64,000 nt of DNA from Melghirimyces profundicolus (lineage in GTDB: Bacteria; Bacillota; Bacilli; Thermoactinomycetales; DSM-45169). Below the pieces are notes generated by a model. The model was not told the origin of the DNA. It saw only the letters and a list, made by a program, of their open reading frames with translations, and did not search any database. The stretch spans positions 124,001 to 188,000 of the forward strand of contig NZ_QBKR01000003.1 of the NCBI RefSeq assembly GCF_003054245.1, written 5' to 3'. Positions 1 to 64,000 of this stretch are shown in pieces (position 1 is the first letter of the stretch; every line of letters starts with the position of its first letter). A program made the translations under genes and the position numbers.

Positions 1-2
1 GG

Positions 3-449
3 GTGGCCCACATGCGCTTCGGGATGGTGCTGAGCCGAAAGGGAGGGGCGCTGGCGACCATGCTCCCCCTCTTCAAACTGGGGCTGGGCGGGCGAATCGG
101 GCGGGGCCGTCAAATGATGAGCTGGATCGCACGGGACGAGATCCCCCATGTGGTGGATTTCCTGCTGGAACGGGAGGACCTGTCCGGACCGGTGAATATT
201 GTCGCTCCCGCACCGGTCAACAATGAGGAGTTCACCCGCACGTTGGGACGGATCCTCCGCCGGCCGACTCCGTTCCCCCTGCCGGGTCCGATCGCCCGGG
301 TGGTTTTGGGGGAGATGGCGGAGGAGTTGCTCCTCGGAGGAAACCAAACGCTTCCGAAGAAGCTGTTGGAATCGGAGTGCCGCTTTCGATGGCCCCACCT
401 TGAAAAAGCGCTTCGTCACGAATTGAATAAGGAAGACGGCCACCGGTGA
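3..449 (+). CDS. Epimerase, TIGR01777/YfhF-like, 3' part only
   Basis: The reading frame is open at the left edge, so this is only the C-terminal 148 residues of a longer protein. The stretch with GGALATMLPLFKLGLGG and then MMSWIARDEIPHVVDFLLE is characteristic of the TIGR01777 sugar-nucleotide epimerase-like family (E. coli YfcH, B. subtilis YfhF), an NAD(P)-binding short-chain fold followed by a DUF1731 tail. That tail is visible as the final ~45 residues (PTPFPLPGPIARVVLGEMAEELLLGGNQ). The catalytic and nucleotide-binding part lies outside the window. The GTG at position 3 is not claimed as the real start. The physiological substrate of this family is not established. Confidence 0.85.
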   Translation: MAHMRFGMVLSRKGGALATMLPLFKLGLGGRIGRGRQMMSWIARDEIPHVVDFLLEREDLSGPVNIVAPAPVNNEEFTRTLGRILRRPTPFPLPGPIARVVLGEMAEELLLGGNQTLPKKLLESECRFRWPHLEKALRHELNKEDGHR

Positions 450-467
450 ACTTCCGGTGGTTTTTTC
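440..467 (+). terminator. Rho-independent terminator after the epimerase gene
   Basis: A 7-bp stem (CCACCGG at 440-446 pairing with CCGGTGG at 454-460) is followed by six T. The stem includes the stop codon of the epimerase gene. Confidence 0.8.
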
Positions 468-616
468 CTTCCCCCACTCGGCCATCCCCTGTCCCGGGTT
501 GAATCCGGGGTGGAATCGGGAACAATGGTACTATATTCCGTTTACCCATCATTAAAAAGTGAAGAGAATCGGTTGAATCGCTTCACAGGTCATCAAATGG
601 GTGAGGGGGTGTACGG

Positions 617-1087
617 GTGAAGCGAAAATGGGGATCGTTGGCCGTTTTCCTGGTGTTCTGCTCCATTGTCGCGGCTCTGGGAGGGAGGGTGTCGGATCCC
701 GATCCGGGATCATGGTATGATCGGTTGCAAAAACCGTTCTTCCACCCTCCCGGATGGGTTTTCGGTCCGGTGTGGACGGTATGGTACGTTCTGATTGCGA
801 TTTCCGGCTGGATGGTCTGGGAGGGAAAGGATTCGACGGAACGTCGGTATGCGCTGTTGTTCTGGGGAGGACTGGTACTCCTCAATCTGGTGTGGACCTG
901 TTTGTTCTTCGCGTATCAGTTCCCTGGCGCGGCCCTGTTGGAAATCCTTCTGTTGTGGTTTTTCATCGGGGCTTTTGTGATCGCCGCCTGGAAAGTGACC
1001 CGGACGGCCGCGGTGCTGTTGCTCCCCTATTGGATCTGGGTCACTTTTGTCGCATTTTACAACCTGAACATCTGGTGGTTGAATTAA
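617..1087 (+). CDS. tspO: TspO/MBR family membrane protein
   Basis: A 156-residue protein with five predicted membrane helices, the usual size and layout of bacterial TspO (tryptophan-rich sensory protein, peripheral benzodiazepine receptor homologue). Family hallmarks seen are WYDRLQKPFFHPPGWVFGPVWTVWYVLIA near residues 33-60, the W-rich loops, and LPYWIWVTFVAFYNLNIWWLN at the end. TspO proteins bind tetrapyrroles such as protoporphyrin IX; the role here is not known. The GTG start has a GAGGGGG ribosome site a few bases upstream. The RudS-like gene follows 49 bp downstream on the same strand, so cotranscription is likely. Confidence 0.93.
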   Translation: MKRKWGSLAVFLVFCSIVAALGGRVSDPDPGSWYDRLQKPFFHPPGWVFGPVWTVWYVLIAISGWMVWEGKDSTERRYALLFWGGLVLLNLVWTCLFFAYQFPGAALLEILLLWFFIGAFVIAAWKVTRTAAVLLLPYWIWVTFVAFYNLNIWWLN

Positions 1088-1136
1088 AAGGAGGCTGTCG
1101 GCATACGGCACCGGTTTTTCATCGGGAGGTGGAAGG

Positions 1137-2135
1137 ATGAACTGGGAGTCGGACGTCCCCGTTCTGCGCGTCGGGATCAGCAGTTGTCTGCTCGGCGAGC
1201 GGGTGAGATACAACGGGGCTCACAAATACCATCGGTTTATCAATCGGGAGCTGGGACGTTTCTTCCGGTGGGTGCCTGTCTGCCCCGAGGTGGAACTGGG
1301 GTTGGGGGTCCCCCGGGAAACGATCCGGCTGGAGTCAGACGGCAGGGAAGCCGCCCCCCGCCTGGTTGCGACGAAGACCCGGCGGGATCTGACGGAGGCC
1401 ATGGAAGCGTATTCGGAACGCCGCCTGGCGGAGCTTTCCAAGGAACCTCTTCACGGCTACATCCTGAAAAAAGGTTCCCCTTCCTGCGGTCTCCGGGAGA
1501 TTCCCATCCACCACCACGGAGAAGAAGAGAAAGAAGAGGGGCGCGGGTTGTTTGCCGAAGCGTTGCTGCGACGGTTTCCCGGGCTCCCGGTGGCGGAGGA
1601 GACGGAGCTGGAAGATCCGGGAAGGCTGGCTGTCTTTATCGGCCGGGTGGCCGCCCGGTGGAGGTGGCTTTCCTTTCTTTCGCGGAATCCCGGGTCCGGG
1701 GATCTGGTTGAGTTTCACACCCGTCAGAAGCTGAGCCTCCTGTCCCACAGCCGGGATCTGTACACCCGTCTCGGCCGGATCGCCGCCGACGGGGATCGCC
1801 CCGTGGAGGAGCGGCTGAAAACGTATGGAGAGCATTTCATGGAGGCGGTGGCGAAACCCGCCACCCGGAAGCGGCACACCGATGTACTCACCCATTTGGA
1901 GGGACGCCTGAAAGACTTCCTTCCGGCGGAAGAAAAAGGGGAGATCCGGGAAGCGATCGAAGCGTTCCGGAAGGGGAGACTTCCCCTGACCGTTCCTCTT
2001 ACCCTGCTTCGGTACCATTTCATGCGGAGGAAGGATGACTGGGCGAAGGAACAGACCTACCTGAATCCACTCCCCATCGAGTGGCTGTGGAAGCGGGAGG
2101 TGGATGCAGAGGAAGAGGGATGGGAGGATGAATGA
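1137..2135 (+). CDS. DUF523-DUF1722 fusion, RudS-like tRNA 4-thiouridine desulfidase
   Basis: A 332-residue two-domain protein. Residues ~10-165 form a TudS (DUF523) domain with the three expected iron-sulfur ligands: Cys17 (ISSCLLG), Cys49 (PVCPEVELGLGVPRE) and Cys117 (KKGSPSCGL). Residues ~190-320 form a DUF1722 (YbgA-like) domain with HTDVLTHLEGRLKDFL and LLRYHFMR. TudS proteins are [4Fe-4S] enzymes that remove sulfur from thiouracil, and this fusion has been described as RudS, which removes sulfur from s4U in tRNA. That function is inferred from architecture. The ATG start follows GGGAGGTGGAAGG. The GNAT gene starts immediately after the stop codon, which suggests translational coupling. 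Confidence 0.85.
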   Translation: MNWESDVPVLRVGISSCLLGERVRYNGAHKYHRFINRELGRFFRWVPVCPEVELGLGVPRETIRLESDGREAAPRLVATKTRRDLTEAMEAYSERRLAELSKEPLHGYILKKGSPSCGLREIPIHHHGEEEKEEGRGLFAEALLRRFPGLPVAEETELEDPGRLAVFIGRVAARWRWLSFLSRNPGSGDLVEFHTRQKLSLLSHSRDLYTRLGRIAADGDRPVEERLKTYGEHFMEAVAKPATRKRHTDVLTHLEGRLKDFLPAEEKGEIREAIEAFRKGRLPLTVPLTLLRYHFMRRKDDWAKEQTYLNPLPIEWLWKREVDAEEEGWEDE

Positions 2136-2657
2136 ATGCTGACACTCCGGAAGCTGACAACGGCGGATTTTCCCCGTCTCATCGAATGGACCGACTCCCC
2201 GGAATTTCTCCTTCAGTGGGCCGGTCCACGCTTTCATTTCCCCCTGGATGAGGCGCAGCTGGCCGGCCACCTGAAAGGAAACGAAGGAAAGAATGCCGAG
2301 CGGATCAATTTCAAGGCGATCGAAGAAGCATCCGGGGAGATGGTGGGACATGTGGAGCTGAACCGAATCGACCGGGAGCACCGGTCCGCCACCCTGGCCC
2401 GGGTTCTGCTGGACCCGGCACGCCGGGGCGGCGGGCTGGGCACGGCCATGGTTCGCGAAGCGGTTCGTTATGCCTTCGGAGAACTCGACCTTCACCGGCT
2501 GGACCTGTATGTTTTCGATTTTAACCGCTCCGCCATCCGGAGCTACGAACGGGCGGGGTTTCGGTGGGAAGGGACGATGCGGGATGCCCGGAAAATGGGG
2601 GATGAGTACTGGAATCTGTGTATCATGAGCCTCCTGCAACCGGAATGGAATCCATGA
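2136..2657 (+). CDS. GNAT family N-acetyltransferase, RimJ/RimL-like
   Basis: A 173-residue single-domain acetyltransferase. It opens with LTLRKLTTADFPRLIEW, has the beta-4 strand VGHVELNRIDREHRSATLARVLL, the acetyl-CoA pyrophosphate-binding loop around ARRGGGLGTAMVREAVRYAF, and the family signature LYVFDFNRSAIRSYERAGFRWEG. RimJ/RimL-type enzymes acetylate N-terminal amines or small amines; the substrate cannot be read from sequence. The start directly abuts the stop of the RudS-like gene, with GGGAGGATG serving as the ribosome site inside that gene, so the two are probably translated together. Confidence 0.9.
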   Translation: MLTLRKLTTADFPRLIEWTDSPEFLLQWAGPRFHFPLDEAQLAGHLKGNEGKNAERINFKAIEEASGEMVGHVELNRIDREHRSATLARVLLDPARRGGGLGTAMVREAVRYAFGELDLHRLDLYVFDFNRSAIRSYERAGFRWEGTMRDARKMGDEYWNLCIMSLLQPEWNP

Positions 2658-2809
2658 CCGGAAACCGGGGGAAGCCGGTCTCCCATGTTCATTGACATAG
2701 AAATGGGAATTATATCGTTCATCGATCGGAAGATGGAAGAAATGAAAAAATTTGTTTCGTAAAATTCTAAAAAATATACACCCAGGGGTAGAGAAGGAAA
2801 CATTTTCTT

Positions 2810-3724
2810 GTGATAAATTTAATAATGGAATCAAAACCGTACATTTTTACGGGAAGAAAGGGGAACGAGTTCGTGGAAGACTTTGATAGCTCCCGTTTTA
2901 TGAGGATGGAGTTTGAGCCGTTTTTGGTTGAAGGTTCGGAACCCCTTAAGAATGCCGTGAAGCGGGGCGAGATCCAGGAGGAAGATACCGTCTTGGTGGT
3001 GGGGCGCGGCGGGGAATACCGGGCCTTTTCGATGTACCAGATGACCTACAACAAAGTGGCCCAAGGAAGCTTGAACGGGTTGCCCTACCTGGCGACCTAC
3101 TGTCCGATTTGCCATACCGGGACTGCCATGGTCCCCGTCATCGACGGGAAGGAATTTCATTTCCGGTGTGTCGGGGTGCACAATGGCATTGCCATGCTTC
3201 AGGACCGGGAGACGGATTCCTACTGGAACCATGTGACCGGGGAATGTGTGGAAGGGCCCCTGAAGGGAAAGAAAATGGACATGCTCCTTCTGGGGCAGAT
3301 GACCGCCCGGCAAGCGTTGAAGAAGTACCCGAACCTGCATCTCTCCCTGGCCAAACAGAGCTGGCTTCACCGGATGCTGACCCCGATCATGAACTATTTC
3401 GGAAAACACGGGATTTATCCGCCGGGATACAAAAAGACGATCATCAAGCGGGACGAGCGTCTCCCGGATATGACCAGCGGTGTAGGCGTCTTCACGAAGG
3501 AAGAGCAGAAGTTTTATCCCATCGACACCATCGAGAAAGCCGGGGGGAAATTGAGTGACCGCCTCGCCGGACGACCCGTCACCGTCATCGTGGATGAGGA
3601 CGGGTTTCCGGAAGCGTACTACGAAGACACAGAGGACGGAGAGGACATTCCCCAGTATCTGTACACCCGCTGGTTTGGGTTTTCGATTACCTATCCCGGT
3701 TGTAAGATCCATCAGGCGGGATAA
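2810..3724 (+). CDS. DUF3179 domain protein, paralogue 1
   Basis: A 304-residue protein made almost entirely of a DUF3179 domain. Hallmarks are EYRAFSMYQMTYNKVAQG, LATYCPICHTGTAMVPVIDGKEFHF with a CxxC motif (here CPIC), then the aspartate/tryptophan block LQDRETDSYWNHVTGECVEGPLKGKKM. There is no signal peptide or membrane segment, so it is probably cytoplasmic. The family has no established reaction; the CxxC pair suggests metal or thiol chemistry. The GTG start is about 10 bp after AGAAGGAAA. It is the first of three tandem paralogues and is followed by its own terminator. Confidence 0.85.
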   Translation: MINLIMESKPYIFTGRKGNEFVEDFDSSRFMRMEFEPFLVEGSEPLKNAVKRGEIQEEDTVLVVGRGGEYRAFSMYQMTYNKVAQGSLNGLPYLATYCPICHTGTAMVPVIDGKEFHFRCVGVHNGIAMLQDRETDSYWNHVTGECVEGPLKGKKMDMLLLGQMTARQALKKYPNLHLSLAKQSWLHRMLTPIMNYFGKHGIYPPGYKKTIIKRDERLPDMTSGVGVFTKEEQKFYPIDTIEKAGGKLSDRLAGRPVTVIVDEDGFPEAYYEDTEDGEDIPQYLYTRWFGFSITYPGCKIHQAG

Positions 3725-3757
3725 CCCGGAAATCATTCCTTGCCATATGTCCTGGGA

Positions 3758-3785
3758 AGAGTCCGTTTCATACGGGCTCTTTTTC
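3758..3785 (+). terminator. Rho-independent terminator after DUF3179 paralogue 1
   Basis: AGAGTCCGT at 3758-3766 pairs with ACGGGCTCT at 3772-3780 (one G:T pair), followed by TTTTT. The rest of the 312-bp gap to the next gene is AT-rich and shows no gene. Confidence 0.8.
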
Positions 3786-4036
3786 GTGACTCTGTTTTTC
3801 TGTTTGAATTTGGAAGGATTGAAAACGTATTTGATTTTAAATCATTTGATTTCGATGGTGAAAACGAACAGAAAGATATGATACATTTGGACTGAACCGT
3901 TCCGGACTGTGGATCCGCTTTGGGATGGATCAGGAAAGGAGCTTGCCCCTCACAGCCGAAGATCTGAAGAGAGAAGCTTTGGAAGCAACTTTTTTGGAGG
4001 TTCACCCATCAACCAAGGAAAAGCGAGGGAGCCCCA

Positions 4037-4942
4037 TTGCAGGAGTTTGATCTTTCCCGTTTTAAGAAATCCCCGATTTACCGTGTTTTGGGACACGATT
4101 TTGAACCGTTTCCGGTCGGGGGGTCCGAGCCTGTGAAACACGTGATCGGGCGCGGAGACATCAAGGAGAATGACACGTTGTTGGTGATCTGCCGGGGTGG
4201 AGAACGACTCGCGTTTTTGATGTATCAGATGACGTATCACCATGTGGCGCAGGGAACATTGGCCGGGGAACCCTTCATGATCAGCTATTGTGCCATCTGT
4301 CATGCCGGGACCGGTTTCGTGCCGGTTATAAAAGGTCGGGAATATCATTTCCATTGTGCCGGTGTCTACAATGGGAGCGCCATTCTGCAGGATCGGGAAA
4401 CCCAATCCTTCTGGAACCCGGTGACCGGAGAATGCATGCACGGACCGTTGAAAGGGGAGCGGATGGAGATGCTGCTCCTGGGCCAAATGACGGCGGGACA
4501 AGCCCTGGAACGTTGGCCCGACCTTCGGTTGGCGCTGTCCAAACAGCCCGCGTGGCGGAAATACATCCTTTTGCCTTTCATGAATTTCGTCGGCCGGTTC
4601 GGCATCTATCCCCCCACGTTTAAAAGCACCATGCCCAAGAGAGATCCCCGTTTCCCCGACATGACCAGCGGGGTCGGCATCATGGCCGACGGTCTGAAAA
4701 AGTTTTACCCGATCGAGGAACTCGAAAAATCGGGCGGAGAGGTGACGGACGTTCTGAACCACCGTCCCTTCATCATCTCTGTGGATGAAGACGGTTTTCC
4801 GGATGTCTGGTACGAAGATGCTGAAGGTCCGGATGATGTTCCGCCCTACGTTTACACCCGTTGGTATGCGTTTTCCCTCACCTTTCCGGATTGCAAGGTG
4901 TTTGAACCGAGGTCGGAAGGGGAAACGGAAGCTGCATCCTGA
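4037..4942 (+). CDS. DUF3179 domain protein, paralogue 2
   Basis: A 301-residue paralogue of the preceding protein, alignable over its whole length. It keeps the CxxC motif (SYCAICHAGTGFVPV), the block LQDRETQSFWNPVTGECMHGPLKG, and the C-terminal VDEDGFPDVWYEDAE and YVYTRWYAFSLTFPDCKVF. It starts at a TTG preceded by AGCGAGGGA; the N-terminus is slightly shorter than in paralogue 1. No export signal is visible. It lies 129 bp upstream of the third paralogue with no clear terminator between them, so paralogues 2 and 3 may share a transcript. Biochemical function is unknown. Confidence 0.85.
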   Translation: MQEFDLSRFKKSPIYRVLGHDFEPFPVGGSEPVKHVIGRGDIKENDTLLVICRGGERLAFLMYQMTYHHVAQGTLAGEPFMISYCAICHAGTGFVPVIKGREYHFHCAGVYNGSAILQDRETQSFWNPVTGECMHGPLKGERMEMLLLGQMTAGQALERWPDLRLALSKQPAWRKYILLPFMNFVGRFGIYPPTFKSTMPKRDPRFPDMTSGVGIMADGLKKFYPIEELEKSGGEVTDVLNHRPFIISVDEDGFPDVWYEDAEGPDDVPPYVYTRWYAFSLTFPDCKVFEPRSEGETEAAS

Positions 4943-5071
4943 TTTGTGGAATCAATGATAGTCGAATATTTTTCTCTTAATATATTCTATTTCTATGGAA
5001 ACCTGGCCTTCCTCTGCTGAAAGCGGAAAAGACATGTGCTAAATTAGAAAAGAAGAGAAGGAGGGAGAAGG

Positions 5072-5950
5072 ATGGCGTTTGACATTGATCGTTTTATGAA
5101 ACAGCAGTTTCATCCGTTTCCGGTCGCCGGTTCCGAACCGCTCAAGAACGCTGTCGGTCGCGGCGAGATCAAAAAGGATGACACGGTGCTGGTGTTGAAC
5201 CGGGGCGGCGAGAGCCTTGCCTTCTGGATGTACCAGATGACGTACCACCATGTCGCCCAGGGGAAACTGGCCGGTGAGCCCTATATCGTCAACTATTGAG
5301 CGATCTGCCACAGTGGAACCAGTATGGTTCCCGTCATTGATGGAAAGGAACTTCACTTCTTCTGTGTGGGGGTATACGATGGTCTTGCCATCCTGCAGGA
5401 CCGGGAAACCGGATCCTATTGGAACCACATCACCGGAGAGTGTGTCTATGGCCCCCTGAAAGGAAAGAAGATGGACAGCCTTCTGCTGGGTCAGATGACA
5501 GCGGGACAAGCCTTGGAACGGTGGCCCGATCTTCGGTTGGCCCTGTCGAAACAACCCCTGTTCCGGCGATTGGTGATTCAACCTGTGATGAACTGGTTTG
5601 GGAAATTCGGCATCTATCCCCCCGGATTCAAGAAGACCATGGTCAAACGGGACCACCGACTTCCGGACATGATGAGCGGCGTCGGGATCATGACCGGGAA
5701 CGTGAAGAAGTTTTATCCCATCGACGCCATCGAAAAATCCGGCGGGGAAGTGCGGGATATTTTGGACGGTCGTCCGGTCAGCATCTCCGTTGACGAAGAC
5801 GGCTTCCCGGATGTCAACTATGAAGACACCGACGACTGGGAAGACGTTCCTCAGTATCTTTACACCCGCTGGTACGGTTTCGCCCTCACCTATCCGGGAT
5901 GTGAGATTTACCGGGAGAGTGAGGAGAAAAAGGAATCATCGGCTTCATGA
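5072..5950 (+). CDS. DUF3179 paralogue 3 with in-frame TGA, candidate selenoprotein
   Basis: One continuous frame of 292 codons with a single internal stop, TGA at 5297-5299 (codon 76). It sits exactly where paralogues 1 and 2 have the first Cys of the CxxC motif (TAT-TGT becomes TAT-TGA, giving Y-[TGA]-A-I-C-H). The 217 codons after it remain open and fully conserved (GTSMVPVIDGKEL, LQDRETGSYWNHITGECVYG, VDEDGFPDVNYEDTDD). The start ATG follows GGAGGGAGAAGG. A hairpin lies 15 nt downstream of the TGA. The best reading is selenocysteine in a UxxC redox motif. A recent nonsense mutation or a sequencing error is the alternative. An ordinary annotation would split this into a 75-residue ORF and a downstream ORF starting at 5324. 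Confidence 0.7.
5315..5331 (+). promoter_or_regulatory. Candidate bacterial SECIS hairpin
   Basis: GGAACC (5315-5320) and GGTTCC (5326-5331) form a perfect 6-bp stem with the five-base loop AGTAT. The loop begins 21 nt after the in-frame TGA and has a G at its second position, which agrees with the spacing and loop G described for bacterial SECIS elements. Paralogue 1, which has no TGA, can also form a weaker hairpin here, so the fold may partly reflect the encoded GTxMVP motif. Confidence 0.4.
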
Positions 5951-5952
5951 TG

Positions 5953-5985
5953 AGAAGGTCCGCAACCGGCGGGCCTTCTGTTTTT
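5953..5985 (+). terminator. Rho-independent terminator after DUF3179 paralogue 3
   Basis: AGAAGGTCCGC (5953-5963) pairs with GCGGGCCTTCT (5969-5979), with one G:T pair, followed by GTTTTT. Its position directly after the distal stop codon supports the split frame being one expressed gene. Confidence 0.85.
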
Positions 5986-6069
5986 ACAGGACGGTAGCCG
6001 TTCGGGTTCTACGGCCGGGAGGAGAATCGGAACCGCCGGCCGAAGAAAGCCGGGGAAGGGAGTGAGCCG

Positions 6070-6228
6070 ATGCAAGAACGGGTGGGCGAGTGCTCCGGAT
6101 GCGGGAAAGTCGTGTATTGCCTGGAGGGCTTCCTGAACGGGGTGGTTCTCGCGGACGGAAAAATCCGGTGCTTCGACTGTGATCGAAAGGGGAAGGAAAA
6201 GGAACTCAAAAGGGACGACCCCCGATGA
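6070..6228 (+). CDS. Small zinc-ribbon-like protein, 52 residues
   Basis: A short ORF with a good ribosome site (GGGAAGGGAGTG) before the ATG. The product has two CxxC knuckles, Cys8/Cys11 (ECSGCGK) and Cys34/Cys37 (RCFDCDR), plus an extra Cys17, and ends in a lysine/arginine/acidic tail. This spacing suggests a small zinc-binding protein. Function is unknown. It sits between the DUF3179 cluster and the convergent thermitase gene, and its 3' end overlaps a bidirectional terminator. Confidence 0.6.
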   Translation: MQERVGECSGCGKVVYCLEGFLNGVVLADGKIRCFDCDRKGKEKELKRDDPR

Positions 6229-6242
6229 AGGTCGTCCCTTTT
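6212..6242. terminator. Bidirectional terminator between convergent genes
   Basis: GGGACGACC (6212-6220) pairs perfectly with GGTCGTCCC (6230-6238). There is TTTT on the plus side and AAAA on the other flank, so it can end both the small zinc-ribbon gene and the thermitase gene. Confidence 0.85.
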
Positions 6243-6262
6243 GGGTATGGAGTTCAGGCGAC

Positions 6263-7438
6263 TCAGTAGCGGACGGCGTCGTAGGCGTTGATCCGTCCGT
6301 GGGCCCAGTAGGTCCCCGTGCCGGGAGTCCAGTCGGCGGTGTTTTCGATCGCGGCACGGATGTTGCTCTTGCTCCTTCCCTGGGCGTCCAGTAGACCTGC
6401 CAATCCCGCCACGTGGGGGGTGGCCATCGAAGTGCCGCTCAGATAAGCGTAGCTGTTGGTCGGGTAGGTGGAGAGGATATCCACACCCGGAGCAGCCACG
6501 TCAACCCAGGTACCGTAGCTGGAGAAGGAAGCTTTGTTGTCGTTTGGGTCGGTTGCGCCGACGGCGATGGCGTTCGCATAAGCTGCGGGATAATGTTTGG
6601 TGCTGGTGCCGGCGTTCCCCGCGGCGGCCACCACGACGGCCCCGCGGTTCCAGGCGTAGTCGACCGCGCTTTTCAGAGTGGAGGAGCCGGAGGGGGACCC
6701 GAGGCTGAGGTTGATCACGTCAGAGCCGTAGTCGGCCGAATGGACGATGCCGTCGGCCACGTCGGCCAGGGTCCCGCTGCCGTTGGCGTCAAGGACGCGG
6801 ACGGCGAAGATTTCCGCATTCGGTGCCATCCCGGCCACCCCGGTGGAGTTGTTGGTCTCGGCTGCGGCCGTTCCCGCCACGTGGGTGCCGTGTCCGTTGT
6901 AGTCATAGGGGTACCAGTCGTTACCGACGAAGTCATAGCCGCGGGTCACTTTGGCGTTCAGGTCCGGATGGTCATACTGGACCCCGGTGTCCACAATGGC
7001 GATCCGGGTGCTGCCGGAGCTGCGGGTGTAGTCCCAGGCGGCTTCCGCCTGAACCTTTTGGGGTCCCCACTGGTAGCTGTTGTAATAGGTGTCGTTGGGC
7101 ACCCAGTCCGCTTTGAAGATGTAGTTCGGCTCGGCGTATTCCACGTCGGAATTTCCTTTATACTCTTGGATGGCTTCTTCCACGGATCGGCCTTTTACTT
7201 TCACCAAGTCGAACTTTACCTTTTTGTGGTCGTTGCGTTCTTTCAGCGTGGCATTTTCATTTTTGTGGGCTTGGGCTTTTTCGCTGTTCGTAGTGCCGGA
7301 TTTGAACTTCACGATGACTTCGCCTTTCACATATTCGGCCTGATCCTTCGCTTTGGCATCCACGTCGGCTGCGGCCGGGGAGAAGAGAAGCCCCAGGGTC
7401 AGAGCCAGGGCGGAAGAAAGACTGAGAAACCGTTTCAA
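6263..7438 (-). CDS. Secreted S8 serine protease, thermitase-like
   Basis: A 391-residue preproprotein: Sec signal peptide (1-24), I9-type propeptide with YVKGEVIVKFKSG (about 36-110), then a ~280-residue catalytic domain. The triad is visible: Asp150 (IAIVDTGVQYDHPDL), His183 (NGHGTHVAG) and Ser337 (SGTSMATPHVAGLAG). The mature part (GPQKVQA..AWD, VRVLDANGSGTLADVADGI, AAIENTADWTPGTGTYWAHGRINAYDAVRY) closely follows thermitase from Thermoactinomyces vulgaris, an extracellular thermostable subtilase. The TTG start follows GGGAGGG. It lies 84 bp after a second S8 gene on the same strand. Confidence 0.95.
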   Translation of the reverse strand: MKRFLSLSSALALTLGLLFSPAAADVDAKAKDQAEYVKGEVIVKFKSGTTNSEKAQAHKNENATLKERNDHKKVKFDLVKVKGRSVEEAIQEYKGNSDVEYAEPNYIFKADWVPNDTYYNSYQWGPQKVQAEAAWDYTRSSGSTRIAIVDTGVQYDHPDLNAKVTRGYDFVGNDWYPYDYNGHGTHVAGTAAAETNNSTGVAGMAPNAEIFAVRVLDANGSGTLADVADGIVHSADYGSDVINLSLGSPSGSSTLKSAVDYAWNRGAVVVAAAGNAGTSTKHYPAAYANAIAVGATDPNDNKASFSSYGTWVDVAAPGVDILSTYPTNSYAYLSGTSMATPHVAGLAGLLDAQGRSKSNIRAAIENTADWTPGTGTYWAHGRINAYDAVRY

Positions 7439-7522
7439 TGGAAACCCTCCCTGAAATTTTATGGATGAAACGCCGGGACGGTTGATCCTGACGTCGCACC
7501 ATTCAGATCATTTGAAAAACGA

Positions 7523-8782
7523 TTATTGGGCGAGGGGGAACCCGAAGCCGGAGGCGATGTCATCTCCGCTGCCGGCATCGAGACCGCCCTGGATATCGTT
7601 GGTCTTGGCGCGGTTCTGCAGTTCGTCGCGAAGTTGATGGTTGTTCCAAGACGGGTTGGCTGCCCAGATCTTCGCGGCCAGACCGGAGATGTGCGGAGTG
7701 GCCATGGAGGTTCCGCTGATGGTGTTGTAGCCGCCGTCTTTCCAGGTGGACTCGATTGTCCGGCCCGGAGCGGAGACTTCCACGTCACGCTCTTGAATCA
7801 CATCGTCCCCCACCGTGTCCGGGTTGCCCCGGGAGGAGAAATCGGCCACCCGATAGGTTCCGTTTTCCTGAACGTCCTCCAAAGCCGCCACCGCCACGGC
7901 GTTGGCCAGGGCGCCGGGGTAACCGATCGTATCCGGGTCAGGACCGTCGTTACCGGCAGCCGCCACGACAAGAGCGCCATTGTTGTACGCGTAGGTGACA
8001 GCGTCGGCGATCAGGCTGTCTTTGCTGGAGGAGCCGAGAGACATGGAGATGACCACGTTCACCCCGAGGCGGTTCCCTTCATCTGCCGCATGCCGGATGG
8101 CGTTGGCTATGTCATCGGACCAGCCGAAACCACTGTTCCCGAGGACTTTGTACGCCCACAGTTTGGCATCAGGGGCCACTCCGTAGATCCCCAGGCCGTC
8201 GGATCCGCCGTCAGCCAGCACGGTACCGGCGACATGGGTGCCGTGACCGTTTTTGTCGGTGCAAGCCCCGTTTTTCATTCCCCTTCCGGAGGTAAAATCC
8301 TTGCATTGCTCGGCGTTACCAGCCAGATCCGCGTGGTCGATGTAAGTACCGGTGTCCAGGACGGCGACCCGGGTGCCGGATCCGCCGGAAGTGGATGGTA
8401 TCGAGGAAATGTTGTAGATGGCTTCAATCCCCCAAGGGGTCTGGTCCGACGGGGTTGCGGAACGGGTTGCCTCCGCTTTTACGGTTCCAACGGTTTTTGC
8501 TTTTTGCACCTTCCGGATTTCCAAGTCCTTGCGGTTCTTAAGCCCTTCGTACTGCTTTTGGTTGACATCGGTGGTAAACCCCTTTTTTCCGAAATCCCAC
8601 CGCTCACCGTACTTTTGTTTCAGCTCCCGCTTGTCCTCTTTGTCAGCTTGGATCAGAACCCGGAATTTCTCCGGTGAAGAAGAGTCGGCTGCCGAGGCCC
8701 CGGCACCAGGGCTGAAAGCCGTGAACACCAGAGAGCAAGACAGCAATACGCTCCCCAACAATTTAAAATTTTTTGCCTTCAA
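7523..8782 (-). CDS. Secreted S8 serine protease, subtilisin-like
   Basis: About 419 residues. I place the start at the TTG at 8782, since a GAGGGAG ribosome site sits 8 nt upstream and a signal peptide follows directly (FKLLGSVLLSCSLVFTAFSPGAGASA); longer readings put hydrophilic residues before it. An inhibitor-type propeptide is followed by the S8 domain with the Asp motif AVLDTGTYIDHADL, the His motif NGHGTHVAGTV and the Ser motif SGTSMATPHISGLA. Two cysteines in the region EQCKDFTSGRGMKNGACTD may form a disulfide. A degraded relative of its C-terminus lies at 35.1 kb. It is probably an extracellular scavenging protease, possibly cotranscribed with the thermitase gene. Confidence 0.93.
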   Translation of the reverse strand: MKAKNFKLLGSVLLSCSLVFTAFSPGAGASAADSSSPEKFRVLIQADKEDKRELKQKYGERWDFGKKGFTTDVNQKQYEGLKNRKDLEIRKVQKAKTVGTVKAEATRSATPSDQTPWGIEAIYNISSIPSTSGGSGTRVAVLDTGTYIDHADLAGNAEQCKDFTSGRGMKNGACTDKNGHGTHVAGTVLADGGSDGLGIYGVAPDAKLWAYKVLGNSGFGWSDDIANAIRHAADEGNRLGVNVVISMSLGSSSKDSLIADAVTYAYNNGALVVAAAGNDGPDPDTIGYPGALANAVAVAALEDVQENGTYRVADFSSRGNPDTVGDDVIQERDVEVSAPGRTIESTWKDGGYNTISGTSMATPHISGLAAKIWAANPSWNNHQLRDELQNRAKTNDIQGGLDAGSGDDIASGFGFPLAQ

Positions 8783-9141
8783 ACAGTTCACTCCCTCGTA
8801 TAAATGGCTTGGAAGATCCTCCATAAGCACTATAACACAAACATCTGAAAATTTGTATAGATTTAATAGTTTAGTAATAATGTTAATTGGGACATCTTGT
8901 TTTCGCGCATAAAAGCGCGAAATATATTAGAATTACAATATGGTTAATAAAGGTAATTACCGTTCAAGTACAACCAACAGACGAGGAAACCAAACTTTTC
9001 CTTTGGGGGTTGACTTCTCGTTCCTGTCGTGGAGATTGATAGATTGATAATGGATCGGATGTATTTTCCATAATCCAGCCGAGACCAGTAATACCCTGAT
9101 TATGTAAGATGAAACTGCCTGCGGAGGAAGCGAAATAAGGA
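8783..9141. other. AT-rich divergent intergenic region with a perfect inverted repeat
   Basis: No gene seen. TTTCGCGC (8901-8908) and GCGCGAAA (8915-8922) form a perfect 8-bp inverted repeat around ATAAAA with no T-tract after it, which looks more like an operator or RNA hairpin than a terminator. It lies about 120 bp upstream of the divergent S8 gene. Confidence 0.5.
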
Positions 9142-9170
9142 TTGAGAAATGGGCAGAAAATTTATATAAT
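9142..9170 (+). promoter_or_regulatory. SigA-type promoter of the tetR gene
   Basis: A -35 box TTGAGA (9142-9147) and a perfect -10 box TATAAT (9165-9170) are separated by exactly 17 bp. The TetR operator lies just downstream, over the expected start point. Confidence 0.75.
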
Positions 9171-9178
9171 ATCAAACA

Positions 9179-9194
9179 GACAGACTGGTCGGTC
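9179..9194. promoter_or_regulatory. TetR-type operator 1
   Basis: GACAGACTGGTCGGTC is an imperfect palindrome at the expected transcription start of the tetR gene. It matches the palindrome before the acyl-CoA dehydrogenase gene (9846-9859) at 12 of 14 core positions, implying autoregulation. Confidence 0.65.
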
Positions 9195-9232
9195 TTCCGT
9201 TGGTTCATGGATCGCTGAAGAGGTGAAAAGAA

Positions 9233-9811
9233 ATGGAACAATCCCCCACCAAAGACCGGATCATCCGGACCGCTCTCCGCCTGTTCGAAAGCTGCGGCTA
9301 CTCCCGCGTGTCCGTGGATCAGATCGTGAAGGAGAGCGGAACTTCCAAAGGGGGGTTTTATCACAACTTTACATCGAAAGATGAACTTCTCTACATGATC
9401 CACGACTTTTGTGTCACTCATGCCCTGGAAAAGGCGGAAGAAGCCATCGAAAGGCATGACAATGCCAAGGAACAGCTGCGTGGCATCATCCGCTCTTTCG
9501 TCCTGCTGTTCGACACTTACCAATCCCATCTGGCCATTTTCAATGAAGAGAGCTTGCATCTGTCCCGGGAATACCTGAAGAAGATCGAAGGGAAGCGGGA
9601 TCGTTACAAAAGGTTACTCCATCAGGTGATTGAGGAAGGGGTGAAAAACGGCGAATTCCGTTCGAACTCCAATGTAACGATCGTCACCATGGCGGTCTTG
9701 GGAATGATCAACTGGATCTATAAATGGTACAGACCGGACGGCGACTTTTCCCTGGAGGAAATCGCCGATATCTACACGGACTTTGTGATGAACGGCCTGT
9801 TACCTGAGTAA
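9233..9811 (+). CDS. TetR/AcrR family transcriptional regulator of acyl-CoA metabolism
   Basis: A 192-residue TetR repressor. The N-terminal helix-turn-helix is visible at residues ~8-55 (KDRIIRTALRLFESCGYSRVSVDQIVKESGTSKGGFYHNF), followed by an all-helical ligand domain with WIYKWYRPDGDFSLEEIADIYTDFVMNGL near the end, like FadR/KstR-type regulators that sense acyl-CoA. The ATG follows GAAGAGGTGAAAAG. A consensus promoter and an operator precede it, and a second copy of the operator precedes the adjacent acyl-CoA dehydrogenase gene, so that gene is its likely target. The effector is probably an acyl-CoA, by inference from context. Confidence 0.9.
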   Translation: MEQSPTKDRIIRTALRLFESCGYSRVSVDQIVKESGTSKGGFYHNFTSKDELLYMIHDFCVTHALEKAEEAIERHDNAKEQLRGIIRSFVLLFDTYQSHLAIFNEESLHLSREYLKKIEGKRDRYKRLLHQVIEEGVKNGEFRSNSNVTIVTMAVLGMINWIYKWYRPDGDFSLEEIADIYTDFVMNGLLPE

Positions 9812-9844
9812 TTTTTGATGAACCCGCAATGTTTTGCCCGATCA

Positions 9845-9860
9845 GACCGACCGGTCGGTA
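9845..9860. promoter_or_regulatory. TetR-type operator 2
   Basis: ACCGACCGGTCGGT (9846-9859) is a perfect 14-bp palindrome, extended on each side by one near-matching base. It lies 52 bp before the acyl-CoA dehydrogenase start and 34 bp after the tetR stop. Confidence 0.7.
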
Positions 9861-9911
9861 CCGCGTGGGTCCATCTCGGTTGTGGAAAATACATCAGGGG
9901 AGGAAGGGCAG

Positions 9912-11054
9912 ATGAATTTTGAGTTGACAAAAGAACAGCAAATGGTCCGGAACATGGTGCGGGATTTTGCCGAAAACGAGGTGAAGCCGAAGGCGGACCA
10001 TGTGGACCGCACCGGGGAGTTCCCCGTCGAGACCTTCCGGAAAATGGGGGAACTCGGTCTGTTGGGGATTCCTTTTTCTGAAAAGTACGGCGGATCCGGC
10101 GGGGACACCGTGTCCTATGCCCTGGCAGTGGAAGAAATCGGCCGGGCCTGCGGAAGCACGGGGTTGAGCTATGCCGCCGCCGTCTCCCTGGGGGCGAGTC
10201 CCCTCTACTATTTCGGAACGGAAGAACAAAAGCGGAAGTACCTCGTGCCCCTCGCTTCCGGCAAGGAACTGGGCGCCTTCGGGCTGACCGAACCCAATGC
10301 CGGTTCCGACGCGGGAGGCACACGGACCACCGCCGTGCTGGAGAACGGGGAATACATCCTCAACGGGGAGAAGTGTTTCATCACCAACGCCGGATATGCG
10401 AAGGTCATTATCGTGACCGCTGTGACCGGGAAAGACGCGAGAGGAAAAAACATGATCTCCGCCATCATCGTCCCCTCTGACGCCCCGGGAGTGACCATCA
10501 ACAGCCATTATGAAAAAATGGGACTCCGTGGCTCCAACACGAGCGAAATTATTTTGCAAGACGTCCGGGTTCCGCAGGAAAACCTGCTCGGCGATCCGAA
10601 TAAAGGGTTCAGTCAGTTTTTGCATACCCTGGACGGCGGCAGGATCTCGATCGGGGCGCTGGCGCTGGGAATCGCTCAGGCGGCTTATGACAAAGCCCTT
10701 CAGTACGCCAAGGAGCGAAAACAGTTCGGACAGTCCATCTCCAAACTCCAGGCAATCCAGTTCAAGTTGGCGGATATGGCGATGAACCTGGAACTGGCAC
10801 GTAACATGGTGCTGAAGGCCGCCTGGCTGAAAGACCAGGGAAAACCGTTCACGAAGGAATCCGCCTTTGCCAAACTGTTCGCCTCCGAAATGGCCACCAA
10901 AATATGCAACGAAGCGATCCAGATTCACGGCGGATACGGGTACATGCGGGAGTACGAAGTGGAGCGCTACCTGAGGGACGTGAAACTGATGGAGATCGGG
11001 GAGGGCACATCGGAAATCCAGCGGCTCGTCATCGCCCGGCAGCTGGGGTGTTGA
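9912..11054 (+). CDS. Acyl-CoA dehydrogenase
   Basis: 380 residues, the standard length. The ATG at 9912 is chosen because GGGGAGGAAGGG precedes it and the protein then begins MNFELTKEQQMVRNMVRDFAENEV as in the family. Seen are the FAD/substrate signature GAFGLTEPNAGSDAGGTRTTA, GLRGSNTSEIILQDVRVP, and the C-terminal IHGGYGYMREYEVERYLRDVKLMEIGEGTSEIQR that carries the catalytic-base Glu of short- or medium-chain enzymes. It oxidises acyl-CoA to trans-2-enoyl-CoA in beta-oxidation, using FAD and electron-transfer flavoprotein. It is likely repressed by the adjacent TetR protein through the palindrome at 9846-9859. Confidence 0.95.
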   Translation: MNFELTKEQQMVRNMVRDFAENEVKPKADHVDRTGEFPVETFRKMGELGLLGIPFSEKYGGSGGDTVSYALAVEEIGRACGSTGLSYAAAVSLGASPLYYFGTEEQKRKYLVPLASGKELGAFGLTEPNAGSDAGGTRTTAVLENGEYILNGEKCFITNAGYAKVIIVTAVTGKDARGKNMISAIIVPSDAPGVTINSHYEKMGLRGSNTSEIILQDVRVPQENLLGDPNKGFSQFLHTLDGGRISIGALALGIAQAAYDKALQYAKERKQFGQSISKLQAIQFKLADMAMNLELARNMVLKAAWLKDQGKPFTKESAFAKLFASEMATKICNEAIQIHGGYGYMREYEVERYLRDVKLMEIGEGTSEIQRLVIARQLGC

Positions 11055-11573
11055 AAACGCGGCGAGGTTCAGGGAACCTGAACTCTATGAACGGTTTTCA
11101 GCCGTGGGAATGCTTTTTTCATCATGACGCTTGCTTTCGGCGAACCCCCCTTTTTCATCCTTACGACGCTCCTCTCAGGGGAGGGGATCGATGCTGGTAA
11201 TGGAAGAGGGGATCCGGTCAGGAAAAGGAGTAGGACCCAGCATGTCCCCCGGTTCCCGGATGCCTTGGCCCCTTCCGTTTGAAAGAGTGAACGACGCTTG
11301 TTCGGTGAATCTCCGGGTGATCCCTGTGGACCATGGTCCACCGAGCCGGAAACAACGGCATTTATACGTTTCATCCCGGGTGATCCATCCAATGTGGGAA
11401 AAAGCCTCGAATGAACACCGAGGCTTTTTGTATAGCAATGGATTCGACATTTCGTCTTTCATTTTTCTTTAAGGCCCGAATGCAGAATATTAACGATCAT
11501 GGACCTTTTTTGTTTATTGTGTTATTTTAGAAATCAGAAAACTGCATGGGGTGGTGAGGAGTTGCCAAAGGTA
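11055..11573. other. 519-bp intergenic region containing one terminator
   Basis: No convincing gene. ORFs here have poor start regions and run through the hairpin at 11401-11429. An uncharacterised short transcript ending at that terminator is possible, because the terminator is about 350 bp past the acyl-CoA dehydrogenase stop. Confidence 0.5.
11401..11429 (+). terminator. Rho-independent terminator
   Basis: AAAGCCTCG (11401-11409) pairs with CGAGGCTTT (11419-11427), followed by TTG; the run of T starts inside the stem. It could end the acyl-CoA dehydrogenase transcript or an unknown short RNA. Confidence 0.75.
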
Positions 11574-12413
11574 TTGTTCCGTGTGCTGCTGATGGTTCTG
11601 ATTCCCGGCTTGGTTTCATTTTCGTTTGTTTCCACTCAGACGGTGAACGCCGACAGTTCCGGGGATTTCCTGGAGGGTCCGGCGCCGCCGGGAGCCAATG
11701 ATCCTGACTGCCGCCCGGATGAAGAGCATCCGGAGCCTGTTGTGCTGGTACCGGGAACTTTTGAAACCATGGCGCAAAACTGGGCGGTGCTGGCTCCCTT
11801 TTTGTCGAAAAAGGGGTACTGTGTGTATGCCCTCAATTACGGTTTCAGCAAAGCCGGTCCCTCCACCGGCCCGATCGAAGAATCGGCATCCGAACTGAAA
11901 GCCTTTGTGGAACAGGTCCTCGCCCACACAGGAGCCGAAAAGGTATCCATCGTCGGACACAGTCAGGGCGGGATGATGCCCCGTTACTACCTGAAGTTTC
12001 TCGGCGGGGCGGGCAACGTGGAGGACCTCATCGGATTGGCCCCCTCCAACCATGGGACCGAAGGCCTGGCCGGGCTGAAAGCGACATGGCCGGCCGTCGA
12101 CCTCTTCTCCTGTGCAGCCTGCCGGCAGCAACAGGCGGGGTCGGAGTTTCTGCGGAAACTGAACGAAGGGGAGGAGGCACCGGGATCGGTCTCCTACACG
12201 GTGGTGGCGACACGCACCGATGAGGTGGTTGTTCCCTGCACCTCCGGTTTTCTGAAGGGGCCGCCTTCCCGAGTGGCCAACATAACCCTGCAAGACGTGT
12301 ATCCTTACGATCAGGTGGAGCACCTGGGAATCCCCTACGATCCCCACGCCTTTCAGTTTGTTTTGGACGCCCTGGCCCATCCCGGGCCGGCCGATCCCGA
12401 CCGGGTGAGGTAA
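11574..12413 (+). CDS. Secreted class 2 (EstA/LipA-type) lipase
   Basis: About 279 residues from the TTG at 11574; in-frame sequence continues upstream but is hydrophilic, and the GAGGAG ribosome site at ~11556-11561 argues against the longest form. TTG at 11562 is an alternative. A Sec signal (FRVLLMVLIPGLVSFSFV..NADS) leads into an alpha/beta hydrolase with PVVLVPGTFETMAQNWAVLAPFL (oxyanion region), the nucleophile elbow GHSQGG, and LGIPYDPHAFQFVLDAL, which may carry the catalytic His. Similar enzymes are extracellular triacylglycerol lipases of actinomycetes and thermoactinomycetes. Cysteine pairs (PDCRPDE, SCAACRQ, VPCTSG) suggest disulfides. Confidence 0.85.
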   Translation: MFRVLLMVLIPGLVSFSFVSTQTVNADSSGDFLEGPAPPGANDPDCRPDEEHPEPVVLVPGTFETMAQNWAVLAPFLSKKGYCVYALNYGFSKAGPSTGPIEESASELKAFVEQVLAHTGAEKVSIVGHSQGGMMPRYYLKFLGGAGNVEDLIGLAPSNHGTEGLAGLKATWPAVDLFSCAACRQQQAGSEFLRKLNEGEEAPGSVSYTVVATRTDEVVVPCTSGFLKGPPSRVANITLQDVYPYDQVEHLGIPYDPHAFQFVLDALAHPGPADPDRVR

Positions 12414-12468
12414 GTCTCCCGACCCCACCCGGAAAGCCTTCTTTAACGAAGGAGATCGGGAAGAACCA

Positions 12469-13560
12469 ATGGCGAGAAAGGAGAGCGCTTTCATGCCGAT
12501 GATGCCGGCACCTTCTCCTGATGGAGGGGTGGAAACAAAGTATCCCTACGGGGAAGAGCACATCGGAACGACCGAGTTGAATCCGAGTTACCGGGTCGAC
12601 CTCCGAAACCCCGGGCCGGAGGAACTGGACCGGTTGTTCGAGTCGGACCAGGTGAAGGACTGGTCCCAGCTGAGCTGGAAGGATGCCGGTCGGCCCTATC
12701 GGGTGGAAAATATGGCCGAAGGAAAGAAGAAGTGGGAAGCGGAAGCGAATGAGGACATGTCCGTCAAGACGTCCTGGGAGCACTTTAACCGTTCCTTCCA
12801 CGAATGGTTCGTCAAAGATGTCCCCCGGGAGCTGAACGAGACCAAGAGCAACTTGAAACAGCATCTGTCCCGGTTCCGGTGGTCGGAGGTCAAAGCCGCC
12901 CTGGGCGATTACATGCGCCTTTCCCTGTGGAATTACGTCCAACGGGTGGAAGACGGAATCTGGGACCCGCGGGGCAAGCGGGCGTTGTTCCGTGGGCTGG
13001 ATGTGGAGAAGCCGCGCATTCTTTTTCTGGGGGCCGCGGAAGGGTACGAGGCCATGCAGCTCTCCGCCATGTATCCCGGCGGCGAGGCCGTCCTGGTCGA
13101 TTATGACGCCTTCTGCAAGACGGATCGTTACGGCCGCTTCCCGGACTCCTACCCTTTCCTGGGGACCAACCCGGCCACCGGAGGGCCGGAGGTTTGGTAC
13201 AAAGAGCAGATGAAGATCGAATACATCGTGGATGATATCCGAAACCTCGCCTTCGGCCGTGAATTCGACATCGTCCTCAGTGTTGGACTGCTGGAACATT
13301 TCCCCGACGAGTACAAGCCGGAAGTCCTGGACTGGCACCGGAAGTTTCTGAAACCGGGAGGTGTTGCCATCCTCACCACCCCCCGGGATCAAGTGAAATC
13401 CCGTCTCTATTACAAAATCATGGCCGACGTGATGAACTATACCTACCGGGAACTGATGAACATCCGGCAGATGGGGCTGTACCTCCACGAAAACGGTTTC
13501 GGCATCCTGCGGCACGGGATCATCAAGGTTCACAACGGGATCGTCGCCAAGCCGCGGTGA
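12469..13560 (+). CDS. Class I SAM-dependent methyltransferase, unknown substrate
   Basis: A 363-residue protein. Residues ~1-175 are hydrophilic and have no recognised domain (many Trp and charged residues). A Rossmann methyltransferase fold follows, with motif I RILFLGAAEGYEAMQLSA, a possible acidic ribose ligand in AVLVDYDAF, the motif EFDIVLSVGLLEHFPD and LKPGGVAILTTPRD, typical of Methyltransf_11 and Methyltransf_23. There is no signal peptide. The ATG follows AACGAAGGAGATCGGG. The substrate cannot be inferred; the lipase gene upstream is not obviously related. Confidence 0.8.
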   Translation: MARKESAFMPMMPAPSPDGGVETKYPYGEEHIGTTELNPSYRVDLRNPGPEELDRLFESDQVKDWSQLSWKDAGRPYRVENMAEGKKKWEAEANEDMSVKTSWEHFNRSFHEWFVKDVPRELNETKSNLKQHLSRFRWSEVKAALGDYMRLSLWNYVQRVEDGIWDPRGKRALFRGLDVEKPRILFLGAAEGYEAMQLSAMYPGGEAVLVDYDAFCKTDRYGRFPDSYPFLGTNPATGGPEVWYKEQMKIEYIVDDIRNLAFGREFDIVLSVGLLEHFPDEYKPEVLDWHRKFLKPGGVAILTTPRDQVKSRLYYKIMADVMNYTYRELMNIRQMGLYLHENGFGILRHGIIKVHNGIVAKPR

Positions 13561-13643
13561 AGAGGTATTCGAAAGGCGGGGATCCTTTTTCAGTTTCCAA
13601 TCGATGCAGAAAGCCATCCTTCCGGTGTGTTGAAATCATCGGT

Positions 13644-13672
13644 TTGACATCCGCCAATGAGTTTTCTATGAT
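13644..13672 (+). promoter_or_regulatory. SigA promoter of the TPP-riboswitch transcript
   Basis: A perfect -35 TTGACA (13644-13649), a 17-bp spacer and -10 TATGAT (13667-13672). Transcription would start about 20 bp before the riboswitch. Confidence 0.8.
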
Positions 13673-13700
13673 GGCGATAACCCATTGAATTTTTCAACCA

Positions 13701-13790
13701 AGGAGTACAGGGGTGCCTGCGGGCTGAGAGGGACAAGGTCCCAACCCTTTGAACCTGATCCGGGTCATACCGGCGAAGGGAGTACCGGCT
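13701..13790 (+). promoter_or_regulatory. TPP riboswitch (THI element)
   Basis: Conserved THI-box blocks occur in order: GGGGTGCC (13710-13717), GCTGAGAGGGA (13723-13733), CCCTTTGAACCTGATC (13745-13760) and GGGTCATACCGGCGAAGGGA (13762-13781), closed by GTAC repeats that can pair as P1. A strong terminator follows at 13808-13836, the usual transcription-attenuation layout, so thiamine pyrophosphate should switch off the downstream SDR gene. Confidence 0.95.
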
Positions 13791-13807
13791 GTTTTTTTGC
13801 ATTGATC

Positions 13808-13836
13808 AAGGCCGCTCCCCCCGGAGCGGCCTTTTT
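13808..13836 (+). terminator. Terminator of the TPP riboswitch expression platform
   Basis: AAGGCCGCTCC (13808-13818) pairs with GGAGCGGCC (13823-13831), then TTTTT. It lies between the THI element and the gene start, as expected of a ligand-controlled terminator. Confidence 0.85.
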
Positions 13837-13878
13837 CCGTCGGGTTCCACTGTACTCGGGAAGGAGAGGGGATTTTTT

Positions 13879-14646
13879 ATGAAACTGAAAGGAAAGACCG
13901 TGCTGGTGACCGGCGGGAGCCGGGGATTGGGGGCCTCCATCTGCCGGGCTTTTGCGGCCGAAGGCGCCTCCGTTGCCGTTAACTACCGGGAAAGCAAGGA
14001 CAAGGCCGAAGCGGTGGTAAATGAGATCACTTCTTCCGGAGGCAGGGCGATCGCCATTCAGGCGGACGTTCGCGACGAAGAAGCGGTACGACGGATGGTG
14101 AAGGAGATTGAAGGAGAGTGGGGACCCGTTGAGATCCTGGTCAACAACGCCCTGTACCGGTATGAGTTTGATCCCGATCATCGCTCCCCATCCGATACCC
14201 TGACTTGGGAGGAAATGCAAAATCAGCTGGACGGGACGCTGAAGGGCACCTTCCATTGTGTGCAGGCCGTGCTAAAAAAGATGAAGGAGCAGCAGTTCGG
14301 CCGGATCATCAACATCGGGACCAATCTGGTCAATCACCCGGTGGTTCCTTACCACGATTACACCGCGGCCAAAGCGGCCCTGATGGGTTTCACCCGCACC
14401 TTGGCCGCGGAACTGGGTCCCTTTAACATCACGGTGAACACAGTGGCGGGGGGCTTGCTCGACCGAACCCGGGCCAGCCGGAAAACCTCCGACGAAGTCT
14501 TTGAACTCGTCCGTTCCATCACTCCCCTCCGGCGGGTTACCCGACCGGACGATGTGGCCGGCGCCGTCTTGTTCTTCGCCTCGGACTGGGCGCGACAGAT
14601 CACCGGGCAGTATCTGATCGTGGATGGGGGTCTGGTGATGAACTGA
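13879..14646 (+). CDS. Short-chain dehydrogenase/reductase under TPP riboswitch control
   Basis: A 255-residue FabG-like SDR: cofactor loop TGGSRGLGASICRAFA near residues 11-26, LVNNALYRYEF, the catalytic Tyr-x-x-x-Lys in YHDYTAAKAALMGFTRTLA, and C-terminal GQYLIVDGGLVMN. The usual catalytic Ser of the NIGTNLV strand region is not obvious. Such enzymes reduce or oxidise hydroxyl/keto groups with NAD(P)H. By homology alone it would be called 3-oxoacyl-ACP reductase. The riboswitch instead suggests a role in thiamine synthesis, salvage or precursor metabolism, which is an inference. The ATG follows AAGGAGAGGGG. Confidence 0.9.
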   Translation: MKLKGKTVLVTGGSRGLGASICRAFAAEGASVAVNYRESKDKAEAVVNEITSSGGRAIAIQADVRDEEAVRRMVKEIEGEWGPVEILVNNALYRYEFDPDHRSPSDTLTWEEMQNQLDGTLKGTFHCVQAVLKKMKEQQFGRIINIGTNLVNHPVVPYHDYTAAKAALMGFTRTLAAELGPFNITVNTVAGGLLDRTRASRKTSDEVFELVRSITPLRRVTRPDDVAGAVLFFASDWARQITGQYLIVDGGLVMN

Positions 14647-14760
14647 ATGGATGGGTAGGCGGCCGATTGGTGGTTACCACCCCTGAAATGGCACGGGGAA
14701 ATGCCTTGTGTTGATCGATCATCGGATCAGCCTCTTCCCCCTTTTAAATATACAGGAGAC

Positions 14761-14803
14761 ACCCATCACCCCGTCTTGGCAGAAGGCGGGGTGATGGGTT
14801 CTT
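14761..14803 (+). terminator. Terminator after the SDR gene
   Basis: ACCCATCACCCCG (14761-14773) pairs perfectly with CGGGGTGATGGGT (14787-14799), followed by the weak tract TCTT. It lies 114 bp past the SDR stop. Confidence 0.65.
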
Positions 14804-14847
14804 ATAAGAGTGTGGAAGGTCTTTCAACGAAAGAAGCGAAGATATTC

Positions 14848-14875
14848 CTAACATTCTTTTAATGGCTGGTTAATG
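14848..14875 (+). promoter_or_regulatory. Pho-box-like PhoP site upstream of phoX
   Basis: Three hexamers, CTAACA, TTAATG and TTAATG, are spaced 5 bp apart (11-bp period), each matching 5 of 6 positions of the Bacillus PhoP repeat TT(A/T/C)A(C/T)A. A second partial pair (TTGACA at 15020 and TTACAA at 15031) lies nearer the gene. This supports phosphate-starvation control of phoX. Confidence 0.5.
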
Positions 14876-15078
14876 TGGCTGCACTACCATAACAGTGTTC
14901 GATCTTTTCAGGTTTGGAGGGAATGGGATGCTTCGGTGGTTCAGGGCATGTTTCTGTTTTCACGGGAAGATCATCTTCCGATCTTGTTGTCAGGGGGATA
15001 ACAGTCACCTTTTCGAATTTTGACAGAAAGTTACAAAATTAATCGAAAGCCAATCTAACAGAGATGAGGGGGATTTTG

Positions 15079-16542
15079 GTGAGCGAAAAGGGAAAAATCA
15101 GCCGCCGTCACTTTTTGAAGATGACGGGGGTGAGTGCGGCGGGTCTTGTCATTGCAAACAGTCTTCCCATGGGACTCGGGGCGGCCAACGCTCAAACTCA
15201 TTCATCCGGTTCCGGCGGCTACGGCAAACTGGTCCCGGATCCGGGAGGCGTGCTGGATTTGCCGGAGGGCTTTCAGTACCGGATCATCTCCGAAGAGGGT
15301 AAGAAGCTCTCCAACGGGGCCCCGATCCCCGGGGACTTTGACGGGATGGCGGCATTTCCGGGGCCGGGGGACACCACGGTCCTCGTACGGAATCATGAGC
15401 TGCGTCCGGAAGACGGTTCGGCCGTCTTCGGAAAGAACCCCTATGACCGATTGGAACCCGGCGGGACCACCGGGATCGTGGTCGGATCGGACCGGAAAAA
15501 AATCCGGGAGTTTGTGACCTCCTCCGGCACCCGGAACAACTGCGCCGGCGGGGCAACTCCTTGGGGGACGTGGTTGACATGCGAAGAAGACCGCACGGAG
15601 GGACACGGTTATGTTTTTGAGGTAATGCCCGACGATCCGGAAAACGATCTGTCGAAGACCCCGATCCGGGAGATGGGTTTCTTTTCCCATGAAGCGGCAG
15701 CCATCGACCCGGCCACCGGGATCACTTATCTGACCGAGGACGATTTCCGTGGCACCATCGATCCGGAGGATCCCCTCAATGACACGCGTTCCAGTTTTCT
15801 TTACCGCTACATCCCGAATGATCGGAGCATGAAACCGGGTGCGCTGCAAAAAGGCGGCAAACTCCAGGCCCTGGCTATTGAAGAAAAGGTTTCGCCCGAT
15901 GCCGATCTGTTCAACCCGGGTCAGCGTTTCGGAGTGATCTGGAAGGATGTGAATTCGGAAGAACCCCACGATGATGCCCTGAAAAAGGGCTGCGTCCGTT
16001 TCAACCGGCTGGAGGGAGCCTTTTTCGCCGCCGGAGCGTTCTGGTTCGACGACACCGCAGGAGGCGAAAAGCGTCTGGGACAAATCTACCGTTACATTCC
16101 GGCGACGGAAACGTTGGAGCTGTTTTATGAAGCCACGGAAGCGAAGAAGATGGAAAGCCCGGACAACATCTGCATGAGCCCCTGGGGCGATCTCTGGTTC
16201 GTGGAAGACGGGGACGGGGAGGACCGGATCATGGGAATCACTCCCGAAGGGGAGATTTACCCCTTTGCCCGGAACCGGCTGAATGACTCGGAGTTGTGCG
16301 GTCCCACCTTTTCCCCGGACGGAAGGACCTTCTTTGTCAACATCCAGAGCCCGGGGCTGACGTTCGCGATCTGGGGACCATTCCAGCAAAAGAATCCCGT
16401 GCGGCGGCGACAGATGGCCCATGCGGCCCCCGGTGAAACCTTCGCTCCGAATACAAAGGGGCTGGAGGAAGCCGTGGAACGGTACGGACTGAGCCCCTTG
16501 GAAGCGGCGGCCTACAGGCGTCACAACGTTCCGTTGGGTTGA
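15079..16542 (+). CDS. phoX: PhoX family alkaline phosphatase, Tat-exported
   Basis: About 487 residues. The GTG at 15079 is preferred since AGGGGG lies 6 nt before it; the ATG at 15064 would contain that ribosome site. A twin-arginine signal (SRRHFLKMTGVSAAG) is followed by the DUF839/PhoX beta-propeller, with NNCAGGATPWGTWLTCEE, EMGFFSHEAAAIDPATG, YLTEDDFRG and SPDNICMSPWGDLWFVEDGDG, motifs that bind the Ca/Fe cofactor in characterised PhoX. The enzyme releases phosphate from organic esters outside the cell. Pho-box-like repeats precede it. A SPOR/NAGPA protein gene follows 25 bp downstream. Confidence 0.93.
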   Translation: MSEKGKISRRHFLKMTGVSAAGLVIANSLPMGLGAANAQTHSSGSGGYGKLVPDPGGVLDLPEGFQYRIISEEGKKLSNGAPIPGDFDGMAAFPGPGDTTVLVRNHELRPEDGSAVFGKNPYDRLEPGGTTGIVVGSDRKKIREFVTSSGTRNNCAGGATPWGTWLTCEEDRTEGHGYVFEVMPDDPENDLSKTPIREMGFFSHEAAAIDPATGITYLTEDDFRGTIDPEDPLNDTRSSFLYRYIPNDRSMKPGALQKGGKLQALAIEEKVSPDADLFNPGQRFGVIWKDVNSEEPHDDALKKGCVRFNRLEGAFFAAGAFWFDDTAGGEKRLGQIYRYIPATETLELFYEATEAKKMESPDNICMSPWGDLWFVEDGDGEDRIMGITPEGEIYPFARNRLNDSELCGPTFSPDGRTFFVNIQSPGLTFAIWGPFQQKNPVRRRQMAHAAPGETFAPNTKGLEEAVERYGLSPLEAAAYRRHNVPLG

Positions 16543-16567
16543 ACGGAGGGAATAGAGGGAATAGCGC

Positions 16568-18133
16568 ATGCGGAAGCCTGTGAGAAAGCCCTTCATCCTG
16601 TTGCTTGTGGTCGTTCTCGTGATGAGCCTCCGTCCTTCGGTGGGTTCGGCGGACGGAAATCGCGGGGGACTGCCGTTGGGTCCCCCGGACCTGCGGGAGA
16701 AGAGGGAAACCCAACCCCTGGCACCGGGGGTGACTTATACCCGGATCGTCCGTGGACAGCCCTCGGAAAAGGATCTTTTCACCGTGGATGTGGCGTTTCA
16801 TGCCACCCGGGAGGAGGCGGAGCGGGAAGCCGCCCGGCTGCGGTCTGACGGGCACCGACCCCGGGTGAAACCGATCCGTGAACGGGCTCCCGACGATCCC
16901 CGGGAGGGGCCCTTGGGTTATCTGGTACGGGTGGGGGCGTTTTCCGATGAAAGCGAAGCGGAGGAACTGAAACAGGAGTTGACGGCCCAGGGATACTCCG
17001 GGCTCCGGGTCGTTTATACCGGAGAGGACGGCGGTCCCACTACAGGCCCCTGGGTGGTTCACGTTCTTGAAATCGACCCCCGATCCTTCAAGGGAAACCT
17101 TGTTCCCCAACTGGGCAAGGACCGGATCCAGGGCAGGGAAACCCTGTCGTCCATGGTCGGCCGGACCGGAGCCCTCGCGGGGGTGAATGGCGGTTATTTC
17201 GTGGTGGGGGAAACGGACGGAACCCCGGGGGATCTGGCGGGTACCTCCGTCATCAACGGGCGCGTGTTGAGCGAAGCGGTCCGGGGACGAACCTCCCTGG
17301 TCCTGCCCTCTGATTCCGGTCAGGGGGCCCGGGTGGCCCCGGTTTCCACAGAGCTGGAGGTTCTCGCCGCCAACGGTGTTCGAAGGGAACTGGACGGGCT
17401 CAACCGCCGCCCCGGACTCATCCGGGGATGCGGCGGATCCGGCGGGGACCGGCCGACAGAGGAGCCCAAGCATGACTACACCTGCACCGATGACAGCGAA
17501 CTGATCCGGTTTACTTCCGCCTTCGGTGACCAAACACCCGGAGGTGAGGGGACGGAGGCGGTGTTGGACGCCTCGGGACGGGTTCTTGAGATCCGGACGG
17601 ACCGGGGCGGACCGATTCCGGAAAAGGGATCGGTCCTGGCCGCCACCGGGGAGGCGCGGGGCTGGCTGCAACAATACGCCCGTCCCGGGACCCGGTTGAC
17701 CTTTGAAACCCGGGTCCAAGCGGGAAGGCATCGTCTGCCTCTCTCCCCCCGTATGCATATTCTCAACGGCGGACCGCGGTTGCTCAAAGACGGGGAGCCG
17801 GCGATCACGGCCGTCAGGGAAGGATTTCATTGGAAAGAGAACCCCGAATTTTACTACCGCTTCGGAGCTCGGCGCAATCCGCGCACCCTCGCCGGGATTA
17901 CGGAACAGGGCCGTCTTCTGCTGGTGACGGTGGACGGCCGCAACCCGGGTACCAGCATCGGGGCCAGTTTCAAGGAAAGTGCCCGGATTTTAAAGGCGTT
18001 GGGTGCACGGGAAGGGTTGAACCTGGATGGAGGGGGATCCACCACCATGACGGTCGAAGACCGGGTGGTCAACCACCCTTCCGACCCGACCGGAGAACGT
18101 CCCATCGCGGATGCACTGTTGATCAGGGAGTGA
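16568..18133 (+). CDS. Secreted SPOR plus phosphodiester glycosidase (NAGPA) protein
   Basis: A 521-residue exported protein. A signal peptide (FILLLVVVLVMSLRPSVGSA) precedes two SPOR-like stretches (FTVDVAFHATREEAEREAARL and YLVRVGAFSDESEAEELKQEL, residues ~70-155), which in other proteins bind denuded peptidoglycan. Residues ~175-520 form a phosphodiester glycosidase (NAGPA, PF09992) domain with ALAGVNGGYFVVGETDGTPGD, LAGITEQGRLLLVTVDGR and the signature LNLDGGGSTTMTVEDRVVNHPSD. NAGPA-like enzymes cleave sugar-1-phosphodiester links, so a wall-polymer substrate is plausible. The start ATG is near GGAGGGAATAGAGGGAATA. It probably forms a two-gene unit with phoX. Confidence 0.88.
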   Translation: MRKPVRKPFILLLVVVLVMSLRPSVGSADGNRGGLPLGPPDLREKRETQPLAPGVTYTRIVRGQPSEKDLFTVDVAFHATREEAEREAARLRSDGHRPRVKPIRERAPDDPREGPLGYLVRVGAFSDESEAEELKQELTAQGYSGLRVVYTGEDGGPTTGPWVVHVLEIDPRSFKGNLVPQLGKDRIQGRETLSSMVGRTGALAGVNGGYFVVGETDGTPGDLAGTSVINGRVLSEAVRGRTSLVLPSDSGQGARVAPVSTELEVLAANGVRRELDGLNRRPGLIRGCGGSGGDRPTEEPKHDYTCTDDSELIRFTSAFGDQTPGGEGTEAVLDASGRVLEIRTDRGGPIPEKGSVLAATGEARGWLQQYARPGTRLTFETRVQAGRHRLPLSPRMHILNGGPRLLKDGEPAITAVREGFHWKENPEFYYRFGARRNPRTLAGITEQGRLLLVTVDGRNPGTSIGASFKESARILKALGAREGLNLDGGGSTTMTVEDRVVNHPSDPTGERPIADALLIRE

Positions 18134-18195
18134 GATGAATAGAATGAACAACCCCCGGTTTTCCTTGGAAAGCCGGGGTTAAATGGTTCACATCA

Positions 18196-18223
18196 AACCA
18201 CCCCGCTGACCGGGGTGGTTTTC
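18196..18223 (+). terminator. Terminator after the NAGPA gene
   Basis: AACCACCCCG (18196-18205) pairs perfectly with CGGGGTGGTT (18211-18220), then TT. A second hairpin without a T-tract (18150-18180) precedes it. Confidence 0.8.
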
Positions 18224-18641
18224 ATTATGAATCCAGCGATCGGGCGGCTGCCGTTACCAAAGCGATTGTCTGATGGACGGAGGTTCTTCGTTCCCCGCGG
18301 AACTTTGTGTCGATATAAACGCTCTTGTCCTCGGGATCATTGTCCAGGGCGGCGTTATGGAGGTGGCCACCGGGGATGTCGGTCTGCTCCGAGCGCGATC
18401 CGGAGCCGGTTGGAGCGATAGTGACTTTCGTTCGAGAGATAGCTTCTCCCGCCACCGGAGCGGGCTCTCGAATTGGGTGTCGGTCCGCCGGCATGGGATA
18501 CATAAGGGCCGGAGTATTCCGGCGGCAGCCACTCGGACTGATTTGCAGTTTTGAATGGAGCATCAGCCCCTCGCTCATACTAAATGTCGGGTGAACTGAA
18601 GTCTAAGAGCCTGTACACGGCTCGACAAGGAGGGGCAACGC
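18224..18641 (-). other. Region without a recognised gene; one protein-like minus-strand ORF
   Basis: A minus-strand ORF (18225-18578, up to 117 codons) has a protein-like second half (VYIDTKFRGERRTSVHQTIALVTAAARSLDS) but no recognisable start signal or family. It may be a gene remnant. The last 60 bp lead into the MFS gene. Confidence 0.25.
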
Positions 18642-20108
18642 TTGGCTGAAAAGGGAGATAACAAAAAACAGCGATTTTCGATCAAAATAAAGTCAAAACA
18701 AAGATTGGAGCAAGAGGATGTTACCGTTGTAGATATGGAAGTCGCAAAAAAGGCGGTTGCGGCTACAGGGCTTGGTAATGCCATGGAATGGTTTGACTTT
18801 GGCATTTATTCTTATTTGGCTGTGACGATCGGCAAAGTCTTTTTTCCTGAAATGACCGGGGGTGTGCAATTGATTTATACCTTTGCCACCTTTGCCGTCG
18901 CCTTTCTTGTCCGTCCGTTGGGTGGTTTGTTTTTCGGGATGTTGGGCGATCGATTGGGACGCAAAAAAGTGTTGGCGATGACGTTGATAGTGATGGCGAT
19001 CTCTACCTTAAGTATCGGCTTGATTCCAAGTTATACAACGATTGGCTCGACGGCAACCATATTATTGTTAATCGCCAGATTGGTCCAGGGATTCTCGACC
19101 GGCGGGGAGTATGCAGGTGCCATGACTTTTATCGCCGAATCGACGCCGGACAAGAAGCGAGGGGTTATGGCAAGCGGATTAGAAGTGGGCACCTTAATTG
19201 GATATATTGCCGGGGCCGGTCTCGTCACTTTGCTTACTTTTATTTTAGGATCGGAAACTATGGTGAATTGGGGGTGGCGAATTCCATTTTTGATCGCTGG
19301 ACCTATTGGTTTCATCGGCTTCTACTTGCGTAATCGTTTAGAGGAAACCCCCGCATTTGAAGCTATGGAAGAAGCAAGGAATGATCGTCAACATCTGTCT
19401 ATGAAGGACATATTCATTTCTCATTGGAGGACTTTGCTGATTGGCATGATCGTGGTATTCTTTTATAACGTTGTGAACTACATGGTTTTGTCCTATATGC
19501 CTTCGCATTTATCCGCCGTGCTTGGTTATGGGGAAACGAAAGGGCTCTTGTTAGTTGTAATCATCATGTTGATTATGGTGCCAATTGTAATTATGATGGG
19601 TTATTTTGGTGACCGCATTGGCGCGAAGCGAATTGTTCAGGGCGGATTGATCGGATTGATATTCTTATCAATTCCATCGTTTTTGTTAATCGCAAGCGGC
19701 AATATTTGGATGGTTTTTTTAGGGTTGATGATGTTGGCCGTCTTTTCGTCTTCCTTCCAAGGAACGATGCCGTCGCTGTTGCCTTCGTTATTCTTTACGG
19801 AAGTAAGATACGGGGCGCTGGCTATTACGTATAATATATCGGCTTCATTATTTGGCGGTACGACACCCTTAGTTGTGTCCTGGTTGATTAATTTAACGGC
19901 AGACCGGCTGGTACCGGCATATTATCTTGTTTTCGCTTCCCTTATCGGCATTTTTGTAGTGACGTATTTTGTTAAAGATACCACAGGCAAATCGCTTCGT
20001 GGGTCGCCGCCGGCGGTGGAAGAGAAACAGGAAATAAGGGATGTTCTAGAAAAGCCTGAAGAAGCCTTATGGTGGAAAGAAGAAAAAAACAAAATCGATG
20101 AGCCATAA
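18642..20108 (+). CDS. MFS transporter, ProP/OusA-type osmoprotectant:H+ symporter
   Basis: A 488-residue, 12-helix major facilitator of the metabolite:H+ symporter family. Diagnostic segments are GNAMEWFDFGIYSYLA, the loop motif GMLGDRLGRKKVLAMTL, RLVQGFSTGGEYAGAMTFIAESTPDKKRG and GWRIPFLIAGPIGFIGFYLRNRLEETPAF. ProP-type members import proline, glycine betaine or ectoine with protons. A hydrophilic N-terminus (~35 residues) and an acidic C-terminal tail flank the membrane core. The TTG start follows AGGAGGGG. Codon use is clearly AT-richer than in adjacent genes (TTA, ATT, GTT common), so recent acquisition is possible. Confidence 0.9.
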   Translation: MAEKGDNKKQRFSIKIKSKQRLEQEDVTVVDMEVAKKAVAATGLGNAMEWFDFGIYSYLAVTIGKVFFPEMTGGVQLIYTFATFAVAFLVRPLGGLFFGMLGDRLGRKKVLAMTLIVMAISTLSIGLIPSYTTIGSTATILLLIARLVQGFSTGGEYAGAMTFIAESTPDKKRGVMASGLEVGTLIGYIAGAGLVTLLTFILGSETMVNWGWRIPFLIAGPIGFIGFYLRNRLEETPAFEAMEEARNDRQHLSMKDIFISHWRTLLIGMIVVFFYNVVNYMVLSYMPSHLSAVLGYGETKGLLLVVIIMLIMVPIVIMMGYFGDRIGAKRIVQGGLIGLIFLSIPSFLLIASGNIWMVFLGLMMLAVFSSSFQGTMPSLLPSLFFTEVRYGALAITYNISASLFGGTTPLVVSWLINLTADRLVPAYYLVFASLIGIFVVTYFVKDTTGKSLRGSPPAVEEKQEIRDVLEKPEEALWWKEEKNKIDEP

Positions 20109-20388
20109 TGAAGTTCTGGAATCGAATTCTTCCATCGGTGCCATAGGGTGAAATAGAACTGGTGGTCCTGTTGTTATAACCACCGAAATTTTAACCTTCC
20201 GAATCCAACATAATTTATACCCCAAAAAAGGTGCATGATGAAACCGAAGAAATCCATCAGCCTTTCCTTGAAAAACGGGGCTTGATCCAGGGTCGCATGC
20301 ACTGCCCCCGACTCCTCCGTGTAGGAAAAGGAGATTGGAACGGTTTTAAGCAAGGAGTGAAGATGAAAGAGATGACTCGCCAGCTTTA

Positions 20389-20696
20389 GAAGCGGTGTGA
20401 AAAAGTGAGCGGCAGCATTTACCCAAAGCCGCTCCGGCTGCACTCACCGAGCACAAGTCTCGCCTGGGTCGCTTCTCTCCCCGGTCTCGCTATGCTGTCC
20501 TGCAGCGATGCAGGCACTGTCCGCTCCGAATCATCCTGCTGCGGGCAGGGGCAAACACCTTCGGATGCAACACAGAGAAGCTATTGCCCCTGAACGCCCT
20601 TGCAGGCTGATTCTCCGCTGGGCAGGACAGCAAAGTCGCTATTTTGGGAAAACGCTTCCCCTTTTCTCGAATCGAACATGTAATCACAACGCTTTT
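20389..20696 (+). repeat. Dispersed inverted-repeat (MITE-like) element, long copy
   Basis: The ends are GAAGCGGTGTGA (20389-20400) and TCACAACGCTTT (20685-20696), a near-perfect terminal inverted repeat. The first ~70 bp and last ~60 bp match, in reverse orientation, the element at 61294-61423. About 170 bp of extra sequence in the middle, from about 20461 to 20634, is absent from the other copy. It encodes no plausible protein. Confidence 0.75.
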
Positions 20697-20884
20697 AGAG
20701 TCATTTCGTTGTGAAATATGGATCTGTCATAAGGCTTGATCTTCCCAGTGACCGATTTCTTATGGGCACTGGGATTTTGTTTTGTCATCACCTTCGGATT
20801 CGGGGACCGGTTCTTCGAGGGACGTATGGGTGCCAACTGCTTGATTTCGGAACTCAAAAGAGCACGTATATCTATACCTTTTCT

Positions 20885-20913
20885 TTGTCAATTTTCAATA
20901 AAGTGCTTAACAA
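20885..20913 (+). promoter_or_regulatory. Possible promoter of the aminolipid operon
   Basis: TTGTCA (20885-20890), a 17-bp spacer and TAACAA (20908-20913) give an acceptable SigA-type promoter about 80 bp before the first gene. Confidence 0.35.
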
Positions 20914-20995
20914 CTGCTAATGGGTCTTCAACAGAGATCGTTTACGATGATCAATCGGAAGATACAATCCATCACCCATGAGAGGAACGATTTGC

Positions 20996-21748
20996 ATGAC
21001 AATGACGGAGAACGCCCGGCTGACCGTCAAATTGGCCCGCAGTGAAGAGGAGTTGGAGCGCGTTTTTCGCCTTCGGTATGAGGTCTTTGTTGAGGAAGGC
21101 AACGCCACGGGTCTGTCGCGATCTTCCCGGATGGAACAGGATCGGTTTGACCCGGTCTGCGACCATCTGATGGTACGGAAGGAGCCCGAAGGGGAGGTGG
21201 TGGGCACGTATCGCCTGTTGCCGGGCGATCGCGCGATGCAACACGGGGGTTTTTACTCCGAGACGGAATTCGACCTCGGTGCGTTCAGAACAAAGATGCC
21301 GGAGACCCTGGAACTGGGACGGAGTTGTGTGGCCGAAGGGTATCGGGATGGGCGGGTGATCCGGATGTTGTGGTCCGGTATCGCGGATTATCTGCGGATG
21401 AACGGTTACCGATATCTCATCGGCTGCGCCAACCTGTATCCGGATGGGATGGAATCATTGAACCGTCTGTATACCCATCTGTGCCAAACCGGAGTTTTGA
21501 CGCAGGAGTACGGAATTCATCCCCATTCGGATCACCGGATCCCCCGGCTTTCCCTCTTGAGTGAGTTGCCGGATGAAAAGGAGATTATGCGGATCCTTCC
21601 TCCCTTGATGAAAGGGTACCGCTGGTTGGGAGCAAAAATCGGGGGAGATCCCGCCTACGACCCCAACTTTGGTTCCTATGATTTTTTTGTGATTCTTCAC
21701 AATGCAAATGTGATGAAAAAATATCGCAGTCGGTTTCTGAACCGGTGA
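20996..21748 (+). CDS. OlsB-like N-acyltransferase (acyl-ornithine/amino-acid lipid type)
   Basis: 250 residues from the ATG at 20996, chosen because AGAGGA lies 9 nt upstream; an earlier ATG at 20978 contains that ribosome site. It belongs to the acetyltransf_5/COG3176 GNAT group: ARSEEELERVFRLRYEVFVEEG, EVVGTYRLLPGDRA, and the segment LELGRSCVAEGYRDGRVIRMLWSGIADYLRMNGYRYLIGCANL. OlsB uses acyl-ACP to N-acylate ornithine in the first step of ornithine-lipid synthesis; related enzymes make other N-acyl amino acids. The LpxL-type acyltransferase gene 18 bp downstream could supply the second acylation, so the pair may make an aminolipid. Confidence 0.8.
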   Translation: MTMTENARLTVKLARSEEELERVFRLRYEVFVEEGNATGLSRSSRMEQDRFDPVCDHLMVRKEPEGEVVGTYRLLPGDRAMQHGGFYSETEFDLGAFRTKMPETLELGRSCVAEGYRDGRVIRMLWSGIADYLRMNGYRYLIGCANLYPDGMESLNRLYTHLCQTGVLTQEYGIHPHSDHRIPRLSLLSELPDEKEIMRILPPLMKGYRWLGAKIGGDPAYDPNFGSYDFFVILHNANVMKKYRSRFLNR

Positions 21749-21766
21749 CGGGGGAGGGGAGAGAGG

Positions 21767-22687
21767 GTGTACGACTGGCTCGCTCGGGTCACGGCCGGGG
21801 AGGGGAGCCTGGGGAAGTGGTCCCGCCGGCTGGAGACCATTCCCGAAAGCATGGCTCTCCCGTTGTTTCAATCGGCGGGATGGGTGCTGTATGGGTATGA
21901 TCGGGATCTTCGGGAGAGGGTTCGGAAAAACCTGGGGGAATGGGGCCCCTCCCGGCGGTTTGCCAAACAAATCTCCCGCCGTTACTTCACCCATCTGGCG
22001 GTTTTGCTGTACGAGCTCCTTTGCGCCGACAAATTCCTGAACCGTACGGGGGATGAGCGGATCGCGATTTCGGGGGAACATCACTTGAAGGAAACTTTGC
22101 AGAGGGGAAAGGGCGCCATTCTGTTTGCACCCCACACCGGGAATTTTTTCTACTGTTACTGGTATTTATCCCGTCTGTATCCCTGCCTGACGGTGGCCAC
22201 CGCCGGCAGCGCGGAGCTTCGCCCGCTTTACCTTCGATTCCGGAATATGGGCTGTGAAGGCTTGGATTATGACCAAACCCCTCCGATCACCTTAATGAAA
22301 AGGCTGCGAAATCATCTGAAACAAAACGGAGTGGTGTTTCTCCTGGGCGATTTCTGGAGGCCGACTTTCCAACCCTCCCGGCTGTTCGGAAAACCCACCC
22401 GAAGCCCGTCGGGTACCGCCGTCCTGTCGATCGAAGGGGAAATCCCGGTGATTCCCTGCCTGGGTACGCGCACCCGTGATTACCGTCATCAGTTAACCCT
22501 GTATCCACCTCTTCACCTGTATCGTCGATACGACCGGACCCGCATTCGCGAAGCCGTTAACCACCTCAATATCCAATTGGAGCAGATGATCCGGGAACAG
22601 CCGGAGCAGTGGCTGTATTGGTTTGATGTTCATCATCGCTGGGAAGATTCCGCGGATAACAACGGAACGGGCAGGGAGAGCCGTTAA
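21767..22687 (+). CDS. LpxL/HtrB-like lysophospholipid acyltransferase
   Basis: A 306-residue acyltransferase of the lipid A lauroyl-transferase superfamily (PF03279). The catalytic HX4D/E-like block is seen in GKGAILFAPHTGNFFYCYWYLSRL, followed by VVFLLGDFWRPTFQPSRLFGKPTRSPSGTAVLSIEGEIPVIP and EQWLYWFDVHHRW. Gram-positive bacteria have no lipid A, so a different acyl acceptor is needed; the upstream OlsB-like enzyme suggests an N-acyl amino acid. The GTG start follows GGGGAGGGGAGAGAG. It is the second gene of a four-gene run with short spacings. Confidence 0.8.
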   Translation: MYDWLARVTAGEGSLGKWSRRLETIPESMALPLFQSAGWVLYGYDRDLRERVRKNLGEWGPSRRFAKQISRRYFTHLAVLLYELLCADKFLNRTGDERIAISGEHHLKETLQRGKGAILFAPHTGNFFYCYWYLSRLYPCLTVATAGSAELRPLYLRFRNMGCEGLDYDQTPPITLMKRLRNHLKQNGVVFLLGDFWRPTFQPSRLFGKPTRSPSGTAVLSIEGEIPVIPCLGTRTRDYRHQLTLYPPLHLYRRYDRTRIREAVNHLNIQLEQMIREQPEQWLYWFDVHHRWEDSADNNGTGRESR

Positions 22688-22688
22688 G

Positions 22689-23168
22689 ATGGAAGAGGCG
22701 GCTTACATGCTGATCCGGGAGTATGGGTATCCATTGTTGTTCATGGTGATTCTGGCGGGGATCATCGGTTTTCCCCTCCCCGACGAGGGGTTGCTGATTT
22801 ATGCCGGTGTCCTGGCCGCCAAAGGTTGGTTGGACCCTCTGTCTTCCTTCGGATGTGGTGTATTCGCCGTTCTCCTCGGTTCCTTGATCAATTACAGGGT
22901 GGCTTCCCTTCCCCGTCGGCGGTGGCTGATCCGGTGGGGAAGAAAATGGGGGTTGTCAAAGAAGCGGATTCGGACTTCCCTTAAGCTGATAAACCGATAC
23001 GGTGGTTGGGCGGTGGCTGTTTCCTATTTTGTTCCCGGAGTCCGCATGGGAACAGCTTACACGGCCGGTCTGGTTCGCCTGCGTCTTCAGACCTTCGCCG
23101 TCGGATCCTTCGCGGGAGCTCTGGTCTGGGTCGGTTTTTATCTTTGGATCGGTTGGATGCTGGTCTGA
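22689..23168 (+). CDS. DedA family membrane protein
   Basis: 159 residues; the ATG at 22689 comes one base after the stop of the acyltransferase gene, with GGGAGAG upstream. Features of the DedA/SNARE-associated (VTT) family are GFPLPDEGLLIYAGVLAAKG near the N-terminus, LGSLINYRVASL, and the amphipathic segment with FVPGVRMGTAYTAGLVRLRLQTFAVGSFAGALVWVGFYLWIG. DedA proteins act in membrane lipid homeostasis; some are undecaprenyl-phosphate or phospholipid translocases. It is shorter than most (usually ~200 residues). The acyltransferase neighbourhood fits a lipid role. Confidence 0.88.
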   Translation: MEEAAYMLIREYGYPLLFMVILAGIIGFPLPDEGLLIYAGVLAAKGWLDPLSSFGCGVFAVLLGSLINYRVASLPRRRWLIRWGRKWGLSKKRIRTSLKLINRYGGWAVAVSYFVPGVRMGTAYTAGLVRLRLQTFAVGSFAGALVWVGFYLWIGWMLV

Positions 23169-23184
23169 ATAAGGGGGAGATACC

Positions 23185-24144
23185 ATGGATACTGCCAGTC
23201 ACGTGTTGATGGGAGTGACTTTGGCCGGCCTCGCCCATACGGACCCGGCGGTGGCCGGGGATCCTGCCCTGTCCAAGGCCGTCATTGCGGGATGTGTTTT
23301 CGGTTCCAATGCCCCGGATTTGGACGGAATGACCCGCTTCAAGGGATATGCTTCTTATCTCCGTCACCACCGGGGAGTCACCCATTCCGTGTTCGCCTGG
23401 CTTCTGTGGCCCGTGTTGATCGGTTCGTTATTGATTCCTCTGTTCCAAGTGGATGAACACGTGTTCTTCCTTTGGATATGGATCCTGGTCGGTGTGTTGT
23501 TCCATGTCTTTCTCGATGTATTGAACACCTACGGAACGCAATGGGCCTGGCCCTTCTCGAAGAAATGGTTTCACCTGGATATTTTATCGATTTTTGAACC
23601 GTTTCTCTTTTTTCTTCATTTCGCCGGGCTGCTCCTCTGGTGGAGCGGCATCAGCGCAGCGTCGGTTTTTCCCGGGGTCTATGCCGCCACCTTTGTGTAC
23701 ATCGCGGTTCGGGCCCTTCAGCACCGACACTTGGTCCGAAGAGTGAGAGAGTATTTTGGGGAGCGGGGCAGCTGCCAGGTCACCCCGACCCTGCACTGGT
23801 TTCATTGGGTTTTCGTAATGGAAACGTCAAAGTGTTTCCATACGGGAAAAGTGGTTTACGGAAACATCATTCTCCAAGATACGTACCCCAAGGCGTCGGA
23901 TTCCCCCATCATCCGGGCATCCATGGAAACCGACGGAGTTCGGGCGTTCCTTTCATTTGCCCAGCGAATCCATGTTTCCTGGAAAGAGAAGAAGGACGGC
24001 TATCTGGTCAGTTGGAGCGACGTCCGCTTCTGGTATGACCGGAAGCTGAGCTTCGGTGTCGACATCCAGCTCGATCGCAACCTGAGCGTCCGGGAGCAGA
24101 AACTGGGTTGGCGAAAAAAAGCGTGGGATCCACCGTATGTGTAA
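23185..24144 (+). CDS. YdjM/YbcI-like membrane-bound metal-dependent hydrolase
   Basis: A 319-residue protein of the PF04307 (YdjM) family. It starts with MDTASHVLMGVTLAGLA and shows the conserved His/Asp pattern SNAPDLDGMTRFKG, HHRGVTHSVFAWLL and HVFLDVLNTYGTQWAWPFSKKWFHLDILSIFEP, with four to five membrane helices in the first two thirds and a soluble C-terminal domain. Homologues (B. subtilis YfhP, E. coli YdjM) are linked to DNA-damage responses or membrane functions, and the reaction is not established. It is the last gene of the acyltransferase-dedA run, 16 bp after dedA, with AAGGGGGAG before its ATG. Confidence 0.85.
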   Translation: MDTASHVLMGVTLAGLAHTDPAVAGDPALSKAVIAGCVFGSNAPDLDGMTRFKGYASYLRHHRGVTHSVFAWLLWPVLIGSLLIPLFQVDEHVFFLWIWILVGVLFHVFLDVLNTYGTQWAWPFSKKWFHLDILSIFEPFLFFLHFAGLLLWWSGISAASVFPGVYAATFVYIAVRALQHRHLVRRVREYFGERGSCQVTPTLHWFHWVFVMETSKCFHTGKVVYGNIILQDTYPKASDSPIIRASMETDGVRAFLSFAQRIHVSWKEKKDGYLVSWSDVRFWYDRKLSFGVDIQLDRNLSVREQKLGWRKKAWDPPYV

Positions 24145-24149
24145 CCGTT

Positions 24150-24183
24150 CACCCCGGGAAGGGACCGGTCACCCCGGCAAGGG
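24150..24183 (+). repeat. Short direct repeat
   Basis: CACCCCGGGAAGGG (24150-24163) is repeated as CACCCCGGCAAGGG (24170-24183) with a 20-bp period. No function is apparent. Confidence 0.5.
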
Positions 24184-24260
24184 TGTAAGGAACCACAGTA
24201 ACCCAGGTTTATACGAGGGCAAAGAAGATCTCTGTCACCTCAATGGAGGGCCGGAAATTA

Positions 24261-24288
24261 TTAAAGCATATTTTATATTTTTTTAATA
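24261..24288 (+). promoter_or_regulatory. Pho-box-like PhoP site upstream of phoD
   Basis: TTAAAG, TTTATA and TTAATA (starting at 24261, 24272 and 24283) form an array with 5-bp spacers; the last two match the PhoP hexamer TT(A/T/C)A(C/T)A completely. The region is AT-rich, so chance matches are possible. A TATACT hexamer follows at 24309. Confidence 0.45.
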
Positions 24289-24370
24289 AAATATCGATTC
24301 CTGTTTTCTATACTCAATCCGGAGGATTCTCCAAATAAAGCAACCACGATTGGAAAAGGAGTTGCGGGAA

Positions 24371-25960
24371 ATGGGTAACGACAAAATGGATCGACGAACC
24401 TTTCTTGGAATGACCGGAAAAACAGCGGTTCTGACGGCTTTGGGGCTGACATTCCCATTTTCGGCGACACAACCTCAAGCAGAGGCCGCCATGAAGTTCT
24501 CGAAATATCCCTTCACCCTTGGTGTAGCGTCCGGTGATCCGCTTCCGGACGGGGTCGTGTTATGGACCCGGCTGGCTCCCGAACCTCTCGCGGCAGATGG
24601 AAGGGGCGGGATGCCGAACACCAATATTCCCGTTCAATGGGAAGTGGCGGAGGATGAGCAGTTTCATCGGATTGTCCGTGCCGGTTCAGAAATTGCCACA
24701 CCGGAGCTTGGACATTCCGTTCATGCAGAGGTACATGGCTTGAAGCCTGGACGTGAGTACTATTATAGATTCAGAGCCGGGAAAGAGATCAGTCCGACCG
24801 GAAGGACAAAAACAGCTCCGGCTGTCGCCAGTCATGTGGACCATCTTTCGTTTGCTTTTGCCTCCTGTCAGGCGTGGGTGGGTGGACGTTATGCCGCCTA
24901 TCGGAATATGGCGGAGGAGGATCTCGATTTTGTCATCCACCTTGGCGATTACATATATGAAAAGAGGGATACGGAAACCCTCGCCGATTTCCGTCTTCTC
25001 CACGCTCTTTACAAAACTTCTCCCGATTTGCAGGCTGCCCATGCAAAGTTTCCGTTCATTGTTACATTTGATGACCATGAAATTGAAAACAACTGGGCGA
25101 ATGATGTATCCCAGCCGGACGGGGAGGAGTCGAATGAACGCGAGCGTTTCCTTGCTTTGCGTGCCGCGGCCTTTCAAGCCTATTACGAGCACTTGCCACT
25201 CCGGGCCCGATCGAAACCGAATGGCCATGATATTCAGCTGTACCGAAAATTCACCTTTGGTGATCTGGCTGAGTTCAGCGTATTGGACACCCGTCAGTAC
25301 CGCGATGATCAATTGCATGAGGGATTCCCGGGCGGCCCGCTTCAACCGGAAGCCTCGGATCCGTCCAAGACAATGACAGGAGCGGAGCAGGAGCAATGGC
25401 TGTTTCAAAATCTTGACCGTTCCCAGGCACGCTGGAATGTTCTTGCCCAGCAGACGATTATGGCGCAATTTGATTATGATCCGGGAGAAGGAATCAGCGT
25501 CAACCACGATCAGTGGGATGGGTACGCCGGTCAACGGAAACGCATCTTCGATTTCATTCAACAGCGCCAGCCTTCCAATCCGGTTGTCATCACTGGGGAT
25601 TGGCACTCAAGCTGGGTCAATGATCTGAAAGCCGACTTCCATAACCCCGAATCCGAGACGATCGCGACTGAATTTGTTGGGACATCGATCAGTTCCGGAT
25701 GCGGGTGGGCCGGTGCAGTGGAAGCAGCCCTCCCGGTGAATCCACATGTAAAGTTCTTTAACGGGGACCTGCGGGGTTACGTCCGATGCGATGTGACACA
25801 CCAGGCATGGAAAAGCGATTACAGGGTGGTATCTTCCCCCAACGATCCTCATGCAGAGGCTTATACGTTGACGTCTTGGGAAGTCAGAAACGGACAGCCG
25901 GGTGCAAAGGAGCTTTTCTCTCAAGAGAATAAAGTGAAAACAGCAGCAGGGAAAGAGTAA
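24371..25960 (+). CDS. phoD: PhoD family alkaline phosphatase/phosphodiesterase, Tat-exported
   Basis: About 529 residues from the ATG at 24371, which has AAAGGAG 9 nt upstream; the TTG at 24350 precedes that site. A Tat signal (DRRTFLGMTGKTAVLTAL) is followed by an N-terminal PhoD domain (FTLGVASGDPLPDGVVLWTRLAP) and a metallophosphatase core with metal-binding motifs FASCQAW, HLGDYIYE, TFDDHEIENNWAND, VLDTRQYRDDQL, and VVITGDWHSSWVND. PhoD hydrolyses phosphodiesters, including teichoic acids in Bacillus, using Fe/Ca. Pho-box-like repeats lie upstream. A strong terminator follows, so it appears monocistronic. Confidence 0.95.
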   Translation: MGNDKMDRRTFLGMTGKTAVLTALGLTFPFSATQPQAEAAMKFSKYPFTLGVASGDPLPDGVVLWTRLAPEPLAADGRGGMPNTNIPVQWEVAEDEQFHRIVRAGSEIATPELGHSVHAEVHGLKPGREYYYRFRAGKEISPTGRTKTAPAVASHVDHLSFAFASCQAWVGGRYAAYRNMAEEDLDFVIHLGDYIYEKRDTETLADFRLLHALYKTSPDLQAAHAKFPFIVTFDDHEIENNWANDVSQPDGEESNERERFLALRAAAFQAYYEHLPLRARSKPNGHDIQLYRKFTFGDLAEFSVLDTRQYRDDQLHEGFPGGPLQPEASDPSKTMTGAEQEQWLFQNLDRSQARWNVLAQQTIMAQFDYDPGEGISVNHDQWDGYAGQRKRIFDFIQQRQPSNPVVITGDWHSSWVNDLKADFHNPESETIATEFVGTSISSGCGWAGAVEAALPVNPHVKFFNGDLRGYVRCDVTHQAWKSDYRVVSSPNDPHAEAYTLTSWEVRNGQPGAKELFSQENKVKTAAGKE

Positions 25961-25990
25961 ATGAAAATGTCTTCCTGTCACCCATATTAC

Positions 25991-26019
25991 AAAACGCCCT
26001 GATGGAGGGCGTTTTTTTT
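25991..26019 (+). terminator. Terminator after phoD
   Basis: AAAACGCCCT pairs with AGGGCGTTTT around GATGG, followed by a run of T (eight in total). Only sequence debris follows up to 26.19 kb. Confidence 0.9.
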
Positions 26020-26225
26020 GTTTGTTGGGATGTTGTCGGCAGGCTCTCGGCTCGCCGCCGATCTGCCCAGGATACTGCTGATGGTAAAGCAGGCTTCATC
26101 GCCATGTGAAGCAAACGACTTTCACGTCACACAATACCAGCGAAAGTTCCATAAACGTCCCCTTTTTTTGTTAAAATGCATAGTCTGGATAAAGATGAAT
26201 GAAAATTTTCGGGGAGTGGAGCATC

Positions 26226-26440
26226 ATGAAAAAACAATACATTCCCGATCTTACTTACAATTAAGCGGTTATTGGAGAAGATTGTATCCTTCACCTGGTG
26301 TAAGGAGATCCTCAGGGAGGATAGAGTTTACTTTTTCACCTGATGCTAATACATTTGAAGGCGTATGGAGTTATGAAGTGGAATATCCCGCTACCGTACC
26401 TGCATGGATGGGCAGATGGACAGGTAGGCGAAGGAGATAG
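26226..26440 (+). pseudogene. Small frameshifted gene, ~70-residue product
   Basis: ATG at 26226 has an excellent ribosome site (GGGGAGTGGAGC) but the frame stops after 12 codons (KKQYIPDLTYN). Adding one base near 26264 joins it to an open frame reading LSGYWRRLYPSPGVRRSSGR, then IEFTFSPDANTFEGVWSYE and ending WMGRWTGRRRR at 26440. The joined product looks like a genuine small Trp- and Arg-rich protein. I recognise no family. The downstream reading frame also has an ATG at 26195 with a poor ribosome site. A programmed frameshift is possible but no classical slippery heptamer is seen. Confidence 0.5.
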
Positions 26441-26513
26441 ACAAAAGCTTCAGGAGTTTTTTTGACCGCTGGGGACAACAAAAACATGATGCTTTTCGTG
26501 TTGGAACGACGGG

Positions 26514-26540
26514 AGTCACTCTGAAATGAGTGGCTTTTTT
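26514..26540 (+). terminator. Terminator after the small frameshifted gene
   Basis: AGTCACTC (26514-26521) pairs with GAGTGGCT (26528-26535), with one G:T pair, then TTTTT. Confidence 0.7.
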
Positions 26541-26843
26541 CATGTGTCTGGAATCCGCCGACCGGCAGGTTTGGGTTGTCCGGTTGGCACTTGTATCAGG
26601 TACGGCAACTACCACGCCGTCTCCTTTGTTTCCTGTTTTATCCCAAAATTGAGGTCCATGTACCATTTGTACACCTTCGGGTATTTCGTCCGCTGAAGGT
26701 CGTACTTCTTCAATTTCATAAGGGATTAAATGTACTTTATACAAATGTTGAGCCTCCTTTCTTTTAATAGAATCCCAAAAAGAGGTCATTTTATTGGTGG
26801 AAATAAAATCCATAACGAGTTTTTTACTGCTAAGCCAAGGCAT
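26530..26843 (-). pseudogene. 5' fragment of an intracellular subtilisin (IspA-like)
   Basis: On the minus strand the N-terminal part reads HLYKVHLIPYEIEEVRPSAD, then QMVHGPQFWDKTGNKGDGVVVAVPDT. This is the start of an intracellular S8 protease just up to the catalytic Asp (VAVLDTG in the family). A base loss after DT shifts the frame; the other frame continues CQPDNPNLPVGG, as in DTGCQPDHPDL, and then homology ends. The His and Ser parts are missing, so it is inactive. A plus-strand terminator overlaps its truncated end. Confidence 0.75.
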
Positions 26844-26914
26844 TCATCATGCAGCATCTTATCCACTCATCCCCTAACGAAAGGATTTATCAGGGGTAAA
26901 GGAAAAGCCATAAA

Positions 26915-27040
26915 AATAAGGGCCTCAAGACGGTCGAACGGGGCCTGAACGGCATCCTGAAGGCCGTCGTCACCGGTGAGGTATACGACATCGATCCCGA
27001 AGAATACGACCGGATCCCCCCAACCGGGCTGATAACCCAA
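26915..27040 (+). pseudogene. Headless C-terminal gene fragment
   Basis: An open plus-strand frame without a start reads KGLKTVERGLNGILKAVVTG and then EVYDIDPEEYDRIPPTGLI. It is GC-rich and protein-like compared with the AT-rich surroundings, and it runs into the terminator at 27041. I cannot name the parent family. Confidence 0.4.
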
Positions 27041-27078
27041 AAATGTCGTACTTCCACCATGGAAGTACGACGTTTTTG
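27041..27078. terminator. Strong bidirectional terminator
   Basis: GTCGTACTTCCA (27045-27056) and TGGAAGTACGAC (27060-27071) are perfectly complementary around CCA, with T-tracts on both strands. It can end the fragment to its left and the M14 peptidase gene to its right. Confidence 0.85.
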
Positions 27079-27128
27079 GTAATTGGCAAACTTACAGATG
27101 ATATATTCACGGGAGATCCGGCCGTTCA

Positions 27129-28178
27129 TTATTCTCCTTCGTAATCATCGTAATTACTTTCGGGCAGAGTGTCCCAGAATGAAGTGTCGGCCTGTTGAAT
27201 GGATCCATCGGCCAAGGATTGCGTGGTGGCTAGCATCGCCGTAAATGCCTGGCGGATCAGATATCCGTTGCTTTTCTGTCCCAGGATATACGGTTCGTAG
27301 TAATGATCGGCCATTCCGCGCATTTCCATGAGCAGGGTGGCGCTCCCGTAATCCAAGGCGAAGTTGTTTCGGGCAATGGCGGGGTTGTCGCTGCCGGGGT
27401 ATTTGGAGATTTTGGCGTATCCTTTTTGCTCCAGTGCATGATAGACAACCGAACCGAGTTGTTTCGATCGTTGCAACACGTCAGGATCGACATTTTCGTG
27501 GGTGGGATGAAGGATGGAACCGGACACCAGCTCGTCGGTATCCCCATATCGCTCCCGCGTCCCCTGGTGATGGAAGTCGATCAGATAATCAGGACGGTAC
27601 TTCTTCAACAAATTGTGCAGCGCCCGGGTTTCCGGTTCGTTCAGATCCTGGTGGTCCCTGTTTAAATCCACACCATTGGCATTATAACGGGTATGGGTCC
27701 CGGCAACGTAATCATCCATCGAAAAGTTGACGTCTCCCTCAGCCCCATCCACGTTCAGACGCGGAACCACCAGCACATTGACCCGGTCGAGGAGGTTTTT
27801 CACTTCCCGGCTGTTACTGGTAAGATACTGAATGAACTTGAGGGCACCTTCGGTGGTCAACGTTTCATTACCGTGTTGCTGTGTTAAAAACAAGATCGTC
27901 GGATTTCCTTCCTTCACCCCGAAATTGGCCAGATACAAATCCCTGCCCTTGACGGACTGTCCGTAGATTTCCAATGACAATGCGTCGGATTTCCGATCCT
28001 CTTTTTTCAGAAAGTCGACCATCTCTTCGTAGTTATGGAGACGTTCGTTTCGCACTGTTTCATTCCCGTTGTAATTTGGCCCATTGCCCGTTGCGTCGGC
28101 GGGATTGGCGGGAAGGAGCCAGGCGATGGCCGTCAAAAAGGCGACAAGAAAAGCAAATGCACGAAAAGATTTTTTCAT
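27129..28178 (-). CDS. Secreted M14 zinc carboxypeptidase
   Basis: A 349-residue exported metallopeptidase. A Sec signal (FRAFAFLVAFLTAIAWLLPANPADA) is followed by the M14 domain. Zinc ligands appear in LTQQHGNETLTTEGALKF (His-x-x-Glu) and DFHHQGTRERYG (third His), the substrate-binding region in VVPRLNVDGAEGDVN and NGVDLNRDHQDLNEPETRAL, and the probable catalytic Glu in TLLMEMRG. It would trim C-terminal residues or peptidoglycan-type peptides outside the cell. The start ATG on the minus strand follows GAAGGAGGGACAG. No operon partner is seen. Confidence 0.93.
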   Translation of the reverse strand: MKKSFRAFAFLVAFLTAIAWLLPANPADATGNGPNYNGNETVRNERLHNYEEMVDFLKKEDRKSDALSLEIYGQSVKGRDLYLANFGVKEGNPTILFLTQQHGNETLTTEGALKFIQYLTSNSREVKNLLDRVNVLVVPRLNVDGAEGDVNFSMDDYVAGTHTRYNANGVDLNRDHQDLNEPETRALHNLLKKYRPDYLIDFHHQGTRERYGDTDELVSGSILHPTHENVDPDVLQRSKQLGSVVYHALEQKGYAKISKYPGSDNPAIARNNFALDYGSATLLMEMRGMADHYYEPYILGQKSNGYLIRQAFTAMLATTQSLADGSIQQADTSFWDTLPESNYDDYEGE

Positions 28179-28391
28179 ACTGTCCCTCCTTCTGTATTTA
28201 ACTTCACTGTTTTCAGCGGAAAACCCTGCTTGCTTTCTTATATAAAGAAGCTTGCAGAAAAAAACGGGGTTTCTCTACAAGCTGAAAGTGGAATGATATC
28301 TATCCTTTTCATGACGTATTTTCTATGTTTATCTTAGATTATCTGATGACTCCTGTTTCAGCGATTCGCTCACTTTACTTCCCGGAACTGA
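28179..28391. other. Upstream region of the M14 gene
   Basis: AT-rich sequence with no gene. It must hold the minus-strand promoter of the M14 peptidase, but no convincing pair of boxes was identified. Confidence 0.4.
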
Positions 28392-28595
28392 ATGGGTCAG
28401 GAATATGTGGGCGATCGACACTTGGGGATCCCTTCTCTGACTTTGGGCCAAGGCGGCAAGGGAGGAGGGGCCCACTCCCTGAATGAATGGTTTGACCCCA
28501 CGGATGCGTATCTTGAATCTCAACGGACATACCTGACTATTCTGGCTCTGGTCGGTGTGAAGGACGTCTCCTCACCGTTACTTGAGGAGCGGTAA
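28392..28595 (+). pseudogene. C-terminal fragment of a metallopeptidase-like gene
   Basis: A 67-codon frame reads GDRHLGIPSLTLGQGGKGGG, then AHSLNEWFDPTDAYLESQR and LTILALVGVKDVSSPLL. The segment GGKGGGAHSLNEWFDP resembles the C-terminal end of M20/M28-type peptidases and deacylases. A stop codon lies directly before the first ATG and there is no ribosome site, so it is best read as a remnant. Confidence 0.5.
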
Positions 28596-28603
28596 TACGA
28601 TGC

Positions 28604-28628
28604 AAGGGAGGGCGTAAGCCCTCCTTAT
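28604..28628 (+). terminator. Terminator-like hairpin after the peptidase fragment
   Basis: GAGGGC and GCCCTC around GTAA, extended by AAGG/CCTT with one bulge, followed by TTATC. Only a weak T-tract. Confidence 0.5.
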
Positions 28629-29069
28629 CGAAACTGAAACTTTAATAAACTATATCGTTTTTAAACCCTTCCCTATCTTCAGCAGGGAAGGGAGAGAGAG
28701 ACGGGAAGTGTCAAAAACCCCGTGATCAAAGGGGATAAGACTGTTTTGCTTATATTGGAAATGGATCGGAAAGGTAAAAAAGAGAACCGTATGTGGAAAC
28801 CACCTTCAACCCTTATAGGGGAGAAGGCGGTTTTTCAATGTCTGAAATGGAAGGTCAGAGTTTCGTGATCTCAGTTTCCTTGCCTATAAGGGTACGGAAC
28901 CACAAGCCTCCGGGGAGCTCCGTTTTCCACCACGCGATTAGATTCCTTTCACTTTTTGTAAAAAAATTGTAAATAGGGAGGAAATACAATATGCACGTCT
29001 AAATTCTGTAATAACAGTTTTGCTGTCTAAAATTTAAGGGTTTAAAAATTAAGGGAGGGTAGTGAAGCG
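28629..29069. other. 441-bp gap before the M28 gene, with a second hairpin and a mini-ORF
   Basis: A terminator-like hairpin lies at 28797-28835 (AACCaCCTTC with GAAGGCGGTT, then TTTTT). At 28977-29002 a good ribosome site (GGGAGGAAATACAAT) is followed by a three-codon ORF ATG CAC GTC TAA, whose first codons resemble the start of the M28 gene 79 bp later. Confidence 0.5.
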
Positions 29070-31181
29070 ATGCATGTCAGGAAAGCTGTTATGGGATTTC
29101 TGGCAGCTGGATTGGTGGCGACAACGGGTTTCTCGACCCATGCTTCGTTCGTACAAGCAAAGGTTGAAACGGACTCCTTAAAAGGGTTCAGCATGGAGAG
29201 AAGCCAATGGCAAAGGAAATTTGAAAAAAAGTTTTCCGAAGCGGTAAGTAAGAATACCATTGGAGAATATTCCCGCACCATGAGCAAACGCCCCTCATTG
29301 GTCGGATCCAAGGGGAATATAGCGTCTCTGATGTATGCGGTCAAGGAACTGAAGAAGGCTGGATTAAACCCCCAGATTCGTTCGTATGACGTATATCTCT
29401 CCACCCCGAAGAATATCTCAGTGACGCAAACTGCCCCGGAAAAGCGGGAACTGAACGTGATGGAGGATCTTCCGGAGGATGCGCCCTTTAAAAATGAGAT
29501 CGTTCCTGGATATAATGCGTACTCTCCTTCTGGCACTGTAGAGGGGGAACTGGTATATGCGAATTACGGCCGGCCGGAGGACTTTGAAGAGTTGGAGAGG
29601 CAAGGGGTTTCCGTCGAAGGAAAAATTGTGATCGCCCGATACGGAGCTAACTTCCGTGGAGTGAAGCCAGACCTGGCTGCCCAACGCGGTGCTGCGGGGA
29701 TGCTCATTTACTCTGATCCGGAGGATGACGGTTATAAGAAGGGCGAGGTCTATCCCAACGGCCCTTGGCGTCCAAGTGACTCCATTCAGAGGGGAAGTAT
29801 CCTTCCGATCTACCGTTATCCTGGCGACCCGCTAACACCGGGAGCACCTTCTCTCCCAGGTCAAAAGAGGTTGGATCCGAAAGATACCGAAAACCTGCCG
29901 ACCATCCCGACCACCCCGATTTCCTACGGAGAGGCCCAGTATTTGCTAAAGAGCATGAAAGGACCATTGGCGCCGAAAGATTGGCAAGGAGGGCTTCCCT
30001 TTGATTATCACCTTGGGCCGGGGCCTGCCAAAACGAAGCTCGACCTCGACATCGAGTACGATCAGCAACCTGTAAACGATGTTATCGTCAAAATACCTGG
30101 CACCAAGTATCCGGAACAATCCATTGTGATTGGGGCACACCGGGATACTTGGACCTATGGCGCTCGCGACAATACTTCCGGATGGTCGTCGGCTATGGAA
30201 ATAGCCCGGGTAATGGGAAAGATGTATAAGGAAGGTTGGCGGCCAGATCGTACCATCATTATCGCGGGTTGGGACGGAGAAGAGTATGGGCTCCTTGGAT
30301 CCACGGAATGGGCGGAAGAAAAACGCGCAAAACTCAAACAACATGCTGTGGCGTATCTTAACATGGACGGCCCCGGTGGGAAATTCTTCAGTGTACAAGC
30401 CGTTCCCTCCATGAGAGATGTCATTTATTCTGTGACGAAAGAAGTGACGGAGCCCCGGAACGGAAAGAGCATCTATGAGGACTGGGTGGATCGCTCTGAT
30501 GAGGAAGAACCCACAATCGGGAAACTGGGGAGCGGCTCGGATTACACGGCATTTCTCCAACATAACGGAGTCCCTTCCATCAACATCAGGTTCACCACTC
30601 CCAACGGTTTTTATCACAGCGCCTACGACAACACCGATTCAGTGGAGCGTTTTATTGACCCCAACTATGAACACCATGCCGCTGGAGCTCGATTGAACGG
30701 CATCCTGGCCTTGCGCCTGGCCAATGCTGATGTGTTGCCGATCCAGTATTCCGCCTATGCGGAGAACGTGGAAAAGCTTCTTTTGGATATGGTGGAAAAA
30801 GGAGCCCCTAAAGAGGTACTGAAGGGTTCCATCGAAGCGTCGAAAGAATGGCAGGAAGCGGCGCGTGATCTGGAGGAAAAAGCGGCATCGCTTATCCAGG
30901 ATGGGGTCACACCTGCAGAAAAGAAACAGCTGGAATGGATCAACAAAGCCTTATTGAAGCAGGAACGCGATCTGATTCAAGAAGAGGGGATCCCGTCCCG
31001 CCCCTGGTACAAACATCAGATTTGGGCACCGGGCCTGACCACTGGGTATGCGGCTCAACCGCTCCCGGCATTAGGGGAAGCGTTGGAATCGGGAGACGAA
31101 AAATCCTTAGAGCAAGCAACGGATTGGCTGGAGGCGTCGTTAAAACACGCAACCGAAACCGCTGAGTCGGTAACCAGATAA
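29070..31181 (+). CDS. Secreted M28 peptidase, glutamate carboxypeptidase II-like
   Basis: A 703-residue exported protein with the PSMA/transferrin-receptor architecture: signal peptide (GFLAAGLVATTGFSTHASFVQA), protease-associated domain with EGKIVIARYGANFRG and GAAGMLIYSDPEDDGY, the M28 di-zinc catalytic domain, and a helical C-terminal dimerisation domain (~570-700). Metal and catalytic residues are in IGAHRDTWTYGARDNTSG, IIAGWDGEEYGLLGSTEW, YLNMDG and NGFYHSAYDN. GCPII-type enzymes remove C-terminal Glu or Asp from peptides. Length matches the family. The ATG follows AAGGGAGGGTAG. A clear terminator follows. Confidence 0.93.
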   Translation: MHVRKAVMGFLAAGLVATTGFSTHASFVQAKVETDSLKGFSMERSQWQRKFEKKFSEAVSKNTIGEYSRTMSKRPSLVGSKGNIASLMYAVKELKKAGLNPQIRSYDVYLSTPKNISVTQTAPEKRELNVMEDLPEDAPFKNEIVPGYNAYSPSGTVEGELVYANYGRPEDFEELERQGVSVEGKIVIARYGANFRGVKPDLAAQRGAAGMLIYSDPEDDGYKKGEVYPNGPWRPSDSIQRGSILPIYRYPGDPLTPGAPSLPGQKRLDPKDTENLPTIPTTPISYGEAQYLLKSMKGPLAPKDWQGGLPFDYHLGPGPAKTKLDLDIEYDQQPVNDVIVKIPGTKYPEQSIVIGAHRDTWTYGARDNTSGWSSAMEIARVMGKMYKEGWRPDRTIIIAGWDGEEYGLLGSTEWAEEKRAKLKQHAVAYLNMDGPGGKFFSVQAVPSMRDVIYSVTKEVTEPRNGKSIYEDWVDRSDEEEPTIGKLGSGSDYTAFLQHNGVPSINIRFTTPNGFYHSAYDNTDSVERFIDPNYEHHAAGARLNGILALRLANADVLPIQYSAYAENVEKLLLDMVEKGAPKEVLKGSIEASKEWQEAARDLEEKAASLIQDGVTPAEKKQLEWINKALLKQERDLIQEEGIPSRPWYKHQIWAPGLTTGYAAQPLPALGEALESGDEKSLEQATDWLEASLKHATETAESVTR

Positions 31182-31302
31182 GAGTACCCTATTCCCTGCC
31201 TCAGAACGGATGGGGCAAATTACTACGCAAATGCTGTGTTAAATGTTGGTTTTTGTATTTCGGCACCCTGGACGTTGTGATCAAATCCGATTATTGGTAA
31301 GT

Positions 31303-31343
31303 AAAACGGCCCCAGAATTTTGCCTTCTGAGGCCGTTTTTTTT
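31303..31343 (+). terminator. Terminator after the M28 gene
   Basis: AAAACGGCCCCAGAA (31303-31317) pairs with TTCTGAGGCCGTTTT, with one mismatch, followed by further T. Confidence 0.85.
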
Positions 31344-31425
31344 CACTCCCTTGACGGCAGCAACACCCAACGATTCCCAGATCCATCGACCGGTTGTTTT
31401 GCTACGCTGGAATTAGGTGAATGAA

Positions 31426-32228
31426 ATGTATACTCCTCCCATATTGGCTCAGAAGATTGATTATCCCTTTGATGATGAACGATATATCGCCGAACCCAAG
31501 ATGGACGGATTTCGGCTGCTTTTTTCCACGATGGATAGTGCCAAGGCGTACATGAAGTGACCCATCGTTTTCCGGAACTTCAGGACTCCTCCATTCCGAA
31601 AGGTCTCGTGTTGGATGGGGAGCTGATCGTGACCGATGATCGAGGACGGCCGGATTTCGAGGCTGTCATCAAGCGGTTACAAACCCGGGATCCGGTGAAT
31701 GTGAAGCGACTGGACTCTTCTCTTCCAGTCCATTACGTGGTGTTTGATCTCCTCTACCACCGTGGATCCACCTTCCCTTGATGGAACGCAAAGCCTTATT
31801 GGAAGAGGTATTGGAGGAGAACTCGGTGTTTTCCCGGATCCGGTACGTCGAGGGAAAACGGGACCGGGCTTTTTCGGATCACCGGCGAAGCAGAGTTAGA
31901 AGGAATCGTGATGAAACGGAAAGACTCCCTGTATCACCTGGGGAAACGCTCATGGGCGTGGCAAAAGGTGAACCATTGGCAAGAGGCGGAAGTCGTGATT
32001 ACCGGATACCGAAAAGAGGAACCCGGTTGGTTGATCGCTGTCGAGGAGAACGGTCGGCTCCGCCCGGGAGGAGTGATGGAACTCGGAATCGGTCCAAGGG
32101 AACGGAAAGCCTTCTATCAGGTGGCGCAGCGGATCAAGACGTATGAGAATCGGCAATATGTTCATGTGGAGCCGAAAATCCATTGCAAAGTCAAATATAA
32201 AAACCAGCTAATATCTGTCAAGTCATAG
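31426..32228 (+). pseudogene. ATP-dependent DNA ligase (LigD/LigB-type), multiply frameshifted
   Basis: Read through three frame changes (about 31530-31557, 31775 and 31863), the region encodes a complete adenylation plus OB-domain ligase: PPILAQKIDYPFDDERYIAE then PKMDGFRLLF (the nucleotidylated Lys motif), RFPELQDSSIPKGLVLDGEL, VHYVVFDLLYHRG, GEAELEGIVMKRKDSLYHLG, and WAWQKVNHWQEAEVVITGYR to the end. Each separate ORF is too short to be functional. Such ligases work in non-homologous end joining or spore DNA repair. No Ku gene is in the window. The accumulated indels indicate long-standing decay. Confidence 0.85.
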
Positions 32229-32275
32229 GATGAAAAAGAAGGATCCATCGTGTTAAAATGAAAAAAGACATACTA

Positions 32276-32303
32276 AAAAACCTTCCGATTGGAAGGTTTT
32301 TCT
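32276..32303. terminator. Bidirectional terminator after the ligase pseudogene
   Basis: AAAAACCTTCC and GGAAGGTTTTT are perfect complements around GATT. Confidence 0.8.
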
Positions 32304-32554
32304 TCTGAACCCACGCCGGATATCTGCGTGAGCTCGTTTTTCAAGGGTTTTGTTTGGGTTATTAAAATAACTGGTGTTCACCTACGTCATTGCTGCCATC
32401 GATGTTTGATTGATGGCACGGGATTGCCCCGGCCGAATAAATGCTTGACCATCATATTCAACTGTATATTTTCTATATTCCAGGAGAAACGAGGTACCAT
32501 CTCCCTTCTTCCCTTGATAACTTGTTCATAGCTTATCAGGAAGGGGGAGGTAGT

Positions 32555-32973
32555 ATGGCAATCAGTCCCCTGTGTCGAGAATTTGCTCGTATTTTTGGCG
32601 GTCAGGCACAAGTGATTAACGGAGTGTGTACAGCTACCAAAGTTCGAAATCACATTGGAGTAAGAATATGGGGCGGAGATCGAGATCCTTCTTAACCATT
32701 CCAGCCGCTATTTCTTTTGAAAGCCGGGGTCGGGATGGTCGGGCTTTGTGCTTGGGGGAAACCGTCATTCTGACCCGAGAGATCAACCCGTTTATCAGCC
32801 GACTCCGAAGCGCAGGGATTCAGGTAACAGCTCTGCACAACCACTGGCTCTTTACCAATCCCCGAATTTGGTATATTCATTTTCAGTCCATTCAACGTCC
32901 CTTGGTCTTTGCAAGGAATGTACGGAAGGCCTCCCGGGTATTAACCAATCGGCCCGTCGGTCCGGCAGGATAA
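32555..32973 (+). pseudogene. DUF1259 (LppY/LpqO-like) protein gene, frameshifted
   Basis: The first part, from an ATG preceded by AAGGGGGAGG, reads CREFARIFGGQAQVINGVC..KVRNHIGVRIWGGDR and then stops at 32693. The second part, in the next frame, continues FLTIPAAISFESRGRDGRAL, CLGETVILTREINPFISRLR and AGIQVTALHNHWLFTNPRIW. Together these match DUF1259 proteins, whose conserved core is TALHNHWL. A single indel near 32670-32690 separates the halves. The original protein is of unknown function and is often secreted; no signal peptide is present here. Confidence 0.8.
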
Positions 32974-33030
32974 TGGATAAACCCCGTCTCAAAGGAAGCG
33001 GTGACTTTCACTCCTATCTTGAAGAAGCCT

Positions 33031-33066
33031 GCAAAAAACCGCCCGGAACCCTGAGGCGGTTTTTGC
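33031..33066. terminator. Terminator hairpin
   Basis: GCAAAAAACCGCC pairs with GGCGGTTTTTGC, with T-rich flanks on both strands. It lies 60 bp past the DUF1259 pseudogene. Confidence 0.8.
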
Positions 33067-33213
33067 ATGGGCCCAGAACCAGCAATGCTGCGGTGAGATC
33101 CAAAGCGTTTCACATGGCAGGAATACCCTATAAACGGTTAAAGTTCCGTTTCCAAATTCTCGGCACACCTTCAGATGCTACGAATACCGCATAGCGGGAG
33201 GTACAGCAGCAGA

Positions 33214-33462
33214 TTAGGATTGCCGAGCTTGTCGCTGAGCTTGCTGCTGAGCTTGCTGGGCTTGTTGTAGAGCTTGCTGGGCTTGCTGCTGAACTTGCTG
33301 GGCTTGTTGCTGAGCTTGTTGGGCTTGCTGCTGAGCTTGCTGGAGTTGTTGCTGCAGTTGCTGGGCTTGTTGCTGAGCTTGCTGAGGTTGTTGCTGAGCT
33401 AGTTGGGCCGAAACTTCTTGCGATATTTCTTCTTTCATTTTTTTCATTTCCTGCTTATTCAA
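33214..33462 (-). CDS. Low-complexity Gln/Ala-rich coiled-coil small protein
   Basis: An 82-residue protein. A charged N-terminus (NKQEMKKMKEEISQEVSAQLA) is followed by about 55 residues of imperfect QAQQQ/QAQQA repeats ending RQARQS. The DNA shows matching 12-15 bp repeats of GCTTGTTG/GCTTGCTG type. It should form a long amphipathic helix or coiled coil. The TTG start follows GGAGGGATC. Its location beside a CotF-type gene suggests a spore or surface role, but no family is recognised. Repeat number is likely to vary between strains by slippage. Confidence 0.65.
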   Translation of the reverse strand: MNKQEMKKMKEEISQEVSAQLAQQQPQQAQQQAQQLQQQLQQAQQQAQQAQQQAQQVQQQAQQALQQAQQAQQQAQRQARQS

Positions 33463-33617
33463 GATCTGATCCCTCCAATGTTTATTGGTTTGGTTCTAAT
33501 GATGCTTCTTCACGCGAAAAGAACCCTGAAAAAAATCATGGAAAACCCCGCTTTGACCTTGGTGACAGCTTCATTGGCATTACCCCTTTTTAGGGGGTGA
33601 GAAATCCAAAGACCTGG

Positions 33618-34196
33618 TTACATTACGGGTGCAGTTGCTGCCGGATTCTGTTCGGGGACTTCCTGGTAGATGCCGCCGATGGTGTTCTGTGAGGTCTGGG
33701 ATGCAGGTTCCAGCGGGTAATATCCTTGTTGGACCATCCATTGCCAAACATCATAAGCGTGGTGAGAGCTCATTCGGAACCCGTCTTCCAGGAATGCCCT
33801 CAGGTCCGGATGAGACATCTCCATAGCCGCCCAGGCGTATTCCCTTCCGGCGCGTTTCAGTGTCAGGAGGTAAGCAGTGGCGATTTCCTGGTCATTGAAT
33901 GTTTGGGTGTTCGTTCGGGGAGTGACGGTTTGACCTGTCACCGGGGACTGGGTGAAGGATTGGAGTACCGGGTTCAGATCGGGGATAGGAAGTTGCTTTG
34001 TGGGACCCTGTGCGTTTTTCAGGTATTCCACCTTCATGTTGTAATCCCGCACATGAAAGGGAAAATGACGTTCAATCATGGATTTCAGTTCAGGATCCTG
34101 GGCATGAATCATGAAATTCCCCATGTTTGTAATGGAGTTAACGCAACTTAGGGTCAGTTCGTGAAGGTCATAAAGCTCATGACCGGCCAGTTGCAT
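33618..34196 (-). CDS. CotF-like spore coat protein
   Basis: 192 residues from the ATG at 34196 (AAGGAGGG 8 nt upstream); the 208-codon version starts before that site. Hallmarks of the CotF/ferritin-like coat family (PF07875) are LAGHELYDLHELTLSCVNSITNMGNFM near the N-terminus and, after a linker, FNDQEIATAYLLTLKRAGREYAWAAMEMSHPDLRAFLEDGFRMSSHHAYDVWQWMVQQGYYPLEPA at the C-terminus. CotF proteins sit in the coat of Bacillus spores, so this supports a sporulating host. The linker (about residues 65-100) is Pro/Gln/Thr-rich. Sporulation sigma-factor control is expected but no promoter was assigned. Confidence 0.88.
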   Translation of the reverse strand: MQLAGHELYDLHELTLSCVNSITNMGNFMIHAQDPELKSMIERHFPFHVRDYNMKVEYLKNAQGPTKQLPIPDLNPVLQSFTQSPVTGQTVTPRTNTQTFNDQEIATAYLLTLKRAGREYAWAAMEMSHPDLRAFLEDGFRMSSHHAYDVWQWMVQQGYYPLEPASQTSQNTIGGIYQEVPEQNPAATAPVM

Positions 34197-34304
34197 GGGA
34201 GGTTCCCTCCTTTGGTTTTTGATCACGGATAGCTTAACAACCATCCCTGATGTCTATGTAAGGGTTTGTATGTAAAAAAAGGAAAAGGTCATTTCATAAA
34301 GTAA

Positions 34305-34330
34305 AGAGCCCCCAAAAACGTTGGGGCTCT
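34305..34330 (-). terminator. Terminator of the WGxxGxxG protein gene
   Basis: AGAGCCCC..AA and TTGGGGCTCT form a stem of about 10 bp; on the minus strand it is followed by TTACTTT. It lies about 100 bp past the stop codon. Confidence 0.6.
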
Positions 34331-34428
34331 GGAATGTCACCTGAAGCGGCCAGGAAAGCTCAACCGGCTTCAGCTGTGAACTGGCTCTTGATGCTTCACT
34401 TGCATCAGGGGGACCCCCCTTTTTCCTC

Positions 34429-34692
34429 CTAACGGTTGTTATCATCTTTGCGACGGCGGCCCAACAGACCCAACAGGCCCAGTAAACCGATCCATCCCCA
34501 ATCCGTGTCGTTGTCATCCACAGCTGTGCGTTGGTAGTTGTTGGGGGTCATGTCCAGCATCCTCTGGTCATTGTTGTCCTGATTATCATTCACTTCAGCG
34601 GTTAGCGTGACCGGTTGTGCCCAGACATGAGTACCTTGAACCGCGAAAATGGACAACATGACCATGGCAAGCCATCCCATAAAAGTCTTCAA
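34429..34692 (-). CDS. Small secreted WGxxGxxG family protein
   Basis: An 87-residue exported protein. A signal peptide (FMGWLAMVMLSIFAVQGTHVWA) precedes an Asn/Asp-rich middle and ends in a tripartite tail: WGWIGLLGLLGLLG, hydrophobic and Gly-patterned, then RRRKDDNNR. A short hydrophobic helix followed by a basic cluster is the layout of C-terminal sorting signals, and this pattern is known as the WGxxGxxG family. The role is unknown. The ATG on the minus strand follows AAAGGAGGTA. Confidence 0.8.
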   Translation of the reverse strand: MKTFMGWLAMVMLSIFAVQGTHVWAQPVTLTAEVNDNQDNNDQRMLDMTPNNYQRTAVDDNDTDWGWIGLLGLLGLLGRRRKDDNNR

Positions 34693-34781
34693 TAAAATAC
34701 CTCCTTTTGAGTTTGGTCATCCTTAAAATCCCTCGAAATCGGCAATACATACAAAAAACTCCACTAATCGTGGAGGCCGTT

Positions 34782-34907
34782 ATGACGCACAAGCCCTGTA
34801 CATTGTACAAACCGGCGCCTTTCAAGAGAAATCCAATGCAGAGCAACGAGAAAAAGAAGCTCGAAGCTGCCGGGTTTGACTCTTTTATTGATGAGGATTG
34901 CGATTAA
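34782..34907 (+). CDS. Hypothetical 41-residue protein
   Basis: ATG at 34782 with GTGGAGG 5-6 nt upstream. The product reads MTHKPCTLYKPAPFKRNP, then a charged helix (EKKKLEAAG) and the ending FDSFIDEDCD. The good ribosome site and protein-like composition suggest a real small gene; a terminator lies at 35012. No family recognised. Confidence 0.45.
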   Translation: MTHKPCTLYKPAPFKRNPMQSNEKKKLEAAGFDSFIDEDCD

Positions 34908-35011
34908 TATTGTTCAATAGGGTTTATTTCCTCGGGAAAAATGGACTGAAAAAAGGAGGGTCGGCTCGAATAATCCTCTATAGCCAACCTCTCTTTATTC
35001 CATATTGGGAT

Positions 35012-35040
35012 CCCCCTTGTTGAGGGGGCTTTTTTGTTTT
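35012..35040 (+). terminator. Rho-independent terminator
   Basis: CCCCC (35012-35016) pairs with GGGGG (35024-35028), followed by CTTTTTTG. Confidence 0.7.
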
Positions 35041-35103
35041 ATGTCTCAATCATTGGACCATAAAAAGGGCTCCATAAAGGAGCCTGCTTGGAATCGAGAT
35101 TAC

Positions 35104-35240
35104 TAAGCCAAAACCGGGTCGCAATATCGTCTCCATCTTCAGCATATAAGCCGCCTTGGATGTCGTTGTTCTGGACCCGGGTCTGAAGCTCAGCGCGGAG
35201 TTGCGGTTTCTTCAGGAAGGGTTGGCAGCCAGATTTTCGG
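35104..35240 (-). pseudogene. C-terminal remnant of an S8 protease
   Basis: The minus strand reads KIW, then with frame changes and a stop in place of Trp, QLRAELQTRVQNNDIQGG and LYAEDGDDIATRFW. This aligns with the C-terminus of the intact S8 protease at 7523-8782 (AANPSWNNHQLRDELQNRAK, TNDIQGGLDAGSGDDIASGF). It is the end of a decayed paralogue. Confidence 0.8.
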
Positions 35241-35396
35241 GGTTTGGGATACGATCCATTCCAATGAGTTGGTATCGTTCTGATGTTTGACTGAATGCGG
35301 GATTTTTAACAAGAAACAAAAACCGCTGACACCGATTTTTAAAATGATTTTTTTATTCTGAACCCGTCTCAAATCATCATTGGGAGGATCGATCGA

Positions 35397-36092
35397 ATGC
35401 GAAAACCCGTCATCTTTTTTCTCACATTGTTCCTGATGTTCAGTTTGGTTGTCTTGCCGGACTCCTCGGTTCAAGCGGCTACCTACACGAGTACGGTGGA
35501 GTATGTCAAAGACGGGGACACCATTCTGTTGACGAAGCCGGTTAACGGGACTCGGGAAGTGCGTTTGGTCGGAATCGATGCGCCGGAGACCTTTACGGTG
35601 GATGGAAAAGATCCCGGAAACCAGGTGGAACACGGTGAAGACGCCACCGCTTACTTGGAGCAGTTGTTACCCAAAGGGACTTCGGTCACCATGGTCACGG
35701 ATCAGGAAGAGATGGATGGATCCGGCCGTTTGCTTGCCTATGTGTATAAGGACGGAATGGATGTCAATGAAGAAATGTTACGGCAAGGCCATGCCGTCAC
35801 CTACGTGATTTGGCCCAACACCCATGACACCACCCGGTTTGAAGCCTATCGGGATGCCATGTTGGATGCGGAAAGCAAGGGGCTGGGGGTTTGGGATCCG
35901 AACAATCCCTTGGAGGAACTTCCATTTGAATATCGGGATCGGATGTTTGATGAAGAGCAGGACAAATATGTCGGCGATTTCTACACCCGTGAATATGTCG
36001 ATCCGCTGGATTACGAACAAATTCCGATGGAGAACCGTGTCTTCTTCTTTACGGAACAAGACGCTTTGGATGCCGGATATACCCATCAATAA
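35397..36092 (+). CDS. Secreted thermonuclease (SNase family), first of two
   Basis: A 231-residue protein with a signal peptide (VIFFLTLFLMFSLVVLPDSSVQA) and a staphylococcal-nuclease OB fold. Catalytic-type residues are in VEYVKDGDTILLT, REVRLVGIDAPET (Arg and Asp), EHGEDATAYLEQLLPKG (Glu) and GSGRLLAYVYKDGMDVNEEMLRQGHAV (second Arg). A C-terminal extension after residue ~175 (FFTEQDALDAGY) is shared with the next protein. It would degrade DNA or RNA outside the cell using calcium. The ATG follows TGGGAGGATCG. The second nuclease gene starts 12 bp after the stop. Confidence 0.92.
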   Translation: MRKPVIFFLTLFLMFSLVVLPDSSVQAATYTSTVEYVKDGDTILLTKPVNGTREVRLVGIDAPETFTVDGKDPGNQVEHGEDATAYLEQLLPKGTSVTMVTDQEEMDGSGRLLAYVYKDGMDVNEEMLRQGHAVTYVIWPNTHDTTRFEAYRDAMLDAESKGLGVWDPNNPLEELPFEYRDRMFDEEQDKYVGDFYTREYVDPLDYEQIPMENRVFFFTEQDALDAGYTHQ

Positions 36093-36104
36093 GAGGTGTT
36101 TCAG

Positions 36105-37172
36105 TTGAAAAAAATCTTCTCCTTCATGGGTTTGTTGGCTCTCCTTACCACTCTTTTCACGGTGGTTCCTCAGGATGCACACGCAAATACTTATAACGCC
36201 ACCATTGATTATGTTGTCGACGGAGACACGGTTTATCTCAACGAAGAAATTCTGGGAACCAAAAAAGTCCGGCTGTTGTCCATCGACGCCCCGGAGACCA
36301 ATTACTACGGGGAAAGCCAAGATCCGTGGGGGCCGAATGCCACAGAGTACTTGGAACAACTCCTTCCCCCGGGAACTCCGGTTACCATTGAAACCGACAC
36401 CGAGGAATTAGACGCCTACGGCCGTCTGTTGGCCCATGTCTGGAAAGGGGATCTGGACGTCAACGAAGACATGCTCCGTCAGGGCCATGCGGTGACGTAT
36501 TACATCTGGCCTAACATGAAATATTTCGAGGAATACCGTTCGGCCATGTTGGAGGCGAAAGAGGCCGGTCGCAACATCTGGGATCCGGACCATCCGATGA
36601 CGGAGCTTCCCTTTGAATTTCGGGATCGGGTCTCCGGGGATGAACAAGACAAATATGTCGGTGATTATTACACGAAGGAGTACGTTCAACCGGCCGATTA
36701 CAAACAAGTCCCAATGGAAAACCGCGTCTTCTTCTTTACGGAACAAGATGCCCAAGATGCCGGATACACCCCCGCAGATGACGGCAGCACGACGCCTTCC
36801 GGTCTGGTGATCAATGAGGTGTTGCCCGCCCATCAAAATTACGCGCATGAGTTCATCGAGATTTACAATGGCAGTGACCGGACAGTGGATCTCTCCGGCT
36901 ATGTGATCGATGACATCGTGGGTGGCGGAAGCAGTCCTTACACCATTCCGGACGGTACTTCCCTGGCTCCGGGGGAGTATTACGTCTGGACCACCGAGTA
37001 TTACTTCAACAATGACGGAGATGACGTCACCCTGTCAGACCCCAACGGGAACATGGTGGACCAATACACCTACAGCTCCACCGACTATGACATGTCTTGG
37101 CATCGTTCTCCGGATGGAGGAAGCTGGTCCAGCATCCAAGCCAGCCCCACTGAAGGTACGGCCAATCCTTAA
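36105..37172 (+). CDS. Secreted thermonuclease with lamin-tail domain
   Basis: 355 residues from the TTG at 36105, with AAGAGGTG 6 nt before it. Signal peptide (IFSFMGLLALLTTLFTVVPQDAHA), SNase domain (YVVDGDTVYL, KKVRLLSIDAPETNYYG, DAYGRLLAHVWKGDLDVNEDMLRQGHAV), the same extension as the upstream protein (MENRVFFFTEQDAQDAGY), then a C-terminal lamin-tail (LTD) domain from ~residue 235 (SGLVINEVLPAH, FIEIYNGSDRTVDLSGYVI, PGEYYVWTT). LTD domains are often fused to secreted nucleases and may bind substrate or surface. The tandem pair arose by duplication, followed by domain gain or loss. Confidence 0.92.
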   Translation: MKKIFSFMGLLALLTTLFTVVPQDAHANTYNATIDYVVDGDTVYLNEEILGTKKVRLLSIDAPETNYYGESQDPWGPNATEYLEQLLPPGTPVTIETDTEELDAYGRLLAHVWKGDLDVNEDMLRQGHAVTYYIWPNMKYFEEYRSAMLEAKEAGRNIWDPDHPMTELPFEFRDRVSGDEQDKYVGDYYTKEYVQPADYKQVPMENRVFFFTEQDAQDAGYTPADDGSTTPSGLVINEVLPAHQNYAHEFIEIYNGSDRTVDLSGYVIDDIVGGGSSPYTIPDGTSLAPGEYYVWTTEYYFNNDGDDVTLSDPNGNMVDQYTYSSTDYDMSWHRSPDGGSWSSIQASPTEGTANP

Positions 37173-37187
37173 TAAACATACCTCACT

Positions 37188-37523
37188 TCATGCAGGGTTT
37201 TCCCATGAAAAAACCACCCTATACAGGGAGCGCAGCCGCAAGGGATTAAATATAAACCCGCCTCGTTTGGGCGGGCTTTTTAAGTTGGGTTTTTTCAGCG
37301 GGGATTCAGGAACATCGCCTTCGATCCCTTCCCGTCGATCCAGACAATCCTTGATGAGAAGGTAAATGATCTTTGCGTTGACCTGTTTTTGTCTTGTCAG
37401 AGGGAACACCTCACGTCCAAACTTGGTTTGCTGTTGCTTGGTACCTGGAAGCTTTACCATGATCAATTGCACACGCTTGTGTTTGTGGTCTCGAAAATCG
37501 CCTTGAAAGACTCTGACAGTCAT
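37188..37523 (-). CDS. Hypothetical minus-strand ORF
   Basis: An ATG at 37523 (minus strand) has a reasonable ribosome site (TAGGGAAG). The first ~75 residues look protein-like (VRVFQGDFRDHKHKRVQLI, KQVNAKIIYLLIKDCLDRR). The 3' third overlaps the plus-strand terminator at 37255-37281 and looks non-coding, so the gene may be truncated. No family recognised. Confidence 0.3.
   Translation of the reverse strand: MTVRVFQGDFRDHKHKRVQLIMVKLPGTKQQQTKFGREVFPLTRQKQVNAKIIYLLIKDCLDRREGIEGDVPESPLKKPNLKSPPKRGGFIFNPLRLRSLYRVVFSWENPA
37255..37281 (+). terminator. Terminator after the nuclease pair
   Basis: AACCCGCC (37255-37262) pairs with GGCGGG near 37270-37275, followed by CTTTTT. Confidence 0.8.
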
Positions 37524-37701
37524 TCGTTCTTCCCTACCCCGACGGGTCCAACTTTTCCGGTGAACGCTTCCTGTGACTGTATCGTTTGGGGGTCAAGGGA
37601 GTCAGCGGGGGTCGATGGACCCTGCTGCGGGGTTTGAATTCATCTCATCCTGTCAAAACTGGTGAAAGTCTCCGAAAATCATTCGAAGGAGTCTTTCCGG
37701 T

Positions 37702-38382
37702 ATGTTATATATGATTCTTGAGTTAATCGTCGGCTTTATCGTCCTTTTTCTCGTCACCAAAATCCTGGGCAAGGTCCAGATCAGCCAGCTCAGCCCGTTC
37801 TATTTCGTCTCCGCGATTGTCTTGGGAGAGTTGTTGGGCAATGCCGTCTACGACAAGGAAGTGGGTCTTCTATCCATTTTGTCCGCCCTCATACTGTGGG
37901 GACTGATGATTCTCACCGTTGCGAAGATAACCACAAAGTTCCCGAAGACAAGGAGTCTGTTGGAAGGGAATCCCTCCATCGTGATCCGTAACGGAGTGGT
38001 GGATCGGAAGGAGTTGAAAAAAAACAATCTCGATCTGAACCAATTGCAGAACCTCATTCGTCATCAGAACGTCTTTTCCATACGGAAAGTCGCTTATGCG
38101 ATTCTGGAGACCGACGGAAGATTAACGGTTCTCAAACAGTGGAACGACTCCACTCCCACCCGTGCCGATCTGAATCTGCCGCCTCAACCGGTTAACCTGC
38201 CGGTGACATTGATTATCGACGGAAAGATTTTACGGGACAATCTGCAGGCCATCGGATGGACGGAACAACGGCTGCAATCTGAACTCCGGGCACAGGGCGT
38301 GAAAAAGGTGGAGGATGTGTTTTTTTCCGAATGGTTGGAAGGAGACGGACTGCATGTGGTTCCGTTGGAAGCCCCATCCTGA
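37702..38382 (+). CDS. DUF421 (YetF-like) membrane protein
   Basis: A 226-residue protein. Three N-terminal membrane helices (MLYMILELIVGFIVLFLVTKILG, and FVSAIVLGELLGNAVYD, LLSILSALILWGLMILTVAKI) are followed by the cytosolic YetF domain with LLEGNPSIVIRNGVVDRKELKKNNLDLNQLQNLIRHQNVFSIRKVAYAILETDGRLTVL. The second half matches the usual C-terminal subdomain (PVTLIIDGKILRDNLQAIG). B. subtilis paralogues (YetF, YdfS, YrbG) are spore-associated or of unknown role. The ATG follows GAAGGAGTC. Nothing else is cotranscribed. Confidence 0.9.
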   Translation: MLYMILELIVGFIVLFLVTKILGKVQISQLSPFYFVSAIVLGELLGNAVYDKEVGLLSILSALILWGLMILTVAKITTKFPKTRSLLEGNPSIVIRNGVVDRKELKKNNLDLNQLQNLIRHQNVFSIRKVAYAILETDGRLTVLKQWNDSTPTRADLNLPPQPVNLPVTLIIDGKILRDNLQAIGWTEQRLQSELRAQGVKKVEDVFFSEWLEGDGLHVVPLEAPS

Positions 38383-38575
38383 AACGGTCTCCGGGTTGGG
38401 CTCTTTCCACACCCCCGTCAGGGGGATTTGATCTCATCGGATTCCCGAAAATTCGTCATGGAACCCGATCACGCGGTGGTGATGCCATTTCCCCCGGCTG
38501 GGTGGGCAGGGGGTTTTTATTTTTTCGAAAAAATCCTACTGGATGAACGTCGTTGATCCGTGTTACGATCAAACC

Positions 38576-38602
38576 GTAAACCATATATATTTATAAGTTT
38601 AC
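38576..38602 (+). promoter_or_regulatory. BirA operator of the biotin operon
   Basis: GTAAAC (38576-38581) and GTTTAC (38597-38602) are inverted with a 15-bp spacer, the layout of Gram-positive BirA boxes. The spacer contains the likely -10 (TATATT), so biotinyl-AMP-bound BirA would block transcription of bioA-bioD. Confidence 0.8.
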
Positions 38603-38620
38603 AATTGAGGAGGAACCCCG

Positions 38621-39985
38621 TTGAACCGCACCGAAACCTGCTTCACCTACGAAGAGCTCCTTGAAAAGAACCGGCAGTATCTGTGGAATCCGTTCACCCA
38701 GATGAAGGAGTATTTGAGCGATCAACCGGTCATCGTGGAGCGCGGAAATGGAGTCAAGTTGGTGGATGTGGAGGGAAAGGAATATTGGGACGGGAATGCC
38801 TCCGTCTGGTTAAACCCGTTGGGTCACAACCGTCGGGAACTGAATGAAGCGATCACCGAACAGTTGCAAAAGATCGCCCATTCCACCCTGTTGGGGTGTT
38901 CCAATGTTCCCGCCATTCAGTTGGCGGAGAAATTGGTGGAAATCACTCCCGCCCGGTTGCAAAAGGTCTTTTATTCCGACAGCGGGGCGGAGGCGGTGGA
39001 AATTGCCCTGAAAATGGCCTGTTTATATTGGAAGCACCGGGGACGCCCGGAAAAGACGACCTTTTTGAGCATGCGGAACGCCTATCACGGGGATACCGTC
39101 GGTGCCGTGAGTGTGGGGGGAATCGATCTGTTTCACGCGGCCTACGGTGCCTTGCTGTTTTCGACGGAAAAAGTGTCCTATCCTTACCCCTACCGTTTTG
39201 ACGGGTCGGTGGAAGCCTGCAAAGAAGCCTGTCTGGAGGAACTGGAACAACGTCTTCGCGGGAAAGGGGACGAAATCGCCGGCGTGGTGGTCGAGCCGAT
39301 GGTGCAGGGAGCCGGAGGGATCATCCTGATGCCGCCGGGATACCTGAAAGAGGTGGAGAAACTCTGCCGTAAACATGGCGTTTTGTTGATTGCCGACGAG
39401 GTGGCCACCGGTTTCGGAAGAACCGGCCGGATGTTCGCCTGTGAACACGAAGGGGTGGAACCGGATCTGATGACCCTGGGGAAAAAACTGACAGGGGGCT
39501 ACCTTCCGGTGGCGGCCACGCTCACTTCAGACGAAGTCTACGATGCCTTTTTCGGGGACCATCGGGAGGCCAAAACCTTTTTCCACGGTCATTCCTACAC
39601 CGGCAACCAACTCGGCTGTGCCGTGGCCTTGGAAAATCTGGCGATTTATGAGAGAGAGGGCATTGTGGAGCATGTGCAACAAACGGCTCCCAAGCTTGCG
39701 GAAATGCTCCGGCCCCTCTCCGAGCTTGCGCACGTGGGGGAGGTCCGGCAATTGGGCTTTACCGTGGGCATCGAACTGGTCCGTGACAAAGCGGCCCGAA
39801 CCCCCTATGCCTGGGAAGAGGCGATCGGGAACCGGGTATGCCGCCGGGCACGGGAGCTGGGGATGCTTACCCGGCCGCTCGGACACGTGATTACCTTTAT
39901 GCCTCCTCTCATCTCCCGGGAAGAGGAGCTGCAGGCCATGGTGGACATCCTGATCCGCTCGGTGCGGGAAGTGACGGAGGAATGA
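38621..39985 (+). CDS. bioA: Adenosylmethionine-8-amino-7-oxononanoate aminotransferase
   Basis: A 454-residue class III PLP aminotransferase: WNPFTQMKEYLSDQPVIVERGNGVKLVDVEGKEYWDGNASVWLNPLGHN near the N-terminus, YSDSGAEAVEIALKMA, the PLP Asp in LIADEVATGFGRTG and the Schiff-base Lys in LMTLGKKLTGGYLPVAATL. The WNPFTQM start is typical of BioA, which makes 7,8-diaminononanoate using SAM as amino donor. The TTG start follows GAGGAGG. The gene overlaps bioD by four bases (ATGA) and is controlled by the BirA box upstream. Confidence 0.96.
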   Translation: MNRTETCFTYEELLEKNRQYLWNPFTQMKEYLSDQPVIVERGNGVKLVDVEGKEYWDGNASVWLNPLGHNRRELNEAITEQLQKIAHSTLLGCSNVPAIQLAEKLVEITPARLQKVFYSDSGAEAVEIALKMACLYWKHRGRPEKTTFLSMRNAYHGDTVGAVSVGGIDLFHAAYGALLFSTEKVSYPYPYRFDGSVEACKEACLEELEQRLRGKGDEIAGVVVEPMVQGAGGIILMPPGYLKEVEKLCRKHGVLLIADEVATGFGRTGRMFACEHEGVEPDLMTLGKKLTGGYLPVAATLTSDEVYDAFFGDHREAKTFFHGHSYTGNQLGCAVALENLAIYEREGIVEHVQQTAPKLAEMLRPLSELAHVGEVRQLGFTVGIELVRDKAARTPYAWEEAIGNRVCRRARELGMLTRPLGHVITFMPPLISREEELQAMVDILIRSVREVTEE

Positions 39986-40716
39986 GCGGAAGCGGATTGA
40001 TGGTCACTGCCACGGACACCGAAGTGGGAAAAACCTGGGTCACGGCGGGGTTGTCCCTGGCCTTGCAGTCCCGGGGGGTGAAGACGGGAGTTTTCAAACC
40101 GGTCCAGAGCGGCCATCTCCGGGAGCATCCCAAGGGAGACGGGATGAGGTTGAAAAGCTGGACCGGAGTGGACGATCCCATCGAATCAATCGTTCCCTAC
40201 AGTTATTCCCTGCCCGTGGCGCCGGGGCTGGCGGCCGAACTGGAGGGGACCGCGATCGATCGGGAGGTGATTCTGCGCTCTTTGGATTCTTTGGCCCGGA
40301 AATACGATGGTGTGCTGGTGGAAGGCGCCGGGGGATGGATGACGCCGCTGGGAGAGAGCTGGACCATCGCGGATCTGGCCCGGGAGATTGGCTGGCCGGT
40401 GCTGATCGTGGCCCGGCCCGACCTGGGAACCGTGAACCACACCGCGCTGACGGTCCGGGCGATTCGTTCCACCGGTCTGGAGGTGGCCGGCGTTGTCCTC
40501 AACGGTGGATACCGGGCCGACGACCCCAGTGTCGATCATAATCCCCGCCTGATCGAATCCTTCGCCGGGGTACCGGTTCTGGGCCGGCTGCCTTGGTTGG
40601 AGGATCCCGGGAAAGAAAGACTCCGACAAGCCGTCCTGCAAAACCTGGATCTGGAACCGGTTCAAGCTTCGATCCGGCTAAAGAAAGGGGGATCTTCCGG
40701 TGTCGGTCCGGGATGA
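39982..40716 (+). CDS. bioD: Dethiobiotin synthetase
   Basis: 244 residues from the ATG at 39982, which overlaps the bioA stop; GACGGAGG precedes it. The P-loop GLMVTATDTEVGKTWVTAGLSLAL near residues 5-28, KPVQSGH, the substrate region VEGAGGWMTPLGESWTIADLA and RPDLGTVNHTALTVRAIRS identify BioD, which closes the ureido ring of dethiobiotin with ATP and CO2. It is translationally coupled to bioA. The next gene of the operon, bioF, is broken. Confidence 0.95.
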   Translation: MSGSGLMVTATDTEVGKTWVTAGLSLALQSRGVKTGVFKPVQSGHLREHPKGDGMRLKSWTGVDDPIESIVPYSYSLPVAPGLAAELEGTAIDREVILRSLDSLARKYDGVLVEGAGGWMTPLGESWTIADLAREIGWPVLIVARPDLGTVNHTALTVRAIRSTGLEVAGVVLNGGYRADDPSVDHNPRLIESFAGVPVLGRLPWLEDPGKERLRQAVLQNLDLEPVQASIRLKKGGSSGVGPG

Positions 40717-40855
40717 AAGTTTCCGGGGGGAGTTGCAACAGCTGCACCGGGCGATCTTCTAACCTCCGACCGGTGTCGGACGCGGCTTCCCCCGCGTTGA
40801 CACGCGGGGGGAAGCGCCGGATCAACTTTTCTTCGAATTATTGGGGGGCCGGTAA
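40700..40855 (+). pseudogene. bioF: Truncated, frameshifted bioF remnant
   Basis: A GTG at 40700 with AAAGGGGG upstream begins SVRDESFRGELQQLHRAIF and stops at 40762. In the next frame LRPVSDAASPALTRGGKRRI then NFSSNYWG follows, matching the N-terminal part of 8-amino-7-oxononanoate synthase, whose signature is NFSSNNYLGL. The remaining ~320 residues, including the PLP lysine region, are missing. The operon thus lacks an intact pimeloyl-condensing enzyme here; another copy would be needed elsewhere for biotin synthesis. Confidence 0.8.
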
Positions 40856-41073
40856 AGTCTCAGGAATGGAAGGACTGAATAAAGATCGATCAGGATACGG
40901 AAAACGGTTGCGGTTTGCATGGATCTCCCATGGCTTACGGCAGTCACAACCGGGATATTCCGGGGCCTGTCCTTCGGATGATCTTTTCCCCTGATAGAAA
41001 TAAGAGGAAAGTTTTTTGAACCGAATTCATGTCATAATGGTCATAAGCAAGGTGCAGAAGGGGGAAAGGTGGC

Positions 41074-41535
41074 TTGACGGAGAAGCAAAAGGAACGGTTG
41101 AAATTGTTAAAAGCGTTGGAAGCACAGATTGATTCAGAACAACGGATCACATGGTCCCTCATGGATCCGGAACATGAAAACGAGAGCAACCTTCTTCGGC
41201 AGAACCTGAAGCAGGCCAAGGAAATCGTGAATCACATTTTTCGGTACCTTCAAAAGGAGAGGGAACAAAACCAGGTCCAAGGGATGGGAAAAGTGGACCA
41301 GGTGGAAAAGGAGCACCTCATCGTCCAGGCATTGTGGGAACAGGTGCGGTCGATGGGGTTGTTGCTGGACATGCTGGGTGACAATCCGGAGTTAAAGGAC
41401 GAGGAAATGGAGCTCCGATGGTTAACCACCCATATGAGGAGCTGCCTGCGAAAAGCAGGGAAGAAGCTGCCCGACCCGGTCGATGAATTTTTGGAAGAGA
41501 TCCTGCAATGCAAAAACAAAGGAATCATAAAGTAA
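41074..41535 (+). CDS. Hypothetical helical protein
   Basis: A 153-residue hydrophilic, mostly helical protein with no membrane segment (KQKERLKLLKALEAQIDSEQ, LLRQNLKQAKEIVNHIFRYLQ, LIVQALWEQVRSMGLLLDML). The TTG start follows a GGGGGAAAGG ribosome site. No known family recognised. It stands alone between the biotin operon and the two-component operon on the opposite strand. Confidence 0.6.
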   Translation: MTEKQKERLKLLKALEAQIDSEQRITWSLMDPEHENESNLLRQNLKQAKEIVNHIFRYLQKEREQNQVQGMGKVDQVEKEHLIVQALWEQVRSMGLLLDMLGDNPELKDEEMELRWLTTHMRSCLRKAGKKLPDPVDEFLEEILQCKNKGIIK

Positions 41536-41740
41536 GTGGTTCAATCGGAATGACCGGCCTGAAGTCGAGTAAGGCCTGTTTTTAGGATCGGAATGGGTCA
41601 GGCCCCCCTAAATCGAATTCACAGTCATTCTTGTGTTTCCGACCGAAATGGCAGGGAATGAATGTCAAACATTGAGATCATCCTGTCCAATCTGCTGAAT
41701 GTGAAAAATTAAAAGCGGAATACACGGTCGAGATAGGCCG

Positions 41741-41783
41741 TAAAAAAAACCACCCCGTCAACGATCCGACGGGGTGGTTTGGT
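41741..41783 (-). terminator. Terminator of the two-component operon
   Basis: AAACCACCCCGTC and GACGGGGTGGTTT are perfect complements. On the minus strand the stem is followed by a run of T, so it ends the regulator-kinase transcript. It could also act on the plus strand. Confidence 0.88.
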
Positions 41784-41821
41784 ATTCCAAATGCACTTTA
41801 TTCCGGTCGGTACCGGAGGGG

Positions 41822-43186
41822 CTATCGAATGGAGTATTTATTCATTTTGTAAAGCAACCGTTGTTTTGAGATCGAAAGGATTCGGGCTGCACCCGTGATT
41901 TGTCCGCTGGATTGTTCCAAAGCGGACAGGATCAATTGTTTTTCGAGTTGTTCCAGATGCTCAGGCAAGGAGAGGGAAGGGTGCCATTGATCAGGAATTT
42001 CCTGGTTCTCCTTTTGTTTAATGTGTTTGATTTCCGGGGGAAAGTCATCAATGGACAACTGATTCCCGCTACATAGAACGGCAGCCCGTTCCACAGCGTT
42101 TTCCAATTCTCGAACATTACCGGGCCAATCATAATCGATCAAAATATTTCTCAGCTCAGATGAAAGGTGAAAAGATTTGTTGTATTTTGTCCGGTTCTTC
42201 TCCAAAAAGGTCTCGATCAGAATGGGGATGTCTTCTTTCCGCTCCCGTAATGGAGGAACATAGATGTCCACGATGTTTAACCGGTAGTACAGATCTTCCC
42301 GAAAAGCTCCCTCTTCGACCCTTTTTTTTAAGTCGCGGTTGGTTGCGGCGATAATGCGGACATCGACTTTTTCCAACGTGTTGCTTCCTAACCGCATAAA
42401 CGATTTTTCCTGGATGACTTGCAACAGTTTTCCCTGCAAGGAAGGGGGAATTTCCCCGATTTCATCCAAGAAGATCGTTCCTTCGTGCGCTGCTGCAAAT
42501 TTACCTTTTCGGCTGGAATGGGCCCCCGTAAAGGATCCCTTTTCATATCCGAACAGCTCGCTTTCCAAAAGCTGTTCAGGGATTGCCGCACAGTTGACGG
42601 AGATAAAGGGCTTTTTTTCTCTTTCGCTCAGCTGGTGAACCATGCGCGCAATCAAACTTTTCCCTGTGCCGCTCTCCCCCTCAAGCAAAATGGTTGCATT
42701 CGTATTTGCCGCCCGCTCCACCATTTCAAAAATACGCTTCATCGACGAACTGACGCCGATCACGTTTCCCTCGGATTGAATTTGTTGTAATGTTTCTTTC
42801 AAGTAGACGTTTTCCCGTTTCATTTTTAGCCACTCAGTGGCTTTATCGATTACGACCTGCATTTCATCCAATTTAGCCGGCTTTACGATATAATCGAATG
42901 CACCGGCCTTCATTGCCGTCACAGCACTTTCCACATCGCTGTATGCGGTCATGATAACAAACAGTTTTTCCGGATAGAGAGGAACAAATTCCTGTAATAA
43001 ATCGATCCCCGTCGTGTCCGGCAGCTTTAAATCGAGAAAAATAATATCGGCTTTCGTCTTGATCAGTTTTTTGCGTGCTTCCCCCCCGTTGAAAGCCGTG
43101 TGGACCTCGTACCCTTTTTTTCTGAATGAAGAGGCGAGAATGCGCAACAGCTGGATTTCGTCGTCGACAAACAACAGGGTGTTCAA
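41822..43186 (-). CDS. NtrC-family sigma54-dependent response regulator
   Basis: 454 residues. Receiver domain 1-120 with phospho-acceptor Asp52 (IIFLDLKLPD) and acidic pocket VDDE; AAA+ sigma54-activation domain ~140-375 with Walker A GESGTGKS, the sigma54-contacting GSFTGAH loop, Walker B GTIFLDEIGE and arginine-finger region; C-terminal Fis-type helix-turn-helix (QITGAARILSISKQRLLYKM). It couples phosphorylation by the adjacent kinase to open-complex formation at -24/-12 promoters. Two such promoters lie next door (45386 and 47611). Its start overlaps the kinase stop by four bases. Confidence 0.95.
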   Translation of the reverse strand: MNTLLFVDDEIQLLRILASSFRKKGYEVHTAFNGGEARKKLIKTKADIIFLDLKLPDTTGIDLLQEFVPLYPEKLFVIMTAYSDVESAVTAMKAGAFDYIVKPAKLDEMQVVIDKATEWLKMKRENVYLKETLQQIQSEGNVIGVSSSMKRIFEMVERAANTNATILLEGESGTGKSLIARMVHQLSEREKKPFISVNCAAIPEQLLESELFGYEKGSFTGAHSSRKGKFAAAHEGTIFLDEIGEIPPSLQGKLLQVIQEKSFMRLGSNTLEKVDVRIIAATNRDLKKRVEEGAFREDLYYRLNIVDIYVPPLRERKEDIPILIETFLEKNRTKYNKSFHLSSELRNILIDYDWPGNVRELENAVERAAVLCSGNQLSIDDFPPEIKHIKQKENQEIPDQWHPSLSLPEHLEQLEKQLILSALEQSSGQITGAARILSISKQRLLYKMNKYSIR

Positions 43187-45288
43187 GTTAAGCCCCCCTT
43201 CTCCTTCGGCAATTGAATGGTGATTGTCATTCCTTTATGTTCTGTGCTGGATGCCCACACCCTTCCTCCATGGTGTGTAATAATTTCATGGGCGATGGAC
43301 AGACCCAAACCAGTACCTTCGTTTTTTGTGGAAAAGAGTGGGTTGAATATCCACTTGAGCTGCGGCTCGGGTATGCCTTTGCCGGTGTCCGCAATTTCTA
43401 TCTGCCAATACCCGGATTGTTCAAGTAATCGGAAACGGATCTCTCCACCCTGATCCATCGCCTGCAGGCTGTTTAACAGGATATTGAGAAACACTTGGAT
43501 CAGTTGATCTTTGTTCCCGTAGACAGGGGCTTCCCGCACTTCGTATTGTTTGTGTATGGTGATTCCTTGGTCATTTAATTTCTTCCGAAAAAGGTTCAGC
43601 AGTTCCTCAAACACATGGATGAGATCGATTCTCTCTCTGTTGTGCACATCGGATCCTTTGGTCAATTTTAAAAAATCAGTAAGTAATCGGTTCATTCTGT
43701 CGGAAGATTCCAGAATATTATCTGTCAGCTCTTCCATTTCTTTATTTTCCAATTCACTCTCGTTCAGTTCCATTTGGATCGCTTCCACGGCGGCTTGAAT
43801 GATACTGAGAGGGTTTTTGATTTCATGGGCGATACCGGCTGTCAATTGGCCCATGGAAGCGAGTCGTTCGCTCCGTTTCAAATGTTCCTCCAATTTTTTC
43901 ATTTGACTTACATCCCGGATCACGAGGATGGTCCCGATGAGCTCTTGATTCTCCCCTCGAAAAAGGGAAGAGTAGATGATGACATCGTGTTTTTGTTTGT
44001 CTTTATCGAATATATAGCTTTCGATTTCTTCGAATGCCCGGCCTTCCCGCAACGTTTTCCAAGAGATAAATTCCTCTTTGCTGTCCTTTAACGGCAACTC
44101 ATAAATATATTTACCGATCACTTCTTCTTTTTCATAGAGGGTCAGATTTTCCGCACCTTTGTTCATTGTTGTGACTTTCCCGTCTTGATCGGTTGTGATC
44201 ACACCGTAAGGGATCGATTCCAGAATGTAGTAGAGTCTTCTCTCTTTTTCAGTCAATTGGTTGGCCATCTGTTCCATTACCGTCGATAAATCTTTCAGTT
44301 CGTCTTTCGTGTCCAAAAAATCGAATTTTCTCCGTTTGCCTTCTTTATATTCCTTCACCTGTTTGATTAACTGTAATATCGGCTTTACTACCCGGGATGT
44401 GCCGAAGACCGTCAGGAAGGTTGCGATGAATAAAACAATGGAAAATCCCTGAAGCATGAGAGTGCGTACATCACGAGCCGGTTCCATTGCCTGATCGATG
44501 GTCTCTCCCGTCAGCAAGCCCATCTCACCCAACAACATGGGCCTGTATGCGACGATCCAGTCTTCCCCCGATAGTTTTCCTTCCCACATGCCAAACCGAT
44601 CTTTTTGAAGATGGTTTGTCAATGTATGACTTTCAAAAGGCTTTCCGATCCTCTTCATGTCGCTGTCCCCGATTATCGAACCGTTTCGGTCCACGATGAT
44701 GTTGGTTCCTTTCTTTCCGATGGCGAATTCTTTTAAATAATCGGAGAGCGTATTCAGATTGAGGTAAGCAATGACTCCTCCCATGTAATTTCCCTCTTGA
44801 TCCAGAGTCGGGTAAGCAATGGCAATCGTTTTGGTGCCGTCCGGAAGCGTTGTCAAATTGGAGATGTAATGAGTTTTACTCCAAGATAACCGTTGATGGA
44901 GTTCAGTGAATTGCAAAGGTTTGGGAAATTGGCGATCCGGCACCCTTACCAACGGGTTTCCCTGTTGGTCGTAAACTTGGATAAAAAGGTACAGGGGTTC
45001 ATGAGAAACGATGCGTTCCATCTCTTTGAGATAGACGTTCCGTTCCCCCTTCGGATCCTTTGCATAAACCGATACATACCTTAAATCGGTGACTATGCGC
45101 TCCATGGTGACACCGATTCTTCTGCTGATCGTACTCGCAATCAACTCATCCCGATATTGGATTTGTCTTTCAAGGGAAGAATTCAGAACCACACTGGTGA
45201 TCCAATAAATCGAAGAGAGTGTAAATAATATAACGGCTAAAACGATGATGAAATAACGCTTGGTCAGCTTCGCATTAAATACATTCAT
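43183..45288 (-). CDS. Membrane sensor histidine kinase (dCACHE-HAMP-PAS)
   Basis: A 701-residue NtrB/DctB-like kinase. An N-terminal membrane helix (YFIIVLAVILFTLSSIYWITSVVL), an extracellular double-CACHE sensor (~35-275, with YLKEMERIVSHEPLYLFIQVYDQQG and GGVIAYLNLNTLSDYLKE), a second helix (GFSIVLFIATFLTVFGT), HAMP, a PAS domain (YYILESIPYGVITTDQDGKV), HisKA with the phospho-His in HEIKNPLSIIQA, and HATPase motifs (N box in QVFLNILLNSLQAMDQ; G boxes IADTGKGIP and GTGLGLSIAHEI). Such sensors bind small organic ligands outside the cell, here probably the substrate of the neighbouring catabolic operon. Confidence 0.95.
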   Translation of the reverse strand: MNVFNAKLTKRYFIIVLAVILFTLSSIYWITSVVLNSSLERQIQYRDELIASTISRRIGVTMERIVTDLRYVSVYAKDPKGERNVYLKEMERIVSHEPLYLFIQVYDQQGNPLVRVPDRQFPKPLQFTELHQRLSWSKTHYISNLTTLPDGTKTIAIAYPTLDQEGNYMGGVIAYLNLNTLSDYLKEFAIGKKGTNIIVDRNGSIIGDSDMKRIGKPFESHTLTNHLQKDRFGMWEGKLSGEDWIVAYRPMLLGEMGLLTGETIDQAMEPARDVRTLMLQGFSIVLFIATFLTVFGTSRVVKPILQLIKQVKEYKEGKRRKFDFLDTKDELKDLSTVMEQMANQLTEKERRLYYILESIPYGVITTDQDGKVTTMNKGAENLTLYEKEEVIGKYIYELPLKDSKEEFISWKTLREGRAFEEIESYIFDKDKQKHDVIIYSSLFRGENQELIGTILVIRDVSQMKKLEEHLKRSERLASMGQLTAGIAHEIKNPLSIIQAAVEAIQMELNESELENKEMEELTDNILESSDRMNRLLTDFLKLTKGSDVHNRERIDLIHVFEELLNLFRKKLNDQGITIHKQYEVREAPVYGNKDQLIQVFLNILLNSLQAMDQGGEIRFRLLEQSGYWQIEIADTGKGIPEPQLKWIFNPLFSTKNEGTGLGLSIAHEIITHHGGRVWASSTEHKGMTITIQLPKEKGGLT

Positions 45289-45333
45289 GGATCGACCTCT
45301 GATTTATCTGTTTTGTAACAAAGTTTTTCATTC

Positions 45334-45339
45334 ATTATA
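45334..45339 (-). promoter_or_regulatory. Possible -10 box of the kinase-regulator operon
   Basis: TATAAT on the minus strand 45 bp before the kinase start; a matching -35 is weak. The small palindrome TTTGTAACAAA (45312-45322) lies just downstream and could be an operator. Confidence 0.35.
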
Positions 45340-45385
45340 CAGGATTGTGCAGAGTGGCGTACAGGAACGGGAAGGACCACGGGCG

Positions 45386-45403
45386 TTGGCATCCAAATTG
45401 CTA
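45386..45403 (+). promoter_or_regulatory. Sigma54 promoter upstream of the nitrilase gene
   Basis: TTGGCAT-CCAAA-TTGCTA contains the invariant GG (45388-45389) and GC (45400-45401) at the required spacing; it matches TGGCAC-N5-TTGCA closely. It faces the nitrilase gene, with a leader of about 110 nt, and lies next to a sigma54 activator gene. Confidence 0.8.
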
Positions 45404-45525
45404 TTGAATCGGGGAAGGAGATGTTTTTGGGGTTCATTGATGGAAATCATAACGTAGATGGACTCTTATGCCTGCCTCATTACTTTCTTCCCTATTCCGA
45501 TCATTGCAGACGAAGGAGGGGCGGT

Positions 45526-47319
45526 ATGGTGAAACCAGTACCTTTTAAAGCAACCGGCATTCAATTCAATCCGAAATTAAGTGCCAGAGATAAAAACATC
45601 GAGGAGTTGTTCCAAGCCGTATGGGAGGCGGCTGGAAACGGATCAAAGCTCATCGTGACTCCGGAAATGGCGACAACGGGCTATACTTATGAGGACCGTG
45701 AAGCGATCTCGCCCTTTGTCGATACGTTACCCGGGATCACGACGAACCGGTTTGAATGGATTGCCAGGCAATACGGAGCCTACATTGTTCTGGGGTTGCC
45801 GGAGCACGAGCCGGAAACCGGGCTCTATTACAACTCTGCGGCCTTGGTAGGTCCGGACGGATATATCGGGAAATACCGAAAAATGCATCTGTGGGCGACG
45901 GAAGAAAATTGGGCCTGCTGGGGGGATTTGGGCTTACCGGTTTATCCGACGGAGATTGGAAATATCGCCATGATGATCTGCATGGATTCTATCTACTTTG
46001 AGGCTTCCAGGTTGGCAGCGGTACAGGGAGCGGACATCCTTGCCTTTCCCACCAATTCATCGGGTCAGTCGATCGCATATTTGCAGGCATGGGCAGAAAC
46101 GAACGGTCTCTACATCGTCAGTGCAAACCGTTCCAACACGGAGAAGGGATACCATATGGTGGGGGCCAGCGCCATATGGTCCCCCAGGGGGGAGAAATTG
46201 AAGGAAGCGGATTATCTTCCGTCCCCGAAAGAGGCGGTGGAAGAGACGACTTTCGTCTCAGCCGAAATCGATCCTGCTCTTTACAGAAACGAATCCAAGG
46301 ACCGGTTGAGAGAAAGGAGGTCCGCTTTGTACAAGGATCTCATGCTGTATGTAGGTCCTTGGGATTACGGTAACAAAGCCCCACATCGTGATATCAGGGC
46401 CGCCGCGTTACAATACGAGCCGGTCCCGGGAGACAAACCCGCCAATCTGAAAAAGGTTGAACAGTTGACGAGGGGATCTCTCCATTATCTCGGTTCAGTT
46501 CCTTCAGTGACAAAACTGTTGGTATTGCCCGAACTATCCTTCATTGGCCCGGTCAATCACCTGAACCTGGAACAGATCGACGGTCTGGCAGAAGGGATGA
46601 AAGGCACCACCGTTTTCGAGATGCAAAAACTGGCTCATACCCATGGGTGCCACATCGTATTCGGGCTGATCGAAAAAGAGAAGGGGAAACTTTATAACTC
46701 GGCGGTGATTGTGACACCCGAAGGGAAGATATCAGGGAAATACAGAAAAACCCATTTAGGACCGTCGGACCGACATTGGGCGGTTCCCGGGGATCAAATT
46801 TCCGTTTTTTCCACGGAAGAGTTGGGCCGGATCGGCCTCATGATTGGATATGATGCGGGTTTTCCGGAAGTGGCGGGGGTGATGGCGGTCAAAAGGGCTG
46901 AGATCGTCGCCGTTCCATCCGCTTGGTGCGGCGATTTCAGTCGGACAGCCGAACCCGGCCCGGCACCTGCCATCAAATACCCACAAGGTGTTCTGACAGC
47001 GTGGTCCACCATTGCAAGGAGTGCACAGGCTTGTACCGTCGTAGCCAATTTTGTCGGCACAACATGTGGCTATGGGGGGCGGAGTGCCATTTTCACCCTG
47101 GACCATGTTCAGGGGCTGGATCAACCGGTTGTTGCTTCCGGAAAAGGAGAAGAAGTGTTGTGGGGACATTTTCCGACGATCCAATCTGACAGCTGGTTTC
47201 ATCAAGAACGAGTGAATCGTTCCAGGAGAACACCTTTCTATAAACCGCTGGTTTACCCCATGTTAAGCGGGACGGGAGGAATAGGTCAGGGAGATTTCTT
47301 GTCCAATGGCTCTGCGTAA
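45526..47319 (+). CDS. Tandem-domain nitrilase/carbon-nitrogen hydrolase
   Basis: 597 residues from the ATG at 45526 (AAGGAGGGG upstream). Two complete nitrilase-superfamily domains lie in tandem. Domain 1 (about 5-265) has the catalytic triad Glu47 (VTPEMATTGY), Lys119 (KYRKMHL) and Cys152 (MMICMDSIY). Domain 2 (about 285-560) keeps Glu (VLPELSFIG) and Lys (KYRKTHL), but the Cys position is Gly441 (GLMIGYDAGFPEV), so it should be inactive. Superfamily members hydrolyse nitriles, aliphatic amides or carbamoyl amines. With the sigma54 promoter upstream, it probably releases ammonia from the compound imported by the downstream transporter. Confidence 0.9.
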   Translation: MVKPVPFKATGIQFNPKLSARDKNIEELFQAVWEAAGNGSKLIVTPEMATTGYTYEDREAISPFVDTLPGITTNRFEWIARQYGAYIVLGLPEHEPETGLYYNSAALVGPDGYIGKYRKMHLWATEENWACWGDLGLPVYPTEIGNIAMMICMDSIYFEASRLAAVQGADILAFPTNSSGQSIAYLQAWAETNGLYIVSANRSNTEKGYHMVGASAIWSPRGEKLKEADYLPSPKEAVEETTFVSAEIDPALYRNESKDRLRERRSALYKDLMLYVGPWDYGNKAPHRDIRAAALQYEPVPGDKPANLKKVEQLTRGSLHYLGSVPSVTKLLVLPELSFIGPVNHLNLEQIDGLAEGMKGTTVFEMQKLAHTHGCHIVFGLIEKEKGKLYNSAVIVTPEGKISGKYRKTHLGPSDRHWAVPGDQISVFSTEELGRIGLMIGYDAGFPEVAGVMAVKRAEIVAVPSAWCGDFSRTAEPGPAPAIKYPQGVLTAWSTIARSAQACTVVANFVGTTCGYGGRSAIFTLDHVQGLDQPVVASGKGEEVLWGHFPTIQSDSWFHQERVNRSRRTPFYKPLVYPMLSGTGGIGQGDFLSNGSA

Positions 47320-47425
47320 AAAATCTTTTACCAAAGATGACAGGACGGGCATTCTTTATTCCCGTCCAAAACCCTTCCATCTTTCCGGGCAGGGTGCGGA
47401 GGGTGAATTTTTTTCAACATCAAAG

Positions 47426-47463
47426 GGTCAAATAATGTTTACAATTGTAAAAATTATTTGACC
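47426..47463. promoter_or_regulatory. 38-bp palindrome, likely enhancer site of the NtrC-type regulator
   Basis: The arms GGTCAAATAAT (47426-47436) and ATTATTTGACC (47453-47463) flank the inner palindrome TTTACAATTGTAAA (47438-47451); 18 of 19 base pairs are complementary. It is centred about 170 bp upstream of the sigma54 promoter at 47611, the normal place for an upstream activating sequence. It has no T-tract, so a terminator is unlikely. Confidence 0.6.
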
Positions 47464-47541
47464 TCCATAATCGAAGAGGCCAAGCATCGAGAATTCTTGC
47501 AAAGCGGGTCAGCAGCACAATGGAGTTCAGCCTCAAGACAG

Positions 47542-47576
47542 GGAAAGCCCCGGTATACAGCTAGGCTTTCCTTCTT
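47542..47576 (+). terminator. Terminator after the nitrilase gene
   Basis: GGAAAGCC (47542-47549) pairs with GGCTTTCC (47564-47571) across a 14-nt loop, followed by TTCTTCT. Confidence 0.6.
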
Positions 47577-47610
47577 CTGACCTGACAATCAATCACAAGG
47601 ATTGTAGGGG

Positions 47611-47628
47611 TTGGTATTGAATTTGCTT
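47611..47628 (+). promoter_or_regulatory. Sigma54 promoter of the transport-catabolic operon
   Basis: TTGGTAT-TGAAT-TTGCTT has GG at 47613-47614 and GC at 47625-47626 with correct spacing. The first gene starts about 45 nt after the expected transcription start. Confidence 0.75.
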
Positions 47629-47683
47629 ATATCTTTTGGTGTAAGCAAGAAAAGATTTTAGAGACCGAGGGGAGGACAGCCAT

Positions 47684-48337
47684 GTGGAATTGCTGGAGTT
47701 TTTCCAACAGCATTGGGGTGAGATGCTGGCAAAGACCCTTGAACACATCCAACTGGTCGGGCTGGCCGTGGGCCTTTCGATTCTGATCGGAGTGCCCTTT
47801 GGAATCTACATCAGCCAGAAAGAAAGGCTGGCCAATCTCGTTTTAGCTGTGGCAGGGGTAATCATGACCATTCCAAGCATTGCCTTGTTCGGTATCATGA
47901 TCCCCATTTTATCCATCATCAACCATGGGATCGGTTTCTTACCAGCCTTTTGTGCCTTGGTTCTCTACTCTCAGCTTCCCATTATCCGGAACACTTATGT
48001 TGCCGTGAAAAATGTGGACGCCAATATTCGGGATGCGGCGAAGGGGATGGGGATGACGACAAGGGAACGATTGATTCGGGTGGAAATCCCAATGGCGTTG
48101 CCCGTCATTATGGCAGGGGTTCGAATGGCGGTGATCTTAACCATCGGGATTGCTGCCATTGCAGCCTATATCGGGGCCGGCGGGCTGGGGGATTATATCT
48201 CCCGGGGCATTTCTACCAGTTACACCACCATGGTGCAGGCAGGAGCGCTCTCCGTGTCTGTACTGGCTCTTGGGTCCGACTTTTTGCTCGGACAAATCCA
48301 AAGATGGATTTCGCCCCGGACTGCCGATTCGAAGTAA
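47684..48337 (+). CDS. ABC transporter permease, OpuCB-like
   Basis: A 217-residue permease with about five membrane helices and the binding-protein-dependent transport motif in NIRDAAKGMGMTTRERLIRVEIPMALPVIMAGVRMAVILTIGIAAIAAYIGAGGLG. This is the glycine betaine/carnitine/choline (OpuC) type of the Bacillus osmoprotectant family. The GTG start follows GAGGGGAGG. It is the first gene after the sigma54 promoter. Control by an inducible sigma54 system rather than by osmolarity suggests uptake of a quaternary amine or similar compound as a nutrient. Confidence 0.92.
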   Translation: MELLEFFQQHWGEMLAKTLEHIQLVGLAVGLSILIGVPFGIYISQKERLANLVLAVAGVIMTIPSIALFGIMIPILSIINHGIGFLPAFCALVLYSQLPIIRNTYVAVKNVDANIRDAAKGMGMTTRERLIRVEIPMALPVIMAGVRMAVILTIGIAAIAAYIGAGGLGDYISRGISTSYTTMVQAGALSVSVLALGSDFLLGQIQRWISPRTADSK

Positions 48338-48354
48338 CAGGAAGGGTGAGTTGG

Positions 48355-49365
48355 ATGATCCAGTTCAATAATGTGACCAAAGTGTACCAAAGCGGAGACA
48401 AAGAAGTAAAAGCGGTAAACAGGGTCAACCTGTCGGTGGAGAAGGGGGAAATCTGTGTGCTGATCGGCCCTTCCGGCTGCGGCAAGACCACTCTCCTCCG
48501 CATGGTAAACCGGATGATCGAAGCGACCGAAGGCCTGATCGAAGTCAACGGAGAGAACATCCAGTCCCTCGATTCGATCCAGTTGCGGCGTTCGATCGGA
48601 TATGTCATCCAACAGACCGGGTTGTTTCCCAATATGACAATTGAACAGAACGTCTCCGTCGTTCCCCGGCTGTTGGGCTGGGATCGGGTGAAAATCCAAC
48701 ATCGTTATAATGAGCTGATGGATATGATGGGGCTGGACCCTGATGAATATCGCAATCGATATCCCTGGGAGTTATCCGGGGGCCAGCAGCAGCGGATTGG
48801 CGTGGCCAGGGCGCTGGCAGCAGACCCTCCGGTGATGCTGATGGACGAACCTTTTGGCGCTCTTGATCCCGTCATTCGGGAGCACCTCCAAAACGAGTTC
48901 TTGCGGATACAAAAAACCGTCAAAAAAACCATCCTGTTTGTCAGCCATGATATCGATGAGGCGATCCGACTCGGGGATGCCATCGCCATCTTTAATGCCG
49001 GAGAGTTGATGCAGTACGGGACTCCCAACGAAATCCTGTCCAATCCCCGAAATGAATTTGTCAGCCAATTTGTGGGGAGCGACCGGACGTTGAAACGGTT
49101 AAACCTCCTGACTGTCGACGATTTGCTTCAGCGGGTGGCAGCTGTCCGTCAAAAAAAACAGAAAAGTTACAAGGAAGCTTGTGGTGGTTCTACGGTGCGT
49201 CGGGACTCAGACCTGAGGAATGCCCTGTCTGTTCTGTTATCTTCCCCCACGGGAGCCGCGGCGGTTGTGGACGAAGAAGGAAACGCTTTTGGCAACATCA
49301 CCATCGCCGATTTTGAAAGGTTGGTGGAGGTGCATCCCGCACAACTCAAATCCATCGTCCAATAA
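48355..49365 (+). CDS. ABC transporter ATP-binding protein, OpuCA-like
   Basis: 336 residues from the ATG at 48355; longer frames upstream lack a ribosome site. Walker A GPSGCGKTTL, Q-loop IQQTGLFPNMTIEQN, signature LSGGQQQRIGVARAL, Walker B VMLMDEPFGALDP and the H-loop SHDIDEA are intact. A C-terminal CBS-like region (residues ~260-330, with TGAAAVVDEEGNAFGNITIADFERL) is present but shorter than the two CBS domains of OpuA/OpuC ATPases, which sense ionic strength. The gene lies between two permease genes, in the order permease-ATPase-permease-binding protein. Confidence 0.94.
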   Translation: MIQFNNVTKVYQSGDKEVKAVNRVNLSVEKGEICVLIGPSGCGKTTLLRMVNRMIEATEGLIEVNGENIQSLDSIQLRRSIGYVIQQTGLFPNMTIEQNVSVVPRLLGWDRVKIQHRYNELMDMMGLDPDEYRNRYPWELSGGQQQRIGVARALAADPPVMLMDEPFGALDPVIREHLQNEFLRIQKTVKKTILFVSHDIDEAIRLGDAIAIFNAGELMQYGTPNEILSNPRNEFVSQFVGSDRTLKRLNLLTVDDLLQRVAAVRQKKQKSYKEACGGSTVRRDSDLRNALSVLLSSPTGAAAVVDEEGNAFGNITIADFERLVEVHPAQLKSIVQ

Positions 49366-49391
49366 ATTCGAAATAGGGAGGGGAGGTACCG

Positions 49392-50123
49392 ATGCCGGAG
49401 AAGAAATGGGAAAACGTGGTGCGGGCAGGGCTGTTTCTGGTAATTATCAGTTTTATCGGCTGGGCTTATGTTGCGGGCTCATTCCGGTTTATCGCCGATA
49501 ACCCGGACGAATTGATCTATCTGTTGGGACAGCATCTGAAGTTGGTCGGCTTGTCCTCCTTTTTGGCGGTCCTCGTCGCTGTTCCCCTGGGAATCTTCAT
49601 CACCCGGCCCCGCTTTAAGAAATTCGATTGGATCGTCATCAATTTCGCCAACGTGGGTCAAACGGTCCCCAGTTTAGCTGTGCTGGCGCTGGTGATGTCG
49701 TACTTAGGACTGGGATATAAAACGGCCGTTTTTGCCCTGTGGTTCTATTCGTTGCTTCCCATCCTGAGAAACACGATCGCGGGGATCGAAAGTGTCAACC
49801 CGTCGGTGATCGATGCGGGCAAGGGGATGGGAATGAAACCGTCTCAAATCCTGTGGAAGCTGGAACTTCCCAACGCTTCTTACGCGATCCTGGCGGGAAT
49901 TCGAACCTCCACGGTCATTAATATCGGAACGGCCGCTCTGGCTTTTCTCATCGGCGGAGGGGGATTGGGCGATTTCATTTTCACGGGGATTTCTCTTTAC
50001 GATACCGGCATTATGCTGGCGGGTGCGGTTCCTGTAACGATGTTGGCGATTACGATTGATTTTTTGCTGGGCAAGTTGGAAAAACGGATCATTCCAAAAG
50101 GGTTGCATTGGGAATCAGACTGA
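49392..50123 (+). CDS. ABC transporter permease, OpuCD-like
   Basis: A 243-residue second permease of the OpuC-type system. After an N-terminal anchor helix (VVRAGLFLVIISFIGWAYVAGSF) the transport domain shows LKLVGLSSFLAVLVAVPLGIFIT, NVGQTVPSLAVLALVM and the ATPase-coupling motif VIDAGKGMGMKPSQILWKLELPNASYAILAGIRTSTVINIGTAALAFLIGGGGLG. It should pair with the 47684-48337 product in a heterodimeric channel. The ATG follows AGGGAGGGGAGG. The binding-protein gene begins 19 bp downstream. Confidence 0.92.
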   Translation: MPEKKWENVVRAGLFLVIISFIGWAYVAGSFRFIADNPDELIYLLGQHLKLVGLSSFLAVLVAVPLGIFITRPRFKKFDWIVINFANVGQTVPSLAVLALVMSYLGLGYKTAVFALWFYSLLPILRNTIAGIESVNPSVIDAGKGMGMKPSQILWKLELPNASYAILAGIRTSTVINIGTAALAFLIGGGGLGDFIFTGISLYDTGIMLAGAVPVTMLAITIDFLLGKLEKRIIPKGLHWESD

Positions 50124-50142
50124 TTTAAGGAGGTTCACACCC

Positions 50143-51069
50143 TTGAATTTTACTTGGCGAAGCTTATGGTTTGCATTGATGATCGTATCTCTCATGATGA
50201 TGGGAACCGCTTGCGGCAGCAGTATGGGGGACGGTGCCCAATCCGGTGAGATCACCGTTGGCGGAAAAGACTTTACAGAGCAACATCTCCTGACCAAGAT
50301 TACTTCCATTTATTTGAAGGAAAAGGGGTACAAGGTGAAAGAAGCGGGCAGCATGGGAAGCAGCGTGGCACGGTCCGCTCTGGAAAACGGACAGATCGAC
50401 ATGTACTGGGAGTATACGGGTACCGCCTTAATGGTATTTCTGAAGGAGCCGGCCGAAACCGATCCGGCTGCGGCCTTTAAAAAGGTGAAAAAGCTGGATG
50501 CGGAGAATGACCTGGTCTGGTTGGAGCAGGCGGAGTTAAACAATACCTATACAATTCTGATGCGGCAGGATCAAGCCGAAAAGCTGAACATCCGGTCTCT
50601 TTCCGATCTGGCTGCGTACGTGAAGAAGAACCCGAAGGCTTTGAGGTTTGCAACCAATGCGGAATTTTATTCCCGTCAGGACGGCATGAAGGGCCTCGAG
50701 AAGAAATATGGGTTTCAATTTCCGACCAACCGTGTTAAAAAGATGGATTCCGGGATCTTATACAATGCTCTAAAAGAGAAGCAAGTGGACGTCTCCGTGG
50801 GTTTTGCAACGGATGGACGAATCAAAGGGTTTAATTTGGTGTCGTTGGAAGACGATCAAAAGTTCTTCCCCGTCTATCATGCGGCACCGGTCATTCGAAA
50901 AGATGTCTTAAGTAAAAATAAAAAGATAGAAGGATTGTTGAATGATCTGGCGAGACGTCTGACAACGGAAAATATGATGGAACTCAATTACAAAGTGGAC
51001 GTGGACCATCAAAACGAGACAAAAGTCGCCAGGGAATGGCTGGTCTCGGAAAAATTGATTCAAAAATAA
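50143..51069 (+). CDS. OpuCC-like substrate-binding lipoprotein
   Basis: 308 residues from the TTG at 50143 (TAAGGAGG upstream). A lipoprotein signal ends at the lipobox Cys in MMMGTACGSS. The OpuAC (PF04069) fold follows: EITVGGKDFTEQHLLTKITSIYLKEKGYKV, GSMGSSVARSALENGQIDMYWEYTGTALMVFL and SVGFATDGRIKGFNLVSLEDDQKFFPVYHAAPVIRKDVL. In OpuCC/ProX such Tyr and Asp residues form the cage for trimethylammonium groups. Substrate is probably a choline-, carnitine- or betaine-like compound, by family. Confidence 0.92.
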   Translation: MNFTWRSLWFALMIVSLMMMGTACGSSMGDGAQSGEITVGGKDFTEQHLLTKITSIYLKEKGYKVKEAGSMGSSVARSALENGQIDMYWEYTGTALMVFLKEPAETDPAAAFKKVKKLDAENDLVWLEQAELNNTYTILMRQDQAEKLNIRSLSDLAAYVKKNPKALRFATNAEFYSRQDGMKGLEKKYGFQFPTNRVKKMDSGILYNALKEKQVDVSVGFATDGRIKGFNLVSLEDDQKFFPVYHAAPVIRKDVLSKNKKIEGLLNDLARRLTTENMMELNYKVDVDHQNETKVAREWLVSEKLIQK

Positions 51070-51161
51070 AATGAGTGTGGGCAGGCATTCAACCGGAAAA
51101 CCTCTGAAGTCAGCAGAATGGGCTTGTTCGCGAAACCACGGCCAACGGAGGTCCATTGTTC

Positions 51162-52079
51162 ATGAATGAAAAGAAGATCTCTTTTTACAGTGAAGGCTGT
51201 AAGTTGCAGGGTACCCTTTACTTGCCGGATGACATGAAAGAAGGGGACAGACGGCCGGCCATCATTCCCAACTCCGGTTACAACGGCTTTAATGAATTTT
51301 ATCCCAAGATGTTTGCGAAACGTCTGACGCAGGAGGGCTACATTTGTTTGGGCTTTGACTACCGTGGATTTGCCGACAGCGAAGGGAAGAAGGGGAGGGT
51401 AATCCTTTCCGAACAAGTCCAGGACATCGACAACGCGATCACGTTCCTGCAATTGCAGGAGCATGTTGATCGTAACCGGATCGGTTTGATCGGCTGGGGG
51501 ATGGGTGCTTCCAACGTGATTGAGGTTGCGGTGAAAAACAAGCGCGTTTCAGCGGTAGCCGCGTTAAACGGATTTTACAACGGCGAACGTTGGTTAAAAT
51601 CGGTACACACCTACAAGTATTGGCGTAATATTCTTGAAACATTGGAAGAAGACCGAAATCGCAGGGTAACCGAAGGAGAATCCCTCTTGGCCGATCCGTT
51701 CATTCACTATCCGTTGGATCCGGCGACAGAGTCCTACGTGACCAGAGAATTGGCTTCGGTCAAAGGATTCGGCGAGAAGACCCGGTTGCAATTCACGGAA
51801 AGCATCATCGGGATGAATGTGGAAAAACAAGTGAAGGACCTCTCCCCGGTGCCGCTGTTCATCGCCCATGGTTCGGACAATCTGCTCCACCCCTATGAAG
51901 AAGCCATTTCGCTTTATGAGGCCGCCCGCGAACCCAAAGAGTTGTATACGATCAACGGCAAACACAATGATTTCATGTATTCCGACCATGAAGAGTTCCT
52001 GAAGATGATGGAGAAACTGATCATGTTTTTCGATGGAAGCTTTCGTCATACTTCGCTGGCACAGTCCATCGTGTCATAG
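51162..52079 (+). CDS. Alpha/beta hydrolase-fold protein lacking the nucleophile Ser
   Basis: 305 residues from the ATG at 51162, 10 nt after CGGAGG. The fold is clear: RRPAIIPNSGYNGFNEFYPKMFAKRLTQEGYICLGFDYRGFADSEG, then the nucleophile elbow region RIGLIGWGMGASNVIEVAV, acid in LFIAHGSDNLLHPYEEA and His in TINGKHNDFMYSDHEEF. The elbow G-x-S-x-G reads G-W-G-M-G, so residue 113 is Gly instead of Ser. Acid and His appear retained. It is either inactive, uses another residue, or belongs to a subgroup with different chemistry. It lies between the transporter and the hydrolase genes of the sigma54 operon. Confidence 0.85.
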   Translation: MNEKKISFYSEGCKLQGTLYLPDDMKEGDRRPAIIPNSGYNGFNEFYPKMFAKRLTQEGYICLGFDYRGFADSEGKKGRVILSEQVQDIDNAITFLQLQEHVDRNRIGLIGWGMGASNVIEVAVKNKRVSAVAALNGFYNGERWLKSVHTYKYWRNILETLEEDRNRRVTEGESLLADPFIHYPLDPATESYVTRELASVKGFGEKTRLQFTESIIGMNVEKQVKDLSPVPLFIAHGSDNLLHPYEEAISLYEAAREPKELYTINGKHNDFMYSDHEEFLKMMEKLIMFFDGSFRHTSLAQSIVS

Positions 52080-52093
52080 TGGAAGGGATGAGG

Positions 52094-53020
52094 ATGGATT
52101 CTACTTTTCACCCGTTGTTAAAAGGTGCGATTGAGTTGCATGTACACAGTTCGCCGAGCATCTTTCCCCGAAAACAGACCGACTGGGAGCTGATCCAGGA
52201 TGTCCGGCGTGCGGAGATGGCCGGAGTCGTTTTGAAAGCCCATGAAGGTCAAACCTACGATCGTGCGACGTTGCTCAGGGAAAAACATCCGGACCTCCAC
52301 ATCTATGGAGGGCTGGTCTGTAACGCCTTCAGCGGAGGGTTGTCTCCGGCGGTGGTGGATGTCGCGATCCAGATGGGGGCCAAGATCATATGGATGCCGA
52401 CGATTTCAGCCGAACAGCATCAAAAATATTACAGCCGCCGATCGACCGGGAAACTGTTTCACAGTGAAAAATCCCTGCCCCATCTGTCCCGCGGTATCCG
52501 GGTGGTGGACGATGAAGGGAAGCTTTGGCCCGAGGTCTTTGAAATTCTGCATCTCATCGCTGAACAAGATATCGTGTTGGCCACCGGACACTTGGCTCCC
52601 CATGAAGTTGAGATCCTCGTGCGGGAGGCGGGCAAGATCGGGGTCCAGAAGATCTTGATCCAACATGCGGACCTCGGAATTGCCAGGATTCCATTGGACC
52701 TACAAAAAATTCTCGTCCGACAGGGGTGTATTCTGGAAAAGTGTTATCTGGCATGCGGGCCCGATTTTTATGACATTTCACCGGGTTCCATGGCCAAAAA
52801 CATCCAGGAATTGGGTGCCGGTTCGTGCATCATGGTGACTGATTATGGACAGGCCCACAATCCAGCTCCTGTGAAAGCGTTGGGAGAGTTCATACAGAAG
52901 ATGTTGGACAACGGGATCCCGGAATACGATATCGAACGGATGGTCTCGATCAATCCGAAAGAGCTGCTCAATCTTCCCGCAAGAAAAGCGGTCGGGGAGA
53001 CCACATCAATGGAAGAGTGA
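52094..53020 (+). CDS. DUF6282-like metal-dependent hydrolase
   Basis: 308 residues from the ATG at 52094 (GGAAGGG 6 nt upstream; earlier in-frame starts overlap this site). The HxH metal motif is in KGAIELHVHSSPSIFPRK, followed by GVVLKAHEGQTYDRATLL, VLATGHLAPHEVEILVREA, KILIQHADLGIARIPLDLQ and IMVTDYGQAHNPAPVKALGEFI. His and Asp placement fits a TIM-barrel amidohydrolase, which I match by memory to DUF6282. Such enzymes hydrolyse amides, lactones or phosphoesters; the substrate here is unknown. It is the sixth gene of the sigma54 operon. Confidence 0.75.
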   Translation: MDSTFHPLLKGAIELHVHSSPSIFPRKQTDWELIQDVRRAEMAGVVLKAHEGQTYDRATLLREKHPDLHIYGGLVCNAFSGGLSPAVVDVAIQMGAKIIWMPTISAEQHQKYYSRRSTGKLFHSEKSLPHLSRGIRVVDDEGKLWPEVFEILHLIAEQDIVLATGHLAPHEVEILVREAGKIGVQKILIQHADLGIARIPLDLQKILVRQGCILEKCYLACGPDFYDISPGSMAKNIQELGAGSCIMVTDYGQAHNPAPVKALGEFIQKMLDNGIPEYDIERMVSINPKELLNLPARKAVGETTSMEE

Positions 53021-53035
53021 AAGGGGGGATTTCCT

Positions 53036-54445
53036 TTGGATGAAGTATGGATGAAAGAGCTGAAACAGATCTTTCATCCGGGCCGTTTCCTCACGGATCT
53101 GCCCGATTTGCACAGTTTCAGCTACGACGCCTCTTTCGGAAACCATCTTCCTCAGGCGGTCGTTCAGGTGAAAGACGTGAGCGAGGTAATTGCGGTGCTC
53201 AAATTGGCCAACGAATACCGGGTGCCTGTCTACCCGAGGGGTCAGGGAACTTCTTTGAGCGGCGGTCCGCTGCCGGTCAAGGGAGGAATTGTGATGGACC
53301 TGTCCCGATGGAGGGAAATACTGGAGATCGATCCGGACGATTTGGTGGCGATCGTTTCCCCGGGGGTCCTCACTTCCGACATCAATAAAGCCGCGGAGAA
53401 GTACGGATTAATGTACCCGCCCGATCCCAGCAGTTCCCATGTCTCCACGATCGGGGGAAATCTCGCAGAAAATTCGGGCGGACCGCGGGGTTTAAAGTAC
53501 GGCGTGACAAAGGATTATGTCCTGGGCCTCGAGGTGGTGACTCCCGAAGGCGACCTCATCCGTACCGGCGGACGAACGATGAAAAACGTTACCGGTTATG
53601 ATCTGACCAAGTTGATCGTTGGCTCGGAAGGGACTCTCGGCGTCATCACCGAAGCGATTTTAAAACTGATTCCAAAACCTCCGGCTACTCGAACGATGAT
53701 GGCTGTATTCGACGATTTGGTCACTTCCGGAAAAGCGATCTCGAAAGTCCTGACATCGGGGATCTTACCGGCCAAAATCGAACTGATGGATCAGGCTTCG
53801 ATCGTTGCGGTGGAACTTTATCGGCCGATCGGGTTGCCTGTAGATGCGGAAGCCATTTTGTTGATTGAGCTTGACGGACATGAAGAAACTCTCAAGAAGG
53901 AGATGGGCGAAACCGAGCGGATCATACGGGAGGTCGGCGCGCGGGAAACGGTGGTCGCCCAAACCCGGGAAGAGGCCGATCAACTCTGGTTGGCGCGAAA
54001 ATTGGTTTCTCCGGCCATCGTGAAGGTCAAGCCGACAAAAGTGTCCGAGGATGCCACCGTCCCGAGGAGCAAAATCCCCGAGATGATCGACCGTCTGAAG
54101 CAAATCAAAGAAAAATATGATATCCACCTCGTCGTTTTCGGTCATGCGGGTGATGGCAACCTGCATCCGAATATCATCTGCGACCAACGGGACACCGAGG
54201 AAATGATCCGTGTCGAGCAAGCGGTCGGCGAGATTTTCACGACGGCGATTGATTTAGGCGGCACCCTGTCGGGAGAACACGGGATCGGGACGATGAAGGC
54301 ACCATTTATGGAAAAAGAATTGGGTCCCCTCGGTTTGGAGATGATGAATCGGATCAAAGGGGCCTGGGATCCGAACAACATTCTGAATCCGGGAAAAATA
54401 TTCCCCGAACCGGGTCAAGATTCGTTGGTGTTGCGGAATGGTTGA
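53036..54445 (+). CDS. GlcD-like FAD-linked oxidase subunit
   Basis: A 469-residue FAD-binding (PCMH/VAO type) protein: YRVPVYPRGQGTSLSGGPLPVKGGIVMDLSRW and MYPPDPSSSHVSTIGGNLAENSGGPRGLKYGVTKDYVLGLEVVTP bind FAD, and the C-terminal domain has HAGDGNLHPNIICD and GGTLSGEHGIGTMKA. Family members oxidise 2-hydroxy acids (glycolate, D-lactate) together with an Fe-S partner. The partner gene overlaps its 3' end by 8 bp. The TTG start follows AAGGGGGG. Here it probably oxidises a hydroxy-acid intermediate of the pathway. Confidence 0.92.
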   Translation: MDEVWMKELKQIFHPGRFLTDLPDLHSFSYDASFGNHLPQAVVQVKDVSEVIAVLKLANEYRVPVYPRGQGTSLSGGPLPVKGGIVMDLSRWREILEIDPDDLVAIVSPGVLTSDINKAAEKYGLMYPPDPSSSHVSTIGGNLAENSGGPRGLKYGVTKDYVLGLEVVTPEGDLIRTGGRTMKNVTGYDLTKLIVGSEGTLGVITEAILKLIPKPPATRTMMAVFDDLVTSGKAISKVLTSGILPAKIELMDQASIVAVELYRPIGLPVDAEAILLIELDGHEETLKKEMGETERIIREVGARETVVAQTREEADQLWLARKLVSPAIVKVKPTKVSEDATVPRSKIPEMIDRLKQIKEKYDIHLVVFGHAGDGNLHPNIICDQRDTEEMIRVEQAVGEIFTTAIDLGGTLSGEHGIGTMKAPFMEKELGPLGLEMMNRIKGAWDPNNILNPGKIFPEPGQDSLVLRNG

Positions 54446-55772
54446 TCGATTGAAAGACCGGCAGAAAAAAATTCATTACGAAAAAACCTTCGATTGCGTT
54501 CAATGCGGCTATTGTCTGCCCGCTTGCCCCACTTATGAGTCCATGAAGAAGGAAACTCATTCACCACGGGGCCGGATCCATCTCATCAAACAATTCGCTG
54601 AGGGAAAGGTCGACATCGAAGCACTGCAAGAACCGATTGACAAATGTTTGGGATGCAACGCCTGCTCCACCGTATGCCCCACTAATGTCCAATACGGAAA
54701 AATACTGGAAGGCGCCAAACAAGTGTTGGACGAACAAAAACCGAAAACGAAAATACAAAAAGTGGTGGAAAAACTCATTTTTGAACAGGTTTTTCCATCC
54801 AAAGCCTGGATGAACACCATCGGTCATGCCTCATGGTTTTATCAAAAATCCGGTTTGCAGACCTTGGGGCGGATGACCGGATTGACAAAGGCGGCTCCGC
54901 TTCATCTGGAACAATTTGAACAGATATTGCCTGATTTACCCTCTCCGGTTGAAAGAATGCACCGTCCAAAGGTCGTAAAAACAGCCGGCCAAAGAAGAGC
55001 CAAAGTCGGTTTTTTTACAGGTTGCATCATGGACAGCCTCTTTTTCGGGATCAATGCCAAGACGATCGATCTGTTGGCCCGGGCCGGTGCCGACGTGGTT
55101 ATTCCTGACGGGCAGACGTGTTGCGGAGCGCTGCATGCTCATTCCGGAAAACAGGGGATCTCCAAGGAATTGGCCAAGAAAAACATCAAAGCCTTCGAAA
55201 AGGCCTTCGAAGGGGAAGATGTTGACTATATCGTGATTAATGCCGGCGGTTGCGGTGCGAGACTTATTGAATACGGGGAATTATTCGAGGACGAACCGGA
55301 TTGGCAGGAACGGGCGGAAGGGTTTGTCGCAAGGACGAAAGACATCAGTGAAGTACTGGTTGAACTGGATACCCTGACCTTTACCAAACCGGTCAAGGAA
55401 GTGGTCACCTACCAATCCTCGTGTCATATGTTGAACGTGCAGCACGTTGTCGAACCTCCGCTCCGCGTGTTGAAATCCATACCGGGTATCGTTTACCGGG
55501 AAATGGAGGGATCGGAACGATGCTGCGGATCCGCCGGCATTTACAACATCCTTCAATTCGATGAATCCATGAAGATCCTGGATCATAAAATGGACAAGGT
55601 GAAAATGACCGGTGCCCATACGCTCGTTACCACAAATCCCGGTTGTCTGCTGCAGATGAAGCTTGGCATCAAAAGAGAGTGCCTGGAAGAGCGAATGCGT
55701 GCAGTTCATCTCGTGGAATTGCTAAGCGAGGCAAGGCCCTTAGGGCGGCCGGAGAGTGAGAAAGATCGATAG
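54438..55772 (+). CDS. GlcF-like iron-sulfur oxidase subunit
   Basis: A 444-residue partner of the FAD subunit. Two [4Fe-4S] motifs near the N-terminus, CVQCGYCLPACPTY and CLGCNACSTVCPTN, are followed by two CCG domains that bind Fe-S clusters or heterodisulfide-type centres (GQTCCGALHAHSGK and GSERCCGSAGIYNI, with further Cys in INAGGCGARL and TNPGCLLQMKLG). It passes electrons from the flavin subunit to membrane quinones. No GlcE-like subunit gene is present, so the complex would be a two-subunit form. The overlap with the upstream gene indicates coupled translation. Confidence 0.93.
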   Translation: MVDRLKDRQKKIHYEKTFDCVQCGYCLPACPTYESMKKETHSPRGRIHLIKQFAEGKVDIEALQEPIDKCLGCNACSTVCPTNVQYGKILEGAKQVLDEQKPKTKIQKVVEKLIFEQVFPSKAWMNTIGHASWFYQKSGLQTLGRMTGLTKAAPLHLEQFEQILPDLPSPVERMHRPKVVKTAGQRRAKVGFFTGCIMDSLFFGINAKTIDLLARAGADVVIPDGQTCCGALHAHSGKQGISKELAKKNIKAFEKAFEGEDVDYIVINAGGCGARLIEYGELFEDEPDWQERAEGFVARTKDISEVLVELDTLTFTKPVKEVVTYQSSCHMLNVQHVVEPPLRVLKSIPGIVYREMEGSERCCGSAGIYNILQFDESMKILDHKMDKVKMTGAHTLVTTNPGCLLQMKLGIKRECLEERMRAVHLVELLSEARPLGRPESEKDR

Positions 55773-55835
55773 AACCCTGATATGGGGGAACTGGTTGATG
55801 CTGTCCTTTTTTTGTGATGTGTATGGGGGGAAAAA

Positions 55836-57173
55836 ATGTCTGTATCCGGAGAACATCCCTTAGGATCATATATTCTCAACGGGACATTGGATCATGTAAG
55901 TCCGGCCACTCTTCAAGCCTTAAAGGAAGCCTTGGCGGATATCCTGGCCTGCACCGTGGCCGGTGCTCAAACCGAGGCGGCTCGGATCACAAGAAAATTC
56001 GCCTGCACGGAATGGAAGAATGGGCAGAGTAGTCTGATTGCATTTCCGGGGAAATTAAGGCCCGCAGGTGCCGCACTGGTCAATGCCACATCGGCCAACG
56101 CCCTCGATTTGGACGACGGACATCGTTTAACCAAGGGTCATCCCGGGGCAGTCGTCTTTCCCGCTGTACTGGCGGCGGCTGAGGAAGAGAGGGTCAATGG
56201 GAAAGGGTTTCTGACTGCACTCCTGATCGGATATGAAGTGGGGATCCGGGCCGGGATTGTGGCCCATCAATGGAGGCCGGAATATCACTGCACAGGTTCT
56301 TGGGGAGCCTTGGGCGCCGCTGCGGGGGTTGCTAACATTCTTGGGTTAACTACGTCCGCTGCGGAGCAGGCACTGGGTATCGCGGAGTATCATTCCACCT
56401 ATTCACCGATGATGCGGTGCATCCATTTCCCTTCCATGGTAAAGGATGCCATCGCCTGGGGCAGTATGACCGGGGTCAGTTCCGTCTATTTAGCCAAAGA
56501 AGGATTTACAGGCGTCCCATCGCTGTTTTCGACAGAACCCGGCTTAGAACAGGTGCATACTCTGGGTGAGATTCATCACATACAACATCTGTATTTCAAA
56601 ACCTATGCTTGCTGCCGTTGGGCGCAGCCAGCCATCGAAGGAGTGAAAGAAATACTCGGGGAGAAAAAAATGACCCATCAGGAGATCGATAAGGTCGTGG
56701 TCCACACTTTTACGGAGTCTTCCCGTTTATCGACAAAGTCCCCCCAAAGTACCGAAGAAGCTCAATATAACCTTCCCTTTCCCATTGCGGCATTTTTGGT
56801 ATTTGGCGAGGTGGGTCCGGATCAGGTATTAAATAAACTGGATGATGTAGAGATTTTGGATGTGATGGATAAAATCGAGGTTCAAATCGACAATGATCTG
56901 GACCGAAAGTTTCCGCAAAAAGCATGTAGCCGGGTTGAGATCCTTACGTCAAAAGGGGATTTATATCGTTCAGGCGTGGTTCAAGCGAAAGGGGATTATG
57001 ACTTTCCTTTAACTGCGACGGAAAAGCGGGAAAAGTTTATGTGTCTCATGAAACCTTGGATGGGTGAGAGGAAGAGTGGAAAGATATTTGAGCTGATCTG
57101 TGAACTGGAGAAGGTTGACGATATTCGCGAGTTGACCTCTCCGCTCACTTTTTCACAACGCCTCTATAATTGA
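55836..57173 (+). CDS. MmgE/PrpD family protein
   Basis: A 445-residue MmgE/PrpD protein. Typical segments are SPATLQALKEALADILACTVAG, ALVNATSANALDLDDGHRLTKGHPGAVVFPAVLAAAEE (active-site region), LLIGYEVGIRAGI, and IHHIQHLYFKTYACCRWAQPAIEGV near the middle. Known members are 2-methylcitrate dehydratase, cis-aconitate decarboxylase and iminodisuccinate epimerase, so it may dehydrate, decarboxylate or isomerise a polycarboxylate. The ATG follows TATGGGGGG. It ends the sigma54 operon, overlapping by 10 bp the 3' end of the convergent membrane-protein gene. Confidence 0.9.
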   Translation: MSVSGEHPLGSYILNGTLDHVSPATLQALKEALADILACTVAGAQTEAARITRKFACTEWKNGQSSLIAFPGKLRPAGAALVNATSANALDLDDGHRLTKGHPGAVVFPAVLAAAEEERVNGKGFLTALLIGYEVGIRAGIVAHQWRPEYHCTGSWGALGAAAGVANILGLTTSAAEQALGIAEYHSTYSPMMRCIHFPSMVKDAIAWGSMTGVSSVYLAKEGFTGVPSLFSTEPGLEQVHTLGEIHHIQHLYFKTYACCRWAQPAIEGVKEILGEKKMTHQEIDKVVVHTFTESSRLSTKSPQSTEEAQYNLPFPIAAFLVFGEVGPDQVLNKLDDVEILDVMDKIEVQIDNDLDRKFPQKACSRVEILTSKGDLYRSGVVQAKGDYDFPLTATEKREKFMCLMKPWMGERKSGKIFELICELEKVDDIRELTSPLTFSQRLYN

Positions 57174-57754
57174 AAAATCAAATAGAAGAAGGTGATCGCC
57201 AATACGACAAAGTTCAAGCCGCGGCTGAGATCAGTCACTGTCCTTGATAATGCTAGATCGAGGCTTCGATTATACCGGGTCACATAGGGCACGATCCCCA
57301 GGATCAAGGAGGGAATCATACGGGAAAAGCCATAGAGGGCTCCCAGCAATATTCCGTAGAGAGGATTCAGGAAAAAACCGAGGAACAGATACAAAATGTA
57401 GAAGCTGCTATGAGGGATATATGTAAAAATCCCTGCTCCCAGAATGACTCCCCACACCACCATATCCATGCCGTTTCGTCGGCTTACCCAGCTTCCGGGA
57501 ATTTGCCAACGCCGTTGTGGAATTTTCAACTTGAGGAATCGGAGTTCATGAAGCGCGTATAAGAGCACGAGACCGGACAGCAAAGACACTTTTACCGGAT
57601 CAGGTAACAGAACACCAAGAAGGAAGAACACATCCGTGAACAGAAAACCAAAAAAAGCCCCCGACAAAATGATGGACAGGGCGTACATTCCCGTTCTTTT
57701 GAACCACATACGGATGGGGATCCTCTCACCAAGAGGATGGACCGCCAGGGTCAC
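57164..57754 (-). CDS. Integral membrane protein of the mau-like operon
   Basis: A 196-residue protein with five or six membrane helices (for example ALSIILSGAFFGFLFTDVFFLLGVLL, MVVWGVILGAGIFTYIPHSSFYILYLFLGFFL, LNFVVLAITFFYLIF). The GTG start has GAGGG 6 nt upstream. No family recognised; the layout vaguely recalls DsbD/CcdA or MauE-like helices but the Cys pairs are missing. It is the last gene of a five-gene minus-strand operon with a short gap after the small peptide, and it probably works with the MauEDA-like proteins upstream. Confidence 0.65.
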   Translation of the reverse strand: MTLAVHPLGERIPIRMWFKRTGMYALSIILSGAFFGFLFTDVFFLLGVLLPDPVKVSLLSGLVLLYALHELRFLKLKIPQRRWQIPGSWVSRRNGMDMVVWGVILGAGIFTYIPHSSFYILYLFLGFFLNPLYGILLGALYGFSRMIPSLILGIVPYVTRYNRSLDLALSRTVTDLSRGLNFVVLAITFFYLIFQL

Positions 57755-57763
57755 ATTGATCCC

Positions 57764-57856
57764 TCAAGCTGATGTGAAGGTTGTGATTCCTGCGATGAAG
57801 GCCAAGAAGGCGGCGATGATCACCTCACTGTGATGAAAAACCGCGGATGTCGCCAT
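57764..57856 (-). CDS. 30-residue hydrophobic peptide
   Basis: An excellent ribosome site (GGAGGTGAAAAC) precedes ATG at 57856. The product has a polar start (MATSAVFHHSEV) and one hydrophobic helix (IIAAFLAFIAGITTF). It contains no Cys. It is too short for usual gene callers but is packed between the MauA-like gene and the membrane-protein gene with 9-26 bp gaps, so it is likely to be translated. It could be a subunit or a secreted peptide. Confidence 0.6.
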   Translation of the reverse strand: MATSAVFHHSEVIIAAFLAFIAGITTFTSA

Positions 57857-57882
57857 GTTTTCACCTCCGAAGAAAACGGTAT

Positions 57883-58317
57883 CTAATACGGAACAAAAAA
57901 GCTACAAGCACAGTCCGTGGAATAATGGATGTATGGATTACGACCCAGGGTGCAATCGCAACAGACCCAGGTACCCATGGAAGTGGTTCGACACCAACAC
58001 CCCGTCTGGTTCCAAGAGGCATACGAAACTTTATATCCGGGAGGACACTTTCTGTTCCCGCTTGGACCGGGGCACCCGCTGCAGAAGCGACCAAAAGGGG
58101 GATTACACCCAGGTCCCGGCCACGAAAGTTGGCACCAACGTGGAGAAGCGGTCAAGAAGACATTTGCCGGCCGCATGGCAAAGTCCATACAGGCCCCGAA
58201 TACACCCACCGATATGGTTTTCAAAAAACCTTTTCTATCCACCAATCGGGCGATGTTCTCCGCAAGTAAGCGGCTAAATCCTTCGATTTTTTTAAGCTGG
58301 TTCACGGGTTTTGTCAC
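57883..58317 (-). CDS. Cys-rich protein resembling methylamine dehydrogenase light chain (MauA-like)
   Basis: A 144-residue protein. After an N-terminal segment with a hydrophobic stretch (FLKTISVGVFGACMDFAM, residues 31-48), residues 60-144 contain 12 Cys (62, 71, 79, 82, 91, 107, 109, 119, 120, 122, 136, 138), enough for six disulfides as in the methylamine dehydrogenase light chain. The local motif KCPPGYKVSYASW resembles the light-chain segment with the first Trp of the TTQ cofactor (Trp102 here). The region carrying the second TTQ Trp is not evident, and the protein ends early. With MauE- and MauD-like genes upstream it is probably exported and oxidatively folded. TTQ enzyme activity is not claimed. 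Confidence 0.65.
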   Translation of the reverse strand: MTKPVNQLKKIEGFSRLLAENIARLVDRKGFLKTISVGVFGACMDFAMRPANVFLTASPRWCQLSWPGPGCNPPFGRFCSGCPGPSGNRKCPPGYKVSYASWNQTGCWCRTTSMGTWVCCDCTLGRNPYIHYSTDCACSFFVPY

Positions 58318-58325
58318 CTCTCCCC

Positions 58326-58880
58326 TTATACCCTGACAAAATCGCTGTTCAGGTACGAGATCAACCCATGGATATGTTCCATGCCATTGCAGAGTCCTTT
58401 GCCGCGCACCACCCCTTTTTCATCCAGGATAAAAGCGAACGGAGTGACCCGGACCCGGTGTTTTTCCAGGATACTGTGATCCTCGTCGGGGATCAGCTCT
58501 CCTTCCAATTTTCGTGTCTTCACCATTTCCGCCGTCTTTTCTTTGTTCCCGACAGCGATGACGCGAAAATGGATATCGTTACGTTCATGAAAGGCTTGGT
58601 TCCAATCGGGTATCAGATCTTTACAGGCCTCGCAGGTGGGGCTCAAAAAAAGCATCAGGGTGGGCTTGCCCGGTTGATCGCGGACCGTTTGTCCGTTCAA
58701 GGTTCTCCGGTTATTTAATAAAGGAACGTGGTCTCCGATCGCAATACCATCCCGGGCGATACTTTCTCCGGTACTCAAATACACTTCACCAAACTGGCGA
58801 AAGAGAATGAAGAGGGTAAACCCGATCAACAGCACAACCACCCACAACAGAACATTGGAGTACAGCAACACCTCATTCAT
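58326..58880 (-). CDS. MauD/TlpA-like membrane-anchored thioredoxin-fold protein
   Basis: A 184-residue protein: an N-terminal anchor helix (VLLWVVVLLIGFTLFILF) and an extracytoplasmic thioredoxin-like domain with the redox pair in LFLSPTCEACKDLIPDW and the cis-Pro region RVTPFAFILDEKGVVRG. In methylamine-utilisation clusters MauD has this architecture and is needed for disulfide formation in MauA. It lies between the MauE-like gene (17 bp upstream) and the Cys-rich MauA-like gene (9 bp downstream). ATG start with AAAGGAGGAAG. A general thiol-disulfide role is certain enough; client specificity is inferred. Confidence 0.88.
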   Translation of the reverse strand: MNEVLLYSNVLLWVVVLLIGFTLFILFRQFGEVYLSTGESIARDGIAIGDHVPLLNNRRTLNGQTVRDQPGKPTLMLFLSPTCEACKDLIPDWNQAFHERNDIHFRVIAVGNKEKTAEMVKTRKLEGELIPDEDHSILEKHRVRVTPFAFILDEKGVVRGKGLCNGMEHIHGLISYLNSDFVRV

Positions 58881-58896
58881 TGTCTTCCTCCTTTCG

Positions 58897-59448
58897 TTAA
58901 CGGGCCGAAGAGCGTTTCTGAAGGTATTTGAGTTTAGACAATGCCTTTTGATGAGATGACCACACCTTTTGAACCAACAGGGTAAGAAGAGCTGCAGTAA
59001 CTCCGACGGTAATCAAAGGTGGCCGGAAGTGGATCGTGTCCGAGAAATGGTGACCCCAAGCCAACACAGTACATAAGGCAAAAAGGAACCCAATTTTGGT
59101 GAGCGCCCATCCATCTGCTTGTGCTTCCATAAAACTTCCGTAACAGCCGCAAGAAATGACTCTCCCCGACCGAATCACGGACCCAATCGCACAGGCAAAA
59201 CACAAAAGCAGTCCCATAAGAAGAAAGCTTCCCCAAACAGCCGTGCTTTGGAACAAAAGCAGACCGGCTCCCAACAACTCCATCGGCGGCAACAGATAAC
59301 CGAAGATCCGGTCATAGGGTGATGGGAGGACTCCATAGGCTTCGACCAATACCACAAAGGATGGGAGACGGAGGAATTTAAAGACCGACGAGAACAGGAA
59401 GATGGAACACAGATAGATGGTCAGAACACTGTAAATCATTTCTTCCAT
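58897..59448 (-). CDS. MauE/DoxX-like membrane protein
   Basis: A 183-residue protein with four membrane helices of the MauE family (PF07291). Seen are YLCSIFLFSSVFKFLRLPSF, LLPPMELLGAGLLLF and the conserved SCGCYG turn (VISCGCYGSF), with two Cys likely to take part in electron transfer. MauE works with MauD to supply oxidising or reducing equivalents for disulfide formation in MauA. First gene of the minus-strand operon; the ATG follows GGGAATGGAAG. The same fold also serves other thiol pathways, so context is what links it to the MauA-like protein. Confidence 0.88.
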   Translation of the reverse strand: MEEMIYSVLTIYLCSIFLFSSVFKFLRLPSFVVLVEAYGVLPSPYDRIFGYLLPPMELLGAGLLLFQSTAVWGSFLLMGLLLCFACAIGSVIRSGRVISCGCYGSFMEAQADGWALTKIGFLFALCTVLAWGHHFSDTIHFRPPLITVGVTAALLTLLVQKVWSSHQKALSKLKYLQKRSSAR

Positions 59449-59782
59449 TCCCTTTTTCCCTTCTCCCGATCATGATTTTTGTCAGAGGACTTTCGTATGG
59501 GGTTCATTGATCCTCGTTCACCGCAGTTTCTTGCTGAATTCAACCCCATGAGAGTCCTTTCGTCCCTCCACCCATAGGTTATGACCCGGTTATACAGATG
59601 GTGCCTTCTTTGAAGAGTTTATGACAGTCTGCCCCAATTCACAGCATCCGATATGATGGTTCACTGATCCGGTGTTATGATGCATGTTTTCATAAAAACC
59701 GGGACAAATTAACCTATCAATTCATACAGGAAAGCAGTGAACAGGCATTAACAACCAAGTATCTCCATACCTATACCATCGG
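59449..59782. other. 334-bp divergent intergenic region
   Basis: No gene with a normal start. It should hold the minus-strand promoter of the mau-like operon, but no consensus boxes were assigned. Coding-like sequence in frame with the methyltransferase occupies the last ~45 bp. Confidence 0.4.
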
Positions 59783-60364
59783 TTGATCCGTCCCAAATGG
59801 TTTACCAAAAAATATATTCATGATCTACTTTTGGATCACTTTCCTGTTAAAGAGGGTCATATTCTGGATTTTGGTTCAGGTACCGGAGCCAATTGCCCGA
59901 TCTTTTCTCCTGAAGGTTACATAGGCATCGATCCTGACCATCGACGTATTGCTTACGCAAAAAAGCTTTATCCCGAGTACACGTTTGATGTTTTTAAACA
60001 TCATCGTTTCCCTGTTGAAGATAAAAGCATGGATTATATCTTGATCGTTGCGGTGTTACATCACATTGCTTCAGAAGAGATTCACCGCTATATGAAGGAG
60101 TTTAGACGCATTTTAAAAACAACAGGTACAATTATCGTGATTGAACCCTGCTTATTTGCTGATAAACCACTCTCCAACCGTTTGATGACCTGGTTTGATC
60201 ATGGAGAGTATATCCGTAATGAAAAGGAATATCTCCATCTGTTTCAGCATCATCATTTTCATTGCCAAGTTTTGAAACGGTTCCGGAAAGGTCTTTTTTA
60301 CCATGAATTATTTTTCTGTGCACAACACTCCGGAGGAGATGGCGGGTGGGCCAATTCTTTATGA
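59783..60364 (+). CDS. Class I SAM-dependent methyltransferase
   Basis: A ~193-residue protein with motif I HILDFGSGTGANCPIFSPEGYIGIDPDHRRI, motif IV-like SMDYILIVAVLHHIASEEI and post-motif ILKTTGTIIVIEP, so a Methyltransf_11/UbiE-like enzyme. The TTG at 59783 is the first usable start but has no ribosome site. In-frame codons before it (NNQVSPYLYHR) look like the true N-terminus, open back to a TGA at 59736, with GGAAAG upstream. The gene may therefore use a rare start such as ATT, or have lost its start codon. Substrate unknown. Confidence 0.75.
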   Translation: MIRPKWFTKKYIHDLLLDHFPVKEGHILDFGSGTGANCPIFSPEGYIGIDPDHRRIAYAKKLYPEYTFDVFKHHRFPVEDKSMDYILIVAVLHHIASEEIHRYMKEFRRILKTTGTIIVIEPCLFADKPLSNRLMTWFDHGEYIRNEKEYLHLFQHHHFHCQVLKRFRKGLFYHELFFCAQHSGGDGGWANSL

Positions 60365-60373
60365 CATATCAAT

Positions 60374-60402
60374 GAAAAAGCCCCCCCTGAAGAAGGGGGG
60401 CT
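60374..60402 (-). terminator. Minus-strand terminator of a vanished gene
   Basis: AGCCCCCC (60379-60386) pairs with GGGGGGCT (60395-60402). Only the minus-strand side has a T-tract (TTTTT), so it belonged to the decayed minus-strand gene to its right. Confidence 0.7.
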
Positions 60403-60439
60403 CCGAACAGCACTCCCTGAACGTATCTTTCCGTCGAAG

Positions 60440-60763
60440 TCGGTTTAAACCTGTTCCTGCGCCGTCTCCCTTTGTCATAAAGACCAAACTCAATGAAATA
60501 TGAAAAGAAGCCGAGGACGGCATAAAAAACCGTCATACCGATCCAATCGTACAGGCGTGTAAAATCCGTCAGCGGGATTACCGGAGAAATTTCAAGAAAA
60601 GAATGCTCTTGAAAGGCTCGCCGAAGCGGTTAAGAATGACGACCATCTCCAATCCATCACCCGATCGCAAACCCTGACGGGACCTTTTTGGTTCCTCCGG
60701 CGAACGGAGAAGCTTGATGAAGTCCGTGGATCGCCCTGACAATCCGTTTGATGAATGGTCCAT
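60440..60763 (-). pseudogene. Remnant of a minus-strand gene with a C-terminal membrane helix
   Basis: Minus-strand reading gives FIKLLRSPEEPKRSRQGLRS and VILNRFGEPF, then after a frame change EISPVIPLTDFTRLYDWIGM and TVFYAVLGFFSYFIEFGLYD followed by a basic tail. The last part looks like a membrane helix with positive-inside flank. No family identified; there is no intact start, and the frame is broken at least once. Confidence 0.45.
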
Positions 60764-61293
60764 GATAGCGGTTTCTCACATTGAACCTCTCTTTTCGGTG
60801 TATGTTCCCCAATCACTGAAACTGTACCGACGATTGTTGCCGATCCCGTTTCTATATCCCTTGCCGGCGCGCCGTTTGCGAGGCGGGTCATTTTTTTTGT
60901 GACCAGATTAGGAAACACAGTTGAACGACTTGTGCCATAAGCGCAAGCAGCATGATGGTTTCCATCATCGGAATCACCTCCTTTCCCACAAGGTGCAGGA
61001 AAAGAAGGGTCGCCACCCCCGCCTCAGGCGTTCTTCAATGGTTCTCCCCAGCGAATCAATCCGGATCCATACCGATCCCTCCTTCACGTTTTGGCCTTGT
61101 TTCATTGTAGTAATAAATCGGTGATATTATTTCAATTTTTCATAATAAAATTTAAATTAATAAAAATAGCTTTTCCACCTCATCGTCGCTGTCTTGGTTT
61201 TGATAACCCGAAAGGCTTGGTGACTGGACCCCCATCCGAAATAAGGGGGGGACTTTTACCCCTGAAGTATATTAAAACGGTCCCGGAATCCTG
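60764..61293. other. 530-bp region without a gene
   Basis: No ORF with a plausible start. An AT-rich patch lies at about 61130-61180. The sequence may be further debris of the neighbouring remnant. Confidence 0.4.
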
Positions 61294-61423
61294 GAAGCGT
61301 TGTGATTTCATGTTCATTTCGAGAAAAGGGGAAGCGTTCACCCAAAATAGCACTTGTGGTCTGTGAGAGTGCAGCCGGAGCGGATTTGGGTAAATGCTGC
61401 CGCTCACTTTTTCACAACGCTTC
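61294..61423 (-). repeat. Dispersed inverted-repeat (MITE-like) element, short copy
   Basis: GAAGCGTTGTGA (61294-61305) and TCACAACGCTTC (61412-61423) are perfect 12-bp terminal inverted repeats. The interior matches, on the opposite strand, both ends of the 20389-20696 element (for example GTGAGCGGCAGCATTTACCC and AACGCTTCCCCTTTTCTCGA), without its 170-bp middle. Confidence 0.78.
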
Positions 61424-61501
61424 TGGAGGGGAGAGGGAGTCGTCCCGATGGATGGCCGCAAGGACCCTGAATGGAGAACGCCCGGATTTTTTGAGTCCAT
61501 G

Positions 61502-61530
61502 AAAACCCCCCGGCGTCCGTCGCCGGGGGA
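61502..61530 (-). terminator. Terminator of the S8 protease gene
   Basis: CCCCCGGCG (61506-61514) pairs with CGCCGGGGG (61521-61529); on the minus strand it is followed by TTTT. Confidence 0.75.
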
Positions 61531-61548
61531 TCTGTTTCAAAGGGTTTG

Positions 61549-63255
61549 TCAGCGCAAGGCGTAATCGATGGTGGCGGTGCCTTCATAGGGTTCAACGGTG
61601 GAGAGGTAACCTTCGATCACCACTTTGTATTCACCGGCAGCCGGGTCCAGGATGGTGGTCTCTTCAAAATCGGTCACTCCCTGAGCGGATTTGCCGACGA
61701 GGCTGCCATCCGGGCCGTAGACATAAAGGTCCAAGTCCGTGGCGGGGTTGGTCCAATCGATGCGGACGGTGGCGGAGACGGCTTTTTTGTCGATGGTGAG
61801 GATCTTTTCATCTTTGTCTTCCACCGGGGTGCCGTCCGCGCTGGGCCCGATTTCACCGGACCAGGTTTCGGTCACGCTGTAGGTGGGAACCTCTTTTTCG
61901 GTCCCGCCCCCCTTCGGGGCCTTCACCTTGACCTTCTTGGCCAGAGCGGCGGCATCGTAAGCATCGACGTAACCGGCCCCCACCTCATACTCTTGATATC
62001 CTTCCATCGGGCGGGCGGTCCTGATCAGCACGTCTTTGATCACATCCGGGGTGAGTTCCGGGTTGGCTTCTTTCATCAAGGCGACCACACCGGAGATATG
62101 CGGCGTGGCCATGGAGGTCCCGCTCGCGGTGGTGTAGAAGGGAATGTATTGCGGCGGGATGTAGGTGGCGTCGGTGGCGGCCGTCAGGGCGTTGATGGTG
62201 GAACCGGTGGAAGCCCGGGTGGAGACAATGTCCACGCCCGGAGCGGTGAGGGTCGGGTGATACAGCTTGTCCCCCGGGATTCCGCGGGAGGAGAAATCGG
62301 CGAGTTTCCCGTCTTTGGTCCCTGCGGCCACCCCGATCACCCAGGGAGCCACGGAGTAGGGGTTCAGCGTGTTTTCTTCCGGCCCTTCATTTCCGGCGGC
62401 GAAGACGACCGTCATCCCCTTGTCGTGGGCGACTTTGCTGGCGACGTTGACGGGATCGTTCGGGGTGTATTCCCCGGTGGTTCCCCAGCTGTTACTGATT
62501 ACGTCAATCCCGTACCTCTCTTGATTTTCGATGGCGTAGTCAAAGCCTTCCAGCGCATAGAGGATGAAAAGGGCGTCCCCGGCACCGATGCCGATCAGGT
62601 TGGAATCCGGGGCCACTCCTTTGTAGGTGCCGTTTGATGCGGCACCCGTACCGCCGATGATCCCTGCGACATGGGTTCCATGGCCGCTGGTGGTGTCGGT
62701 GTTCGGAAGGTTTTCCTGAACGATCATTTCATCGGTAAAGAAGTTGTTGGACAGAATTTTCACATTTTGAACGGTCTTTTCCCCGTAGGAGAGGTCTTGA
62801 TGGAGAGCATCCACTCCGGAGTCGATGATGGCGACCCCCACGTTTTTACCGGTGTAGCCGAGCTCGCTCCAGACACGGTCGGCTTCGATGTACGGAACGC
62901 TGTCTTTCAACAGGTAGTCGAGCTTCTTGTCGGCAAAGATCGAGCGAAGGTGGTCTTGATCGAAAAGCTCCTGGATGGCGGTGTAGGGACCTTGTACGGC
63001 GATCATGGGCAGGTGGTCGAAGGTGTGGGTCTTCAGACCCCGATCCCGGAGAGCGGCGACATCTTCGGAGGTCGGCCGGTCGTCGTAGGTGAGGATGACT
63101 CGGACGTTACGGAGATCATTCTGGACCGCTTTCAGTTTGTCCGCACTTTTCAGAATCGGGTCGATCTCCGGAAGATCGGCGGCGCCCGCTTGCATCGGCA
63201 CCAAGACAAACCATGCCAGCAATAGACAAAGGGTGATTCGGATGAGAATTTTCAA
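61549..63255 (-). CDS. Secreted S8 serine protease with C-terminal beta domain
   Basis: A 568-residue exported subtilase. Signal peptide (ILIRITLCLLLAWFVLVPMQAGA), I9-like propeptide (~50-120, VRVILTYDDRPTSEDVAALRD), catalytic domain with Asp in VAIIDSGVDALHQDL, His in TSGHGTHVAGIIGG and Ser in SGTSMATPHISGVVALM, and a C-terminal domain (~455-568: VRIDWTNPATDLDLYVYGPDGSLVG, PAAGEYKVVIEGYLS) like bacterial pre-peptidase or P-type beta domains. The large insert between Asp and His motifs (KILSNNFFTDEMIVQENLPN) is unusual. The TTG start follows AGGAGGG. A 12-bp inverted repeat flanks the promoter region. Confidence 0.94.
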   Translation of the reverse strand: MKILIRITLCLLLAWFVLVPMQAGAADLPEIDPILKSADKLKAVQNDLRNVRVILTYDDRPTSEDVAALRDRGLKTHTFDHLPMIAVQGPYTAIQELFDQDHLRSIFADKKLDYLLKDSVPYIEADRVWSELGYTGKNVGVAIIDSGVDALHQDLSYGEKTVQNVKILSNNFFTDEMIVQENLPNTDTTSGHGTHVAGIIGGTGAASNGTYKGVAPDSNLIGIGAGDALFILYALEGFDYAIENQERYGIDVISNSWGTTGEYTPNDPVNVASKVAHDKGMTVVFAAGNEGPEENTLNPYSVAPWVIGVAAGTKDGKLADFSSRGIPGDKLYHPTLTAPGVDIVSTRASTGSTINALTAATDATYIPPQYIPFYTTASGTSMATPHISGVVALMKEANPELTPDVIKDVLIRTARPMEGYQEYEVGAGYVDAYDAAALAKKVKVKAPKGGGTEKEVPTYSVTETWSGEIGPSADGTPVEDKDEKILTIDKKAVSATVRIDWTNPATDLDLYVYGPDGSLVGKSAQGVTDFEETTILDPAAGEYKVVIEGYLSTVEPYEGTATIDYALR

Positions 63256-63284
63256 CTTACATATATCCCTCCTCGTGTAAAATC

Positions 63285-63340
63285 ATCTTCTATTATAAAC
63301 GATGTCGATCAATTGGAATATTGCTGAAATAATAGAAGAT
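63285..63340. promoter_or_regulatory. Inverted-repeat operator pair around the S8 promoter
   Basis: ATCTTCTATTAT (63285-63296) and ATAATAGAAGAT (63329-63340) are perfect 12-bp complements 32 bp apart. The left arm overlaps a minus-strand TATAAT -10 box about 40 bp before the protease start. Confidence 0.55.
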
Positions 63341-63360
63341 CTGTTCCGTTTTGCTTTATT

Positions 63361-63393
63361 AAGACCCTCCGCCGATTCGTGGCGGAGGGTTCT
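63361..63393 (-). terminator. Terminator of the lipoprotein gene
   Basis: ACCCTCCGCC (63364-63373) and GGCGGAGGGT (63381-63390) are perfect complements; on the minus strand the tract after the stem is weak (CTTAAT). Confidence 0.6.
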
Positions 63394-63462
63394 GACCGGA
63401 AGGATCTCCATTTCGTCAGTACCACGCAGCTGAAAGGAAAAACCGGGTTGGCCGGGTTGATG

Positions 63463-63978
63463 CTAGCCGATTTCCTTTACTTTGGCGTTCCATTCTTTCA
63501 GCTTTTGATTCAGATCTTTCAGCTGGTTGGCGATGTCGCTCAGTTTTTGTGCGTCTTTCGCCTCAGCGGCTTTCAGACCTTGTTCGGAAAGTGCAATATA
63601 TTCCTGGATCAATGCTTTCCCTTGTTGGTGAAGCTCTTTTCCCTCGTTGGAAGGGGGAGGGGTCTGTTCCAACTGGGACGAGGCTTTATCCAGTTTTTGG
63701 ATGCCTTCCTTGACCCTCTTTCCCCCTTGTTGCGGGTCGTCCGTCCAGGAGGAGAATCCCTGACCGATCGTTTCAATCCCTTCACGGGCCAAGGTCATGG
63801 CATCCCGGGTGGCACTCGCCCATGCGCCGGTCTGTTCGGCGGCTTGCTCACTTTGTCCGCCCGAGGCTTCTTCAGCGGATCCCGCATCCGACGGGCTTTC
63901 GGAACATCCCCCGGCGATCAACAGCGCCGGGACGATGAGGGAAAGCATTCCCGCTCGCTTCCACATGCTGCAGGCCAA
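63463..63978 (-). CDS. Hypothetical lipoprotein
   Basis: A 171-residue exported lipoprotein. The TTG start follows AAAGGAGAG; the signal ends at the lipobox Cys in LLIAGGCSES. After a Ser/Glu/Gly linker the body is helical and polar (KRVKEGIQKLDKASSQLEQ, LHQQGKALIQEYIALSEQGL, LSDIANQLKDLNQKLKEW), resembling small cell-surface coiled-coil lipoproteins of Bacillales. No enzyme motif is seen. It lies upstream of the S8 protease gene on the same strand, separated by a terminator. Confidence 0.75.
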   Translation of the reverse strand: MACSMWKRAGMLSLIVPALLIAGGCSESPSDAGSAEEASGGQSEQAAEQTGAWASATRDAMTLAREGIETIGQGFSSWTDDPQQGGKRVKEGIQKLDKASSQLEQTPPPSNEGKELHQQGKALIQEYIALSEQGLKAAEAKDAQKLSDIANQLKDLNQKLKEWNAKVKEIG

Positions 63979-64000
63979 CGTGGTCTCTCCTTTCCGCTGT

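Follow-up and report, generated by a model that had tools for sequence, protein, structure and literature searches.

A DUF3179 gene of Melghirimyces profundicolus with an in-frame TGA predicted to encode selenocysteine, next to two cysteine-containing paralogs

The window analyzed in this study, a stretch of 64,000 nucleotides from Melghirimyces profundicolus, contains a gene on the plus strand (positions 5072..5950) that very probably encodes a selenoprotein of the DUF3179 family, with the UGA codon at 5297-5299 predicted to be decoded as selenocysteine (Sec) via the hairpin at 5315-5331. With the TGA taken as a stop, only a 75-residue frame is left and the gene would seem broken; judging from sequence comparison, this apparent early stop is very probably read through as Sec. 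The selenoprotein interpretation, put forward in the original prediction, is supported by the conservation of the TGA codon, the presence of the Sec machinery, the covariation within the hairpin, and the selection acting downstream of the TGA. DUF3179 occurs in many phyla as an uncharacterized family.

Direct reading bore out a single frame from the ATG at 5072 to the TGA at 5948-5950, the sole internal stop being the TGA at 5297-5299, codon 76, where the paralogs have TGT. The predicted product has 292 residues, with Sec76 as the first residue of a UxxC motif; the second, Cys79, is encoded by the TGC at 5306-5308 and is invariant in 61 aligned homologs (the A4 alignment). The protein belongs to DUF3179 by its score against the PF11376 profile (91.7 bits, with a curated cut-off of 27), and no NCBIfam profile matched any of the three DUF3179 proteins of the window. 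The AGGAGGG sequence at 5059..5065 is the likely ribosome-binding site. A terminator-like hairpin, identified by a consensus match only, follows the distal stop at 5953..5979, in agreement with the original prediction. The promoter scan found 2 candidates, with 2.7 expected. The source genome comprises 3.77 Mb in 67 contigs.

Two further DUF3179 genes, both encoding CxxC proteins, precede the target gene on the same strand at 2873..3724 and 4037..4942 (start codons inferred). The earlier statement that both read TAT-TGT at the Sec column is correct for the second paralog, whereas the first has TAC-TGT, with its Cys codon at 3101-3103. Likewise, the continuation of the target gene after the TGA, described as 217 fully conserved codons, consists of 216 sense codons and the stop and is conserved, but the whole protein is only 66% and 68% identical to the two paralogs. 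The array is preceded (617-2657) by genes for TspO, a 2-thiouracil desulfurase-DUF1722 protein, and a GNAT acetyltransferase, and is followed by tandem subtilase (Peptidase_S8) genes on the minus strand (6263-7438 and 7523-8830). By eye, comparable epimerase, TspO, and acetyltransferase frames are seen in locus L069, and epimerase and acetyltransferase frames in L071.

Among 61 genomes searched, 24 matches were obtained, four of which (L010, L017, L020, and L024) are fragments or weak hits and were omitted. The remaining 20 full-length DUF3179 copies, the window's included, belong to nine genomes of the family Thermoactinomycetaceae; outside the family, no copy was found among 42 genomes of the order. 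The Sec column holds TGA in eight of these 20 copies and Cys in twelve, with no further in-frame stops, so that TGA is kept in relatives at the same place. In a wider scan of a contig collection, 79 loci were recovered, 73 with one TGA at this column, five with Cys (four being repeats of family copies), and one out of register (L136, unscored). The value 73/79 is not a frequency, because the search used peptide patterns from a TGA-containing alignment and kept 80 of 101 hits, with a bias towards the subfamily of the window gene. Both searches agree with the earlier argument that a TGA at this Cys site is beyond coincidence. In two of the 73 TGA loci, a further stop codon (TAA or TAG) occurs close to where the match ends. 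As L069 and L074 duplicate L003 and L023, the distant TGA loci number 71 (the Cys loci L070-L073 duplicate L004, L006, L013, and L007), and these span Chloroflexota, Gemmatimonadota, Acidobacteriota, Planctomycetota, Desulfobacterota, Myxococcota, and others.

A second TGA-bearing copy in the window's genome (L022, G000:C19:69562-70380) is 46% identical to the target and has L023 as its neighbor in the tree. A decayed copy was observed in the genome matching Melghirimyces thermohalophilus, a species whose strain DSM 45514 is classed by NCBI in Thermoactinomycetaceae, Bacilli. It consists of two short pieces in different frames (L020 and L017, G001:C32, about 73451-73743), with Tyr replacing the first Cys; a full-length TGA copy is found elsewhere in the same genome.

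The codons located 3' of the TGA are under purifying selection, which is most simply explained by translation of this part of the gene. In comparison with L003, one of the two nearest TGA-bearing relatives, dN/dS after the TGA is 0.113; with L002, the other one, dS is saturated, and the ratio stays below 0.08 provided that dS is 2 or more. Before the TGA, the corresponding values are 0.058 (L003) and 0.086 (L002). Alternatively, the gene could be a pseudogene, in which a TGT codon of one among three redundant paralogs recently underwent a nonsense mutation to TGA. One base change would suffice for this, intact Cys paralogs lie next door, and a relative carries the decayed fragment L017/L020. 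This reading is very improbable given the same TGA column in eight copies from six genomes without any other in-frame stop, its recurrence in the 71 distant loci, the selection that persists 3' of it, and the covarying hairpin described below.

The original prediction had staked the Sec reading on the presence of the decoding machinery, and selA (601 bits, cut-off 268), selB (371 bits, cut-off 242), selD (392 bits, cut-off 125), and a tRNA-Sec with the anticodon TCA (UCA; Rfam model and ARAGORN) were all found in the window's genome, which is the only one searched for selB within Thermoactinomycetaceae. The selD gene itself has one in-frame TGA. Over the ten family genomes, selA and selD above the cut-offs and an ARAGORN tRNA-Sec are each present in the same seven; in the other three, the top match of the tRNA-Sec model is tRNA-Ser(TGA). 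The count of seven rests on matches of 66-70 bits together with ARAGORN, since tRNA-Ser scores up to 50 bits and the Rfam model alone exceeds its cut-off in nine of the ten genomes. All eight family TGA copies fall in six of the seven machinery-bearing genomes, and a single Cys copy is present in the seventh, which matches Kroppenstedtia guangzhouensis. The three genomes without the machinery have no TGA copies: two of them share three Cys copies, and one lacks the gene. Among the distant host genomes, selB is above the cut-off in 23 of 29; of the other six, one has the Cys locus L138, and five with TGA copies are metagenome-assembled genomes whose completeness is not stated.

Several observations concern the wider set of Sec genes. 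The selD gene of the window's genome (L061, G000:C1) precedes selA on the same strand and has its TGA within a KAGUGCK motif. Two stacked hairpins, the second with a GTT loop, are predicted 3' of the TGA of selD in the seven machinery-bearing genomes. The formate dehydrogenase matches in the ten family genomes contain no in-frame stop. Three genomes from other families of the order (G014, G015, and G018) have selA above the cut-off and no match to the A1 alignment.

A full-length product would equally be expected if the UGA were read by near-cognate decoding or as another amino acid. We give this explanation very little credence, given that all 12 family copies without the TGA have Cys as the sense codon at this column, that the Sec machinery co-occurs with the TGA copies, that the offset and loop of the hairpin match the bacterial SECIS model, and that UGA is also the terminal stop of the target gene.

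The putative SECIS element of the window gene, GGAACC-A-GTA-T-GGTTCC (5315..5331, plus strand), begins 15 nt past the TGA, as originally noted, and has a stem of 6 bp plus an A-U pair. The available text of PMC13188914 gives, for the bacterial SECIS model, a stem of 4-16 bp, a loop of 3-9 nt with G in its first two places, a distance of 16-37 nt from the TGA, and an energy at or below -7.5 kcal/mol. The window hairpin conforms to this model in its stem (6-7 bp), its loop (GTA within A-GTA-T, G then U), its distance (21 nt from the TGA to AGTAT), and its energy (-8.3 kcal/mol for the 17 nt alone), with no difference found from the values in that text.

The 45 nt starting from the TGA align without gaps across 79 TGA copies (76 distinct rows), and the 71 distant loci have the hairpin at the same offset as the window gene. 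In the 79 copies, 98.9% of the cells of the 7-pair stem are paired, as compared to 32-54% for slid stems. Double-change cells number 92 versus 19.6 +/- 3.7 after shuffling (0 of 500 shuffles), and the covariation score is 0.500 versus 0.245; two of the five covariation measures are not extreme, namely double-change pairs (4; 81 of 500) and pair types (12; 10 of 500). RNAalifold recovers the same hairpin from the TGA copies, and the loop starts with G, followed by G or U, in all 79. The 12 Cys copies are 76.2% paired, with covariation no greater than in shuffles. The energy of the 17-nt stem-loop is at or below -7.5 kcal/mol in 61 of the 79 TGA copies, and 18 fall short. Single-sequence folding of a 44-nt stretch was no better than for shuffled sequences (z = -0.38 for the window, -0.46 to -1.65 for five other TGA copies), and therefore the support for the hairpin is comparative rather than energetic.

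As kinship among sequences inflates covariation counts, a tree-aware test was applied. Columns 21 and 33, a third-base pair that is synonymous on both sides in most copies, show C/G co-change in six of six independent pairs on supported branches (median p 0.031, range 0.031-0.0625), and no co-change was seen in four control column pairs. For A in column 21 with T in column 33, about 4.3 of 9 events are in the same direction, with none in the opposite one; about 2.8 of 4 are so for columns 22-32 and about 2.1 of 4 for columns 23-31, again with none opposite (too few events in all three cases; p 0.125 to 0.5). The residues encoded by the stem arms swap as base pairing demands: V..T in 48 and T..V in 16 of the 79 TGA copies, with no T..T or V..V. 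This swap represents only two independent events in the tree and therefore serves as an illustration, not a test. In the ten family genomes, a covariance model of the element, scoring 150 first-look candidates per genome, matched the eight TGA copies (45-58 bits) and two Cys copies, and nothing else. The recovery of the TGA copies is by construction, because the model was trained on them and the 71 others; the informative part, within the candidate limit, is the absence of extra matches.

An ATG at 5324, inside the hairpin, opens a frame to 5950, and Met occupies this position in several copies, which raises the question of whether translation stops after 75 residues and restarts at this codon, so that a short peptide and a separate protein of 208 residues are made. 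No ribosome-binding site is apparent before this ATG on direct reading, and the restarted protein would lose residues 1-84, among them U76 and C79, which do not vary in the 61 aligned sequences, as well as the first strands of the modeled domain. Many TGA copies have a Leu codon here, a weak argument since CTG or TTG can start too. We consider such a restart extremely improbable.

The rooted maximum-likelihood tree included the 20 family copies, 27 of the 71 distant loci, and 14 canonical rows (L102 and L116 were trimmed at the stop near their end). The family copies form one clade (100/99), adjoining TGA-bearing distant copies (92/99), and the ingroup requires three Sec/Cys changes. Counted without order, these could be one loss and two regains; if regain of Sec is impossible, four losses are needed. 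The change count alone leaves the direction unfixed; our preferred reading is that Sec is ancestral in Thermoactinomycetaceae and was probably lost several times, since deep and shallow TGA copies share an identical hairpin that one Cys copy has as well. This Cys copy (L019, from the genome matching Marinithermofilum abyssi) matches the covariance model with 35 bits, its hairpin being unchanged. A probable SECIS relic is also seen in the first paralog of the window at 3119..3135, on the plus strand (24.9 bits for the R1 covariance model at 3101-3145), where the stem has an energy of -7.9 kcal/mol and the loop is changed. Remnant SECIS-like structures after Cys codons were earlier described for FdhA and a HesB-like protein (PMC1794560, available text), and the Sec-to-Cys change is called rare and largely confined to FdhA and SelD in the text available from PMC1794560 and PMC13188914. 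Thus DUF3179 may add a further case of Sec-to-Cys change, accompanied by hairpin relics.

We suggest that SelB, guided by the hairpin at 5315-5331, would deliver Sec-tRNA(UCA) to the UGA at 5297-5299, and that read-through would yield the 292-residue protein with the motif U76-x-x-C79. U76 would probably make the attack in a selenenylsulfide redox cycle, with C79 as the resolving residue, and the two upstream paralogs could perform the same chemistry with cysteine or be active when selenium is short. It is Sec insertion itself, the redox role, a substrate, and this division of labor that we infer here. U/C76 and C79 are invariant in 61 of 61 aligned sequences, and therefore a selenenylsulfide cycle is the likeliest chemistry; the U76-C79 pair is likely the active site, its redox role being suggested by the motif.

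AlphaFold2 applied to the alignment of 61 sequences gave a model with a mean pLDDT of 93.7; the domain folded alone without an alignment has a pLDDT of 41. In thioredoxin folds, the CxxC or UxxC motif lies at the start of a helix that follows a strand. A thioredoxin-type helix motif was rejected because, in the model, U76 ends the strand 69-76 and C79 lies in a loop before the next strand (81-86), with no helix at the UxxC. Residues 45-153 align with Rieske [2Fe-2S] domains (for instance, 4aiv and 2de5) with Z up to 7.3 over 89-100 residues among the best 50 of 142 structures with Z of at least 2, in a re-comparison of Foldseek's own chains for which the tool itself notes that Z below 8 may reflect a common arrangement. 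We take these 50 structures to be Rieske-type proteins. Foldseek found no match in the PDB at E <= 0.001; 3gce has E of 0.096 and a probability of 0.96, and the lowest E-values belong to RNA ligases (probability 0.03). A PDB sequence search with the profile gave no match. In the hhalign comparison of the A4 profile (61 sequences) with Rieske loci (22 of 30 fetched, from 16 genomes), the probability was under 0.5% and thus lent no support to a kinship with DUF3179. All 61 A4 members match PF11376, and PF00355 is absent from the ten families matched by any of them with an E-value of 10 or lower, in a search whose filters remove most matches above 0.1. The Rieske resemblance of the fold is therefore weak and serves as a lead. 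Taken as a whole, we hold to be unlikely a broader scenario in which DUF3179 would be a Rieske-related beta-sandwich oxidoreductase that lost its iron-sulfur cluster and uses a selenol-thiol pair instead, and in which the ancestral Sec of Thermoactinomycetaceae was repeatedly replaced by Cys in paralogs of Sec-making genomes, leaving decaying SECIS relics. If true, it would provide a natural series in which the worth of Sec could be measured.

DUF3179 is already known as a selenoprotein family: PF11376 is listed as a computational one with the UxxC/T motif in the available text of PMC9312934 and PMC13188914, the latter citing Zhang and Gladyshev 2007 for it. The window gene shares with this listed family the Pfam assignment, the motif, the position of Sec at the first Cys, and the computational nature of the prediction. 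It differs from canonical DUF3179 in belonging to a divergent subfamily (91.7 versus up to 369 bits), and from the listed family in occurring in Bacilli, with Sec and Cys paralogs in one array. Canonical members in distant genomes (L170-L190; for instance, L170, L175, L179, L180, and L186) carry CxxC, UxxC, CxxT, and UxxT, and L186 has UxxA. The NCBI name "DUF3179 domain-containing (seleno)protein" indicates that public annotation already allows Sec in the family; it is carried by two of six matching plasmid records, both haloarchaeal, 26% and 31% identical. Our literature searches found no paper linking a selenoprotein with Thermoactinomycetaceae, and for the genus names of the family combined with selenocysteine, none with selenocysteine among the matches listed. 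In comparison with the known family, the present analysis adds its predicted Sec form in Thermoactinomycetaceae, side-by-side Sec and Cys paralogs, probable relics of the hairpin in Cys copies, and a structural model of high confidence. As the predicted Sec and Cys forms are adjacent in strains of Bacilli that are named and deposited, what Sec offers over Cys could be tested in one background.
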